45,631 bases of DNA, from the NCBI GenBank assembly GCA_017532145.1, contig JAFXJR010000018.1, positions 1-45,631 of the forward strand, written 5' to 3'. This DNA comes from Lachnospiraceae bacterium. Lineage in GTDB: Bacteria; Bacillota; Clostridia; Lachnospirales; Lachnospiraceae. The notes under the pieces are model-generated. The model did not search any database and had not been told where the DNA came from. It saw only the letters and a list, made by a program, of their open reading frames with translations. How positions within the stretch are numbered: the stretch's first letter is position 1; the number at the start of each line of letters is the position of its first letter. The translations under genes and the position numbers were made by a program. Below, piece after piece: positions 1-45,631 of this stretch.

Positions 1-86
1 CACGCTCACGAAATCCTAAAAACATTCAAAATCCGCACATTTTTCTGCGAAAAATGGCTACTTTCTCATGTTTTGTGGATCCCAAA

Positions 87-122
87 GTCATCTATTTTCA
101 TGCAAGCAAGAAAATAGATGAC
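87..122. terminator. 13-bp hairpin downstream of the XRE gene
   Basis: Perfect 13-bp inverted repeat (87-99 against 110-122) with a 10-nt loop. The flanks at 83-86 and 124-128 extend the pairing with a bulge. It lies about 65 nt past the stop of the minus-strand XRE gene and could end its transcript, but there is no uridine tract on either side, so it may instead be a palindromic repeat. Confidence 0.45.
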
Positions 123-188
123 CTTTTGACCCTAGCATCATGCAAATTTATTATAGCATAATCTCAAACCTTTTGGTAACGTAGGTTA

Positions 189-494
189 TCATAATTCCTG
201 GATATACCTTAAAATCGCTTGTATACTGTCCATTTGGCTTTCATCAAACAACTGCATCACTTCTAATAGCTTTTCATCCTGCCCTGTAGGTTTTTCTCCC
301 ATAAGTATATAGTCACTGTCTACCTTTAGAGCCTTACATATATTATAGAGAACTGCGGCAGAAAATCCCCGTCTTCCAGTTTCTATTTCATATAAAAATT
401 TAGGAGTAATGGAGGCCATTTTAGATAAGGTCTCCCTTGTATACCCCTGTGAAATCCGTATTTGCAAAATCCGTTCTCCTACTTCTTTATACAT
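189..494 (-). CDS. XRE-family HTH transcriptional regulator
   Basis: Small DNA-binding regulator of about 101 residues. Residues from about 5 to 65 form an XRE/Cro helix-turn-helix (GERILQIRISQGYTRETLSK, then an ITPKFLYEIETGRR recognition region), followed by the SDYILMGE segment common in Clostridia XRE proteins and a short helical tail. An in-frame ATG at 512 is possible. The ATG at 494 is preferred because AGAGAGG sits 6 nt before it. The gene diverges from agrB, and the shared intergenic region carries LytTR-type sites facing both ways, so it is inferred to belong to the peptide-signalling regulon. It resembles the second XRE gene at 3614-4033 in layout (SDYILMGE against SDFVLFGE). Target genes are unknown. 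Confidence 0.85.
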   Translation of the reverse strand: MYKEVGERILQIRISQGYTRETLSKMASITPKFLYEIETGRRGFSAAVLYNICKALKVDSDYILMGEKPTGQDEKLLEVMQLFDESQMDSIQAILRYIQEL

Positions 495-521
495 TACCAT
501 CCTCTCTACCATCCTTTATTT

Positions 522-611
522 GTAACTGTTCATTACCCTCACAGTTACATCATTACTACTACGTTTTCCTACGGTCAGCACAGTCAGTGTGCAGACCTAC
601 TGAATAGTTAC
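522..611 (-). repeat. Dispersed ~91-bp palindromic element, copy 1
   Basis: Read on the minus strand, it begins GTAACTATTCAGTAGGTCTG and ends in TAATGAACAGTTAC. The ends are imperfect inverted repeats of about 14 bp. An inner hairpin of the GTCTGCAC...GTGCTGAC type is recognisable but degenerate in this copy. The element lies in the inferred 5' leader of the XRE gene. Related copies are at 7719, 9508, 11392, 26457 and 30813. Confidence 0.85.
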
Positions 612-693
612 CTTTGTCTAATATTTATTGTAGCCTGATTAGTTATGCAGGCACTAATCTTTCTATTATATCAGAATTTTTCATTTTTCCACA

Positions 694-829
694 TTTTTGT
701 ACTCAACTGTTAAAAACTCGTCCTGAACTATATTTTTTTACCCAAAAATGATAAAAAAATACAGTTCAGGACGAAAATAACACGGTTGAGTACAAAAAAA
801 TCAATTTCGGGATTTTTTGAGTTATAATC
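694..829. promoter_or_regulatory. Divergent LytTR-type operator and promoters (agrB / XRE)
   Basis: A 105-bp imperfect palindrome (694-798): inner stem 719-740 with 752-773, one mismatch; outer stem 694-707 with 785-798, perfect. On the plus strand ACAGTTCAG (761-769) and ACGGTTGAG (782-790) start 21 bp apart. On the minus strand ATAGTTCAG (731-723) and ACAGTTGAG (710-702) also start 21 bp apart. This is the spacing of AgrA/LytTR binding sites (consensus WMMGTTNRK); the 782-790 site differs at position 3. TATAAT lies at 823-828 (plus) and 665-670 (minus), almost mirror-placed about position 746. Neither side has a good -35, as expected for activator-dependent agr promoters. Binding by the LytTR regulator encoded at 2886-3614 is inferred. 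Confidence 0.7.
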
Positions 830-870
830 AGACTGACCCGGGCAGAAACTGAACAGAATGGAGAAAACAG

Positions 871-1434
871 ATGGAAAACAACAAAATTATGATTGGAGGC
901 AGGGAAATTGAATATTCAGAATACGTCCAAAAAATGAAAGAGTATTATTGGAAATGCTTTTTTTCAGAATTTAGTAAAATATGTATTTTCTTTGTTATCT
1001 TTGCTTTTCTGGGATTGATTCCTGAATATCTGATTGCACTCTTATGCCTGATGCCCTTAAGAAGTCATGGAGGAGGGCTACACTTTAACCATTATATCAG
1101 CTGCCTGGCTGTCAGCTTTTCTTTTCTATCCGGAAGTATTATTCTGGCAGCTAATATAATGCCCCCAAAAGCAGTTATGCTGCCTATCCTTCTGCTCTGT
1201 ATCTTAGCAGGCTATTTCCTGGTGCCAGTCACCTCAGCTAATCGTCCGCCTGCTACTGCTGTGCAGATTCAGAAAAGTAAAAGAACTACTGTTGTTCTTC
1301 TGGTATTGTTTTTTGCGTTGGTGTGCATCTGTCCTGCTAATGGTTGGATTTATATTGGTTATTGGACAGTTATATTGCATATAGTACAGCTTGCGATTGC
1401 CCGTGGAGGGAAGGAGGTGAAGAGGAATGTTTAA
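871..1434 (+). CDS. agrB: AgrB-like peptide-processing membrane protease
   Basis: Accessory gene regulator B family, 187 residues. These integral membrane cysteine endopeptidases cut the C-terminal tail from AgrD and form the (thio)lactone ring. The motif R64-SHGGGL-H71 followed by C78 reproduces the His/Cys pair of S. aureus AgrB (H77 and C84) with the same 7-residue spacing. Hydrophobic segments lie near residues 36-62, 78-95, 100-118 and 138-178, and an NRP motif sits at about 123. The ATG at 871 follows GGAG about 8 nt upstream. The stop overlaps the agrD start (ATGTTTAA), so the two are translationally coupled. Transcription is inferred from the 823-828 promoter under LytTR control. The family call is firm; the substrate is inferred from position. 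Confidence 0.93.
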   Translation: MENNKIMIGGREIEYSEYVQKMKEYYWKCFFSEFSKICIFFVIFAFLGLIPEYLIALLCLMPLRSHGGGLHFNHYISCLAVSFSFLSGSIILAANIMPPKAVMLPILLLCILAGYFLVPVTSANRPPATAVQIQKSKRTTVVLLVLFFALVCICPANGWIYIGYWTVILHIVQLAIARGGKEVKRNV

Positions 1435-1510
1435 CTGGGGATGCAGATTTGATTTTGTTAGTATTGTCTTTTTTGGAGAACCTAAACACCCTTTTTTAGA
1501 AAAAAAATAA
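1427..1510 (+). CDS. agrD: AgrD-like autoinducer precursor peptide, 27 aa
   Basis: Short gene overlapping the end of agrB by 8 nt, with a strong AAGGAGG 9 nt before its ATG. An in-frame TGA at 1418-1420 fixes this start. The product reads MFNWGCRFDFV, then SIVFF (residues 12-16), then GEPKHPFLEKK. The tail closely matches Listeria AgrD, in which the ring CFMFV is followed by YEPKSPFVK. The ring position therefore carries Ser12, predicting a Ser12-Phe16 lactone like the Ser-lactone peptide of Staphylococcus intermedius, whose ring is STGFF. The leader is only about 11 residues and lacks the usual long amphipathic helix. Cys6 gives an alternative ring, CRFDF, but it is far from the tail. Chemistry and activity are inferred. 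Confidence 0.8.
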   Translation: MFNWGCRFDFVSIVFFGEPKHPFLEKK

Positions 1511-1519
1511 AATAAAAAA

Positions 1520-1616
1520 GGAGCTGTTGCAAAATAAAATTTCTCTACAATATATAGTATGATTTTCTTTGAATCAATTCTATATGTTGCAGGAAATCTT
1601 TATTTTGCGACAGCCC
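1520..1616. mobile_element. 97-bp MITE-like palindromic element, copy A
   Basis: Begins GGAGCTGTTGCAAAATAAA and ends TTTATTTTGCGACAGCCC, with imperfect terminal inverted repeats over most of its length and no coding capacity. The GGGGCTGTCGCAAAAT-type terminus resembles the ends of IS1182/ISL3-like elements of Firmicutes. It sits between the convergent agrD stop (1510) and kinase stop (1619-1621), where it could fold into a two-way terminator. Copy B is at 4470-4565. Confidence 0.8.
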
Positions 1617-1618
1617 AT

Positions 1619-2893
1619 TTACTTTATAATCTCTATCATAAAATTAATCCAATTATCTTCATTAATTATGGAATTAAATACTTTCATTTCTACATTATAC
1701 TTTTTTATGAGTTCCTTAACCCTTGCTAAACCTATTCCTCTTCCCTCACCTTTACTACTGTATCCGCAAACAAACATTTTTTCAATTTCTGAAAATGTAA
1801 CATATTTAGTCGGATTAGCAACCATAATTATTATTTTCTCATCTTCTTCCTTAAATCCTAAGTATACTTGTTTATTAACACATATCTGTCCATTAATACT
1901 TTCACAAGCATTATCAATTAATATTCCTAAAATTTCTACTATTTCATGTAGTGCAAATGAACAAGCAGCTTGCCTAATATGAATATTATAGTCAATACTG
2001 ATACCTTGGTTTTCACAAGAAATACATTTGTGATATATATATCCAGCTAAAATAGTATTATCACATCCTGTTAAAATAGAATCAAATTTACAATCAAGTT
2101 GTAAAACATCTCCATATTCTTTCTGCATCTGTACCAATTCTTCTAAACTTCGAGCAGTTAGATGCATACTATAAATAGCACTTAATTGATTTCTATAATC
2201 ATGTTGCCTTCTTCTAATTTCTGAAAGCAATTTTTCATATGTACTACCATAAATCTTTTGTAATTCTATTTCATAATTTTTCTTTTCAATCTCAATTTCA
2301 GCTTGTCCAAGCCTACCCATATAAAAAATCATAAATACCAAAAACGCTAAAATACATACCGAATATACGTTTAACTTACTTTTATTTAAGTAGTAGTCTA
2401 CTAACAGACCAACAAAAGCTAACCCATATAATATACCCACTACAAACATTTCATTATCTCTTTTTATTATTCTCATTGTATCCAGAAATAAAAGAATTTT
2501 TCTAATAAAATATGAAAAAATTAATGCGATAAAACTTGACAAAGCCAAAATAAATAATGAATTATCTGTATCTCTAAACCCATTTGTGATACATGCTACT
2601 ATCCCTTGTATACATCCTACTAAAGAAAATCCGATAATTAATCTTATAATTGTTTTTTTAACTGTACACCCAAATTTAAAATAACAATACATATATATCA
2701 CCACATAAAAGAGACAGGAACAAATAATGGGAATAAGCTTTAAGTTAATACCTAAATATATCACAAAGTCCGCCAAAATAAGACCGACTAAATATCTATC
2801 AAACTCTAACTCCTGTTTAAATGCACTTTGCAGACATTGCAAAAGCATAAATAATTCCGTCAATAAAATAAATATGGCTAATATCTCATTCAT
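1619..2893 (-). CDS. agrC: AgrC-like GHKL sensor histidine kinase
   Basis: Membrane sensor kinase of 424 residues, likely receptor for the peptide made by the convergent agrBD genes. The N-terminal ~195 residues contain about six hydrophobic segments (near 3-20, 36-70, 80-102, 112-136, 148-167, 176-192). The cytoplasmic part carries an H-box with H231 in HDYRNQ, an N-box with N328 in LIDNACESING, and a G-box GRGIGLA at 384-390, typical of the HPK10/AgrC GHKL class. Its start overlaps the response regulator stop by 8 nt, so it is the last gene of an XRE-RR-HK operon. The gene is more AT-rich than the polysaccharide genes to the right. Ligand assignment is inferred from context. Confidence 0.92.
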   Translation of the reverse strand: MNEILAIFILLTELFMLLQCLQSAFKQELEFDRYLVGLILADFVIYLGINLKLIPIICSCLFYVVIYMYCYFKFGCTVKKTIIRLIIGFSLVGCIQGIVACITNGFRDTDNSLFILALSSFIALIFSYFIRKILLFLDTMRIIKRDNEMFVVGILYGLAFVGLLVDYYLNKSKLNVYSVCILAFLVFMIFYMGRLGQAEIEIEKKNYEIELQKIYGSTYEKLLSEIRRRQHDYRNQLSAIYSMHLTARSLEELVQMQKEYGDVLQLDCKFDSILTGCDNTILAGYIYHKCISCENQGISIDYNIHIRQAACSFALHEIVEILGILIDNACESINGQICVNKQVYLGFKEEDEKIIIMVANPTKYVTFSEIEKMFVCGYSSKGEGRGIGLARVKELIKKYNVEMKVFNSIINEDNWINFMIEIIK

Positions 2894-3614
2894 TTTCCAT
2901 TCTGTGCTTAAATAACTTTTTCATCACAATCCCAATCTGTACTGGGGTGTCTATGTATCTCATTTTAATAATACGATTGCTATAGTCTATCCGTTCAATA
3001 TATCTTTTGTTAACAATACAATATCTGCTGCATTGAATAAAGAAGTCAGAATCCAGTTTATCCATAATTTCCTCACAGGTACTGTAGGGTACCTGATACT
3101 CATCATGCCTGCAATATATTTTCATTTGCCGTCTAGCACATTCTATATAGATAATATCCTTAGTGTATGCAGAATACACAACCCCTTCTTTCCGAAAATA
3201 AACGTATTTGTCGTCACCATCCTTTAAAGGAAATTCTAATGCTTCTCTAATGATGTCCCTTATATGCTCCTCCTCAAATGGCTTTTCAATATAACTAAAA
3301 CAACGTAATTGAGTATAGGAATATAATTCAGGATCTTCTAATGATGTGAGAAAGATTAACGGCGTAAATTTATACTCAGTAATTTCTCGTATTTTTCTTG
3401 CAAAATCTAAGCCTGCTACATCCCCAGGATTGAGTGGATCCAACACAATATCGATAATGAATAAATGAATATGGAACTTTAATACCAGTTGAGAAGCCTC
3501 TGCAATATTACTGGCACAATATATCTGTATATCTATAGGCATTTTTTCTATTATGCTGCAAAGAGCATCACTATGAGGCTTTTGATCTTCGATTATCAGT
3601 ATTCTCTGCAACAT
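2886..3614 (-). CDS. agrA: LytTR-family response regulator (AgrA-like)
   Basis: Response regulator of 242 residues. The receiver domain (about 1-125) has the acidic pair E9/D10, phosphoacceptor D55 in LFIIDIVLD and the EKPFEE lysine near 112. The C-terminal LytTR DNA-binding domain (about 140-240) includes IIYIECARRQMKIYC, FFIQCSRYCIVNKRYIERI and a closing MKKLFKHR. LytTR proteins bind paired 9-bp sites about 21 bp apart, and such pairs occur at 702-790 beside agrB. The ATG overlaps the stop of the upstream XRE gene (TAATG), and its own end overlaps the kinase start, so the operon is tightly coupled. Family assignment is secure; target assignment is inferred. Confidence 0.92.
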   Translation of the reverse strand: MLQRILIIEDQKPHSDALCSIIEKMPIDIQIYCASNIAEASQLVLKFHIHLFIIDIVLDPLNPGDVAGLDFARKIREITEYKFTPLIFLTSLEDPELYSYTQLRCFSYIEKPFEEEHIRDIIREALEFPLKDGDDKYVYFRKEGVVYSAYTKDIIYIECARRQMKIYCRHDEYQVPYSTCEEIMDKLDSDFFIQCSRYCIVNKRYIERIDYSNRIIKMRYIDTPVQIGIVMKKLFKHRMENE

Positions 3615-4033
3615 TATTCTTCTCCATAACCCTGCAGTCTGTTGACCAGCTTTAAGATTTCCTTATCCTCCTCTAACTGATCTTCCTTGAGTGAAAAGGT
3701 AAGCTTCTTAGTCTTTGTAAAATAGGCCAACAATCTCAACATCAAAAACAGCTTGTCTGTCTCTGTACAGTTTGACACGGTTTGCCATGCTTCATCCAAT
3801 CCCTGATTTTCTCCAAACAATACAAAATCTGAAGAAACATTCATTTTTTTATGTAGATTTTTAAGACATGATATGGAGATTTGATTTTCTCCACTCTCTA
3901 CCTTTTTATATGCTGACAATGATATATCCATAATTTCTGCAAAACACTCCTGTGTCAATCCGGCATTTTCACGAATTTGGCGTAGCCTTAAGGCAGATTG
4001 CATCCTTTCCTTGGCGGAATCCTTTTTATTCAT
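3614..4033 (-). CDS. XRE-family HTH regulator heading the kinase operon
   Basis: Protein of 139 residues with an XRE helix-turn-helix at about 14-75 (LRLRQIRENAGLTQECFAEI, then SAYKKVESGENQISISCLKNL), then SDFVLFGE and a ~60-residue helical C-terminal region rich in Lys and Glu. GGAGG lies about 9 nt before the ATG at 4033. It overlaps the LytTR regulator by one base, so it is the first gene of a three-gene operon with the two-component pair. It may regulate the operon itself or link it to another signal; no operator could be identified. Its layout matches the XRE protein at 189-494. Confidence 0.88.
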   Translation of the reverse strand: MNKKDSAKERMQSALRLRQIRENAGLTQECFAEIMDISLSAYKKVESGENQISISCLKNLHKKMNVSSDFVLFGENQGLDEAWQTVSNCTETDKLFLMLRLLAYFTKTKKLTFSLKEDQLEEDKEILKLVNRLQGYGEE

Positions 4034-4469
4034 GGGCTATATCCTCCGTTGCAAGATTATAGTCCAAAATATTCTATACATATTTTTATTGTTTAGACAG
4101 CCCTTAATAATATATTTTAAGTATATTACAAAGGTCTGTTGTGTTTTGTATATTGTGTTCTTAGGCATTGCATTTGCACATATTGTGTTTGCACTTGGAG
4201 ATGCTTGAAGTGGAGACTTCCTTGATTCGATTAACATATATCCATCTTTTATCTTTCTATTCCCTACTTGGTTTATATGATTTTCAAGATATGCTCAGGC
4301 AACATATATAATCTTTACATTATTTATTGCTGTTCAGTACTTCCACAGTTACCATTGTTTTACTATTTGGCACTCTCTATAGCTAAAGCAAAGAGGGCTA
4401 TAACACATTTGGATAAAAATCGTAACCGAGTGCCTTTATCACTACAATTTAATATGTTATAAACAAGAA
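4034..4469. other. Gene-poor AT-rich stretch upstream of the XRE-RR-HK operon
   Basis: No credible gene seen. Short open frames here lack ribosome sites and known motifs. It should contain the promoter of the minus-strand operon, but only weak TATA-like matches are visible and no LytTR-type pair. The segment at 4203-4232 (GCTTGAAGT, then GACTTCCTTGATT) resembles the right arm and flank of the hairpin at 32266-32320, suggesting a decayed copy of the same element. Confidence 0.5.
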
Positions 4470-4565
4470 GGGGCTGTCACAAAATAAAAATTTTCTACAA
4501 TATACAGTATTGATTCAAAAAATCATACGATATATGGTGATAAAATTTCATTTTGCGACAGCCCC
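4470..4565. mobile_element. 96-bp MITE-like palindromic element, copy B
   Basis: Terminal inverted repeats GGGGCTGTCACAAAAT and, on the other strand, GGGGCTGTCGCAAAAT; the whole 96 bp is an imperfect palindrome without coding capacity. It lies 18 nt past the stop of the minus-strand endonuclease V gene and may serve as its terminator. It is related to copy A at 1520-1616, so the two copies bracket the XRE-RR-HK operon. Confidence 0.85.
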
Positions 4566-4583
4566 GGTTCATCATCTGTCCTA

Positions 4584-5291
4584 CTATCTACTATACCGTT
4601 CCCTCATTCTATGCGTTTCAATATCTGCCAGTCTTGTAGGCAGGGGAATATGGCTTTCTGGAGTAACAAAGTCACAAACTACTTTGGTTGCCGTCTCCAA
4701 ATCGATAAAATTGCCTGCCGATACAAATACAGGCTTTATATTTTTTAAGGTACGCACTGCTCGTCCATAGACCTCCCCATCCATAATAATATCTGTATAT
4801 GCACAATTTTCATTGATAGGCATAAGGTAATCGGTTTCTCCGATTTTATGATACTTTTTAGCCACACCTATAGTCGGGGTGTTCAAATAGAAAGAAGCAT
4901 GAGTAGCTATCCCCATATGCCTTGGATGAAGATAGCCGTTTCCATCAAACAGATATAAATCCGGAGATACATCCAGCATTTTAACGGTTTCCAGAATCAA
5001 AGGTAGCTCCCGAAAAGCAAGACAGCCTGGGATATAAGGAATATCAATGACACCCAAGGTATGCTTCCTTTCTACCACCTGCTTCGACCTTTGCTCCAAT
5101 ACTATGATACAGCATACCGCATATTCTAAGCCTTCTTTCTGCCAATATGCCAAATCCACACCGGCTACTAAGTCAAATACTGCATCACCCTTATCAATTA
5201 ACTGAATTTCCTGTCTTAATCTATTTTGTATTTCTATTGCTTCCTCAATGGAAAGGGAAGCCCACATTCTCTTTCCGTTATTTCCTTCCAT
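4584..5291 (-). CDS. nfi: Endonuclease V (deoxyinosine-specific repair nuclease)
   Basis: Endonuclease V of 235 residues, the usual family length. It nicks DNA one base 3' of deoxyinosine or other deaminated bases. Family blocks are present: VAGVDLAY near 43-50 (metal-binding Asp), YIPGCLAFRELP near 86-97 (with the substrate-binding Tyr and catalytic Glu), and DGNGYLHPRHMGIATHASF near 116-134 (second metal Asp and the pocket His). The start at 5291 follows a GGAAGGAAATAAAA ribosome site. It appears to be a single-gene unit between MITE copy B and the group I intron remnant. Nothing in the sequence suggests inactivation. Confidence 0.95.
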   Translation of the reverse strand: MEGNNGKRMWASLSIEEAIEIQNRLRQEIQLIDKGDAVFDLVAGVDLAYWQKEGLEYAVCCIIVLEQRSKQVVERKHTLGVIDIPYIPGCLAFRELPLILETVKMLDVSPDLYLFDGNGYLHPRHMGIATHASFYLNTPTIGVAKKYHKIGETDYLMPINENCAYTDIIMDGEVYGRAVRTLKNIKPVFVSAGNFIDLETATKVVCDFVTPESHIPLPTRLADIETHRMRERYSR

Positions 5292-5340
5292 TTTTATTTC
5301 CTTCCATTTTTTCCTTATCTCATTCTATACCAATTGAATA

Positions 5341-5560
5341 GATGGTGCAAGGTTAAATCCTAAACACGGAAAAATGGGCAATCAGCAGCCAAAACCGAAG
5401 GGTAAGGTTCAACGACTCTTCCTCTTGAGGAAGTAGGTACAAGTGTACCGAAGTGGGTAGACTTTAACCGATCATGCTGAGGGATAAGATATAGTCTGTA
5501 CTTAATGGAAACATGAAGAAGTTCATAAAAGAACTGCATAAGAAGGAGCAAACTTATGTG
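5341..5560 (+). ncRNA. Group I intron core of an IStron
   Basis: The classic conserved elements occur in order: element P as AATGGGCAATCAGCAGCC (5373-5390), element R as GGTTCAACGACT (5406-5417), and element S as AAGATATAGTCTG (5486-5498). R and S pair through GACT and AGTC to form P7. Two perfect small hairpins lie between them (5418-5424 with 5427-5433; 5436-5440 with 5445-5449), in the P8/P7.1-like region. IS200/IS605 genes follow directly, the layout of IStrons such as C. difficile CdISt1, where the ribozyme excises the element from RNA. The 3' splice site should lie at the lost right end, so self-splicing is unlikely. The outer boundaries are approximate. Confidence 0.8.
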
Positions 5561-5685
5561 AATGACAACCTCTAAAACGAATAAAGTAAGACTATGGTTC
5601 TTACATATGTTATATTAAAAGGAAATAAAACCCTTTATTTACTTGATTTTTTTAAATTACATATGTTAGAATAATTATTCTGGAG

Positions 5686-6096
5686 ATGATGACATTGGAA
5701 GTAACATATGGTAGAGGATATGTATATTCAATACAGTATCATATTGTTTTGTGTGTGAAGTATCGACATAAGATATTGACACCAAAAATAGAAAAGAAGT
5801 TATATGAAATATTAAACAAAATAGCAGAAGATAATCATTTTCAAATTTTGGAGTGCAATGGTGATTTAGACCATATACATTTACTGATAGATTGTTCTCC
5901 CCAGCATGATATACCGGATATGATAAAAGCGCTAAAGGGTGTTTCTGCAAGGTTGTTAATGAAAGAATATGAAGAAGAATTAAAAAAGAAGTTATGGGGC
6001 GGACACCTATGGAATCCAGGTTATTTTGTAGCAACTGTATCAGAAAATACAGAAGAGCAGATACGAAAATATATTCAAAATCAAAAAGTCAAGTAA
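5686..6096 (+). CDS. tnpA: IS200/IS605-family transposase TnpA (Y1 HUH)
   Basis: Single-strand DNA transposase of 136 residues, the normal size for the family. The HUH metal motif is H63-I-H65 (DHIHLLIDCSP), the WGGHLWNPGYFVATV block is typical, and the catalytic tyrosine is predicted as Y129 in IRKYIQNQ. The annotated ATG has GGAG directly against it; the next ATG (5689) gives slightly better spacing. A long untranslated leader containing group I intron sequence lies upstream. tnpB begins 9 nt after the stop but is cut short. The gene is open with its catalytic residues present, so it may still be expressed, but its cognate right end appears lost. Confidence 0.93.
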   Translation: MMTLEVTYGRGYVYSIQYHIVLCVKYRHKILTPKIEKKLYEILNKIAEDNHFQILECNGDLDHIHLLIDCSPQHDIPDMIKALKGVSARLLMKEYEEELKKKLWGGHLWNPGYFVATVSENTEEQIRKYIQNQKVK

Positions 6097-6105
6097 GGTG
6101 ATGTA

Positions 6106-6204
6106 ATGGAAAAGGCATATAAATTCAGAATATATCCGAATAAAAAGCAAAAAGAAATTCTTGCTAAAACATTTGGGTGCTGTAGATTTGTGTACAACCA
6201 TTAA
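6106..6204 (+). pseudogene. tnpB: 5' fragment of IS605 tnpB (RNA-guided nuclease)
   Basis: Starts ATG 9 nt after tnpA with GGTGATGTA upstream and encodes 32 residues: MEKAYKFRIYPNKKQKEILA, then KTFGCCRFVYNH. This is the standard TnpB/IS1341 N-terminus (the YKFRIYPN block and the CRFVYN block). At 6202-6204 the frame runs into TAA and the sequence changes to a Uma2-like gene. RuvC and zinc-finger regions are absent, so no nuclease is made. Confidence 0.85.
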
Positions 6205-6497
6205 TTAGCGTAATTTGTGATAAAAATAAGCTTACAGCCAAAGGTTGTATCGGTTCACCAGATTTAGTCATTGAAGTAGTATCCCCCAGCAGCAGAAAAA
6301 TGGACTATAGTACTAAAAATACACTTTATTCCAATGCAGATGTACGTGAATATTGGATTGTAGATCCTGAAAAGGAACGCACCACTATTTACTATGATGA
6401 AGAAGATGCAGCCCCCACTATTATCCCTTTTAGTCAACCTTTAATATCCGGTATTTATCCGGGATTAACTATCCATATTTTAGAATTATTGCAATAA
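6204..6497 (+). pseudogene. C-terminal remnant of a Uma2-family (DUF820) nuclease
   Basis: The frame from 6204 reads ISVICDKNKLTAKGCIGSPD, followed by LVIEVVSPSSRKMDYSTK and EYWIVDPEKE. These match the restriction-endonuclease-like Uma2/DUF820 core: the central Asp, the E-V-[VL]-SPS block and the EYW-[IL]-VDP block. The N-terminal third is missing; the fragment begins exactly where the truncated tnpB ends, pointing to a deletion or recombination at the transposon right side. An internal ATG at 6300 opens a 65-codon frame, but it lacks the catalytic core. Confidence 0.8.
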
Positions 6498-6524
6498 AAG
6501 CTTGGGAAGCTTGTAAAAAATAAA

Positions 6525-6559
6525 TAGAGCCGCTCTGTTCTGATAAATAAGCGGCTCTA
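6525..6559 (-). terminator. Rho-independent terminator of the SDR gene
   Basis: Perfect 10-bp stem (6525-6534 with 6550-6559, TAGAGCCGCT / AGCGGCTCTA) and a 15-nt loop. On the minus strand it is followed by TTTATTTTTTA, a good uridine tract, 26 nt past the SDR stop codon. It may also stop plus-strand transcription leaving the transposon remnant. Confidence 0.85.
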
Positions 6560-6584
6560 CTTGCTCATCACCTCATCACCAATT

Positions 6585-7298
6585 TCATCCCTTTACTGCC
6601 AAACTCCATCCATAATCATCATGATAAATCATCTGTTTTGTCATCCCACCATCAATACATATATTTTCTCCGGTAATAAATCCTGCTTTATCAGAACAAA
6701 GAAACAGTACCATATTAGCAATATCCAGTGGATTACCTACTCTTCCTGCCGGCTGCTGTATGGCATCTGCCCCTTCATAAATTTTATATGCCGTATCAAT
6801 CCATCCGGGAGAGATAGAATTAACCCGAACCTTACCAGCAAGGCTGATGGCAAGTGCATGTGTCAGAGCCGCAATCCCACTCTTTGCCGATGTATAGCTT
6901 TCGGTCTGGGGCTGACTCATCCGGTCTCGGGAAGACGAAATATTCACAATACTTGCTCCCTTCCCAAAGTAAGGCATAAAGAGCTTGGAAAGGTAGAATG
7001 GAGCGGTTACTCCCACCTTCAGGGCATACTCAAAATCTTCATAGCTTGCCGATGCAATTCCACAACTGGCAGGTGCTGCATTATTGATTAGATAATCCAC
7101 ATGTCCATAATCGGCAATAACCTTTTCTGCAAATCGTTCCAAGGTTTGTTTATCCGCCAAATCTCCCTTAAAATATGGATTATCCCGCAGATCAATGATA
7201 CAGATTTTTGCTCCGGCTTTTTCAAATTCTTCGCAAATGCACTGACCAATACCGTATGCACCTCCAGTTACAACCACAATTTTATTTTCAAAATCCAT
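6585..7298 (-). CDS. SDR-family NAD(P)-dependent oxidoreductase
   Basis: Classical short-chain dehydrogenase of 237 residues. It has the Rossmann glycine motif TGGAYGIG (about 11-18), the NNAA motif near 72, the catalytic Ser in NISSS near 120, and the YTSAK (YxxxK) pair near 135-139, then the SPGW segment. D36 in CIIDLRDNP, at the end of the second strand, suggests preference for NAD over NADP. AGGAGG lies about 8 nt before the ATG. A terminator follows at 6525-6559. The substrate cannot be inferred; the neighbours are a broken peptidase gene and transposon debris, so there is no pathway context. Confidence 0.9.
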   Translation of the reverse strand: MDFENKIVVVTGGAYGIGQCICEEFEKAGAKICIIDLRDNPYFKGDLADKQTLERFAEKVIADYGHVDYLINNAAPASCGIASASYEDFEYALKVGVTAPFYLSKLFMPYFGKGASIVNISSSRDRMSQPQTESYTSAKSGIAALTHALAISLAGKVRVNSISPGWIDTAYKIYEGADAIQQPAGRVGNPLDIANMVLFLCSDKAGFITGENICIDGGMTKQMIYHDDYGWSLAVKG

Positions 7299-7351
7299 TC
7301 TATATACCTCCTTTTATCTCCAGTCCCTAACCTTTCCTGCAATAAAATAAC

Positions 7352-7708
7352 TCACTCCCCCGTATCTACAAAACCTAACATAACCCCCTTTCCCGTCAGG
7401 GACAGAGGGGGTCTTTGCAGCTCTACAATACCGCTGCGTATCAAGCTCAGCGGATCAAAGCTGCGGGAAAAGTCTCCCATCTGCATCAATCCATAGAGCT
7501 TTGGAATGGAATTATAGGTATAACTGCTGACACTGAGAGGAGAAAGTTTAGAACGCTCCGCATACAATACACTAAATTGGTCATCGATTATATCGTAACA
7601 GACACTCTCTGTCTCCTCCACCCCTCTGGTCAATACATAATCCACCAGTATTTCTGCAAAATCATTGGACAATACCTGTTCTCTACATGCCATAGCTACC
7701 TTCATCAT
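7352..7708 (-). pseudogene. Truncated S8 (Csp/subtilisin-like) peptidase N-terminus
   Basis: A frame of 118 residues matching the start of clostridial S8 peptidases: the EILVDY block, IDDQFSVLYA, SYTYNSIPKLYGLMQ, then LTGKGVMLGFVDTG, where the aspartate of VDTG is the first member of the Asp/His/Ser triad. Immediately after it, where IDYxHPxF is expected, the frame ends (Glu then TGA) and nothing downstream encodes the rest of the catalytic domain. The piece is therefore inactive as a protease. Its upstream side abuts palindromic element copy 2, and the ribosome site is poor. A deletion between this gene and the SDR gene is the simplest explanation. Confidence 0.75.
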
Positions 7709-7718
7709 TACTTTTTTT

Positions 7719-7781
7719 GTAACTGCTCAGTACCCTCACCGTTATGCTGCAAGCAAGTATACAGACCTACTGAATAGTTAC
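7719..7781 (-). repeat. Dispersed palindromic element, copy 2 (internally deleted)
   Basis: 63-bp version keeping both ends (minus strand GTAACTATTCAGTAGGTCTG and TACTGAGCAGTTAC) but lacking about 28 bp of the middle. It fills the gap between the clpX-like stop and the broken S8 peptidase gene. Confidence 0.8.
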
Positions 7782-7790
7782 TTTTTTTCA

Positions 7791-9347
7791 TTATATGCCA
7801 GTGTCTCCACTTGCGTTAAGCGACTTTGACAGTTCTACCGTATTGCTTCGTATCTCAATAACCGGTCCTCCTGTATTCTCAATATATTCTTTGGTAATCG
7901 TTACTCTGCCAATATTGTCATCCTTGGGAATTTCATACATAATATCCAACATAAATTCTTCAATAATCGCTCTTAATGCTCTGGCACCGGTGTCCTTTTC
8001 TAAAGCCTTTTTCGCTATCGCCTCCAAAGCTCCCTCATCAAACTCAAGCTTTACCTCATCTAATTCCAAAAGCTTCTGATACTGCTTTAAAATAGCATTT
8101 TTAGGCTCACGCAAAATTTTAATCAGCATTTCCTGAGTAAGCCCCTCCAGTGTACAGATAATCGGCAGACGGCCAATAAACTCAGGAATCATACCAAACT
8201 TCTTCATATCCTCCACACTCACCTTGCTGAGAATATTTTTCTCCTTATCATACTTGTCCTTTAACTCTGCCGTATAACCTATGGAGGTTCCCTTATTTAG
8301 ACGCTGCTTAATAATCTCTTCCAAATCAGGGAAGGCACCACCACAAATAAACAGAATATTTCTGGTATTTACCGTAGTTAAAGGAACCATAGCATTCTTA
8401 CTATTGGCTCCCACCGGCACCTCAATTTCTGCTCCCTCCAGCAGCTTTAACATACCCTGCTGTACCGATTCTCCACTCACATCCCTGGAGGTAGTATTTT
8501 TCTTTTTGGCTATCTTATCAATTTCATCAATAAAGATAATGCCTCTCTCTGCCTTTTCCACATCATTTTCCGCAGCTGCAAGCAGCTTGGAAACCACACT
8601 CTCAATATCGTCACCAATATATCCTGCCTCTGTCAGTGAGGTAGCATCCGCGATGGCCAACGGTACATCCAGCAACCTGGCCAACGTCTTTACCAGATAG
8701 GTCTTACCGCTTCCTGTAGGTCCTATCATCAGAATATTGGATTTTTCGATTTCAATCTCATCCATAGTTCCTGTAGCCACTCTCTTATAATGGTTGTACA
8801 CTGCCACAGATATAATCTTTTTTGCTCTCTCCTGACCTACTACATATTCATCCAGCTGTGCTTTAATCTTATGAGGTGCTGGAATCTTTTTAATATCCAA
8901 AGCAGGCTCCGCCTGTTGCTTGGTCTTCTTTTTCTTCAGCTTCTGCTTATTGGGAATCCCTCCCTCTCCCTTTAAGTCTGCCAGATTGACAAAGCTGATA
9001 TTAGGAAAGCCTTTTCCCTTTGTCCAGTCTGTATTCTGCAGCATTCCCTGATAGTCAAACCGGCTGACTGTATCCATCGTTTTATGCATGCAGTCATTAC
9101 AAACTGAAATATTGCTGGGCAACTTAAACATCTTACCCGTTTTACTCTCCGGTCTCCGACAGATAAAGCATACATCCTCATATTCATTTTCCTTCTTGTC
9201 TGTCTGCTTCTTTTTCTCTGCTTCTGCAGATGTTTCCTCCTCTATACCGGATAAAATCTCATCCTGCAGTTCTTCCTCATAATCTTTATTATCAATATCA
9301 CCCATTCTATTAACCTGATTTCCTTCCTGCCGGGAACAGTCATCCAT
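7791..9347 (-). CDS. clpX: ClpX-like AAA+ unfoldase with extended N-terminus
   Basis: ATP-dependent Clp protease ATP-binding subunit of the ClpX type. In the longest frame (536 codons from 9401) the four zinc ligands are CFIC (C78, C81) and CNDC (C101, C104), Walker A GPTGSGKT is at 227-234, Walker B IIFIDEIDK at 288-296, and sensor 2 is in TGARALR. The ClpP-docking loop reads IGY rather than the usual IGF. An acidic extension precedes the zinc finger, and a Lys/Gln-rich linker separates it from the AAA domain, making it longer than the usual ~420-430 residues. A consensus promoter covers the 9401 ATG, so the start is more likely M19 (9347, CGGAAG upstream) or M16 (9356). Probably a paralogue of a housekeeping ClpX encoded elsewhere. 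Confidence 0.88.
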   Translation of the reverse strand: MDDCSRQEGNQVNRMGDIDNKDYEEELQDEILSGIEEETSAEAEKKKQTDKKENEYEDVCFICRRPESKTGKMFKLPSNISVCNDCMHKTMDTVSRFDYQGMLQNTDWTKGKGFPNISFVNLADLKGEGGIPNKQKLKKKKTKQQAEPALDIKKIPAPHKIKAQLDEYVVGQERAKKIISVAVYNHYKRVATGTMDEIEIEKSNILMIGPTGSGKTYLVKTLARLLDVPLAIADATSLTEAGYIGDDIESVVSKLLAAAENDVEKAERGIIFIDEIDKIAKKKNTTSRDVSGESVQQGMLKLLEGAEIEVPVGANSKNAMVPLTTVNTRNILFICGGAFPDLEEIIKQRLNKGTSIGYTAELKDKYDKEKNILSKVSVEDMKKFGMIPEFIGRLPIICTLEGLTQEMLIKILREPKNAILKQYQKLLELDEVKLEFDEGALEAIAKKALEKDTGARALRAIIEEFMLDIMYEIPKDDNIGRVTITKEYIENTGGPVIEIRSNTVELSKSLNASGDTGI

Positions 9348-9389
9348 ATCTGCCATCTTCCGGCTTATTACCTTTTTGCCTTTGTATAT

Positions 9390-9418
9390 ATTATAAACCA
9401 TGCTAATTTGATACTCAA
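9390..9418 (-). promoter_or_regulatory. Sigma-A promoter of the clpX-like gene
   Basis: On the minus strand TTGAGT (9418-9413), a 17-bp spacer, then TATAAT (9395-9390). Transcription would begin near 9383, downstream of the ATG at 9401, which rules out that ATG as the start for this transcript. Confidence 0.75.
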
Positions 9419-9455
9419 GCTAACATTTTGTCAAATATACCATCTTTTATACGAA

Positions 9456-9493
9456 AAGGAATGTCCTGCTACTTCTACAGCGGGACATTCCTT
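9456..9493 (-). terminator. Terminator downstream of the HtrA gene
   Basis: 15-bp stem with one mismatch (9456-9470 with 9479-9493), 8-nt loop. On the minus strand the stem ends in CCTTTTCG, a short T-tract. It lies about 120 nt past the protease stop, with palindromic element copy 3 in between. Confidence 0.75.
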
Positions 9494-9507
9494 TCAGTAT
9501 CTTTTTT

Positions 9508-9596
9508 GTAACGGTTCAATACCCTCACCGTTACATCACTACCACTAAATTTTCCTACATCAGCACAGTAATTGCACATACCTGCTGAATAATTAC
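9508..9596 (-). repeat. Dispersed palindromic element, copy 3
   Basis: 89-bp full-length but diverged copy in the 3' untranslated region of the HtrA gene. Minus-strand ends are GTAATTATTCAGCAGGTATG and GGTATTGAACCGTTAC. Confidence 0.8.
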
Positions 9597-9611
9597 TCTT
9601 TTTCTCTTTCC

Positions 9612-11327
9612 TTATTCCATTCTTCTGCCCAGGATAACCATTACTGTCTTACTTTCCCATCCACTTGGACTTCCCTGCATAATCTCGACTTCTACCACTT
9701 CTCCTGCTGCATAGTAGTCCATAATGCTTACCAAATCCTCTGTACTGGAAATTTTATTTCCACCAAATTCTGTAATAATATTTCCCCGGACAATACCTGC
9801 TCTTTCTGCAGCTGAGCCTGCAACTACCTCAGAAACATAGACTCCTCTGGGCATTCCATAATCCTGTGCCATCTGATCTACTACAGTCAGAGAAGATACA
9901 CCAAGATAGCCTTTCTTTTCTTCACCAACCTTACTTCTGGTTTCTCTTAGCATCAGCTCCTCAATAATCGGCTTAGCTGCTGAAATAGGAATAGCATATC
10001 CCATACCCTCTATGGTAGATCCTCCTATTTTATTAGAATTAATCCCAATAACCTCACCTTTGATATTTAACAATGCACCGCCTGAGTTTCCAGGATTAAT
10101 CGCTGCATCGGTCTGAATAAAGGAAGCAGTTTCTTCTTTGTCCATTTCTGACTGATAGCCATACAATTCTTCACTGGTTGAAAGGTCTATCACCCTATCC
10201 AAAGCACTAATAACACCCGTGGTTACTGACTGCCCATAACCTAAAGCATTTCCTATAGCTATGGCAGGCTCACCTACGATTAAGGTATCTGAATCACCCA
10301 ACTGTGCAATTGTGATAGCTGCCCTGGTAGCTGCCTCTATATCCTCCAGAGAAACAGCAATGACTGCCAAATCCATATCTGGGTCGGAGCCTTTCATCCG
10401 TGCCTCCACTTCCGAACCATCTGCAAACTGTACTACCAGCTTGCTGGAGTCCTCTACCACATGGTAGTTAGACACAATCAACAGCTCGGAGTCACTCTCT
10501 CCTACAATAATTCCCGATCCGGCTCCCACTGCCTCACTCTGCAGAGTTCTTCCAAAATAAGAAATTGTCTGAGTAGTTGTATTGTTAATTGATACAATGG
10601 CCGGCATCACTTGTGCTGCCACATCACTAACATCCAATACTGTTGCGGTATTCTCTGTCTTTGGTGTTACATCGGTAGTAATAAGAGCTGCCGGCTCCTG
10701 ATTAGCAGCTATCTCCTGAACCAGTTCTGCCTCTGCTGTCTCAGGCAGATTTGCCATCTCCTTTTCATTTCCAAAAGCTTTTTCCACCAAATGAAAGCTT
10801 ACTCCTGCACAGACTCCAAAAAATATACCAAAAGCCATGGCAGCAACGGCTTTTTTGATAAATCCTCCAGTCTTTTTAGGCTGCTTTTCCTTTTCTTCCT
10901 TTGTATTATCCGTATCTATAGAAAAGCTTCCTGTATTTGTATTACTGCTTCCTGTATCAAAGGAGCTTCCCTGACTGCTGCTATAATGATAGCTGCTACT
11001 GGTAGTATCCTGCCCACTAAAGCCACTGGCTGTCCTCTGACTGCTATAGCTGCCTGATGATGGCTGCCTGCCCGAACTATCAACAGTACCCTGCCCACCA
11101 TAGCTGCTTCTTGTGGTTATCTGACTGCTGTAGCTGTCTGTGGTTGAACCATAATAGCTGCCTGACATACTGTCTCCTGTACTCATGCGACTGCTGTAGC
11201 TTCCACTATAGTCCTCTGTTCTGCTTTGTCTGCTGTCACTGCCGCAAGATACTTCTCCCATCTCCCTTGCTGTGCCGTCAACTATATTTTTATCATCATA
11301 ATCATCAGGATAATTATTTCTGTACAT
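9612..11327 (-). CDS. htrA: Membrane-anchored HtrA/DegP-like serine protease
   Basis: Trypsin-fold quality-control protease with a PDZ domain. Numbered from the preferred ATG at 11327 (571 aa; AGGAGAGAGG lies upstream, and the ATG at 11381 lacks such a site), residues 1-150 are a cytoplasmic Ser/Gly/Tyr-rich low-complexity region. A membrane anchor spans about 156-180. The catalytic triad is H289 (SNYHVVE), D319 (DMDLAVI) and S415 (NPGNSGGALL). The C-terminal ~100 residues form a PDZ domain (LGVSSLTV, GVYVSEVVAGSAAERAGI). The protease faces outside, where it would degrade or refold misfolded exported proteins. The disordered 150-residue N-terminus is unusually long. A terminator follows at 9456-9493. 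Confidence 0.93.
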   Translation of the reverse strand: MYRNNYPDDYDDKNIVDGTAREMGEVSCGSDSRQSRTEDYSGSYSSRMSTGDSMSGSYYGSTTDSYSSQITTRSSYGGQGTVDSSGRQPSSGSYSSQRTASGFSGQDTTSSSYHYSSSQGSSFDTGSSNTNTGSFSIDTDNTKEEKEKQPKKTGGFIKKAVAAMAFGIFFGVCAGVSFHLVEKAFGNEKEMANLPETAEAELVQEIAANQEPAALITTDVTPKTENTATVLDVSDVAAQVMPAIVSINNTTTQTISYFGRTLQSEAVGAGSGIIVGESDSELLIVSNYHVVEDSSKLVVQFADGSEVEARMKGSDPDMDLAVIAVSLEDIEAATRAAITIAQLGDSDTLIVGEPAIAIGNALGYGQSVTTGVISALDRVIDLSTSEELYGYQSEMDKEETASFIQTDAAINPGNSGGALLNIKGEVIGINSNKIGGSTIEGMGYAIPISAAKPIIEELMLRETRSKVGEEKKGYLGVSSLTVVDQMAQDYGMPRGVYVSEVVAGSAAERAGIVRGNIITEFGGNKISSTEDLVSIMDYYAAGEVVEVEIMQGSPSGWESKTVMVILGRRME

Positions 11328-11391
11328 AATGGATACCTCTCTCCTTTTTTCTTTTTTCACTGCCAGTCCCCTTATGCTCATTTAATACTTA

Positions 11392-11431
11392 GCGTACTTG
11401 AAGCAAGTGTGCCGACCTACTGAATAGTTAC
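11392..11431 (-). repeat. Dispersed palindromic element, copy 4 (half)
   Basis: Only one end is preserved: minus strand GTAACTATTCAGTAGGTCGG followed by the CACTTGC segment. The other half is missing or unrecognisable. It lies in the HtrA upstream region. Confidence 0.7.
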
Positions 11432-11518
11432 CTTTGTTCTATTGATTTGTACCCAGTATAACTACGAAATGTGTCCTTTTTGTGATAAAAATATGCGTAA
11501 TCTGTTAAATTCCCTCCC

Positions 11519-12481
11519 CTATCTATATTTTCCTTCTGTACCAATCCTTTCCTTCTGCTCCCAATACTCCTGATTAGAGGTACATTTTTTCACCAAACCG
11601 GGAGATAGCTTTCTGTAATTTTTTCCCAAAACAAAGCCTATATATTTATAAAGACTACTTATGTATAAATAGGGAATCAATCTCTTCTTTCCCTCTCTTG
11701 ATAAATAACTTGTGGTCTCACGAATCATCCGCATTCCTTCCTTTTCGGCAGGAAGACTGCTGAATATCTCAGGATAGTCTGCCTGAGAAACTCCCATATC
11801 AAAATTTCTATGCAACTGTTGCAGACAGGTATAATTATGAGAATGAAGCACTTTTGCATCGGCCTCATACACTACCCGGTAACCGGATTTAATTGCAGCA
11901 GCCGCATAAATCATATCCTCATTAAAAATAGTATATCGCACAAAACCACCCAGAGTATCATAGATTTCACGTCGATAGGCTGCACAGACATTAGAACAAA
12001 AATACGTCTTAATTCCCAGCTGGTCCAAATCCTCCTTAGACTTGACACAGCCCTGAGGGGGATAGTTAAAGAATCGAGAAAAGCGTTCTATTGGATGGCA
12101 CTTCCCTACAGGTAGCTGTCTGGCATAGGCTACTGCAGCCTTTTCCTGATTTAGTGCCTGTACCAGCCTTTCTATCAAATACCTGTCAGCCGGCATGGCA
12201 TCCTGGGTCATCATCACAAAGACCTGGGCTTCCGACCTTTCCACCCCCTTATGTCTGGTTCCTCCATGATTAAACTCCTTTTTGGACAGATGTATCACAT
12301 CCACATTTCTATATTGTTCCAGAAAAGAAGTTCCATAAATCAGCCTCTCAAAATACTTTTCTTCTGTATTCAGAATTAAAATCCGATTTACCGGCATAGT
12401 CTGATGGGTCAACATCTTAATTAAATGAAAAAAACTCTGATCCGGCTTATATACCGGTATAATTACGTCTACCGAACTCAC
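11519..12481 (-). CDS. GT2-family rhamnosyltransferase-like glycosyltransferase
   Basis: Family 2 glycosyltransferase of about 320 residues. It opens with VDVIIPVYKPD, has NHGGTRHKG (the FNHGGTR block of dTDP-rhamnosyltransferases) near residues 70-80 and the MMTQDAMP acceptor/metal segment near 90-97, and ends with helices near IPYLYISSLYKYIGF. The longest frame starts with TTG at 12517. The GTG at 12481, 8 nt after AGGAG, fits better. It would add rhamnose to a lipid-linked glycan at the inner membrane face, using dTDP-rhamnose from the rml genes on the right. A weak terminator (12550-12570) separates it from the LCP gene. Confidence 0.88.
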   Translation of the reverse strand: MSSVDVIIPVYKPDQSFFHLIKMLTHQTMPVNRILILNTEEKYFERLIYGTSFLEQYRNVDVIHLSKKEFNHGGTRHKGVERSEAQVFVMMTQDAMPADRYLIERLVQALNQEKAAVAYARQLPVGKCHPIERFSRFFNYPPQGCVKSKEDLDQLGIKTYFCSNVCAAYRREIYDTLGGFVRYTIFNEDMIYAAAAIKSGYRVVYEADAKVLHSHNYTCLQQLHRNFDMGVSQADYPEIFSSLPAEKEGMRMIRETTSYLSREGKKRLIPYLYISSLYKYIGFVLGKNYRKLSPGLVKKCTSNQEYWEQKERIGTEGKYR

Positions 12482-12549
12482 TGCTCCTTCTCCTCTTCCA
12501 GCGGGATTCTTTCCCAAAATATTCCCCGTACTTCTTCACGCACGAACAA

Positions 12550-12570
12550 AAGGACCCTCTTTAGGTCCTT
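12550..12570 (-). terminator. Weak terminator after the LCP gene
   Basis: 7-bp stem AAGGACC / GGTCCTT (12550-12556 with 12564-12570), followed on the minus strand by TTGTTCG. It lies 16 nt past the LCP stop and before the glycosyltransferase, so it may attenuate rather than end transcription. Confidence 0.55.
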
Positions 12571-12585
12571 CTGCTTTTCCCATGA

Positions 12586-13773
12586 TTACCTTATATATTT
12601 TGCTGTATCGCTATTAATCTGATTACTGTATTTTTTTACATCATCAGATGCACTATAGTTCTCATTAAACAAGAAACTATGAAGCCATTCCACGTTTTCT
12701 GTTAAATTCATCGGAACTACACAGCTGCCCTTGGTTCCAATATTTCCTGTAGCTCTGTGTTCCTCCTGAGGGAAACCAGTTTGATCCACAATATTATACT
12801 TTCCGACATCTCCCAACAGTTCAATGATTTCTGACAAATCCAAAGAGGTATAAATCTCATTAAATACATCGTTGGCAATCTGATTGAGTACAGAAGGAGA
12901 TGCCTTCTTCGCTGCCTCTGCCACTGCCATCAATACCTCTCTTTGACGCTCAGCACGCTTAAAATCATCACCTGCTGTATAACGGATTCGGCAATAGGCA
13001 GTAGCCTGTAAACCATTCAAATGCTGATATCCTGTCTGTGTTACTTCGGTATAGGATCTTTTCAAATCCTCTGACATCGTATACTGATAGCTGTTTAAAT
13101 GATGAATTTCGGATTCATCTACATCAATCATAATACCGCCCAGAGCATCTATAGTATCAGTAAGTCCTGCAAAGCCCACAGTGATAAAGTCTGTAATATT
13201 CATATCCAGATTCATATTCAGCATATTGATGGCCATTTCCGGACCACCCTTTGCATAGGCTGTATTGCACTTATTGTAAGTATCGTTGCTTAGATTCAAA
13301 TAGGTATCTCTGTATACAGAAACCAGCTTACACTCTCCTGTATCCTGATTAATGGAGGCAATCATAATGGTATCACTTCTGGTATTCTTAGCTAAAGCAC
13401 CAGTGGTAGAATCCACACCAAACAGGGCAATATTTCTGTAGCCCTTCATCTTTGTCACTTCTTCCCTCTCTTTTACCTCAGGATTGATGACAATATCCTC
13501 CTCCTTTAACTCTACCTTACCAACCTTTTCTCCCTTCATTACTCCATAAAGTACCACAACCATCAGTAATAAAACGAAGATTTCCACGATAAAAAGCAGG
13601 ATTTTCTTCCGCTTCTTCTGCTCCCTCTCCCGGGCGGACAGCCTCTGTCCAGAAGCTTTTCCCTCTCCATCCTTCTGCGTCTGCTTCTTTCTGCCGGCAA
13701 GCTTCCGTTCCTGAGCTTTCCCTGAATCTGCAGTCCTTCTGCCATTTTTCTGCTTCTTTGAATTTTCTTCCAT
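12586..13773 (-). CDS. LCP (LytR-CpsA-Psr) family cell-wall glycopolymer ligase
   Basis: 395 residues: a ~55-residue basic cytoplasmic tail, a membrane anchor at about 58-80, then an extracellular LCP domain (about 110-345). Diagnostic blocks are GVDSTTGALAKNTRSDTIM (pyrophosphate-binding Asp and Arg), SVYRDTYL, NKCNTAYAKGG, and YCRIRYTAGDDFKRAERQR. LCP enzymes transfer polyprenyl-linked teichoic acids or polysaccharides onto peptidoglycan. GGGAG precedes the ATG. Next to a polyprenyl glycosylphosphotransferase and rhamnosyltransferases, its probable job is to anchor the glycan made by this locus. Confidence 0.93.
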   Translation of the reverse strand: MEENSKKQKNGRRTADSGKAQERKLAGRKKQTQKDGEGKASGQRLSAREREQKKRKKILLFIVEIFVLLLMVVVLYGVMKGEKVGKVELKEEDIVINPEVKEREEVTKMKGYRNIALFGVDSTTGALAKNTRSDTIMIASINQDTGECKLVSVYRDTYLNLSNDTYNKCNTAYAKGGPEMAINMLNMNLDMNITDFITVGFAGLTDTIDALGGIMIDVDESEIHHLNSYQYTMSEDLKRSYTEVTQTGYQHLNGLQATAYCRIRYTAGDDFKRAERQREVLMAVAEAAKKASPSVLNQIANDVFNEIYTSLDLSEIIELLGDVGKYNIVDQTGFPQEEHRATGNIGTKGSCVVPMNLTENVEWLHSFLFNENYSASDDVKKYSNQINSDTAKYIR

Positions 13774-13822
13774 TTTACTCTCCCTTATCCTTCAGCATAA
13801 TTCTTTATCTTTTAAGATACTA

Positions 13823-15247
13823 TCAATAAGCATTTTTGTTAATAAAACCTTTAAATATCGTGAGAAACATAATTTTAAAATCCAGTCCCATCGTCCAGTT
13901 TTCTATATAAAAAATATCATACTCTATTCTTTTCTTGATAGAAGTATCCCCTCTGTAGCCATTAATCTGAGCCCAGCCTGTCAGACCCGGTCTGACCTGA
14001 TGCTTAATCATATAACGGGGAATCTCCTCCTTAAACTTTTCCACAAACAGAGGTCTCTCCGGTCTGGGTCCCACCAGACTCATCTCCCCTGCCAGAATAT
14101 TAAACAGTTGAGGCAGCTCATCCAGACTGGTTCTTCTCAAAATCTTTCCCATCTTGGTTACACGGGGATCGTTTTTTACCGTCCAGCATTTTTGCTCCTG
14201 AGACTTCTTTTGCACCTCCATGGTTCTAAATTTATACATCTGAAAGGGCCTATTATGAAGACCCACCCTTTCCTGCTTAAAAATCACGGGTCCGGGAGAA
14301 GAACATTTAACACAGAGAGCCAAAAATAGCATAATGGGAGACAGCACACCAAGCCCTACTAAGGAACCTATCACATCCACTGCCCGCTTTGCCATCAAAT
14401 TTAGTGTATTGCTCAATGGTACATACCGGATATTAATCACCGGTAGCCCCATCAAATCCTCCGTATAAGGATGACTGGGAATCAGGCTGTGATAATCCGG
14501 GATAAACTTGGTGTGTACCCCGGATTTTTCACACAAACTTACGATTTGCTCCAGCTTGCTGTAATCCTCCAAAGACAGGGTAACGGCAATCTCGTCCAGC
14601 TTATTTTCCGGCAGAATGTACAATAGATTTTCTATACTTCCTACTACCTTGACTCCCTTATACATCGTTCCTCTGGGGACTCTGTCATCCAGGATTCCTC
14701 TGACCACATAGCCCCACTGAGGATTGGCATTAATCCTTGTAATATATTCCTCTGCTGCTCGGGAATATCCCACCAGAAGCACATATTTTAGATTATACCC
14801 TTTTTTCCGGAAATATTGCATACTGGTTCTGACCAGAAATCTGGACAGAGACGTCATGGTAATATTAATTCCATAAAAAATAAAAATCATCCCTCGAGAG
14901 AAGTGCTGCATTTCACTTTCATGACTAATGATGATAAACAATATCATCATAAACAGAATCATTCCTACTGTGTTTGCCTTGAAAATACTGGCAAACTCAT
15001 CCTTTCTGTGTGTCGTCCTCTTGGGTGTATACATATTAAAAATATAATACAGAAAAATATAGCCGGGAACAATGAAATAAAGTGCACCAAAATATGTCCC
15101 TATAGACAAAGCAGTTACACCCGGCTCCGTATCTGCAAACGGTGTCACAAATTTAATCAGCCATGAAAGTGAATAGGATAAAGCAACCACCAACGCATCC
15201 ACTAACAGCTGCAATCTATTAAAATACTTTTGGTTATCTTTTATCAT
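13823..15247 (-). CDS. Undecaprenyl-phosphate sugar-1-phosphate transferase
   Basis: Polyprenyl glycosylphosphotransferase of 474 residues, which loads the first sugar-1-phosphate of a repeat unit onto undecaprenyl phosphate. The N-terminal ~145 residues have four or five membrane segments; then comes a CoA-binding-like domain (VLLVGYSRAAEEYI, near 160) and the C-terminal bacterial sugar transferase domain with KRAVDVIGSLVGL, FKQERVGLHNRPFQMYKFRTM, LRRTSLDELPQLFNIL and SLVGPRPERP. Length and layout match the WbaP/CpsE group. The starting sugar (glucose or galactose) cannot be told from the sequence. The LCP gene lies 49 nt downstream, likely in the same transcript. Confidence 0.93.
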   Translation of the reverse strand: MIKDNQKYFNRLQLLVDALVVALSYSLSWLIKFVTPFADTEPGVTALSIGTYFGALYFIVPGYIFLYYIFNMYTPKRTTHRKDEFASIFKANTVGMILFMMILFIIISHESEMQHFSRGMIFIFYGINITMTSLSRFLVRTSMQYFRKKGYNLKYVLLVGYSRAAEEYITRINANPQWGYVVRGILDDRVPRGTMYKGVKVVGSIENLLYILPENKLDEIAVTLSLEDYSKLEQIVSLCEKSGVHTKFIPDYHSLIPSHPYTEDLMGLPVINIRYVPLSNTLNLMAKRAVDVIGSLVGLGVLSPIMLFLALCVKCSSPGPVIFKQERVGLHNRPFQMYKFRTMEVQKKSQEQKCWTVKNDPRVTKMGKILRRTSLDELPQLFNILAGEMSLVGPRPERPLFVEKFKEEIPRYMIKHQVRPGLTGWAQINGYRGDTSIKKRIEYDIFYIENWTMGLDFKIMFLTIFKGFINKNAY

Positions 15248-15328
15248 AATTTCACCGATTTTCCTATACTGCTAGATATTTTACAATATTATTCCCAAAA
15301 GCACAACTTAATTTTATATAAATAGCAT

Positions 15329-16291
15329 TTAACCTGTAAATCTACGAATAGTATTCAGCCAAAGCTCTGCCTGTATTCTGAAATAGTTTGTCATATGGTT
15401 CAGACAAACAGGAACCTTCTGCTGCCTGCCTTTCCTGGAAACAGACAGACGAATCCCCTCTCCTATTCCACATATATAGGTTTTACCCATTCCTTTTTTT
15501 GCAAAAAACAGAGCCTTAATCAAGATACCAACGATAAGCAGCGGCAGATTCAGGATAATCTGCCAGAGCGGCATATTTTTTCCTATCAGATAGATACTGT
15601 TTCTGGAAGCCAGCCTTACCTTAAAATCGTTGTATCTGGATCCACTAACTGCACTGCCTGCATGATAGACGAGGGCAGCAGGCTCATAGTAATTATGATA
15701 CCCCCATATTCTGGCTCTATAACCGATATCCACATCCTCAAGATAGGCAAAGTGGTTTTCATCAAAGTAGCCTATGGTTTCAAAAATTTTTCTTCGGTAG
15801 ATGGCTGCACCGGCACAGGCTGCAAAGACCTCCGAAGACTTGTCGTAGCGTTCCTTCCTCTTCCCCTTCCCCAGTGAGAAAGCCCAGCCCAATGCACAGT
15901 ATAAATCTCCTGCTGCATCAATCACCTCCGGCTCCTGCATGGACAGCATCTTTGCCGCCACAGAAAAAGCCCTCTTTCTGCTCTTTATGGCAGCATGCAG
16001 ACTATGGACAAAGTCTTTATCCACCCGAATATCATTATTCAACAGAAGTACGAACTCTGTTTTAGCTCTTTTAATCCCCTCATTCACCGCCCGACAGAAG
16101 CCTGTATTCTTTTGAAAACGAATCAATTCACATTGGGGATAGTCTCTTTCTACCAGCTCTACACTGCCATCCAATGAGCCATTGTCTACCACGATTATCT
16201 CCGGTACCATCGTCCCCTGATAAATAGACGCTAAACAGTCTCCCAGATATTGGATTCCATTATAGTTTGGTATAATTACTGTCACTTCCAT
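15329..16291 (-). CDS. GT2-family glycosyltransferase (rhamnosyltransferase-like)
   Basis: 320 residues with a complete GT-A domain: VTVIIPNYNGIQYL at the start, VVDNGS near 36, LLLNNDIRVD (DxD-equivalent) near 84, AACAGAAIYRR near 158 and FDENHFAYLEDVDIGYR near 178. A C-terminal hydrophobic segment (LPLLIVGILIKALFFA) probably associates with the membrane. Related enzymes transfer rhamnose or other deoxysugars in wall polysaccharide assembly. AAGGAG precedes the start with 10-nt spacing. It is read in the same direction as the downstream transferase and LCP genes, with an 81-nt gap, and is probably the first gene of that group. Confidence 0.9.
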   Translation of the reverse strand: MEVTVIIPNYNGIQYLGDCLASIYQGTMVPEIIVVDNGSLDGSVELVERDYPQCELIRFQKNTGFCRAVNEGIKRAKTEFVLLLNNDIRVDKDFVHSLHAAIKSRKRAFSVAAKMLSMQEPEVIDAAGDLYCALGWAFSLGKGKRKERYDKSSEVFAACAGAAIYRRKIFETIGYFDENHFAYLEDVDIGYRARIWGYHNYYEPAALVYHAGSAVSGSRYNDFKVRLASRNSIYLIGKNMPLWQIILNLPLLIVGILIKALFFAKKGMGKTYICGIGEGIRLSVSRKGRQQKVPVCLNHMTNYFRIQAELWLNTIRRFTG

Positions 16292-16323
16292 CTGCCGTTA
16301 TCTCCTTGCCTTAATTGGGTTAA

Positions 16324-16362
16324 AAAGGACAGTGCGGTATCTCTGCCTCCGCACTGCCCTTT
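16324..16362 (-). terminator. Terminator of the chemoreceptor gene
   Basis: 14-bp stem with one mismatch (16324-16337 with 16349-16362), 11-nt loop. On the minus strand the stem runs into CCTTTTTAACCC. It lies 29 nt past the chemoreceptor stop and upstream of the next glycosyltransferase. Confidence 0.85.
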
Positions 16363-16391
16363 CTTTGGCCTACCTTTATTATTATAACCTG

Positions 16392-18071
16392 TTACTGCCG
16401 GTTGCTTACCTCAAATCTGTCTATCAGCCCTTTTAGTACACCAGCCTGCTCATTAAATTCATTGCTGAGTGCAGCACTTTCCTGTGCAGTTGCTGCATTG
16501 GTCTCTCCAATATTGGTAATTTTTTCGATTCCCTTTTCCAAATTTTTAATTGCCTCCTCCTGTTCCTTAGAGGCTCTCACCAGCTGGTCCATCTGTTCAA
16601 AAATAGGCTCTACCCTCTTTGCCATAGCACCTAAATCCTCTGCCATCCGATCGGCAATCTCTTTTCCCTCCCTTACTGCACGCAGGGAAGCCTCAATTAA
16701 CTCAGAAGAATTTTTTGCAGCTATGGCACTTTGACCTGCCAAGGCACTTACTTCACTGGCCACAATGGCAAAGCCTCTGCCAGCCTCTCCGGCTCTGGCA
16801 GACTCAATGGTTGCATTTAAGGAAAGCAGATTGGTCTGGTCCGCAATCTCATTGATACTAACGATAATTTCATTAATTTCATGAGCAGTCTGATCGATGG
16901 TATTCATGGCATTTACCATCTCCTGCATCTTTCTATCTCCCTCTACCATTCCATTAGCAATAGCTGATACCTCACTGCAGACAGTCGTGGTGTATTCGAC
17001 ATTGTTTGCCAGAATCTCTGCAATATTAGAAAGATTTTGTGAAAACTCATCAACAATCCAGGTCTGTGCCTCACAGCTTTCTGACAGCAGATTACCTGCA
17101 GAAGCAATCTGCTCTGCTCCTCCTGATACAGTCTCTGACACGTTAATAATCTGCCGTATTCCTGCTGAAGTATTTAAGGCAAAGTTTTCCAAGGATGTCT
17201 GAATTTTCTGAAAGTCTCCCTGAAAATCCTTGGCAAAGCGGATATTAAAGTTTCCCTCCTCCATCTTTGCCAGGATAACCTTAATTTCTTCAATATAAAG
17301 GATAATACGTTCCAATGCCTTTCTTAGAGTGGGAGCTACACTGGCAATGGTATTATCCTTATCAAAATCCAGCAGATTACTGATATTACCTTCTGCCATT
17401 TGTTCAGACACCATCTCCAGAACACCCACTTCTCTGTCGATATCCGCTGCCAATTTTCGGGAACGCCTGGCAGACATCAATGTACTAATCCCTGCTAAGA
17501 CCAACAAAAGAAGTGCCACAACAATCAAACTGCCTAAAGCAAGCCGAAACTGTGATAGCAATTTATCCTCTACTAATGCTCCTATCTCTCCCAATGTATC
17601 TGCCAGCTTCTCTGAAATCACATTATAGGTTGAATGATAATAAGTCAGTACACCTTGGTAGTCTCCATTTCCGGCCAGACTTAGCATTTCCCAGGAAGCA
17701 TTCTTGAAATCTTGAAGGGTATTTTCCAGGGCACGGCCCAATGATTCATCGTCCAGATTCTGCATAATTACCTTTATATAACCATCTATCTTCTCCAGAC
17801 GACTACTAATTTCTTCTGTATGTTCCTTAGTCACTTTCTCATCCTCTGAGATTAAGACAATGAGAAGACGCTTATTAATTGTCTGTACATCTTTACGAGT
17901 CTCCATCTGAAGTCTTTCCGTTAGATAGCTGACACTATAGAAGTCCCAGATATGATGGCCTACCCTGAATAAAAGGAAGAAAACCACAATTACCACAATC
18001 CAGATACTTCTCATATTTAATCGGAAAACCCTGTGTAAACGCTGACCAATCGTTCTGTTTTTTTTCTCCAT
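16392..18071 (-). CDS. Methyl-accepting chemotaxis protein
   Basis: Transmembrane chemoreceptor of 559 residues: membrane segment at about 20-42, an extracellular four-helix-bundle-like sensor (about 45-175), second segment at about 177-202, a HAMP-like linker and a long coiled-coil signalling domain. The hairpin tip region contains [20 protein letters not shown], then [20 protein letters not shown], the conserved CheA/CheW contact. It implies a chemotaxis pathway elsewhere in the genome. It has its own terminator and no functional tie to the surrounding polysaccharide genes. The ligand is unknown. Confidence 0.95.
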
Positions 18072-18279
18072 TTTTCCGTACCCCCTCCCCTTGAATTTTT
18101 CGTCAAAATAACCAATACAAGAAATTAATCATATTGATTCTACATGAAATAACAAAATTTTTCAAGCATTAATTCAAACGAATATTCGTCATCCGCTTCG
18201 CTATTTGCTGGTTTCACTACTTTGTGATGATGAGGTTAAAAGGGTCGTAAAAAGACAAAAATCAGTGTTGTATTTACTA

Positions 18280-21200
18280 TCACTTATATTTATTTTGAAA
18301 GCGGGTCAGCATGGCTGCACACTCTGCTCTGGTCGCTTCCCCCTTAGGGTCTAAGCGATAGGTTTTATCCTCGTTGGGCTTACCGGTAATCATTTCCACA
18401 GCTGTCGCCCACTTCATATAATCCACTGCCCAGCCACTTACACTTTTTGCATCGGTGAAGGTATTCAGTTCCTTCTTGGCACTAATGTCATACTTACACA
18501 CCTTAGCATACTCATATAACATTTTGGCAATCTGCTCTCTGGTAATATTAGTATTAATTCCATAGCTTCCATCCTGAAAACCATCCACAATTCTTTGCTG
18601 ATTTGCCCAGATAATTGCTTTGCTGTACCATGTTCCATCCTTCACATCACTGAATTTACTTTCAAAGGTAACTGCCGGCTCTCCTGCCATTCGGTAAAGC
18701 ACCGTAGCAAACATGGCTCTGGTCAGAGGATGATCCGGCTGAAATAGGGTTGTACCGGAGATACCATTCATAATCCCCTTGTCATAGACATATTTTACAC
18801 TGTCATATTTCCAGTTACCTGAGATAACCGGCACATCTGTGAAGGGGAACTTTTTCTCTGCCGGCTTCTCCTCCAGCTCTCCCATTACCTGATTCAGTTT
18901 GCTGACTGCCTGATTTACCTGTGCCTGAGTAGCTGAAGCCGCCTGAAGTACTGCCTTAGCCTTTGCTACTTCTGTCTGCAGCTTCTGTGCTGAAGCATCC
19001 GTATACTTACCGGAAGCAATAGCTGTCTCAGCTTGAGTAATCAATATTGTCATCTGTGACTTGTCTACGACAGGAATCTCTGCCGGTTTCTCCTCCAGCT
19101 CTCCCATCGCCTGATTCAGTTTGCTGACTGCCTGATTTACCTGTGCCTGAGTGGCTGAAGCCGCCTGAAGTACTGCCTTAGCCTTTGCCACTTCTGTTTG
19201 CAGCTTCTGTGCTGAAGCATCTGTATACTTACCGGAAGCAATAGCTGTTTCAGCACGGGAAACCAGTTCTTTCAGCTGCGTTTTATCCACAGTGGGAGCA
19301 ACGGCTTCCTCTGTCTTTAACGCTTTCTGAGCTGCTTTTAAAGCGTTGTCAGCTGCCTCTGTCTCAGCCTGGGTATAAATATCATTTGCCAGAATCTTCC
19401 TTGCTTCCTGTAAGGAAGTCTCCAATACTTTCCAGCTGTCTGTTGTGTAGTCCTCCTTCTTCAAGGCTTCTGCATCTGCTACTGTTGCTGCCAGTCCGGT
19501 TTTATCTACTGCCAGAGCTGTATTCGCTTCCAGACCTCTGATAAAGCAAGCATCTGCCCATTCAGAATGGTCATATCCATTGCTGCCTTCTGCATCCACA
19601 ATTAACTTTATTTCTCCTGCACCGGTAACATCCACACTTACAAACTGCATCGGTGTTTTTGCACCTGTTACCTCTCCCAGTACGGCTTCGGAATCCCACT
19701 GCTTTACTCCATCTACCCATACCTGGAAGCTGACGCTACTCTGGTTAGTGTTATACTGTACATAATCTATTCCTGTGTATGCCTGGAAAGCGGTAAATCG
19801 GTGTCCTTCCTCCAGAGTATAGACAATGGTGGAAGCTGCGTGAGCTCCGATTCCCTTGTCAAATACTACCTTATTTCCATTTTCATCAGGCAGGGAAATC
19901 TTGCTGCTACCATTCACATTGCAATCCAGCTGAATGGTTCCATATCCTACCTGTACCGTAGTACTGGTAATTCCTTCCTTAGTATTCTCTGCAATGACAT
20001 CACTGGCATATACCAGTCCCTTGGCAGGCACTTCCAACACATAGGTATTTACCGTATTTCCATCGGCAGAAGTTACCTCCACGATAATACGATTCTCCCC
20101 TTCATACAGCGTAAATTCATGAGTCAGACTGCCCTTTGCCCTCTCTGTCCTCTGTACACCTCCTGCCAGACTCATACGGATACCCGCCTCTGGCATCTGA
20201 GCTGTAGCCGTTACCTGCAGCTTGCCTACCGTATTCATCCCCAGTGTGTACTCATTAGTGTCCGGTGTAAAAGCTGATCCAAATCCGGAATCTGTAGTTA
20301 GGGTGAGTAAATCTGCATTATTCTCACTGTCAATAATTACATTCAGGGTGTAAAAATGCTTGGACCACATATTCTTCGCCACATTCGCTACTACAATTTT
20401 ATTCAAATTGTCTGTTAAGGCAAAGGCAGCCTGATTGCCTTCCACCCGCTTTCCTGCATAAGTAATACTGGTCTGCTGTCCCTCTTTGGAGGAGGTGGTA
20501 ATCTGCAGATTTTCAGCCTGCTGTGCGGTCACATGGACAGTATATTCCTCTATGGAAGGGTCAAAGCCCTCGATTGCTGCTCCATTTACGGTAATCCCTG
20601 TCAGCTCACTGTCTGCATAGCCATCCGCATAAAGATAGAGCTTGGCCTCTCTGGTTGAAATACCATCAGCAGCCGTAATATAGATATAGTAGGCATTAAT
20701 GCCTGCTGTCATAGTAATATCTGTCTCCACCCTATTGGTGTCCACATTTGCTACCTCATGTTCAAAATAAGAACGTGTCACTCTCAATACGCTTCCAGGA
20801 GAAGTTTCTATCACTAAAGGTAACACATCCGTATTGTCTTCTACATGGACAAACCAGCTGTCTGTACCTTCTTGTATTTCCTCCTGTAAATTCACCGCCT
20901 GTCCTCCTACAGAAAGAGAGATAACTGCATTGTCACTGCTTCCCACCCTGCTTACCTTCAGGGTATAGGTCAGTGTACCGCGGGTAATCGTGTAGGTATC
21001 TGCCACAGCCACCACTGCACTGTTTGAGCCAACAGCGATAGAAACCGTTTCATTTCCAGTAATGACAGTTTCTATATTGGCATCTGCCTTCCCATAGGAA
21101 ATCCTTATTTTTTCCACATCATCCGGAATATACACCTGATGAGTACTTCCTGCTGTCAGTCCCTCTACGGCATAACCGTTAACATACAGCTTATCCAATG

Positions 21201-24200
21201 CCTGATCGGTCTGGGTAGCAGTGGCAACTGTCTTCTTTTCCTCACTGGTAAAAAGCTGACTGGGCTTATGATGTTGGTCATAGGCAATTACAGCCACACT
21301 CAAACTGCCCTCCTTAGCCGGAACATAGCTTGCCTGTCTGGTATAGGCAGTTTCCACTGTTCCGTCTGCTGCTTCCAGCGTCCACTGATACAAATAGGAG
21401 GAAATATTTCCATCCGTATCTGCTGCCTGAGCATTTACGGTTACTGCTGTTCCCACCTTTAAGTCGGTTCCCTGAATAATGGCTGAAGTCACTGCAGGTC
21501 TTTCATTCTCTACAGAGGTAAATAAGGTTTGGGAAGCCAATTCCTTCAGTTCTTCTCTGCTGGTTTCCGAAGCCTTAGCCATACGGATATTGCTGTATAC
21601 AGGAGCAAAGCTTGCTCCACCATTTAACCAGGAGACCAATCCCAGCTTCATCGCTCCATCCTGCAGGTGAGAAACAGCAAATTCTCCCCCTCTCTGCCAG
21701 CTTCCATTATCATCCAGATAGCTTACCACTGCCCTTCCATTACTGATGACAAATTCAAAGGTGGTAGCAGTCAAACTATTGTCAGAGGCGTTTCCTGCAG
21801 CCTCCGTACAATTTTCTGCTATCTCCAACATGGTGGAAACTCCAGAAAAGTGGTTACGCTTTCCTACAAACAGATAATTATCCAAATCCTCAAAGAGCAT
21901 TACACCGCTGCTGTTATAGCCGCTGCCTTTTTCTACCAGTCCCTGTGCATCTATATGTAGGATAAGGTCATTTTTCATTTCCTCCGGAATATCCAGGTTA
22001 ACTATATTATTTACCAGGCGACTGCTGGTGTAGATACCATTCCCATTGGACTGAGGTGTAATCTGGACTGTATCCTCCCACAGAGCCAGAACACCGCCTT
22101 CTGTTGACTCCAGTACATTGACTCCCTGTGCCAATGTACTTGCAGTATTATAGCTCACTCCAAAGCTGTTCACCATTAACAGCTGATCGGTTTCTCCATT
22201 GGCAGCCGTAGCCTTAAGCAACACTGCTCCATCCTTTTTCGCGGTGTAGGTATTGCCGGATATTCTTCCCTTGTCACTGGTCTTACCTGTTAAGGGATCC
22301 AACAGTTGATAGGTTGCTGTTGTTCCAGTCGGTATAGTCAACTGAGTAGTTTCATCCTTATTCTCAAAGAAGGTATCGGCAGCTGTCAGGGTAAAGGTTC
22401 TTCCTGCTCCCTCTCCTACTGTTACCTGTACCGGATTACTACGAATCAAGGCACCATTCTTTTCAATATAAGCCTGTACTGTAGTAGTTCCTGCCTTTAC
22501 CCCCACCAGTTTTCCAGCTTCGTCAATATAAGCCACCTCTGGGGTACTGCTGACCAGCTGTACCTTGGATGCACTGGTCACTCGATTGCTTCCTCCATTC
22601 ACCGTAAGCACTTCCTGCTCTGTCTCTCCCAGAGTCAGGTCATCGGCTGACATTCTGGAGTCCAGACGGATATTCAGATTCATGCCCTCATCATAGGTAT
22701 TTCCTGATACGGTAACGTTGCTGCAGTCATTAAATTGGAAAACATCCTTTGTCAGCATGGTCTCTCCCACTGTTACCATGATATCCTGAGTTTTTCCTAT
22801 CGCTAATTCATTCTTGGTATCCAGACTAAGAACAAGGTCATCCTCATGAATAATCGTGTTGTTTGTAATGGTCAGCCCATCCACTCTGTTGGCTGTTACT
22901 ACATTGTCGTTAGATAGGTAAAAGGTATTTTCGGTAATGGTAATATTTTCATGTACCAGAGTGGCCGGATTCTTCTGCTCTCCGCCACTGCTTGCCGAAA
23001 CAGTAATCGGTTCGATAAAGATACCGGATACAGTTCCCACTGCCGCCTGTCCTGTAGGACGGATGTAGAAGGTATTGTTTCTAATCGTCAGATTACGGAT
23101 AGGACCTGATTCATACCAATAATCCGCATCATTGGATAGATAGATATTAGCCATAGCCATATTATCAAAAATATTATCTTCAATAATTACCGGCTTTCTG
23201 GTTGTGCAAAGAATACCTCTGGTGGGAATACTCTTCATCAGATTGCCTTTAATCGTCACCTCCGGTGTATAGGTAACGTTTTCTGCCACATAAAGAGGCT
23301 GTGTTTCCCGGTTATCTCCAGAGCCTTTAGTAATTGTTGCTTCCAGGTCTGTCAGGGTCTCTGCCGGCAGAGCCTCTGCAAAGGTCACAATCTCTGTAAC
23401 CAAATCCAGCGTACTGCCCTCATACTCCTCTCCAGGACCTATAGAGGAAGCTACGATAAAGGGCTGCTCCTCTACCTGTCCCTCCGGCTCCTCCAGGAAG
23501 GTTCTGGAATAAAATAATACCTCGTCTCCTGTATGGAACTGTCGAAATCCTCCCTGCTGCCCATGAATATATTTTACCTTTACTGTCCTTTCATCGATAA
23601 CCTCTTCCACGCGCATATAGGTTCCATGCACATTGATGGGGTCATCATGAGCCATGGAAAAGTTGCAGTCTGTTACTTTAAAGTAACCGCCACAGCCTGC
23701 CACATGGAGCTGATCTGCATTACTTGTTGTATACTTTCCACTGCCGTCTCTGGGCAGGAAGTCTACTCCCTTAAACTCCACATCTTTACACATCTGTGTC
23801 AGCCAGCCAAATCCACTGAGATAATGAACATCAATATTTTCCACCATTAAATCTTCACTTTCCCAGAAGAAGGCACCTGCTGTCTGTCTCCAGGCTGAAT
23901 TACTGAGCTGGTAGATATTTCCCTCCACAATATCCGTAGGAAGGGCAGATTCATAGGTAAAACGAACAGTGGAGGTTCCTGAAGGAGCAATATTCTCCAC
24001 CCCGGTAAAGGGATTGGAGGCTTCCTTATTATTAGCCCGGATTACCGTACGGTCATATCCCTTGTAAACTACCAGATAGGCACAAAAATCTGCATCATTC
24101 CAAGTCCAATAGGGTCTTCCTGTTTCCTCACTGATTTCTCCCTGCCACTGAATATGCTTTTTATCTGCCGAAATCTCATAATGATAGGCCTCAGGAATAA

Positions 24201-24738
24201 AGATGTCTGCATAGGGCTTATTGGTCACCTCATCAATACCTGTCCTCACAATGGACACATCAATAGTGTCTGCATCCTTGTAATCCAACACCAGATTCTG
24301 CATTTTAATATTTGTACTTTCCACCACAGCCAGAGCCATAATGTCACCATACACCAACAGCGTAGAATCATTCCCCTCTATCGTCAGATTATCCACCTCT
24401 TCCAAAAGAATAGCTATCTTCTTTTCCGGATAACTGCGGCTGGAGGTATTGGAGGTATGATAAACACGAGTAGAGGCATGCTCCTTGTCAAAACGATACT
24501 CTCCATAGGGGAAATTCAGGATTTTCTCTCCCTCTATGGTCTTTGCTTCCTCCAATGCCTCCATAACAGCCTCTGTACTGTCATACTTACCACTGGGATC
24601 TGCCCCATAGTCTGTTACATCAATAACCGTTCCCTGTACTGCTTCTTCTGCCTGTACCGCCCAAGGTGGAGACCCCAGATTCACCAAAGAAGCTGCAAGA
24701 GCTATCGACAATAATCTTTTGCCAAGGTTTTTCCACAT
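18280..24738 (-). CDS. Giant SLH-anchored surface protein with GH110-like beta-helix
   Basis: About 2152 residues from the ATG at 24738 (AAAGGAG 7 nt upstream; the longest frame starts at 24774). Signal peptide near 1-31. Residues ~38-700 form a parallel beta-helix containing NADQLHVAGCGG and HDDPINVHGT (about 340-373), blocks I associate with GH110 alpha-1,3-galactosidases. Then a Big2-like domain (VQLVSSTPEVAYIDEAGKLV), a LamG-like region, Ig and cadherin-like beta-sandwich repeats (LYVNGYAVEGL, ITVNGAAIEGFDPSIEEYTV), an NPCBM module (GTIQLDCNVNGSSKI, GIGAHAASTIVY), three FIVAR repeats, and C-terminal SLH motifs (FTDVP, FSDVKDGTWYSKAI, FTDAKSVSGWA). Probably a wall-attached enzyme acting on host or dietary alpha-galactosyl glycans. 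The GH110 assignment is from motif memory. Confidence 0.82.
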   Translation of the reverse strand: MWKNLGKRLLSIALAASLVNLGSPPWAVQAEEAVQGTVIDVTDYGADPSGKYDSTEAVMEALEEAKTIEGEKILNFPYGEYRFDKEHASTRVYHTSNTSSRSYPEKKIAILLEEVDNLTIEGNDSTLLVYGDIMALAVVESTNIKMQNLVLDYKDADTIDVSIVRTGIDEVTNKPYADIFIPEAYHYEISADKKHIQWQGEISEETGRPYWTWNDADFCAYLVVYKGYDRTVIRANNKEASNPFTGVENIAPSGTSTVRFTYESALPTDIVEGNIYQLSNSAWRQTAGAFFWESEDLMVENIDVHYLSGFGWLTQMCKDVEFKGVDFLPRDGSGKYTTSNADQLHVAGCGGYFKVTDCNFSMAHDDPINVHGTYMRVEEVIDERTVKVKYIHGQQGGFRQFHTGDEVLFYSRTFLEEPEGQVEEQPFIVASSIGPGEEYEGSTLDLVTEIVTFAEALPAETLTDLEATITKGSGDNRETQPLYVAENVTYTPEVTIKGNLMKSIPTRGILCTTRKPVIIEDNIFDNMAMANIYLSNDADYWYESGPIRNLTIRNNTFYIRPTGQAAVGTVSGIFIEPITVSASSGGEQKNPATLVHENITITENTFYLSNDNVVTANRVDGLTITNNTIIHEDDLVLSLDTKNELAIGKTQDIMVTVGETMLTKDVFQFNDCSNVTVSGNTYDEGMNLNIRLDSRMSADDLTLGETEQEVLTVNGGSNRVTSASKVQLVSSTPEVAYIDEAGKLVGVKAGTTTVQAYIEKNGALIRSNPVQVTVGEGAGRTFTLTAADTFFENKDETTQLTIPTGTTATYQLLDPLTGKTSDKGRISGNTYTAKKDGAVLLKATAANGETDQLLMVNSFGVSYNTASTLAQGVNVLESTEGGVLALWEDTVQITPQSNGNGIYTSSRLVNNIVNLDIPEEMKNDLILHIDAQGLVEKGSGYNSSGVMLFEDLDNYLFVGKRNHFSGVSTMLEIAENCTEAAGNASDNSLTATTFEFVISNGRAVVSYLDDNGSWQRGGEFAVSHLQDGAMKLGLVSWLNGGASFAPVYSNIRMAKASETSREELKELASQTLFTSVENERPAVTSAIIQGTDLKVGTAVTVNAQAADTDGNISSYLYQWTLEAADGTVETAYTRQASYVPAKEGSLSVAVIAYDQHHKPSQLFTSEEKKTVATATQTDQALDKLYVNGYAVEGLTAGSTHQVYIPDDVEKIRISYGKADANIETVITGNETVSIAVGSNSAVVAVADTYTITRGTLTYTLKVSRVGSSDNAVISLSVGGQAVNLQEEIQEGTDSWFVHVEDNTDVLPLVIETSPGSVLRVTRSYFEHEVANVDTNRVETDITMTAGINAYYIYITAADGISTREAKLYLYADGYADSELTGITVNGAAIEGFDPSIEEYTVHVTAQQAENLQITTSSKEGQQTSITYAGKRVEGNQAAFALTDNLNKIVVANVAKNMWSKHFYTLNVIIDSENNADLLTLTTDSGFGSAFTPDTNEYTLGMNTVGKLQVTATAQMPEAGIRMSLAGGVQRTERAKGSLTHEFTLYEGENRIIVEVTSADGNTVNTYVLEVPAKGLVYASDVIAENTKEGITSTTVQVGYGTIQLDCNVNGSSKISLPDENGNKVVFDKGIGAHAASTIVYTLEEGHRFTAFQAYTGIDYVQYNTNQSSVSFQVWVDGVKQWDSEAVLGEVTGAKTPMQFVSVDVTGAGEIKLIVDAEGSNGYDHSEWADACFIRGLEANTALAVDKTGLAATVADAEALKKEDYTTDSWKVLETSLQEARKILANDIYTQAETEAADNALKAAQKALKTEEAVAPTVDKTQLKELVSRAETAIASGKYTDASAQKLQTEVAKAKAVLQAASATQAQVNQAVSKLNQAMGELEEKPAEIPVVDKSQMTILITQAETAIASGKYTDASAQKLQTEVAKAKAVLQAASATQAQVNQAVSKLNQVMGELEEKPAEKKFPFTDVPVISGNWKYDSVKYVYDKGIMNGISGTTLFQPDHPLTRAMFATVLYRMAGEPAVTFESKFSDVKDGTWYSKAIIWANQQRIVDGFQDGSYGINTNITREQIAKMLYEYAKVCKYDISAKKELNTFTDAKSVSGWAVDYMKWATAVEMITGKPNEDKTYRLDPKGEATRAECAAMLTRFQNKYK
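18857..19304 (-). repeat. Tandem 222-bp duplication encoding FIVAR repeats
   Basis: Two adjacent copies, offset by 222 bp (74 codons; for example 18861 and 19083), are nearly identical. Both encode ETAIASGKYTDASAQKLQTE, then VAKAKAVLQAASATQAQVNQ. A third, older repeat lies further upstream in the protein. The near identity suggests a recent duplication, likely tuning stalk length between the catalytic region and the SLH anchor. Confidence 0.85.
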
Positions 24739-24837
24739 GTTTTTTCTCCTTTCATTTGTCCATGCTTTAGCCATTTTCAGACATACCCTTACCCATAATG
24801 GAGTAACCCCCTCCCTGACAGGTATAGTGGTGCTGCA

Positions 24838-24910
24838 CTGAAGTCTTTTGCTGTGTGCTATGGAAAGTGCAGACCAGTCAAGGAGCGGTTAATTCATATT
24901 TGGTGTACTA
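24838..24910 (+). repeat. Partial copy of the 163-bp palindromic element
   Basis: The segment containing TGTGTGCTATGGAAAG, then AGACCAG, TCAAGGAGCGG and GGTGTACTA, matches the right half of the element at 44664-44826. The left half is not recognisable. It lies in the inferred 5' leader of the giant surface protein. Confidence 0.65.
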
Positions 24911-24969
24911 ATATAATCACCTCATCTGCCGGCAAAAACATACTCTATTGATTCATATTTCATAGCAAT

Positions 24970-24998
24970 ATTGTATACTTTATTCCCATTTAATACAA
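24970..24998 (-). promoter_or_regulatory. Candidate promoter of the giant surface protein gene
   Basis: On the minus strand TTGTAT (24998-24993), 17-bp spacer, TACAAT (24975-24970). The start codon is at 24738, giving a leader of about 225 nt that includes the partial palindromic element. The rest of the 24739-25081 gap shows no gene. Confidence 0.45.
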
Positions 24999-25081
24999 TC
25001 ATTTTAAGCAAATTGCTTCAAAATTTTAGCCTGATTATGACTATCCCTTCTTATTTCATCTACCAATCTGCTTCAGGAGCT

Positions 25082-26407
25082 TTATTCTCCCCTCCATACC
25101 AGTAAATAGCCCATCTGCCTTAGTCGCTGACCAAATTCCAGACAGGCCTGTACCAGTCCCTCCTGCTCCGACTTAACCTTTTCCCTATCCTGATAAGCTA
25201 TGCCAAAGACCTCCTGAAAAACTGGCTGTAGCTCCTTCCTCACTCTAATATTCCTAGGATCCAGCGCCCAGGCTTCCTGTGTCAGAGTGGCACGATGCAT
25301 ATAGCCACCGAACCCCTTCCTTAACCCCAGATAGGGACAGCTCCCGTCCTGATTATAGATTCCTCCCACAATCCTTCCCCGCCTGTCCAGAATCCTTCCT
25401 CCCACAGCACCCACTTCCCTGCGTTGGAGCAGAATACCTCCCTCATACTCTATTCGATAAAAGCCAAGATGCAGCGTATGGCAGACTGTTCCCTTCCAGC
25501 CCCGCTTCTTTATAAAATCAGCAATCGCCCGCCGACCAGCCTCGTAGGCATATCTCTTGCTTTCCGGATTTTCTGCCGTAGAATCACTATGGCATCGCCA
25601 ATGATAAAGTACTTTTGGTATATGACAAACTGACTCTCTGCCCAGCTTCTTTTGATATAACAGTTCTTCCACACCCCGCAGCACCAAATCATAGTCCTGG
25701 GCTCCATCATACTCTTTGCGCAGTCCAAGCTTTATCATCAGCTCTCTTTTTATTACCAGAAAATGACAGATATAGTTATTCGACAACAGCAGCTCCACAT
25801 CCAAATCCGGCTTCCAATGGGGTTCATAAAAGCTTGTAAGCTCTCCATTCCCCTTATCCTCATCCGAATAAAGCATCCATACCTCTCTGCCCTCTTTTTT
25901 TCCTTCTTCTATCACCTTTACCATTTCAAACAGGGCATCCGGTGTCAATACATCATCATGATCCAGTAGTCCTACATAGTCTCCGGAAGCCACAGCTAAG
26001 GCTGCATTGGTATTTTCCGATATTCCTCTATTGTCTTCTAACGGCAGATACCGAATCCTTCTATCCTGATACTGCTCCATGACCCTCCTGACCTGTGCTG
26101 TTCTACTGGCATCTGCCACAATCAACTCCCATCGCCCATAGCTTTGTGCCAGCAGGGAGTCCACCATCTGTCTAAGATATGCCTCCGGTGTCTCATAAGC
26201 CGGCACCAATATACTAATCGTACAGGAAAAAGCTTCTCCCTGCTGTCGTTGCTGTGCTAGTACCACTTCTGAAGGTGAAAGATAACGATAAGCCTCTCCC
26301 TTTGCCTCCAATAGTCTCTCCCAAACTGCATACCAGGTATTTTTGATTCCATTCTTTCTCAGATAATAAAAAGCCTTACGAAAATTACTGACACTCAGTA
26401 CACCCAT
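25082..26407 (-). CDS. GT2-family glycosyltransferase
   Basis: 441 residues. A ~55-residue helical N-terminus precedes a GT-A domain: CTISILVPAYETPEAYLRQM, WELIVADAS, LEDNRGISENTNAAL and GLLDHDDVLTPDALFEM (DHDD metal site near 150), then the SDEDK, FYEPHWKPDLDVELLLSNNY and VLYHWRCHSDST blocks typical of large rhamnan/O-antigen-type synthases. The C-terminal ~100 residues look like a partial second domain with a GGRILD segment, which in related two-domain enzymes leads into another transferase. The start lies beside MGVLSVSNF with no strong ribosome site, so it could move slightly. Acceptor and donor are unknown. Confidence 0.88.
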   Translation of the reverse strand: MGVLSVSNFRKAFYYLRKNGIKNTWYAVWERLLEAKGEAYRYLSPSEVVLAQQRQQGEAFSCTISILVPAYETPEAYLRQMVDSLLAQSYGRWELIVADASRTAQVRRVMEQYQDRRIRYLPLEDNRGISENTNAALAVASGDYVGLLDHDDVLTPDALFEMVKVIEEGKKEGREVWMLYSDEDKGNGELTSFYEPHWKPDLDVELLLSNNYICHFLVIKRELMIKLGLRKEYDGAQDYDLVLRGVEELLYQKKLGRESVCHIPKVLYHWRCHSDSTAENPESKRYAYEAGRRAIADFIKKRGWKGTVCHTLHLGFYRIEYEGGILLQRREVGAVGGRILDRRGRIVGGIYNQDGSCPYLGLRKGFGGYMHRATLTQEAWALDPRNIRVRKELQPVFQEVFGIAYQDREKVKSEQEGLVQACLEFGQRLRQMGYLLVWRGE

Positions 26408-26456
26408 TTCTTATCCCATCCTTTTTGCCAATTTTTTGAAGCTATCATGATTCCGG

Positions 26457-26547
26457 GTAACTATTCAGCAGGTCTGCACACTTGCTGTGCTGACCGTATG
26501 GAAACGTAGCTGCAATGATAGTAACTGTGAGGGTACTGAACAGCTAC
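26457..26547 (+). repeat. Dispersed palindromic element, copy 5
   Basis: Full 91-bp copy: GTAACTATTCAGCAGGTCTG at the left, inner hairpin GTCTGCAC / GTGCTGAC, then GGTACTGAACAGCTAC at the right. It sits between a perfect terminator and the start of the glycosyltransferase gene. The remainder of the 26408-26711 gap holds no gene. Confidence 0.88.
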
Positions 26548-26553
26548 TATGCC

Positions 26554-26595
26554 GGATAAAAAAGGAAGGAACTAAAGTTCCTTCCTTTTTTATCC
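26554..26595. terminator. Strong bidirectional terminator
   Basis: Perfect 19-bp stem (26554-26572 with 26577-26595) with a TAAA loop. The stem contains A6 and T6 runs, so it works in both directions. It lies about 115 nt past the phosphohexomutase stop on the minus strand. Confidence 0.88.
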
Positions 26596-26711
26596 GGTAT
26601 CACCATACGATTTCTTTACGATTATCAACCGGATTTTCACCATACACCCAAATTTTTTCTTAAAAATCTGTGTACATCCTTAGTACACTGAATATTAATT
26701 ATTCGATATAC

Positions 26712-28433
26712 TTAGATATAAGCCTTTAAGTTTTCTGTCAGCTGCTCTACCTTCTTCTCCGCATCCTCCAGTCCGGTTCCCTTTACTCCCATATAGAATT
26801 TCAGCTTCGGCTCAGTTCCTGAGGGACGGGCACAGCACCAGGAGTCGTTGGTCAGTTCAAAATACAATACATTTGACTCAGGAAGTCCGGTGGAACCCTC
26901 CTCTCCGGTCTGCAGATTTACTGTCTTACCAGAAACATAGTCCTTTACCTCTACTACCTGCAGTTCACCAAAGCTTTTGGGAGGATTGCTCCTTAACTTA
27001 TCCATAATAGCTGCAATCTGCTTGGAGCCTTCGATTCCCTTCAAGGTAATGGCATACTGGGTTTCCTTATAATATCCGTATTTCTCATATAATTCCAGCA
27101 TCTGATCCCACACGGTTTTTCCGTTTTTCTTACACCATGCTGCCATTTCACACAGACACATTACTGCTACCACCGCATCCTTGTCTCTGGCATGGGTTCC
27201 CGCCAGACAGCCATAGCTTTCCTCCAAACCAAAGACATAGTGATTGGAGCCACTTTCCTCAAACCACTTAATCTGCTCTCCAATATATTTAAAGCCAGTC
27301 AGTACCTCGATACATTTCACCTGATAGTCTTCCGCAATCGCTTTGGCCATATTGGTGGTTACAATGGTAGTAACAAGAGCCGGGTTTTCCGGCATAGTCT
27401 GAGTAACTGTCCTTTCTCTCAGGATATATTCTGCAATCAGCATGCCAGACATATTTCCGGTAAAGGGAATATATTCTCCGGTTTTACTATCCAGTGCATA
27501 GATACCCAATCTGTCTGCATCCGGGTCGGTAGCCAATACAATATCTGCCTGCTTTTCTTTTGCCAGCTTTAATGCCAGTTCAAAGGCCTTGGGATCCTCA
27601 GGATTGGGATAGGCCAAGGTAGTAAAATTCGGGTCAGGCATCTCCTGCTCTGGTACCACATACACATACTTAAAGCCCAGTTCGGAGAGAATCCGTCTTA
27701 CCGGCAGATTACCGGTACCATTAAAGGGAGAGTAGACAATCTTAATATCGTCTGCCATTTCCTGAATAATCTCGGGATGGATAATCTGCTTTTTCAGCTC
27801 CTCCATATAGGCATCGTCGATTTCTTTTCCTATTACCTGATACAGACCTGCTGCTATAGCATCCTCTTTTCCCATGGTCTTTACTGCATGGTAATCCGTT
27901 ACTGCTTTTACTTCGGTAATAATTTCCTTATCTCTGGGAGCCGTCACCTGAGCGCCATCCTCCCAATAAGCCTTGTAGCCATTGTACTCCGGTGGATTGT
28001 GGCTGGCAGTAATGACAATACCTGAGATACAACCCAGCTTCCTTAAGGCAAAGGACAGCTCCGGGGTGGGACGCAGAGAATCAAAAACGTAAGCCTTAAT
28101 TCCATTGGCTGCCAGACAGAGTGCTGCCTCGTCTGCAAACTCCGGAGACTTCCTTCTGGAATCATAAGCAATAGCAACTCCCTTGTCCTTTCCGCCCTGC
28201 TTTAAAATATAGTTGGCAAGACCCTGGGTTGCCTTACGCACAGTGTAGATATTCATTCGATTGGTACCTGCACCGATTACGCCTCTAAGACCTCCTGTAC
28301 CAAATTCCAAATCCTTGTAAAAGCGATCCTCTATTTGCTTTTCATCTCCCTGAATGGACTGAAGCTCCTGCTTGGTCGCCTCATCAAAATAAGAATCCTC
28401 CAGCCAAAATTGATATTCCTCTTTAAATCCCAT
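26712..28433 (-). CDS. pgcA: Phosphoglucomutase/phosphomannomutase
   Basis: Alpha-D-phosphohexomutase of about 573 residues, interconverting hexose-6-phosphate and hexose-1-phosphate. Signatures: FGTGGLRG near the N-terminus, active-site phosphoserine in TASHNPPEYNGYK (Ser144), metal loop DPDADRLG (about 300), the EESYG sugar-binding loop, and RPSGTEPKLKFYM phosphate-binding loop near the C-terminus. The longest frame starts at TTG 28442; the ATG at 28433 has AGGAG 9 nt upstream and is preferred. Glucose-1-phosphate made here is the substrate of RmlA at 41959, linking it to dTDP-rhamnose supply. Confidence 0.95.
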   Translation of the reverse strand: MGFKEEYQFWLEDSYFDEATKQELQSIQGDEKQIEDRFYKDLEFGTGGLRGVIGAGTNRMNIYTVRKATQGLANYILKQGGKDKGVAIAYDSRRKSPEFADEAALCLAANGIKAYVFDSLRPTPELSFALRKLGCISGIVITASHNPPEYNGYKAYWEDGAQVTAPRDKEIITEVKAVTDYHAVKTMGKEDAIAAGLYQVIGKEIDDAYMEELKKQIIHPEIIQEMADDIKIVYSPFNGTGNLPVRRILSELGFKYVYVVPEQEMPDPNFTTLAYPNPEDPKAFELALKLAKEKQADIVLATDPDADRLGIYALDSKTGEYIPFTGNMSGMLIAEYILRERTVTQTMPENPALVTTIVTTNMAKAIAEDYQVKCIEVLTGFKYIGEQIKWFEESGSNHYVFGLEESYGCLAGTHARDKDAVVAVMCLCEMAAWCKKNGKTVWDQMLELYEKYGYYKETQYAITLKGIEGSKQIAAIMDKLRSNPPKSFGELQVVEVKDYVSGKTVNLQTGEEGSTGLPESNVLYFELTNDSWCCARPSGTEPKLKFYMGVKGTGLEDAEKKVEQLTENLKAYI

Positions 28434-28549
28434 TTTCCTCAACTCCTGTTCCTGTCTTTAATCAATGCCTTAAAGATAAGGCATTTTCTCTGACAAAAAT
28501 GTATCATAAATTTTTGTTTTTGGCAACCTTAACCCAATAGAGGTTATCC

Positions 28550-30589
28550 TCAGCTTATGGTTTCAATCTTTAAGGAAAAGTCGCTTCTATCTAAAGAAAA
28601 ATTAGGATTAAAGTAGGGATCCCCCTTTTCCAATACTTCCTTCCACCTTTCTCTAAACCGTGCCGACTCCTCCTCATAGCGTCTGGCCTTTTCTCCCTGG
28701 TCATCCAGCCCTCTGGATATGGATTCAAAATGGTACAGCTCTGCAAAGGGAGTAAACACATTTAAATACCCCCTTTGTCTTAACTTAATGCAAAAATCCA
28801 CATCGTTTAAAGAGACAGCAAAGGATTCATCCAGTCCTCCTACTTCTTCATACAGCTTTTTTGCTACCAATAGGCAGGCTCCTGTTACTGCAGATACATT
28901 ATGGGCATAGCACAGTCTGCCCATATATCCCAAATTTTCCCGATGCTGCTTATAGTGGCTATGTCCTGCCGTCCGATGAGCTCCCAGTCCCAGAACCACT
29001 CCGGCATGCTGGATGGTCTTATCTTCATAGTAAAGCTTGGCGCCTACTGCACCCACATCCTCTCTTTGCGCATACATCAGCAGCTCCTCCATCCAGTTGA
29101 CAGAGATAACCTGAGTATCGTTATTCAACAGTAAAAGATAGTCTCCTTCCGCCTGGCTGGCACCCAGATTGTTGACGGCAGAATAATTAAAGCTACCCTG
29201 ATAACGGATAACCTTTACCCGCTCCTCTCCCTCCAGCTCCTGATAATATTTCTCAATCTCTGGAGTCTGGCTATTATTTTCCACTACAATAATCTCATAA
29301 TTGTCATAGGTAGACTTTTCCAGAATAGAGGTAATACATCTTCTCAGGTCTGCTTCATGATCCTTATTGGCAATCAGAATAGAAATCTTGGGATTTCCCA
29401 TAATCTGATAGCTGATTTTAAAGATTGTTTCAAAAGCTCTGGTACTGGTAATCTTAAAGTGGTGGTAGCCATGCTTTTTTAAATGCTCTCCTACCGCTCC
29501 CTTGGCTGCATCCACCGCATAAGACTTGGCCTGAATACCAGAAGCCACACTGCCTGCATGGGAACGCCAGTAGTACATCAGTTTGGGAATATGCACCACC
29601 TTTTTTGCCCGGTCAGTGAGTCTGAGAATCATATCATGATCCTGGCTGCCATCATATTTGGAGCGGAACAGCTCGTCACCTTCCAGGAGGCTTTTGTGAA
29701 AGACACTGAAATGGCAGATATAATTGTTGGCTCTCAGATTGTCAATAGCAAAATCTGGCTTAAAATGCATAGTCAGCATCTTATTAATATCGTTATCCTT
29801 AAAGGTGGTTTCATCACAATAAAGGTAGTCTGCTCCCTGCTCATTAATTGCCTTTGCATATTCATACAATACAGAAGGATGAAGAATATCATCATGGTCA
29901 AATAGACCAAGATACTCTCCCGTAGCCAAAGCCAGACAGCGATTTGTATTTCCTGATATTCCTTCATTTCTCTCCAGCTTTTGATAGACAATCCGCTGCT
30001 TATTGCTTCCTGTATTCTGCCTTTTTGCATACTCCTGACAGATTTCTCCTACATACCCATGGTCAGCATCTGAGCCATCTGCCAGACAAAGCTCCCAATT
30101 TTCATAGGTCTGAGCCATCACAGAATCCAGCATGGCCGTCAGAAAGCCCTTGGGTGTATTGTATAAGGGTACTAAAATACTAAAGGTTACCATTTGAGGA
30201 AATACCGTCTCTCGCTCAGCCTTCCTTATTGCCTCATCAGGAAATCCATCTGTACCAAACTGCTTCATGGCCTGCTTTTCCCGCTTCTTATACTTGACTT
30301 TGGCCACTACTCCTCTGAGACTTCCACAGTTTTTGATTCTGTCTTTCTGGCGAATGCAATAGTGCATCAGCTTTCGCAGAGGACCGCTCAGCTTCCAGAA
30401 TGGATGATTTTTGATTCTGTTCAGCTTAAAATTCAGCTCTTCATTTTTTTCTTCCAGCTCAGCCACTCGCTCAGCCAAATCAGCACACTTAATATGCTCT
30501 TTTTCATAGGCAGACTTATAATCCGGTTCTTCTCCTGTCTTGTCTATCTGTTCCCTTTCTGTTATCTTACTCATTCTATTTCGTCGCAC
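28550..30589 (-). CDS. Two-domain GT2 glycosyltransferase
   Basis: 679 residues from a GTG start with AGGAG 5 nt upstream. A coiled coil (about 30-65) leads into two GT-A domains. The first (about 135-370) has FSILVPLYNTPKGFL, WELCLADGSD, LERNEGISGNTN and GLFDHDDILHP. The second (about 400-660) has KISILIANKDHEADLRRCI, IIVVENNSQ, LLLLNNDTQVIS, AVTGACLLVAKK and LNDVDFCIKLRQRGY. Such bifunctional enzymes build alternating linkages of rhamnose-rich wall polysaccharides. It pairs functionally with the related protein at 32808-34985. It lies 117 nt upstream of the phosphohexomutase, probably co-transcribed. Confidence 0.9.
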   Translation of the reverse strand: MRRNRMSKITEREQIDKTGEEPDYKSAYEKEHIKCADLAERVAELEEKNEELNFKLNRIKNHPFWKLSGPLRKLMHYCIRQKDRIKNCGSLRGVVAKVKYKKREKQAMKQFGTDGFPDEAIRKAERETVFPQMVTFSILVPLYNTPKGFLTAMLDSVMAQTYENWELCLADGSDADHGYVGEICQEYAKRQNTGSNKQRIVYQKLERNEGISGNTNRCLALATGEYLGLFDHDDILHPSVLYEYAKAINEQGADYLYCDETTFKDNDINKMLTMHFKPDFAIDNLRANNYICHFSVFHKSLLEGDELFRSKYDGSQDHDMILRLTDRAKKVVHIPKLMYYWRSHAGSVASGIQAKSYAVDAAKGAVGEHLKKHGYHHFKITSTRAFETIFKISYQIMGNPKISILIANKDHEADLRRCITSILEKSTYDNYEIIVVENNSQTPEIEKYYQELEGEERVKVIRYQGSFNYSAVNNLGASQAEGDYLLLLNNDTQVISVNWMEELLMYAQREDVGAVGAKLYYEDKTIQHAGVVLGLGAHRTAGHSHYKQHRENLGYMGRLCYAHNVSAVTGACLLVAKKLYEEVGGLDESFAVSLNDVDFCIKLRQRGYLNVFTPFAELYHFESISRGLDDQGEKARRYEEESARFRERWKEVLEKGDPYFNPNFSLDRSDFSLKIETIS

Positions 30590-30812
30590 TCCATCTCCTT
30601 GCTCCTAATCCCTCTATGGTCAGCACAATTTTTCTCATTCTACCAAATCAGCTATATGATGTCCATACTTTTTTCTTTTTATCCAGTTGCCGTAACTCCT
30701 TGCTTTGGCTATAAGAGGCAAGTATTGAAGATAGACAATAAGTTAATTCTATGCTAGAATAAAACGATTAGGCAAACATGGAAAACTGGATATAGATATA
30801 GATGGTTTCATC
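30590..30812. other. Intergenic between divergent GT2 and acyltransferase genes
   Basis: Together with palindromic element copy 6 (30813-30903) this fills the 416-nt gap between the two diverging genes. It must hold the promoters of both, but no good -35/-10 pair was found and no gene is seen. Confidence 0.4.
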
Positions 30813-30903
30813 GTAACTATTCAGTAGGTCTGCACACTTGCAGTGCTGACCGTATGAAAACGTAGTTGCAATGATAGTAACTGTGAAGGTACTGAACAGT
30901 TAC
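30813..30903 (+). repeat. Dispersed palindromic element, copy 6
   Basis: Best-preserved 91-bp copy. Ends GTAACTATTCAGTA and TACTGAACAGTTAC pair over 14 bp with one mismatch. GTCTGCAC / GTGCTGAC forms an inner hairpin, and GTAACTGT (30877-30884) can alternatively pair with ACAGTTAC at the right end. It is nearly identical to copy 5, 4.4 kb away. Confidence 0.9.
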
Positions 30904-31005
30904 GTTTCATCAGAAAACAGACGAGAACCAAGTCCTCTGATGCGTAAAATATCCAAGGGATGAAAGACGTTCTGATGTATCAATTTTTTAGAAATAGGAG
31001 ATAAA

Positions 31006-32229
31006 ATGGCTGCAATAAATAAAACACAAGCACAAAGTTTATTACATTACTTTTTATTTGACCCTAATATTTATACCTCATTGATTATTACTCTGGAGAA
31101 AAAAGAGAAGATAAAAACAGAAGATATTCAAAAAGCAATCGAACAGGCATATACACAAAATGAAACGACAATGTCTAAAATTGTATTAGATAACGGAGAA
31201 GCATATTTTGAAAATATGTCCAAGACAGGATGTAAGGTTTTTATCGACCAACGTGACTGGATAGACATTCTGCATGAAAATGAAAAAAAGACGTTTAAGC
31301 TTAATGAAGGTGAACTGGCCAGGACGTTTATTATTGATAAACAAGACGAAGTTCAGTTACTGCTTATGGTTCATCATATTTTGGGAGATGGATCTTCCAT
31401 GGTTCTTTTGGTACAGGATATATTGAGCAATCTTGCCGGTGAAGGTGTAGAATACAAACCATTGAATAATATACTGGAAGTACCTCGTTGTAAGTATCCA
31501 TTTGCAAAAAAAATAGGAATTAAGCTATTGAATCACCAGTGGCGGAAAACAGGAAGAACGTTTACATGGAAAGACTATTTTTCTATTCATGAAAACTTCT
31601 GGAAGGACAGACAGAGCTATGTTAAGCCCACAACTATGTCTGAAAGTCTGGCTGAAATAAAGGAAAAATCTACAGAACTGGGAATTACCATCAATAGCTA
31701 TCTTACTGCCAAACAGTTAGAAAAAAATCCCAAATATCATATTATTGGTATGCCTGTTTCTATCAGAGGAAACAATCGTTCGTTAAGCAATCAGGTAATC
31801 ATAATCACTTTGCGTTACCAATATGATACTTGTATTTCTTTTGAAGAAAACGCAAAAAAAATTCATCAATGTCTAAAAACAATTTTGGATGATCCTTCCA
31901 AAAAATACTTTGTCACCAACACTTTTGGTTTATTTGACCATAATTTAATGGATGGTGCATTAATGGCAAAATATACAGGTTATCAAAATGAAATGGCCGA
32001 AAAATTGGGGTCTATCATAGGTATGTCCGGAGAAAATAAAACACAATTAGGTGTTACCAATCTGGGGAAGGTTAATCTAAAAGAAGAGTATGCTTCATTC
32101 AAAGTACAAAATATATTAGTGATTGCTACACCTATGTCTACGACCAAAGATGTGGTTTGTGCCTATACATTCAAAGACAAGATAAATCTTTGTTATAGTA
32201 CGGTAAGAAAAACGTCTAAAAATTGTTAA
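31006..32229 (+). CDS. Condensation-domain-fold acyltransferase, stand-alone
   Basis: 407 residues of the CoA-dependent acyltransferase superfamily (chloramphenicol acetyltransferase, NRPS condensation, alcohol acetyltransferase and Pap-type enzymes). The active-site motif HHxxxDG is present as HHILGDG in LLMVHHILGDGSSM (about residues 123-136), and a later VTNLGKVNL segment resembles the DFGWG-equivalent region. AGGAG lies 8 nt before the ATG. It is the only plus-strand gene inside the minus-strand polysaccharide locus, is more AT-rich than its neighbours, and has its own terminator, suggesting separate acquisition. It may acylate a lipid or glycan; no carrier-protein gene is nearby. Substrate unknown. 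Confidence 0.78.
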   Translation: MAAINKTQAQSLLHYFLFDPNIYTSLIITLEKKEKIKTEDIQKAIEQAYTQNETTMSKIVLDNGEAYFENMSKTGCKVFIDQRDWIDILHENEKKTFKLNEGELARTFIIDKQDEVQLLLMVHHILGDGSSMVLLVQDILSNLAGEGVEYKPLNNILEVPRCKYPFAKKIGIKLLNHQWRKTGRTFTWKDYFSIHENFWKDRQSYVKPTTMSESLAEIKEKSTELGITINSYLTAKQLEKNPKYHIIGMPVSIRGNNRSLSNQVIIITLRYQYDTCISFEENAKKIHQCLKTILDDPSKKYFVTNTFGLFDHNLMDGALMAKYTGYQNEMAEKLGSIIGMSGENKTQLGVTNLGKVNLKEEYASFKVQNILVIATPMSTTKDVVCAYTFKDKINLCYSTVRKTSKNC

Positions 32230-32265
32230 AGCAGAGATATTGAGTCAAAGCTATCTGACACAAAA

Positions 32266-32308
32266 AAGTCCCCCACTTAGCACCTGGTGTACTTGAAGTA
32301 GGGGACTT
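32266..32308 (+). terminator. Hairpin terminator of the acyltransferase gene
   Basis: 13-bp stem with one mismatch, AAGTCCCCCACTT (32266-32278) with AAGTAGGGGACTT (32296-32308), 17-nt loop, followed by CTTTGATTTGTT. It lies 37 nt past the stop. The right arm and flank recur in decayed form at 4203-4232, so the hairpin may derive from a mobile element end. Confidence 0.65.
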
Positions 32309-32354
32309 CTTTGATTTGTTGAAAAAGGAAAGCATCAAGCCTGAGACGACTCTT

Positions 32355-32735
32355 CTATATTCTAAACCTATAGGTTAAGGGAAACTCCTGTCTATGGCAG
32401 GAAACCACAATCACATACTGGTCGGGCAGCTTGTTCAGCTTCAGATACAACAATACCTGTTCTTCTGCCCCTCCCAAACGAGGCAATAGCCATACCTCCT
32501 TACCAAAAATATACAGTATTTCCTCCCCATACCGGGGATGTATATTCCACACTGCTTCGGAAAAATCTCCCACATTCAGTGATAACAGTATTTTTCTGCA
32601 TTGGCTCTCCGAAAAAACATAGTCCATATACAGTTCCAGATTCTTCTCTCGAATCGCAATCTGATATCTGGCTACACTGACTGCCTCTCGTATCTCCTTT
32701 AAATAATTTTCTATCTCTCTCTGGTCAATCTCCAA
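32355..32735 (-). CDS. Small protein of unknown function (126 aa)
   Basis: No confident family match. An N-terminal helical region (EIENYLKEIREAVSVARYQI) is followed by an alternating strand/helix pattern: CRKILLSLNVGDFSEAV, HPRYGEEILYIFGKEVWLL, EQVLLYLKLNKLPDQYVIVV and a closing SCHRQ. The order helix, LSLxxxDF, then paired strands ending in VIVVSxH loosely resembles MqsR-type mRNA interferases, but no antitoxin gene is adjacent and the match is weak. It follows the GT2 gene at 32808 by 72 nt, so it may be the last gene of the rml operon. It is read toward the convergent acyltransferase gene. Confidence 0.6.
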   Translation of the reverse strand: MEIDQREIENYLKEIREAVSVARYQIAIREKNLELYMDYVFSESQCRKILLSLNVGDFSEAVWNIHPRYGEEILYIFGKEVWLLPRLGGAEEQVLLYLKLNKLPDQYVIVVSCHRQEFPLTYRFRI

Positions 32736-32807
32736 ATAAACGTCCTCTCTCTGTTTGTGTTTTCTTATGTCATCAAAGACTTCTATGAAGTTATCGCTTC
32801 CTTCTCA

Positions 32808-34985
32808 CTATATCACTTCCAGCCTTCGCTCTGTCCATACATAGAGTCTTAGCCCACAGCTTCTGTCTCTGGCAAAGACACCAATCCGGTAACTCCCCTT
32901 CCTCAGTACTGTTTCTGAAAACCGTACAGCAAACCCGGTCAACCCTACATTTACCTGATCGGGCAGATTTCTCTCCACGTCTGGTCGGGGCATATCCTCT
33001 ATGTTTACCGCCAGCAGTTCTAAACTATCTTTATCCTCCGGCTGTAAAAGAATCTTCCGTTCAAAGCAGGCATTATCTGAGCCTGCAATAAAGGCATAGC
33101 CCTGAATCAAATAATCTTCTGTTTTACCTGCATGCACTTTTTTACCTGCATGCACTTTTTTACCCACATATTCTAGGCTAACCAGCACACAGCGGTCTTC
33201 TCTGGCTTTCTGCAGTAAGGCAGAGGCTTTTTCTACTCGGTACTGATGTTTTTTTCCCATCCAGGCATAGTCTGCACAAAGCTCAAACCCGGTACTTAAA
33301 ATACCACTTTCCAAATACTTATGATAAAAAGGGTCCTTACCGCACAACTCCGGGTGCAGCTTGTACAGTCTGTCCCGCTCTCCCAACAGCCGGTGTAGCT
33401 TTTCCCTGTCCTCGTCCCTTCCTCTGCTTAAGGATTCATGATGGTACAAGGCTGCCTCCTGCAGCACTACCTGATAATACCCTTTTTCAAAAAGACTGAA
33501 GCATAAATCCACATCATTAAAGGCCACAGGCAATTCTTCAGGAAATCCCCCAACCTCCTGAAACCGCTCTTTTTTTACTGCCAGACAGGCTCCTGTTACT
33601 CCAATCACATTGCGCTGTCTTCTATTCCATCCATAATAAAAGATTCTTTCATCCTCCTGAAACTGGAGCTTATGCACCGGTCCAAGTTCCAGATTGACGA
33701 TGCCTGCATGCTGAATCCTTATCGAATCCGGATAGTACAGCTTTACCCCCGCTGCTCCCACATAAGGAGAGTCGGCTGCCTGGTACAATAAGGTTAGAAG
33801 ACTGGTCTTCTGCTCACTCTCTATACGTTCACTCCACCTCTCATCTCCACTTTTACTTCCATCACCCTCTGTCTTCTCCCCGTTACCTGTCTCCCTATTT
33901 TGAGGTATCTCCACATCGTCATTAAGAAACATCAGTACCTGACCGGAAGCAGCCTCTGCTCCCCTATTGCACATAACAGAAAAGTTGAAATCCATGGGCT
34001 GATATAGATAAACCACATTCTTCTTTGCCAACCATTTCTCCAGCTCCTGTCTGATTTCCTCCTGACTTCCGTTATCCACTACGATAACCTCAAGCTCTGG
34101 TCCTGCTTTTCCTTCTTCTTCCTCCAGCAAAGAAGTAATACAACGCTTTAAAAAAGCAGGATTGTCTTTAGAAGGAATAATCACAGAAACCTTTCTTTGT
34201 ATATCCTTCTTCCCACACATATGATAGTATGCCCAAAGGTATCTCTTGTCCTTCTGAGACAAGGCAACCTCCTCCAATGCCATCTCCTTGTTTCGATTGG
34301 CATGGAACAATACCTCATCCACATGGCCTATGGGAAACAGACCGCCGTTTTCTCCCTGTCTTTTTGAAAAACCGCCGGTTCTTACTGCCAAAACAGCACA
34401 GAGCCTGTACAAAAAGGCTTTATCAGAAGCTTCTGCCTCATTTTCATTATTCCCTGCAATCCAATCCCATTCTTGCTTTTCTAAGGTCTGCAAAGCCTCT
34501 GTGCGCACAGCAAACAGACTACCAAAATAAAAATAAGAAAGAAAGGTATCTGGCGACCAGTCCGGCTTCAGCCATGGTGTATAACGGATTCCCTCCGGAC
34601 TCTGTACATCCTCGTCTCCATAGACCAGGTTTACTTTCTCATTTTTTATAAAAAATTCTCCAATCAGAGGAAGGGCTAACTCACTGAGGCTACCCTCGCT
34701 ATCCATAAAAACCACTACTTCTGCGGTCTCCCTTTTTAATGCCTCTCCCAGCAGATAATCCCGACAGACTTCATAGGGAATAGTTTGAACAGAAAGAGGA
34801 CAGCCCAAGCCCTCCTCTTTTTCTCCCAGCCTTTGTTTCCATTCCTGTTCTGCCTGCCGAATCCAGGTATCATAGGTAACTGTCCTTTCCTCCACCTTCT
34901 GATAGTACTGCCTCTGCAGCCTTTCCGTCAGCTTCTTCCTTATCCACTGACGGATTCTACTCTTTCCCTTCATTCTTTTTCCCAT
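32808..34985 (-). CDS. Large two-domain GT2 glycosyltransferase
   Basis: 725 residues. The N-terminal half looks like a diverged GT2 domain (VVVFMDSEGSLSELALPL, YGDEDVQSPEG, TPWLKPDWSPDTFLSYFYFG). The second GT2 domain starts near 265 with KVSVIIPSKDNPAFLKRCI, then VIVVDNGSQ, MFLNDDVEIPQ, GVTGACLAVKKERF and FNDVDLCFSLFEKGY. A C-terminal beta-rich module (about 620-725) may bind glycan. An acidic ~35-residue low-complexity insert (ETGNGEKTEGDGSKSGDERW) interrupts the second domain, and a short VHAGKK repeat occurs near 630. It starts 4 nt after the methyltransferase gene, within the rml operon. Likely role: rhamnan chain synthesis before ABC export. Confidence 0.87.
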   Translation of the reverse strand: MGKRMKGKSRIRQWIRKKLTERLQRQYYQKVEERTVTYDTWIRQAEQEWKQRLGEKEEGLGCPLSVQTIPYEVCRDYLLGEALKRETAEVVVFMDSEGSLSELALPLIGEFFIKNEKVNLVYGDEDVQSPEGIRYTPWLKPDWSPDTFLSYFYFGSLFAVRTEALQTLEKQEWDWIAGNNENEAEASDKAFLYRLCAVLAVRTGGFSKRQGENGGLFPIGHVDEVLFHANRNKEMALEEVALSQKDKRYLWAYYHMCGKKDIQRKVSVIIPSKDNPAFLKRCITSLLEEEEGKAGPELEVIVVDNGSQEEIRQELEKWLAKKNVVYLYQPMDFNFSVMCNRGAEAASGQVLMFLNDDVEIPQNRETGNGEKTEGDGSKSGDERWSERIESEQKTSLLTLLYQAADSPYVGAAGVKLYYPDSIRIQHAGIVNLELGPVHKLQFQEDERIFYYGWNRRQRNVIGVTGACLAVKKERFQEVGGFPEELPVAFNDVDLCFSLFEKGYYQVVLQEAALYHHESLSRGRDEDREKLHRLLGERDRLYKLHPELCGKDPFYHKYLESGILSTGFELCADYAWMGKKHQYRVEKASALLQKAREDRCVLVSLEYVGKKVHAGKKVHAGKTEDYLIQGYAFIAGSDNACFERKILLQPEDKDSLELLAVNIEDMPRPDVERNLPDQVNVGLTGFAVRFSETVLRKGSYRIGVFARDRSCGLRLYVWTERRLEVI

Positions 34986-34989
34986 CCCT

Positions 34990-37140
34990 CTACAGAATCT
35001 TCCACAGACCTTCCTTCCCTTTGCAAATGCAGTCTGCTATCGACTGAGGCAGTCTGACTACCTCCAATACCGCATCCAGCACATTCTTCTTCTGTGGATT
35101 CAGACGACTCAGCCTGATGTTAATATTCGGGTCCTCTGTATCAAAAGCATAGGTAGCTTCTCCTATCCTTTTTCCATTGGTAATCATACTCCTTCTCTCT
35201 CCCTTAATGGCACTGCCATTTAAAGTGATTTTCTTTATTTTTACTATACAACAGTCCATAGCAGGATCAATTCTTAGAGTATCTACCTCCTTATCCACCT
35301 CCAATACCAGATGAATAAGATTTTCTCCCTGATAGGCATCCGGAATAAAATAGGATTCCTCCTCCCGATAGCCCTGTCCTCTGTCTTCATAAATTTGTAC
35401 TCTTTGCTTTTGGGCAGAAGCATCCAAATGATTAAGCCAATGGCCGGGACGGATAATCTGGTTGCCAATGGCCTCTCTGATTTCTCCCAAAGCCATCCGA
35501 TTTCCTGTCACCTTTTTCTGGAAATCCATCTCCTTTTCTTTTAGTAAATCTGCCTCCTGGCTGGTCAGTCCCAGATGCTTCATCATCCTTTCCCAATCCA
35601 ATTTTTTTCGCTTTTCATCCTCCAGCAGATAGCAGTAAACCGAACGGAAAGCAATTTCCTTTGCAGGAATCTGATGGGGGAAGGTCCATTCATAGTCAAT
35701 AACTGTCCATCTTCCCTTCCTGATTTTTTCTATTTCCTCTCCACGTTTTCCTCTTTTGTCCCAGGAAATCAGAATATTGGCAAAAATCAAATCATAGTCT
35801 GCCACTGCCATATCCTCTCTCCAGGAAATCCGCTTGAAATACTCATCAAACAGAGTATAAAATCCTTCCACATCCTCCCTTTCTAAATATCTGTCCAATA
35901 CTTCCTCTAAAGTCTCTGCTTCTATATATTCAAACTGGATAAAGGCTCTGTCCGCTATATACGGACACTGTCTGTTCCCTAACTCACCATCTGCACTTTC
36001 CGGATTTTCTGCCAATCGACACTGATTAATCTCCAATCCGCTTCCAGCAAATCGTGCAGACAATTTCTGATAAGAGGTTTCTATTCCCCGTATATGTGTG
36101 ACAGCCTTCGATGACAAAGGATATTTTCTCACTACCCAGCCCTGGGGACTTTCACAGATTTCGGTTCGTATTGCATAGTCTGCCGCTCTGTCATTGGAAT
36201 ACTTGACATACCTGACTGGAAATTCCTCCCCGATTACCACTAAGTAGGAGTTGGAGAAAACAGGAAAAAGTCCATCCCTCACTATACCATCATAAGCCTG
36301 TTTTTCATTAAATAAAAGCATACGGTCTCTGTCAAAATTCCGCAGATTCTCATGCAACTCCCCCTGCTTTGGTAGTCTCTGGTCAGAATACAGGGTACTC
36401 ATCAATTTATAGTCCGGATAGGGGTAATAAAAGCTATACTGGTTTAATCCACTCTCCTGAAACAACTGTTCCAGTCTGCTTCTCACAAAGGTTCGTACTC
36501 CGGCTCCTTCAGCATAATCTTCAATACCGGAAAAATAGCTGCCCAGATGGTCCTCACTGCAGCCGGCAAAATACTTTAATCCCAACCTGTTTTCTATAGC
36601 AATAATAATTCTGCCACCTTTTTTTAGATGTCCTTGCATCATTTTCAGCCAGTCCACATAAGGATTGTCTGTATGAATATAGCTTTGCCCATATTCAAAT
36701 ACTCCAATAAAGCAGATATAATCAAAGTCTCTGGGTAAGTCCGGCTCAATATCCTTAAAATTTCCCACATGGATAGTTACATTGTCACAGTCCTGATGCC
36801 GCCAGGCATTAATCAGACACCGCTTTTTGGACAAATCCACACTGGTTACACTTCCTGCCTTCTGAGCCAGCTTTCCGGTAATCGCCCCACAGCCTGAACC
36901 AATTTCCAGTACCTTGGCATCCTTTTCCATAGGAATCCAGTCTACAATATTTTCCCTTAATGCAGAAAGATGGTAGAGAATCGGCCACTTTGCCCTTTCC
37001 TCTATTATCTGTGGAAAATCCTGGGGGGAATGATTCTGGACGATTTCCAACAGCTCATCCTCTACTGCTCCGTCACAGTAAAAGTCCTCCCCCGGATAAT
37101 GTGTATAATCAAGTGTAATCCTTCCGATTTTTTCCCTCAT
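34990..37140 (-). CDS. SAM-dependent methyltransferase fused to a large C-terminal domain
   Basis: 716 residues. The N-terminal ~260 residues contain a class I methyltransferase: VLEIGSGCGAITGKLAQKAG (motif I), VTSVDLSKKRC, and FDYICFIGVFEYG (motif IV). The middle (about 320-540) resembles a kinase-like phosphotransferase fold: VRKYPLSSKAVTHIRGIETS near 335, AFIQFEYIEAETLEEVLDRY, then DYDLIFANIL and the VIDYEWTFP Asp. The C-terminal ~120 residues are beta-rich and resemble carbohydrate-binding modules. In O-antigen and rhamnan ABC systems such methyltransferase/kinase fusions cap the growing chain to set its length and mark it for Wzt recognition. It lies 12 nt after wzt. The capping role is inferred from context. 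Confidence 0.82.
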   Translation of the reverse strand: MREKIGRITLDYTHYPGEDFYCDGAVEDELLEIVQNHSPQDFPQIIEERAKWPILYHLSALRENIVDWIPMEKDAKVLEIGSGCGAITGKLAQKAGSVTSVDLSKKRCLINAWRHQDCDNVTIHVGNFKDIEPDLPRDFDYICFIGVFEYGQSYIHTDNPYVDWLKMMQGHLKKGGRIIIAIENRLGLKYFAGCSEDHLGSYFSGIEDYAEGAGVRTFVRSRLEQLFQESGLNQYSFYYPYPDYKLMSTLYSDQRLPKQGELHENLRNFDRDRMLLFNEKQAYDGIVRDGLFPVFSNSYLVVIGEEFPVRYVKYSNDRAADYAIRTEICESPQGWVVRKYPLSSKAVTHIRGIETSYQKLSARFAGSGLEINQCRLAENPESADGELGNRQCPYIADRAFIQFEYIEAETLEEVLDRYLEREDVEGFYTLFDEYFKRISWREDMAVADYDLIFANILISWDKRGKRGEEIEKIRKGRWTVIDYEWTFPHQIPAKEIAFRSVYCYLLEDEKRKKLDWERMMKHLGLTSQEADLLKEKEMDFQKKVTGNRMALGEIREAIGNQIIRPGHWLNHLDASAQKQRVQIYEDRGQGYREEESYFIPDAYQGENLIHLVLEVDKEVDTLRIDPAMDCCIVKIKKITLNGSAIKGERRSMITNGKRIGEATYAFDTEDPNINIRLSRLNPQKKNVLDAVLEVVRLPQSIADCICKGKEGLWKIL

Positions 37141-37152
37141 GGTGTCTCCTTA

Positions 37153-38436
37153 TTATCCCACTTCATTCCCATCCACTACGGTAATCGTAGTATTCATATC
37201 ATAATAACCTACTGTATCCTTATCCGATATTACCGTCAAATTTACCACATCATAGAGTCGATGGTATACCTGAAAGGTATCTCTTTCATAGCCTGTTACC
37301 CCAAAGGACAGGAGATATTCTCCTCCCTGCAGGCTCATCCTCTGGGAAAAAGTAACTTCCTTCCTTTCTCCTGCCTGCACCGACTTTAAAAATGCCTTTT
37401 CTACCATGGTATTCGTTCCGGTAATCTCCGTTCCCTTTACATTTTTCACGGTAAAAGCAAAAATAGGAGCTGGTACATCCTCTGAAAATTCTACCTTTAG
37501 GTGGATGGTAAACTGCTGCCCCTTAATAATCGCAGTAGTACGGATACCAGCCTCATCCGTAATATAGTACTCAGTAATCTGTGCTGCCTTTGTTCCATAT
37601 TCCAAAAGCTCTGGATTGACTGCTGCGCCGCCCTGAGACTCTCCCTCCTCCAAAAAATTTCCAGCCTCATCTCCTCCCGCTGTATACTGACCTACCAGTA
37701 CCCGCTTGTAGATATCAATCATCTCTCTGGCAGACCCCTCTCCCAGCTTGACTCCCTGATTTAAAAGCACCACTCTATCACAGTATTTACTGATGCTGCT
37801 CAAATCATGACTGACAAAAAGGATGGTCTTTCCCATCTTCTTAAACTCCTCAAACTTATGATAGCATTTGGCCTGAAAAAATACGTCTCCTACTGCTAAT
37901 GCCTCATCTACAATCAGAATCTCCGGCTCAATATTGATGGCTACTGCAAAAGCCAATCGAACAAACATTCCACTGGAATAAGTCTTTACCGGCTGGTATA
38001 CATAGTCTCCGATATCTGCAAATTCCAGAATGGAGGAAAGCTTTCGGTCAATTTCCTCCTTAGAAAAGCCAATCATCGTCCCATTAAGATAGATGTTTTC
38101 AATTCCATTGTACTCCATATGGAAGCCTGCCCCCAACTCCAACAGCGCAGAAATGCGTCCATTTACTCTTACCCTTCCACTGCTGGGATTGAGTACTCCT
38201 GTAATAATCTTTAAAATCGTAGACTTGCCGGAACCATTGGTTCCGATAATCCCTACCATTTCTCCCTCATATACCGTCAAATCTACCCCATCCAGAGCAT
38301 GATGCTCTTTATATTTCTTCTTTTTCGTCAACCCCAAGGCCTCCTTCAGTCTATCTGAAGGCTTGTCATATAGCTTATATATTTTTTTCACCCCGGTGAC
38401 CTGGATTGCTATCTTCTTTTTTTTCATCCTGCTCAT
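37153..38436 (-). CDS. wzt: Polysaccharide ABC exporter ATPase with carbohydrate-binding tail
   Basis: 427 residues. The ABC domain (about 1-245) has Walker A GTNGSGKST, Q-loop region, signature YSSGMFVRLAFAVAI, Walker B EILIVDEALAVGD and switch His in VSHDLSS. The C-terminal ~150 residues form a Wzt-type beta-sandwich (TTAIIKGQQFTIHLKVEF, GGEYLLSFGVTG) that in related systems recognises the capped end of the glycan. It lies 20 nt after the permease gene, so the two are co-expressed. It powers export of an undecaprenyl-linked polysaccharide across the membrane. Confidence 0.94.
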   Translation of the reverse strand: MSRMKKKKIAIQVTGVKKIYKLYDKPSDRLKEALGLTKKKKYKEHHALDGVDLTVYEGEMVGIIGTNGSGKSTILKIITGVLNPSSGRVRVNGRISALLELGAGFHMEYNGIENIYLNGTMIGFSKEEIDRKLSSILEFADIGDYVYQPVKTYSSGMFVRLAFAVAINIEPEILIVDEALAVGDVFFQAKCYHKFEEFKKMGKTILFVSHDLSSISKYCDRVVLLNQGVKLGEGSAREMIDIYKRVLVGQYTAGGDEAGNFLEEGESQGGAAVNPELLEYGTKAAQITEYYITDEAGIRTTAIIKGQQFTIHLKVEFSEDVPAPIFAFTVKNVKGTEITGTNTMVEKAFLKSVQAGERKEVTFSQRMSLQGGEYLLSFGVTGYERDTFQVYHRLYDVVNLTVISDKDTVGYYDMNTTITVVDGNEVG

Positions 38437-38456
38437 CCTGCTCCATCCATCGATTT

Positions 38457-39470
38457 TTATAGTACATCTGCAAAATGTACCTTCAGCCTTTTAAAAAGTA
38501 AAGAACCAATACAAAATAAGGTAACGGTAAAAATCCAGAAATAAGTGGAGGAATAAAAATGCTCAAAAAACCATTCCTGTTCATACATCGCACTGCGATA
38601 ACCATTGACAATATAAACCATAGGATTTAGCTTAAATAACGGTTTTATTTGGTCAGTCAGCATAGAAATATCCCATAGAATAGGAGTTGCCCACATACCA
38701 ATCTGTAAAATGATACCAATAATCTGCTGCAAATCCCGAAAAAAAATCACCACTGCACAGGTGGTATAGCTGATGGCCAGTACCAGAATAAACTCACAGA
38801 AGCCATAATAAAAAATTTGCAGGGTATAGACGGTGGGAGTATAACCATAGGCAATAGCAATAATAAACAGGACTCCTACAAAGAATATATGGATAAAGGT
38901 AGCGGCAATTACCTTGATAATCGGCAGAATACTGATTTTAAACACTACCTTTTTTACCAGATAGTTATATTCCAGTAGAGCCATCGTTCCATTGGTTAAT
39001 GCTTCCGAAAAATAGAACCAGGGAACCAATCCGGCAGTCAGATAAAGGACATAGGGTACCTCGATTCCGCCTGCCACCAGCTGACTTCTGGTATCAAAGA
39101 CCTTGTCAAATACAATCCAGTACATCACTACTGTTACTACAGGCTGAACAAAAGCCCACACCATACCCAGATAGGAGCCTGCATAACGCTTTTTAAAATC
39201 GTTTCTGGCCAGCTTCCAAATCAGCCTTCTGTTTTGATACAGCTCTTTAGGCAGTACTGCCAATGTATCATAAAAGATACCAAAAATCGCACTGATAAAG
39301 ATAAGAAGCACAGAAGCCATTATTTTCTTCATCATCTCTGTAGTCTGGTCTGCCAGGGGATTATGATGAGAGAGGACGACAAACAGCAAGATGGCAGCAA
39401 GTGTATAAAATATCCCCATTGCTGCCCTCTTGGAGAGACTCCCTCTCCCACCTTTATTTTTCCTCTGCAT
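38457..39470 (-). CDS. wzm: Polysaccharide ABC exporter permease
   Basis: 337 residues of the ABC-2 O-antigen/teichoic acid exporter permease family. The conserved core begins near residue 75 (LPKELYQNRRLIWKLARNDF, then KKRYAGSYLGMVWAFVQPVV) and holds six membrane segments ending at WIFTVTLFCIGSLLFKRL. About 60 extra N-terminal residues with two additional hydrophobic segments (FYTLAAILLFVVLS and ILLIFISAIFGIFY) precede the core, longer than the usual 260-270 residues. The ATG overlaps the rmlC stop by 17 nt, indicating translational coupling. It partners the Wzt-like ATPase. Confidence 0.93.
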   Translation of the reverse strand: MQRKNKGGRGSLSKRAAMGIFYTLAAILLFVVLSHHNPLADQTTEMMKKIMASVLLIFISAIFGIFYDTLAVLPKELYQNRRLIWKLARNDFKKRYAGSYLGMVWAFVQPVVTVVMYWIVFDKVFDTRSQLVAGGIEVPYVLYLTAGLVPWFYFSEALTNGTMALLEYNYLVKKVVFKISILPIIKVIAATFIHIFFVGVLFIIAIAYGYTPTVYTLQIFYYGFCEFILVLAISYTTCAVVIFFRDLQQIIGIILQIGMWATPILWDISMLTDQIKPLFKLNPMVYIVNGYRSAMYEQEWFFEHFYSSTYFWIFTVTLFCIGSLLFKRLKVHFADVL

Positions 39471-40011
39471 ATTCCCTGATACCGCCCCACTGCTTATCCT
39501 TTTCAGACAGAATCAGCTCCATATCCTCCGGTATCGGCCATTCTACTCCAATCTCCGGGTCATTATAAAGCAGACCGCCCTCATCATTAGGATGGTAAAA
39601 ATCCGTACATTTATAAGCAAACTCTGCATAGTCGGATAATACCAAAAAGCCATGGGCAAAGTTCTTGGGAATAAAGAATTGCTTTTTATTTTCTGCCGAC
39701 AGCACAACACCAAACCATTTTCCAAAGGTTTTACTACCCTTACGCAAATCCACTGCCACATCAAATACTTCTCCGCTCACTACTCTTACCAGCTTGTCCT
39801 GAGGAAATTCCTTCTGAAAATGGAGTCCTCTCAGTACCCCTCTTTTGGAGGCTGACTGATTATCCTGAACGAAAACCTCTTCAATTCCGGCTTCCTTAAA
39901 ATCGTTATAGTTATAGGTTTCCATAAAATACCCTCTGGCATCTCCAAATACCGCAGGGGTAATTACCTTAAGCCCTTCTATCTCACATGTCTCCACTGTT
40001 ATCTTTCCCAT
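39454..40011 (-). CDS. rmlC: dTDP-4-dehydrorhamnose 3,5-epimerase
   Basis: RmlC cupin epimerase of 185 residues, third step of dTDP-L-rhamnose synthesis. It has QDNQSASKRGVLRGLHFQ (catalytic His in GLHFQ), VDLRKGSKTFGKW (substrate Asp/Arg), FIPKNFAHGFLVLSD and the catalytic-Tyr segment YKCTDFYHPNDEGGLLYND. Length and motif order are normal. It follows the GH25 gene by 113 nt, which contain a short hairpin (40045-40066). The last step enzyme, RmlD, is not encoded in the window. Confidence 0.96.
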   Translation of the reverse strand: MGKITVETCEIEGLKVITPAVFGDARGYFMETYNYNDFKEAGIEEVFVQDNQSASKRGVLRGLHFQKEFPQDKLVRVVSGEVFDVAVDLRKGSKTFGKWFGVVLSAENKKQFFIPKNFAHGFLVLSDYAEFAYKCTDFYHPNDEGGLLYNDPEIGVEWPIPEDMELILSEKDKQWGGIREYAEEK

Positions 40012-40044
40012 TTCTATCCTGTACTCCTTTCTCTCTGAGGAATC

Positions 40045-40066
40045 CGGTCTCTTGCTTCAGAGACCG
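40045..40066 (-). other. 8-bp hairpin between GH25 and rmlC
   Basis: CGGTCTCT / AGAGACCG (40045-40052 with 40059-40066) with a 6-nt loop, extended by imperfect pairing. There is no uridine tract on the minus strand, so it is more likely an RNA-processing or stability element than a terminator. Confidence 0.4.
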
Positions 40067-40124
40067 ATTTCCTTTTACTATTCTGATTCCACCTGCAGCA
40101 CAATACAGGCCTGCCCTATCCCTA

Positions 40125-41958
<1,834 letters not shown>

Positions 41959-41969
<11 letters not shown>

Positions 41970-42828
41970 TCGCAACCTCTATTAAATACTTTCCATAATC
42001 TGTTTTTAACAATGGTTCTGCCAGCTTTATCAGCTGTTCTCTCGTAATAAATCCTTTTTTATATGCAATCTCTTCAATGCAGGAAATATACAATCCCTGT
42101 CTCTTTTGAAAGGCTGACACAAAGTCAGCAGCATCCAGAAGAGAATCATGATTTCCTGTATCTAACCAGGCAAACCCGCGTCCCATGGTTTCTACCCTCA
42201 GCGTTCCTCTACTCAGATACTCATTATTAATACTCGTGATTTCTATTTCTCCTCTGGCAGAAGGCTTTACCTTACGGGCAATCTCCACCACCTCATTGTC
42301 ATAGAAATAGAGTCCCGGTACAGCATAGTTACTCTTGGGATGCTCCGGCTTTTCTTCAATGGAGAGAGCCTTTCCCTCGGCATCAAACTCTACCACTCCA
42401 TATTCTCTGGGGTCTCGTACATAATAACCAAAAATGGTAGCTCCCTTCTCTCTGGCTGCCACCTGTCCCAGTACCTTGGAAAAGCTCTGTCCGTAAAAAA
42501 TATTGTCTCCCAACACCAGAGCTACTCTGTCGCTGCCGATAAAGTCTGCCCCGATAATAAAGGCATCTGCCAGCCCTCTGGGATACTCCTGCACGGCATA
42601 GGAAATCTCCAGCCCCAGCTGTTCACCGGTTCCAAACAGCTCTTTAAAAACTGGAACGTCCCTGGGTGTGGAAATAATCAGGATTTCTCTAATACCTGCC
42701 AGCATCAGCGTAGACAAGGGATAATAGATCATAGGCTTATCATATACCGGCATAATCTGTTTAGATATGGCCTTGGTCAACGGATAGAGGCGGGTACCAC
42801 TGCCTCCCGCAAGAATAATTACTTTCAT
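41959..42828 (-). CDS. rmlA: Glucose-1-phosphate thymidylyltransferase
   Basis: RmlA of about 289 residues, first step of dTDP-rhamnose synthesis (glucose-1-phosphate + dTTP to dTDP-glucose). Motifs: [18 protein letters not shown] with the nucleotide-binding G-rich loop, [27 protein letters not shown] and [14 protein letters not shown]. The canonical start is the ATG at 42828; a GTG at 42843 in frame gives five more residues. The end overlaps the GH25 gene by 11 nt. Part of the operon led by rmlB. Confidence 0.96.
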
Positions 42829-42911
42829 TAAATGTTCAGGCACAAAAACCCACTGCCTTCCAGCAGCGGGAGGAGTGCCGTCCTCCTTTCACTTACTACA
42901 ACCTGTATTAG

Positions 42912-43994
42912 CTACTTTGTATTGTACATTTCCTCATAGTACTTCTGATAATCTCCACTGGTTACACTACGCATCCAGTCCTCATGCTCAAAAAACCACT
43001 GAATCGTCAGCCGGATTCCTTCCTTAAACATAGTTTCCGGCTCCCAGCCAATTTCTTCTCTGATTTTATCCGGTGCAATGGCATATCTTCTATCATGTCC
43101 CTTGCGATCCTCCACATAAGTAATCAATTCCTTGCTTACCAGCTGCTTGCGGGGGTCTGATTCCGGAAGCATTTCCTGCAGGGTTTCTATAATGATATTT
43201 ACAATTTCAATATTCTGCTTTTCATTATGTCCACCCACATTATAGGTTTCAAACAATCTGCCCTTTTCCTGCACCATATCGATGGCCTTGGCATGATCCT
43301 CCACATACAGCCAGTCTCTGACATTTTTACCGTCTCCATATACCGGCAGCTTCTTCCCCTGCAAAGCATTGTTAATAATCAGAGGAATCAACTTTTCAGG
43401 AAACTGATATGGGCCATAATTATTCGAGCAGTTGGTAATATTAGCAGGGAATTTATAGGTATCCATATAAGCCTTTACCAGCATGTCCGAACCTGCCTTG
43501 CTGGCAGAATAAGGACTGTGGGGATCATAAGGCGTGGTCTCATAAAAGTATTCCCCTTCCTCCTCCAAAGAACCATAAACTTCATCGGTAGAAACATGAA
43601 GAAACCTTTTTCCCTCCTGAAAGCTTCCATCCGGCAGCTCCCATGCCTGCTTTGCACAGTTTAACATTACTGCAGTTCCCAGCACATTCGTCTGTACAAA
43701 CACCTCCGGATTGCGTATACTTCTGTCCACATGGCTTTCTGCTGCAAAATGCACCACTCTGTCGATATCATACTGTGCAAAAATGGAAGACACCGTATCC
43801 TTATCACAAATATCTCCCCGGATAAAGGTGTAGTTCTCTCTTCCCTCCACCTCTTTTAAATTTTCCAGATTGCCTGCATAGGTCAAGGCATCCAGATTAA
43901 TAATCCTGATTTCATCACCATATTTCTTAAACATATAATGGATGTAGTTAGAGCCAATAAATCCTGCTCCTCCAGTTACCAGATAAGTCCTCAT
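42912..43994 (-). CDS. rmlB: dTDP-glucose 4,6-dehydratase
   Basis: RmlB of 360 residues, an extended SDR enzyme for the second step of dTDP-rhamnose synthesis. NAD-binding TGGAGFIGSNYIHYM at the N-terminus, FAAESHVDRSI near 85-95, catalytic THR/ASP/GLU region STDEVYGSLEEEG near 133 and YSASKAGSD (YxxxK) near 160. First gene after the promoter at 44087-44115, so it heads the polysaccharide operon. rmlA follows after an 83-nt gap containing a small GGAGG/CCTCC hairpin (about 42870-42888). Confidence 0.96.
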   Translation of the reverse strand: MRTYLVTGGAGFIGSNYIHYMFKKYGDEIRIINLDALTYAGNLENLKEVEGRENYTFIRGDICDKDTVSSIFAQYDIDRVVHFAAESHVDRSIRNPEVFVQTNVLGTAVMLNCAKQAWELPDGSFQEGKRFLHVSTDEVYGSLEEEGEYFYETTPYDPHSPYSASKAGSDMLVKAYMDTYKFPANITNCSNNYGPYQFPEKLIPLIINNALQGKKLPVYGDGKNVRDWLYVEDHAKAIDMVQEKGRLFETYNVGGHNEKQNIEIVNIIIETLQEMLPESDPRKQLVSKELITYVEDRKGHDRRYAIAPDKIREEIGWEPETMFKEGIRLTIQWFFEHEDWMRSVTSGDYQKYYEEMYNTK

Positions 43995-44086
43995 TTTGTT
44001 ATTCCTTCCTTCAGATCATTTTTTCATCACTGTACGGCAGCTCTACCGTTAGCCTCTATTATTCCTATCATTTTATATATAAACTG

Positions 44087-44115
44087 ATTATAGCAAATAG
44101 TTCACGCTATGACAA
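44087..44115 (-). promoter_or_regulatory. Sigma-A promoter of the rml polysaccharide operon
   Basis: On the minus strand TTGTCA (44115-44110), 17-bp spacer, TATAAT (44092-44087). Start of transcription near 44080 gives an ~86-nt leader before rmlB. The rest of the 43995-44301 gap shows only a weak TTGACT-based promoter candidate for the plus-strand gene at 44302. Confidence 0.82.
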
Positions 44116-44301
44116 TCGTTAGTTTCTCCACTGATAAGGGTAATAAAAAATAGGAAATTTGTACTATTTCTCGCTGTTTTGTCGATAAATTAGCTTCTTA
44201 AGTTATTGACTTTTTTCGCTACAACTGACAAAATCATATATCATAGCAACAAAGAAATAAGGTTGCCATGAAATCTTCCAAGACAGGAGAGGGGAATCTC
44301 T

Positions 44302-44580
44302 ATGATGTACATGCATTACTGCAAACCCTGCCATCGTGTCCATATGCTGAATGGACATAAACTAAACTGCCCAAAATGCAGTGGACCCATTACAGAACTT
44401 CGTATTCCCTATATGGAATATGTAAGTATGGATATGAGTGAGCGTGAAGCTTTTAAATCTCGATGTGCTGATGAAGAACAGCTGCAGGAGCTCAGTACTA
44501 CATACAGAATGTACAAATACAGTAAATGGTATAAAAAACAGCAGGCTTTAGCGACAGCTTCTGAAACCATCAGTGAATAG
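44302..44580 (+). CDS. Small zinc-ribbon-like protein (92 aa)
   Basis: Contains two CxxC knuckles, CKPC at 8-11 and CPKC at 23-26, separated by 11 residues with basic and His residues between them, a likely rubredoxin/zinc-ribbon fold. The remainder is helical and charged, with a C-terminal KYSKWYKKQQ stretch. AGGGG lies 7 nt before the ATG. I do not recognise a named family; related short ribbon proteins bind nucleic acid or partner proteins. It is monocistronic and divergent from the rml operon, so a regulatory role is possible but unproven. A weak hairpin follows at 44598-44622. Confidence 0.75.
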   Translation: MMYMHYCKPCHRVHMLNGHKLNCPKCSGPITELRIPYMEYVSMDMSEREAFKSRCADEEQLQELSTTYRMYKYSKWYKKQQALATASETISE

Positions 44581-44597
44581 GTCTGCCTGCTTCTTCC

Positions 44598-44622
44598 GGT
44601 AGAAATACCATCCGGTATCTAC
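44598..44622 (+). terminator. Weak hairpin after the zinc-ribbon gene
   Basis: GGTAGAAATACC (44598-44609) pairs imperfectly with GGTATCTACC (44613-44622). A short TCTATTC follows. Possible terminator. Confidence 0.4.
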
Positions 44623-44663
44623 CTCTATTCAGTCATACTAACCCACAGTAAAGGAGAGACTGT

Positions 44664-44826
44664 TAGTACATCGAATAATTAATCACTGATACATTGGCTG
44701 AAGCGTGGTTTTCAGCGTGCATAGCAAAAAATACAGACGTAGTAGAACTACGCTGGGGATTTTTGCAGTGTGCTATGGAAAGCATAGACCAGCCAAGGAA
44801 GCAGTGAATTACTATTCGATGTACTA
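44664..44826. repeat. 163-bp palindromic intergenic element
   Basis: Perfect 14-bp terminal inverted repeats TAGTACATCGAATA and TATTCGATGTACTA (44664-44677 with 44813-44826). Further complementary blocks lie inside (GCATAGCAAAAA with TTTTTGC...GTGCTATG; GGCTG with CAGCC), and an ACGTAGT/ACTACG-type hairpin sits near the centre (about 44739-44754). No coding capacity. A partial copy is at 24838-24910. It occupies much of the 44581-45025 gap, which otherwise holds only the promoter below. Confidence 0.82.
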
Positions 44827-44945
44827 TTTTATGCTGTCTTGCAGCTAACTTTGCTCATTCTTAAACGCTCCGTTCATTTTCTGTGTCATCTCCTGCCTAT
44901 GACATAGCACATGGCTGAACTGTTACCATAAAAAATAAGAATATG

Positions 44946-44975
44946 TTGACACACTGGATTTTTTCTATCAATAAT
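44946..44975 (+). promoter_or_regulatory. Promoter of the SGNH-like membrane protein gene
   Basis: TTGACA (44946-44951), 18-bp spacer, AATAAT (44970-44975), about 50 nt before the start codon at 45026. Confidence 0.65.
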
Positions 44976-45025
44976 AGTACAATATATTCTTTGAAACCCA
45001 GATAGGACATGGAGGTAACGAATAC

Positions 45026-45631
45026 ATGAAAAAAGAAGACAACCGAGAAGAAACCCGAAAATCATTTCGTCTAAACTGGCATCTTATCCTGCTGGCTGCT
45101 ATTGTTATTATTGCCGGCACAGCTGCTATTAAGCTAATCATTTGGAATATAGGTACCCAGTCTGACTATGATCCCAATAACCTGGCAGAAGGCTTCGATG
45201 TGGAAGCTTTGGATACGATTATTCCTTTAAGTCAGTCCAAGCTGGAAGGACATATTGATGACGGTGTCACTACCATACTCTGCCTGGGCAACAATACACT
45301 GACCGATGGAACAGGAAGTAACAGCTTTACTGCCTATCTGACTGAAAGTACAGGAGCTACCGTATATAATGGAGGTTTTCCTGACTCTACCATCGGTGCC
45401 AAATTTTCTGTTTATAATGAATCCTACCTCAGAGACAATTTTAACCTGCCTTATGTGGCAGAAAGTATCACCAGTGGAGATTTTTCCCGTTTAGAGACTG
45501 CTGTCTCTCAGGAGGAAAATCCCCAATACAGGGAGACCTTGGAAACGCTAAAGGCTATCGACTACAGCAAGGTGGATGTAATCGCCATTGTCTATGATGC
45601 CGCAGACTATCTGTCTCTGATCCCCTGTGAC
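45026..45631 (+). CDS. SGNH/GDSL-hydrolase-like membrane protein (partial, 3' end off window)
   Basis: Open from ATG 45026 (GGAGG 10 nt upstream) to the window end, 202 codons visible. A basic N-terminus and a membrane anchor (WHLILLAAIVIIAGTAAIKL, about 19-40) precede an extracellular domain. ILCLGNNTLTDGTG followed by ATVYNGGFPDSTIG resembles SGNH block I and the following Gly block, but the usual GDS nucleophile motif reads GNN, so Ser is absent at the expected place. VIAIVYDAADYLSLIP resembles the strand and loop around block III, without its Asn. It could be a wall-polysaccharide modification enzyme or an inactive homologue; the C-terminal catalytic Asp/His region is not visible. Confidence 0.7.
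   Translation, partial: MKKEDNREETRKSFRLNWHLILLAAIVIIAGTAAIKLIIWNIGTQSDYDPNNLAEGFDVEALDTIIPLSQSKLEGHIDDGVTTILCLGNNTLTDGTGSNSFTAYLTESTGATVYNGGFPDSTIGAKFSVYNESYLRDNFNLPYVAESITSGDFSRLETAVSQEENPQYRETLETLKAIDYSKVDVIAIVYDAADYLSLIPCD

Follow-up and report, generated by a model that had tools for sequence, protein, structure and literature searches.

We found that the open reading frame at 1427-1510 of the analysed stretch of DNA (45,631 nucleotides; the window) very probably encodes an AgrD precursor, part of an agr system that is complete and probably self-activating, and the predicted product is the serine lactone SIVFF. Assignment of this frame to the AgrD type, with a serine in the ring position and an exceptionally short leader, within a complete agr locus, is well supported by comparison with related loci. 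A draft assembly of 2.6 Mb (134 contigs, 87% complete), probably metagenomic, contains the window as its contig C111, and the agr locus lies compactly at the left end of the window, with the following genes and repeat:

189..512, minus strand: XRE-type regulator (HTH_19), divergent from agrB, a possible output gene
871..1434, plus strand: agrB, membrane peptidase with His71 and Cys78 (PF04647, E 6.2e-27)
1427..1510, plus strand: agrD, 27-residue autoinducing-peptide precursor (ATG at 1427, TAA at 1508-1510, 27 codons)
1517..1620, no strand: long inverted repeat between the convergent ends of agrD and agrC (repeat search)
1619..2893, minus strand: agrC-like sensor kinase of the GHKL type, convergent with agrBD (profile matches, comparison with the related locus L034)
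2886..3614, minus strand: agrA-like LytTR response regulator (profile match, comparison with L034)
3614..4033, minus strand: second XRE regulator, its last base coinciding with the first of agrA (profile match, comparison with L034)

AgrB loci related to the window

AgrB relatives were collected from partial samples of genomes at differing E-value limits. AgrB-positive genomes numbered 5 of 16 in the window genus (at E up to 0.001, own genome included; the other four contain six matches, of 22-28% identity), 22 of 397 in the family and 6 of 392 in the order, and, again at differing limits, 7 of 26, 1 of 2 and 2 of 8 in the genera of the loci L034, L035 and L013, respectively; six contigs and one viral contig were also taken in. 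With places fetched twice counted once, the sample comprised 46 distinct AgrB loci, 34 of them with an AgrD of the window's type. The remaining 12 (L004-L010, L026, L030, L033, L043 and L073) had no accepted AgrD of this motif; L026 is cut by a contig end, and loose-motif matches at L004, L006, L007, L009 and L073 were discounted as fortuitous or as belonging to a different AgrD type. The AgrB tree contained 45 rows, L026 being left out. Ring residues and leader lengths were read manually with starts chosen by the ribosome site, and L035, which has no separate start, was kept outside the lengths. The 34 aligned peptides represent 33 loci, two coming from L066 and none from L035. At L066 a single agrB is followed by two tandem AgrD-like frames, each of which has a ring-position Ser; the second copy stands outside the per-locus counts.

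Searches of other collections gave no AgrB relative among plasmids, one in the phage collection (an unannotated record from human faeces) and, at E up to 1, none by sequence in the PDB. The viral contig L040 carries an AgrB relative with a 38-residue AgrD, and a second viral scan together with the tail pattern found nothing further.

His and Cys are the catalytic residues of S. aureus AgrB. His71 and Cys78 of the window protein, which we take to be its catalytic pair, are present in all 34 AgrBs that accompany this AgrD type. The second AgrB of the window's own genome (L008, contig C31, about 316-873, minus strand) carries Tyr and Ser in place of His and Cys; no AgrD of this type was found alongside it, nor any match to the window kinase in the 2.3 kb there. 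L008 is a probable dead AgrB, and given that it lacks the His/Cys pair, an adjoining AgrD and a kinase match, it is unlikely to process the window peptide. An AgrD profile search of the genome at E up to 1 returned no second AgrD, the match to the window's own peptide arising by construction.

The arrangement of the locus recurs among the relatives. At 27 of the 34 loci, the window included, agrD is followed by a convergent gene for an AgrC-like kinase, three of the seven misses having less than 260 bases of downstream sequence, and an XRE relative is divergent from agrB at 13 of 34, again including the window. The second XRE regulator probably belongs to one operon with agrA. L034, the nearest locus found (contig CAMWYM010000005.1, uncultured Clostridium sp.), has all six locus genes in the window's order, with an AgrB 57% identical to that of the window and identities of 54% for AgrC, 58% for AgrA, 60% for the first and 61% for the second XRE regulator.

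A 27-codon agrD overlaps the end of agrB

The product of the window agrD is MFNWGCRFDFV-SIVFF-GEPKHPFLEKK (27 residues), and its parts, with its ribosome-binding site, are as follows:

1412..1417, plus strand: AGGAGG ribosome-binding site, within agrB, nine bases 5' of the agrD ATG
1427..1459, plus strand: leader part MFNWGCRFDFV, residues 1-11 (alignment of relatives' AgrDs)
1460..1474, plus strand: predicted ring SIVFF, residues 12-16, with Ser12 as putative nucleophile (position from the alignment)
1475..1507, plus strand: C-terminal tail GEPKHPFLEKK, residues 17-27, with a PxxP; predicted to be removed by AgrB

The initial annotation had described a small gene overlapping the 3' end of agrB, preceded by a ribosome site and bounded upstream by an in-frame stop, and the gene has exactly this form. 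The 27-codon frame shares 8 nt with agrB (871-1434), and the codons AGG AGG TGA AGA GGA precede its ATG, the in-frame TGA standing at 1418-1420, three codons 5'. In L034 the overlap is likewise 8 nt, and its agrD has a ribosome site and, three codons 5' of the ATG, an in-frame TGA.

In the frames of the window the motif [SC]xxx[FLIVMWYA]GE..P was found once. Dinucleotide-shuffled copies of the window (60) gave it 0.5 times on average and at most twice, and when only the 180 nt surrounding the agrB stop were shuffled, 7 of 5000 shuffles contained it. As the motif can be reached by chance, it is by itself weak evidence for agrD; the call is solid because of the position adjoining agrB and the conservation in L034. 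The L034 AgrD (MSNRGFHFDFISLLFFGEPKHPFLNEE) has exactly 27 residues, is identical to the window peptide at 17 of 27 and is the only other 27-residue precursor among the sampled loci. The tail, on whose conservation the initial reading depended, is kept in L034 as GEPKHPF, and that of the window fits the 33 other aligned peptides, which mostly carry GE[PY]xxP. Within it, P19-K-H-P22 forms a PxxP, described as the AgrB-binding motif (PMC3901668). Against the AgrD models of Pfam (limit E 1) and NCBIfam (limit E 10), the window peptide gave no match. At E up to 1 the AgrD models TIGR04223 and PF05931 matched 4 and 2 of the 34 aligned peptides, respectively, indicating that automatic annotation probably overlooks most of this AgrD group.

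The short leader

A leader of about 11 residues had been noted as shorter than usual, and the relatives confirm this. Among the 33 loci with an assigned start, the median leader length is 27 residues; 24 loci have 23-36 and six have 20-21, L013 has 16, and the window and L034 have 11 each. The window, L034, L035 and L013 form one group in the 45-row AgrB tree (support 98/76, below the starred level), so that the short form falls, within the sample, in a small AgrB clade; because the short-leader loci group together, the leader was probably shortened in this one lineage.

We considered whether the frame might be a decayed AgrD that has lost its leader and its processing. The length of 11 against a median of 27 and the missing library match would suit such a reading, as would L035 of the same clade, where the frame is altered: at 3938-4522 (the same place as L011 and L042) an AgrB without its last helix is followed, with no break in the open frame, by an AgrD-like tail. 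Frame disruption in close relatives, which would speak against the gene, was thus looked at in two relatives, with L034 intact and L035 devoid of a separate agrD start. The metagenome contig carrying L035 ends 29 nt after the stop of the fused frame and, because of this position, the fusion may be natural or an assembly fault. Decay is countered by L034, which keeps the length of the precursor and in which FFGEPKHP (codons 15-22) is unchanged from the window while all eight consecutive codons differ silently. Differences between the two genes fall on 15 of 28 third codon positions, 8 first and 3 second positions, with dN of 0.28 and dS of 1.56 for leader residues 1-11 and dN of 0.085 for residues 12-24, where dS was not computable. 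We therefore regard decay as very unlikely.

Alternatively, the true precursor could be longer, arising through a non-standard start or a frameshift from agrB, in which case the short leader would be just apparent. The 8-nt overlap of the two genes and the single frame of L035 can be cited for this, whereas the in-frame TGA three codons before the ATG, accompanied by a ribosome site in both the window and L034, is at odds with it, and the L035 frame, 29 nt from a contig end, may be an artefact. Such a longer precursor is highly improbable, and we retain the 27-residue product.

N-terminal membrane anchoring of S. aureus AgrD is said, in work of Zhang from 2004, to be required for processing. 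The S. aureus leader has 24-25 residues and is amphipathic (PMC12312760), and a leader of this type is not found in the 11 residues of the window AgrD; we take this as a variant, because the description is one of staphylococci and the relatives span 11-36 residues. The best helical moment was 0.28 for the window leader, 0.10 for L034 and 0.24 for L013, and 0.43-0.55 for three leaders of 27-28 residues; a 21-residue leader also reached 0.28, which makes this comparison a rough one. The 27-residue precursor offers a natural test of the amount of leader that AgrB needs.

Serine in the ring position

Serine at the ring position, normally held by Cys, was part of the initial reading and was upheld: Ser12 stands five residues before GEP and is kept in L034. 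The claim that a serine ring is unusual for such bacteria was not supported by the sampling. Counted five residues before the G of GE, the ring residue is Ser at 27 of the 34 loci with this AgrD type and Cys at 7, indicating that Ser is typical of this AgrD group and no peculiarity of the window. Every one of the 34 loci has Ser or Cys at this position, within a search motif that admitted just S, C, T or M near there, so that other ring residues would escape among the 12 loci without an accepted AgrD. L018 and L021 have a Cys directly before the ring-position Ser and may form a Cys ring instead.

Closure through Cys6, giving a CRFDF thiolactone with Ser12 merely part of the tail, was the alternative left open by the initial annotation and draws on Cys being the usual nucleophile and on the placing of Cys6 five residues before Val11, but it is hardly credible, since L034 retains Ser12 but has Phe at position 6, and the conserved GE context comes after Phe16, with GE (EE in L031) following the ring in the 34 aligned peptides. 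The ring of the window peptide most likely closes through Ser12 to give a SIVFF lactone. Oxygen esters and thioesters are not equally stable and fit a receptor differently. If the pattern holds chemically, lactones would be common among the agr systems of gut-type Lachnospiraceae.

AgrA-type boxes in the putative divergent promoter region

The region between the XRE gene and agrB contains a near-palindrome with 47-nt arms (694-798), and the following elements were recognized there:

665..670, minus strand: TATAAT, possible -10 of the XRE promoter (sequence inspection)
702..731, minus strand: mirror AgrA-type box pair ATAGTTCAG-12-ACAGTTGAG, facing the XRE gene (pattern search)
761..790, plus strand: AgrA-type box pair ACAGTTCAG-12-ACGGTTGAG, upstream of agrB (pattern search)
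823..828, plus strand: TATAAT, possible -10 of the agrB promoter (sequence inspection)

The direct repeats bound by AgrA in S. aureus are separated by a 12-bp spacer. S. aureus AgrA binds ACAGTTAAG (PMC11039898), its sites being two direct repeats centred about -60 at P2 and P3 (PMC4227749), and the window box ACAGTTCAG matches ACAGTTAAG at 8 of 9 positions. Measured from the end of a TATAAT, of which the region has only two, one per strand, the centres of the two box pairs are 52.5 and 51.5 nt away, which would place the pairs near -59, much as at S. aureus P2 and P3, if transcription begins about 7 nt beyond the TATAAT. A promoter scan of the region reported neither TATAAT (823-828, 665-670).

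The single box ACRGTTNAG is found six times in the window, three times in the XRE-agrB region, compared with 1.8 expected, and none of 100 shuffles reached six. The box-pair pattern with up to 3 mismatches gave four matches in the window, a number reached by 3 of 100 shuffles. In the 2.6-Mb genome no pairs match better than the two of the window, which have 0 and 1 mismatch, and four more match at two mismatches; a reversed control pattern gave 22 matches in total at up to 2 mismatches compared with 6 for the real pattern, so that only the two best pairs count. A relaxed pattern, which also misses the minus-strand pair of the window, found no box pair in the corresponding intergenic region of 12 relatives with a divergent XRE gene, among them L034. 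The exact consensus found none in the intergenic regions of three relatives, and a repeat search of six gave no box-like repeats with 21-22 nt spacing. From the placing of the two pairs we infer that AgrA may drive agrBD in one direction and the XRE gene in the other, the XRE gene occupying the place of RNAIII.

Proposed pathway and comparison with known systems

In the pathway that we propose, AgrB would use His71 and Cys78 to cut after Phe16, holding the peptide as an acyl-enzyme before passing it to the Ser12 hydroxyl, so that SIVFF closes into a five-residue lactone. All or part of the 11-residue leader would be cut off and the lactone released. AgrC would sense the lactone and phosphorylate AgrA, which is expected to bind the paired boxes and to fire agrBD and the divergent XRE gene, the candidate output.

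A more far-reaching reading, which as a whole we consider rather doubtful, is that in the short-leader lineage AgrB acts on a leaderless precursor, the leader being no removable membrane anchor. A long-tailed lactone keeping part or all of residues 1-11 (up to MFNWGCRFDFV-[SIVFF]) would then be released and one proteolytic step of the classical pathway lost. More widely, agr signalling in this Lachnospiraceae group would mostly employ serine lactones in place of thiolactones.

The window locus shares with S. aureus agrBDCA the His/Cys pair of AgrB, a precursor adjoining agrB, a five-residue ring (predicted for the window), an AgrC kinase and a LytTR AgrA; its candidate AgrA box pairs resemble those of the divergent promoter region in S. 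aureus (PMC4227749). It differs in having Ser for Cys, a leader of 11 rather than 24-25 residues, agrCA on the opposite strand and an XRE gene in the position of RNAIII. Reviews single out S. pseudintermedius and E. faecalis as lactone exceptions to thiolactones (PMC3673130, PMC12312760). As in the window, the S. pseudintermedius/intermedius peptide has a five-residue ring predicted to be closed through Ser (PMC3673130), although bacterial family, ring sequence and precursor length are different. The Enterococcus faecalis FsrB/FsrD system (GBAP) resembles our proposal in combining an AgrB-type enzyme with a Ser lactone, and departs from it in its nine-residue ring (PMC12312760) and in the location of fsrD inside fsrB (PMC3673130). 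The longer AgrDs of the relatives (L012-L069), a few of which match TIGR04223 or PF05931, share in most cases the core [SC]xxx[FL]GE[PY]xxP, and they resemble the window in having a frame overlapping or close behind agrB and, for the most part, a convergent kinase; unlike the window, they have leaders of 16-36 residues, and Cys stands at the ring position at 7 of the 34 loci.

Genes for cyclic lactone autoinducers are noted for one Lachnospiraceae genome in a paper of 2024, which uses neither the word AgrD nor the word serine (PMC11352710). No description of serine AgrDs in Lachnospiraceae was found in the titles and abstract openings of the open-access papers among the matches listed, which, as it covers open-access papers only, is weak evidence of novelty.

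Other features of the window

A second inverted repeat, at 4470-4565, resembles that at 1517-1620. The right ends of both are TTTTGCGACAGCCC, one lies on each side of the kinase operon, and the two look like a small mobile repeat. Positions 1-141, at the contig start, are a dispersed repeat with at least 40 long matches in the window's own genome (40 of 73 candidates scored) and 29 short inverted ones. Beside the agr locus, the stretch 11519-43994 is, judged by its gene content, a surface polysaccharide region: many of the 20 frames scanned there are glycosyltransferase, sugar transferase, LytR-CpsA-Psr, ABC/Wzt or nucleotide-sugar genes. An S-layer-homology protein of 2164 residues is encoded at 18280-24774.
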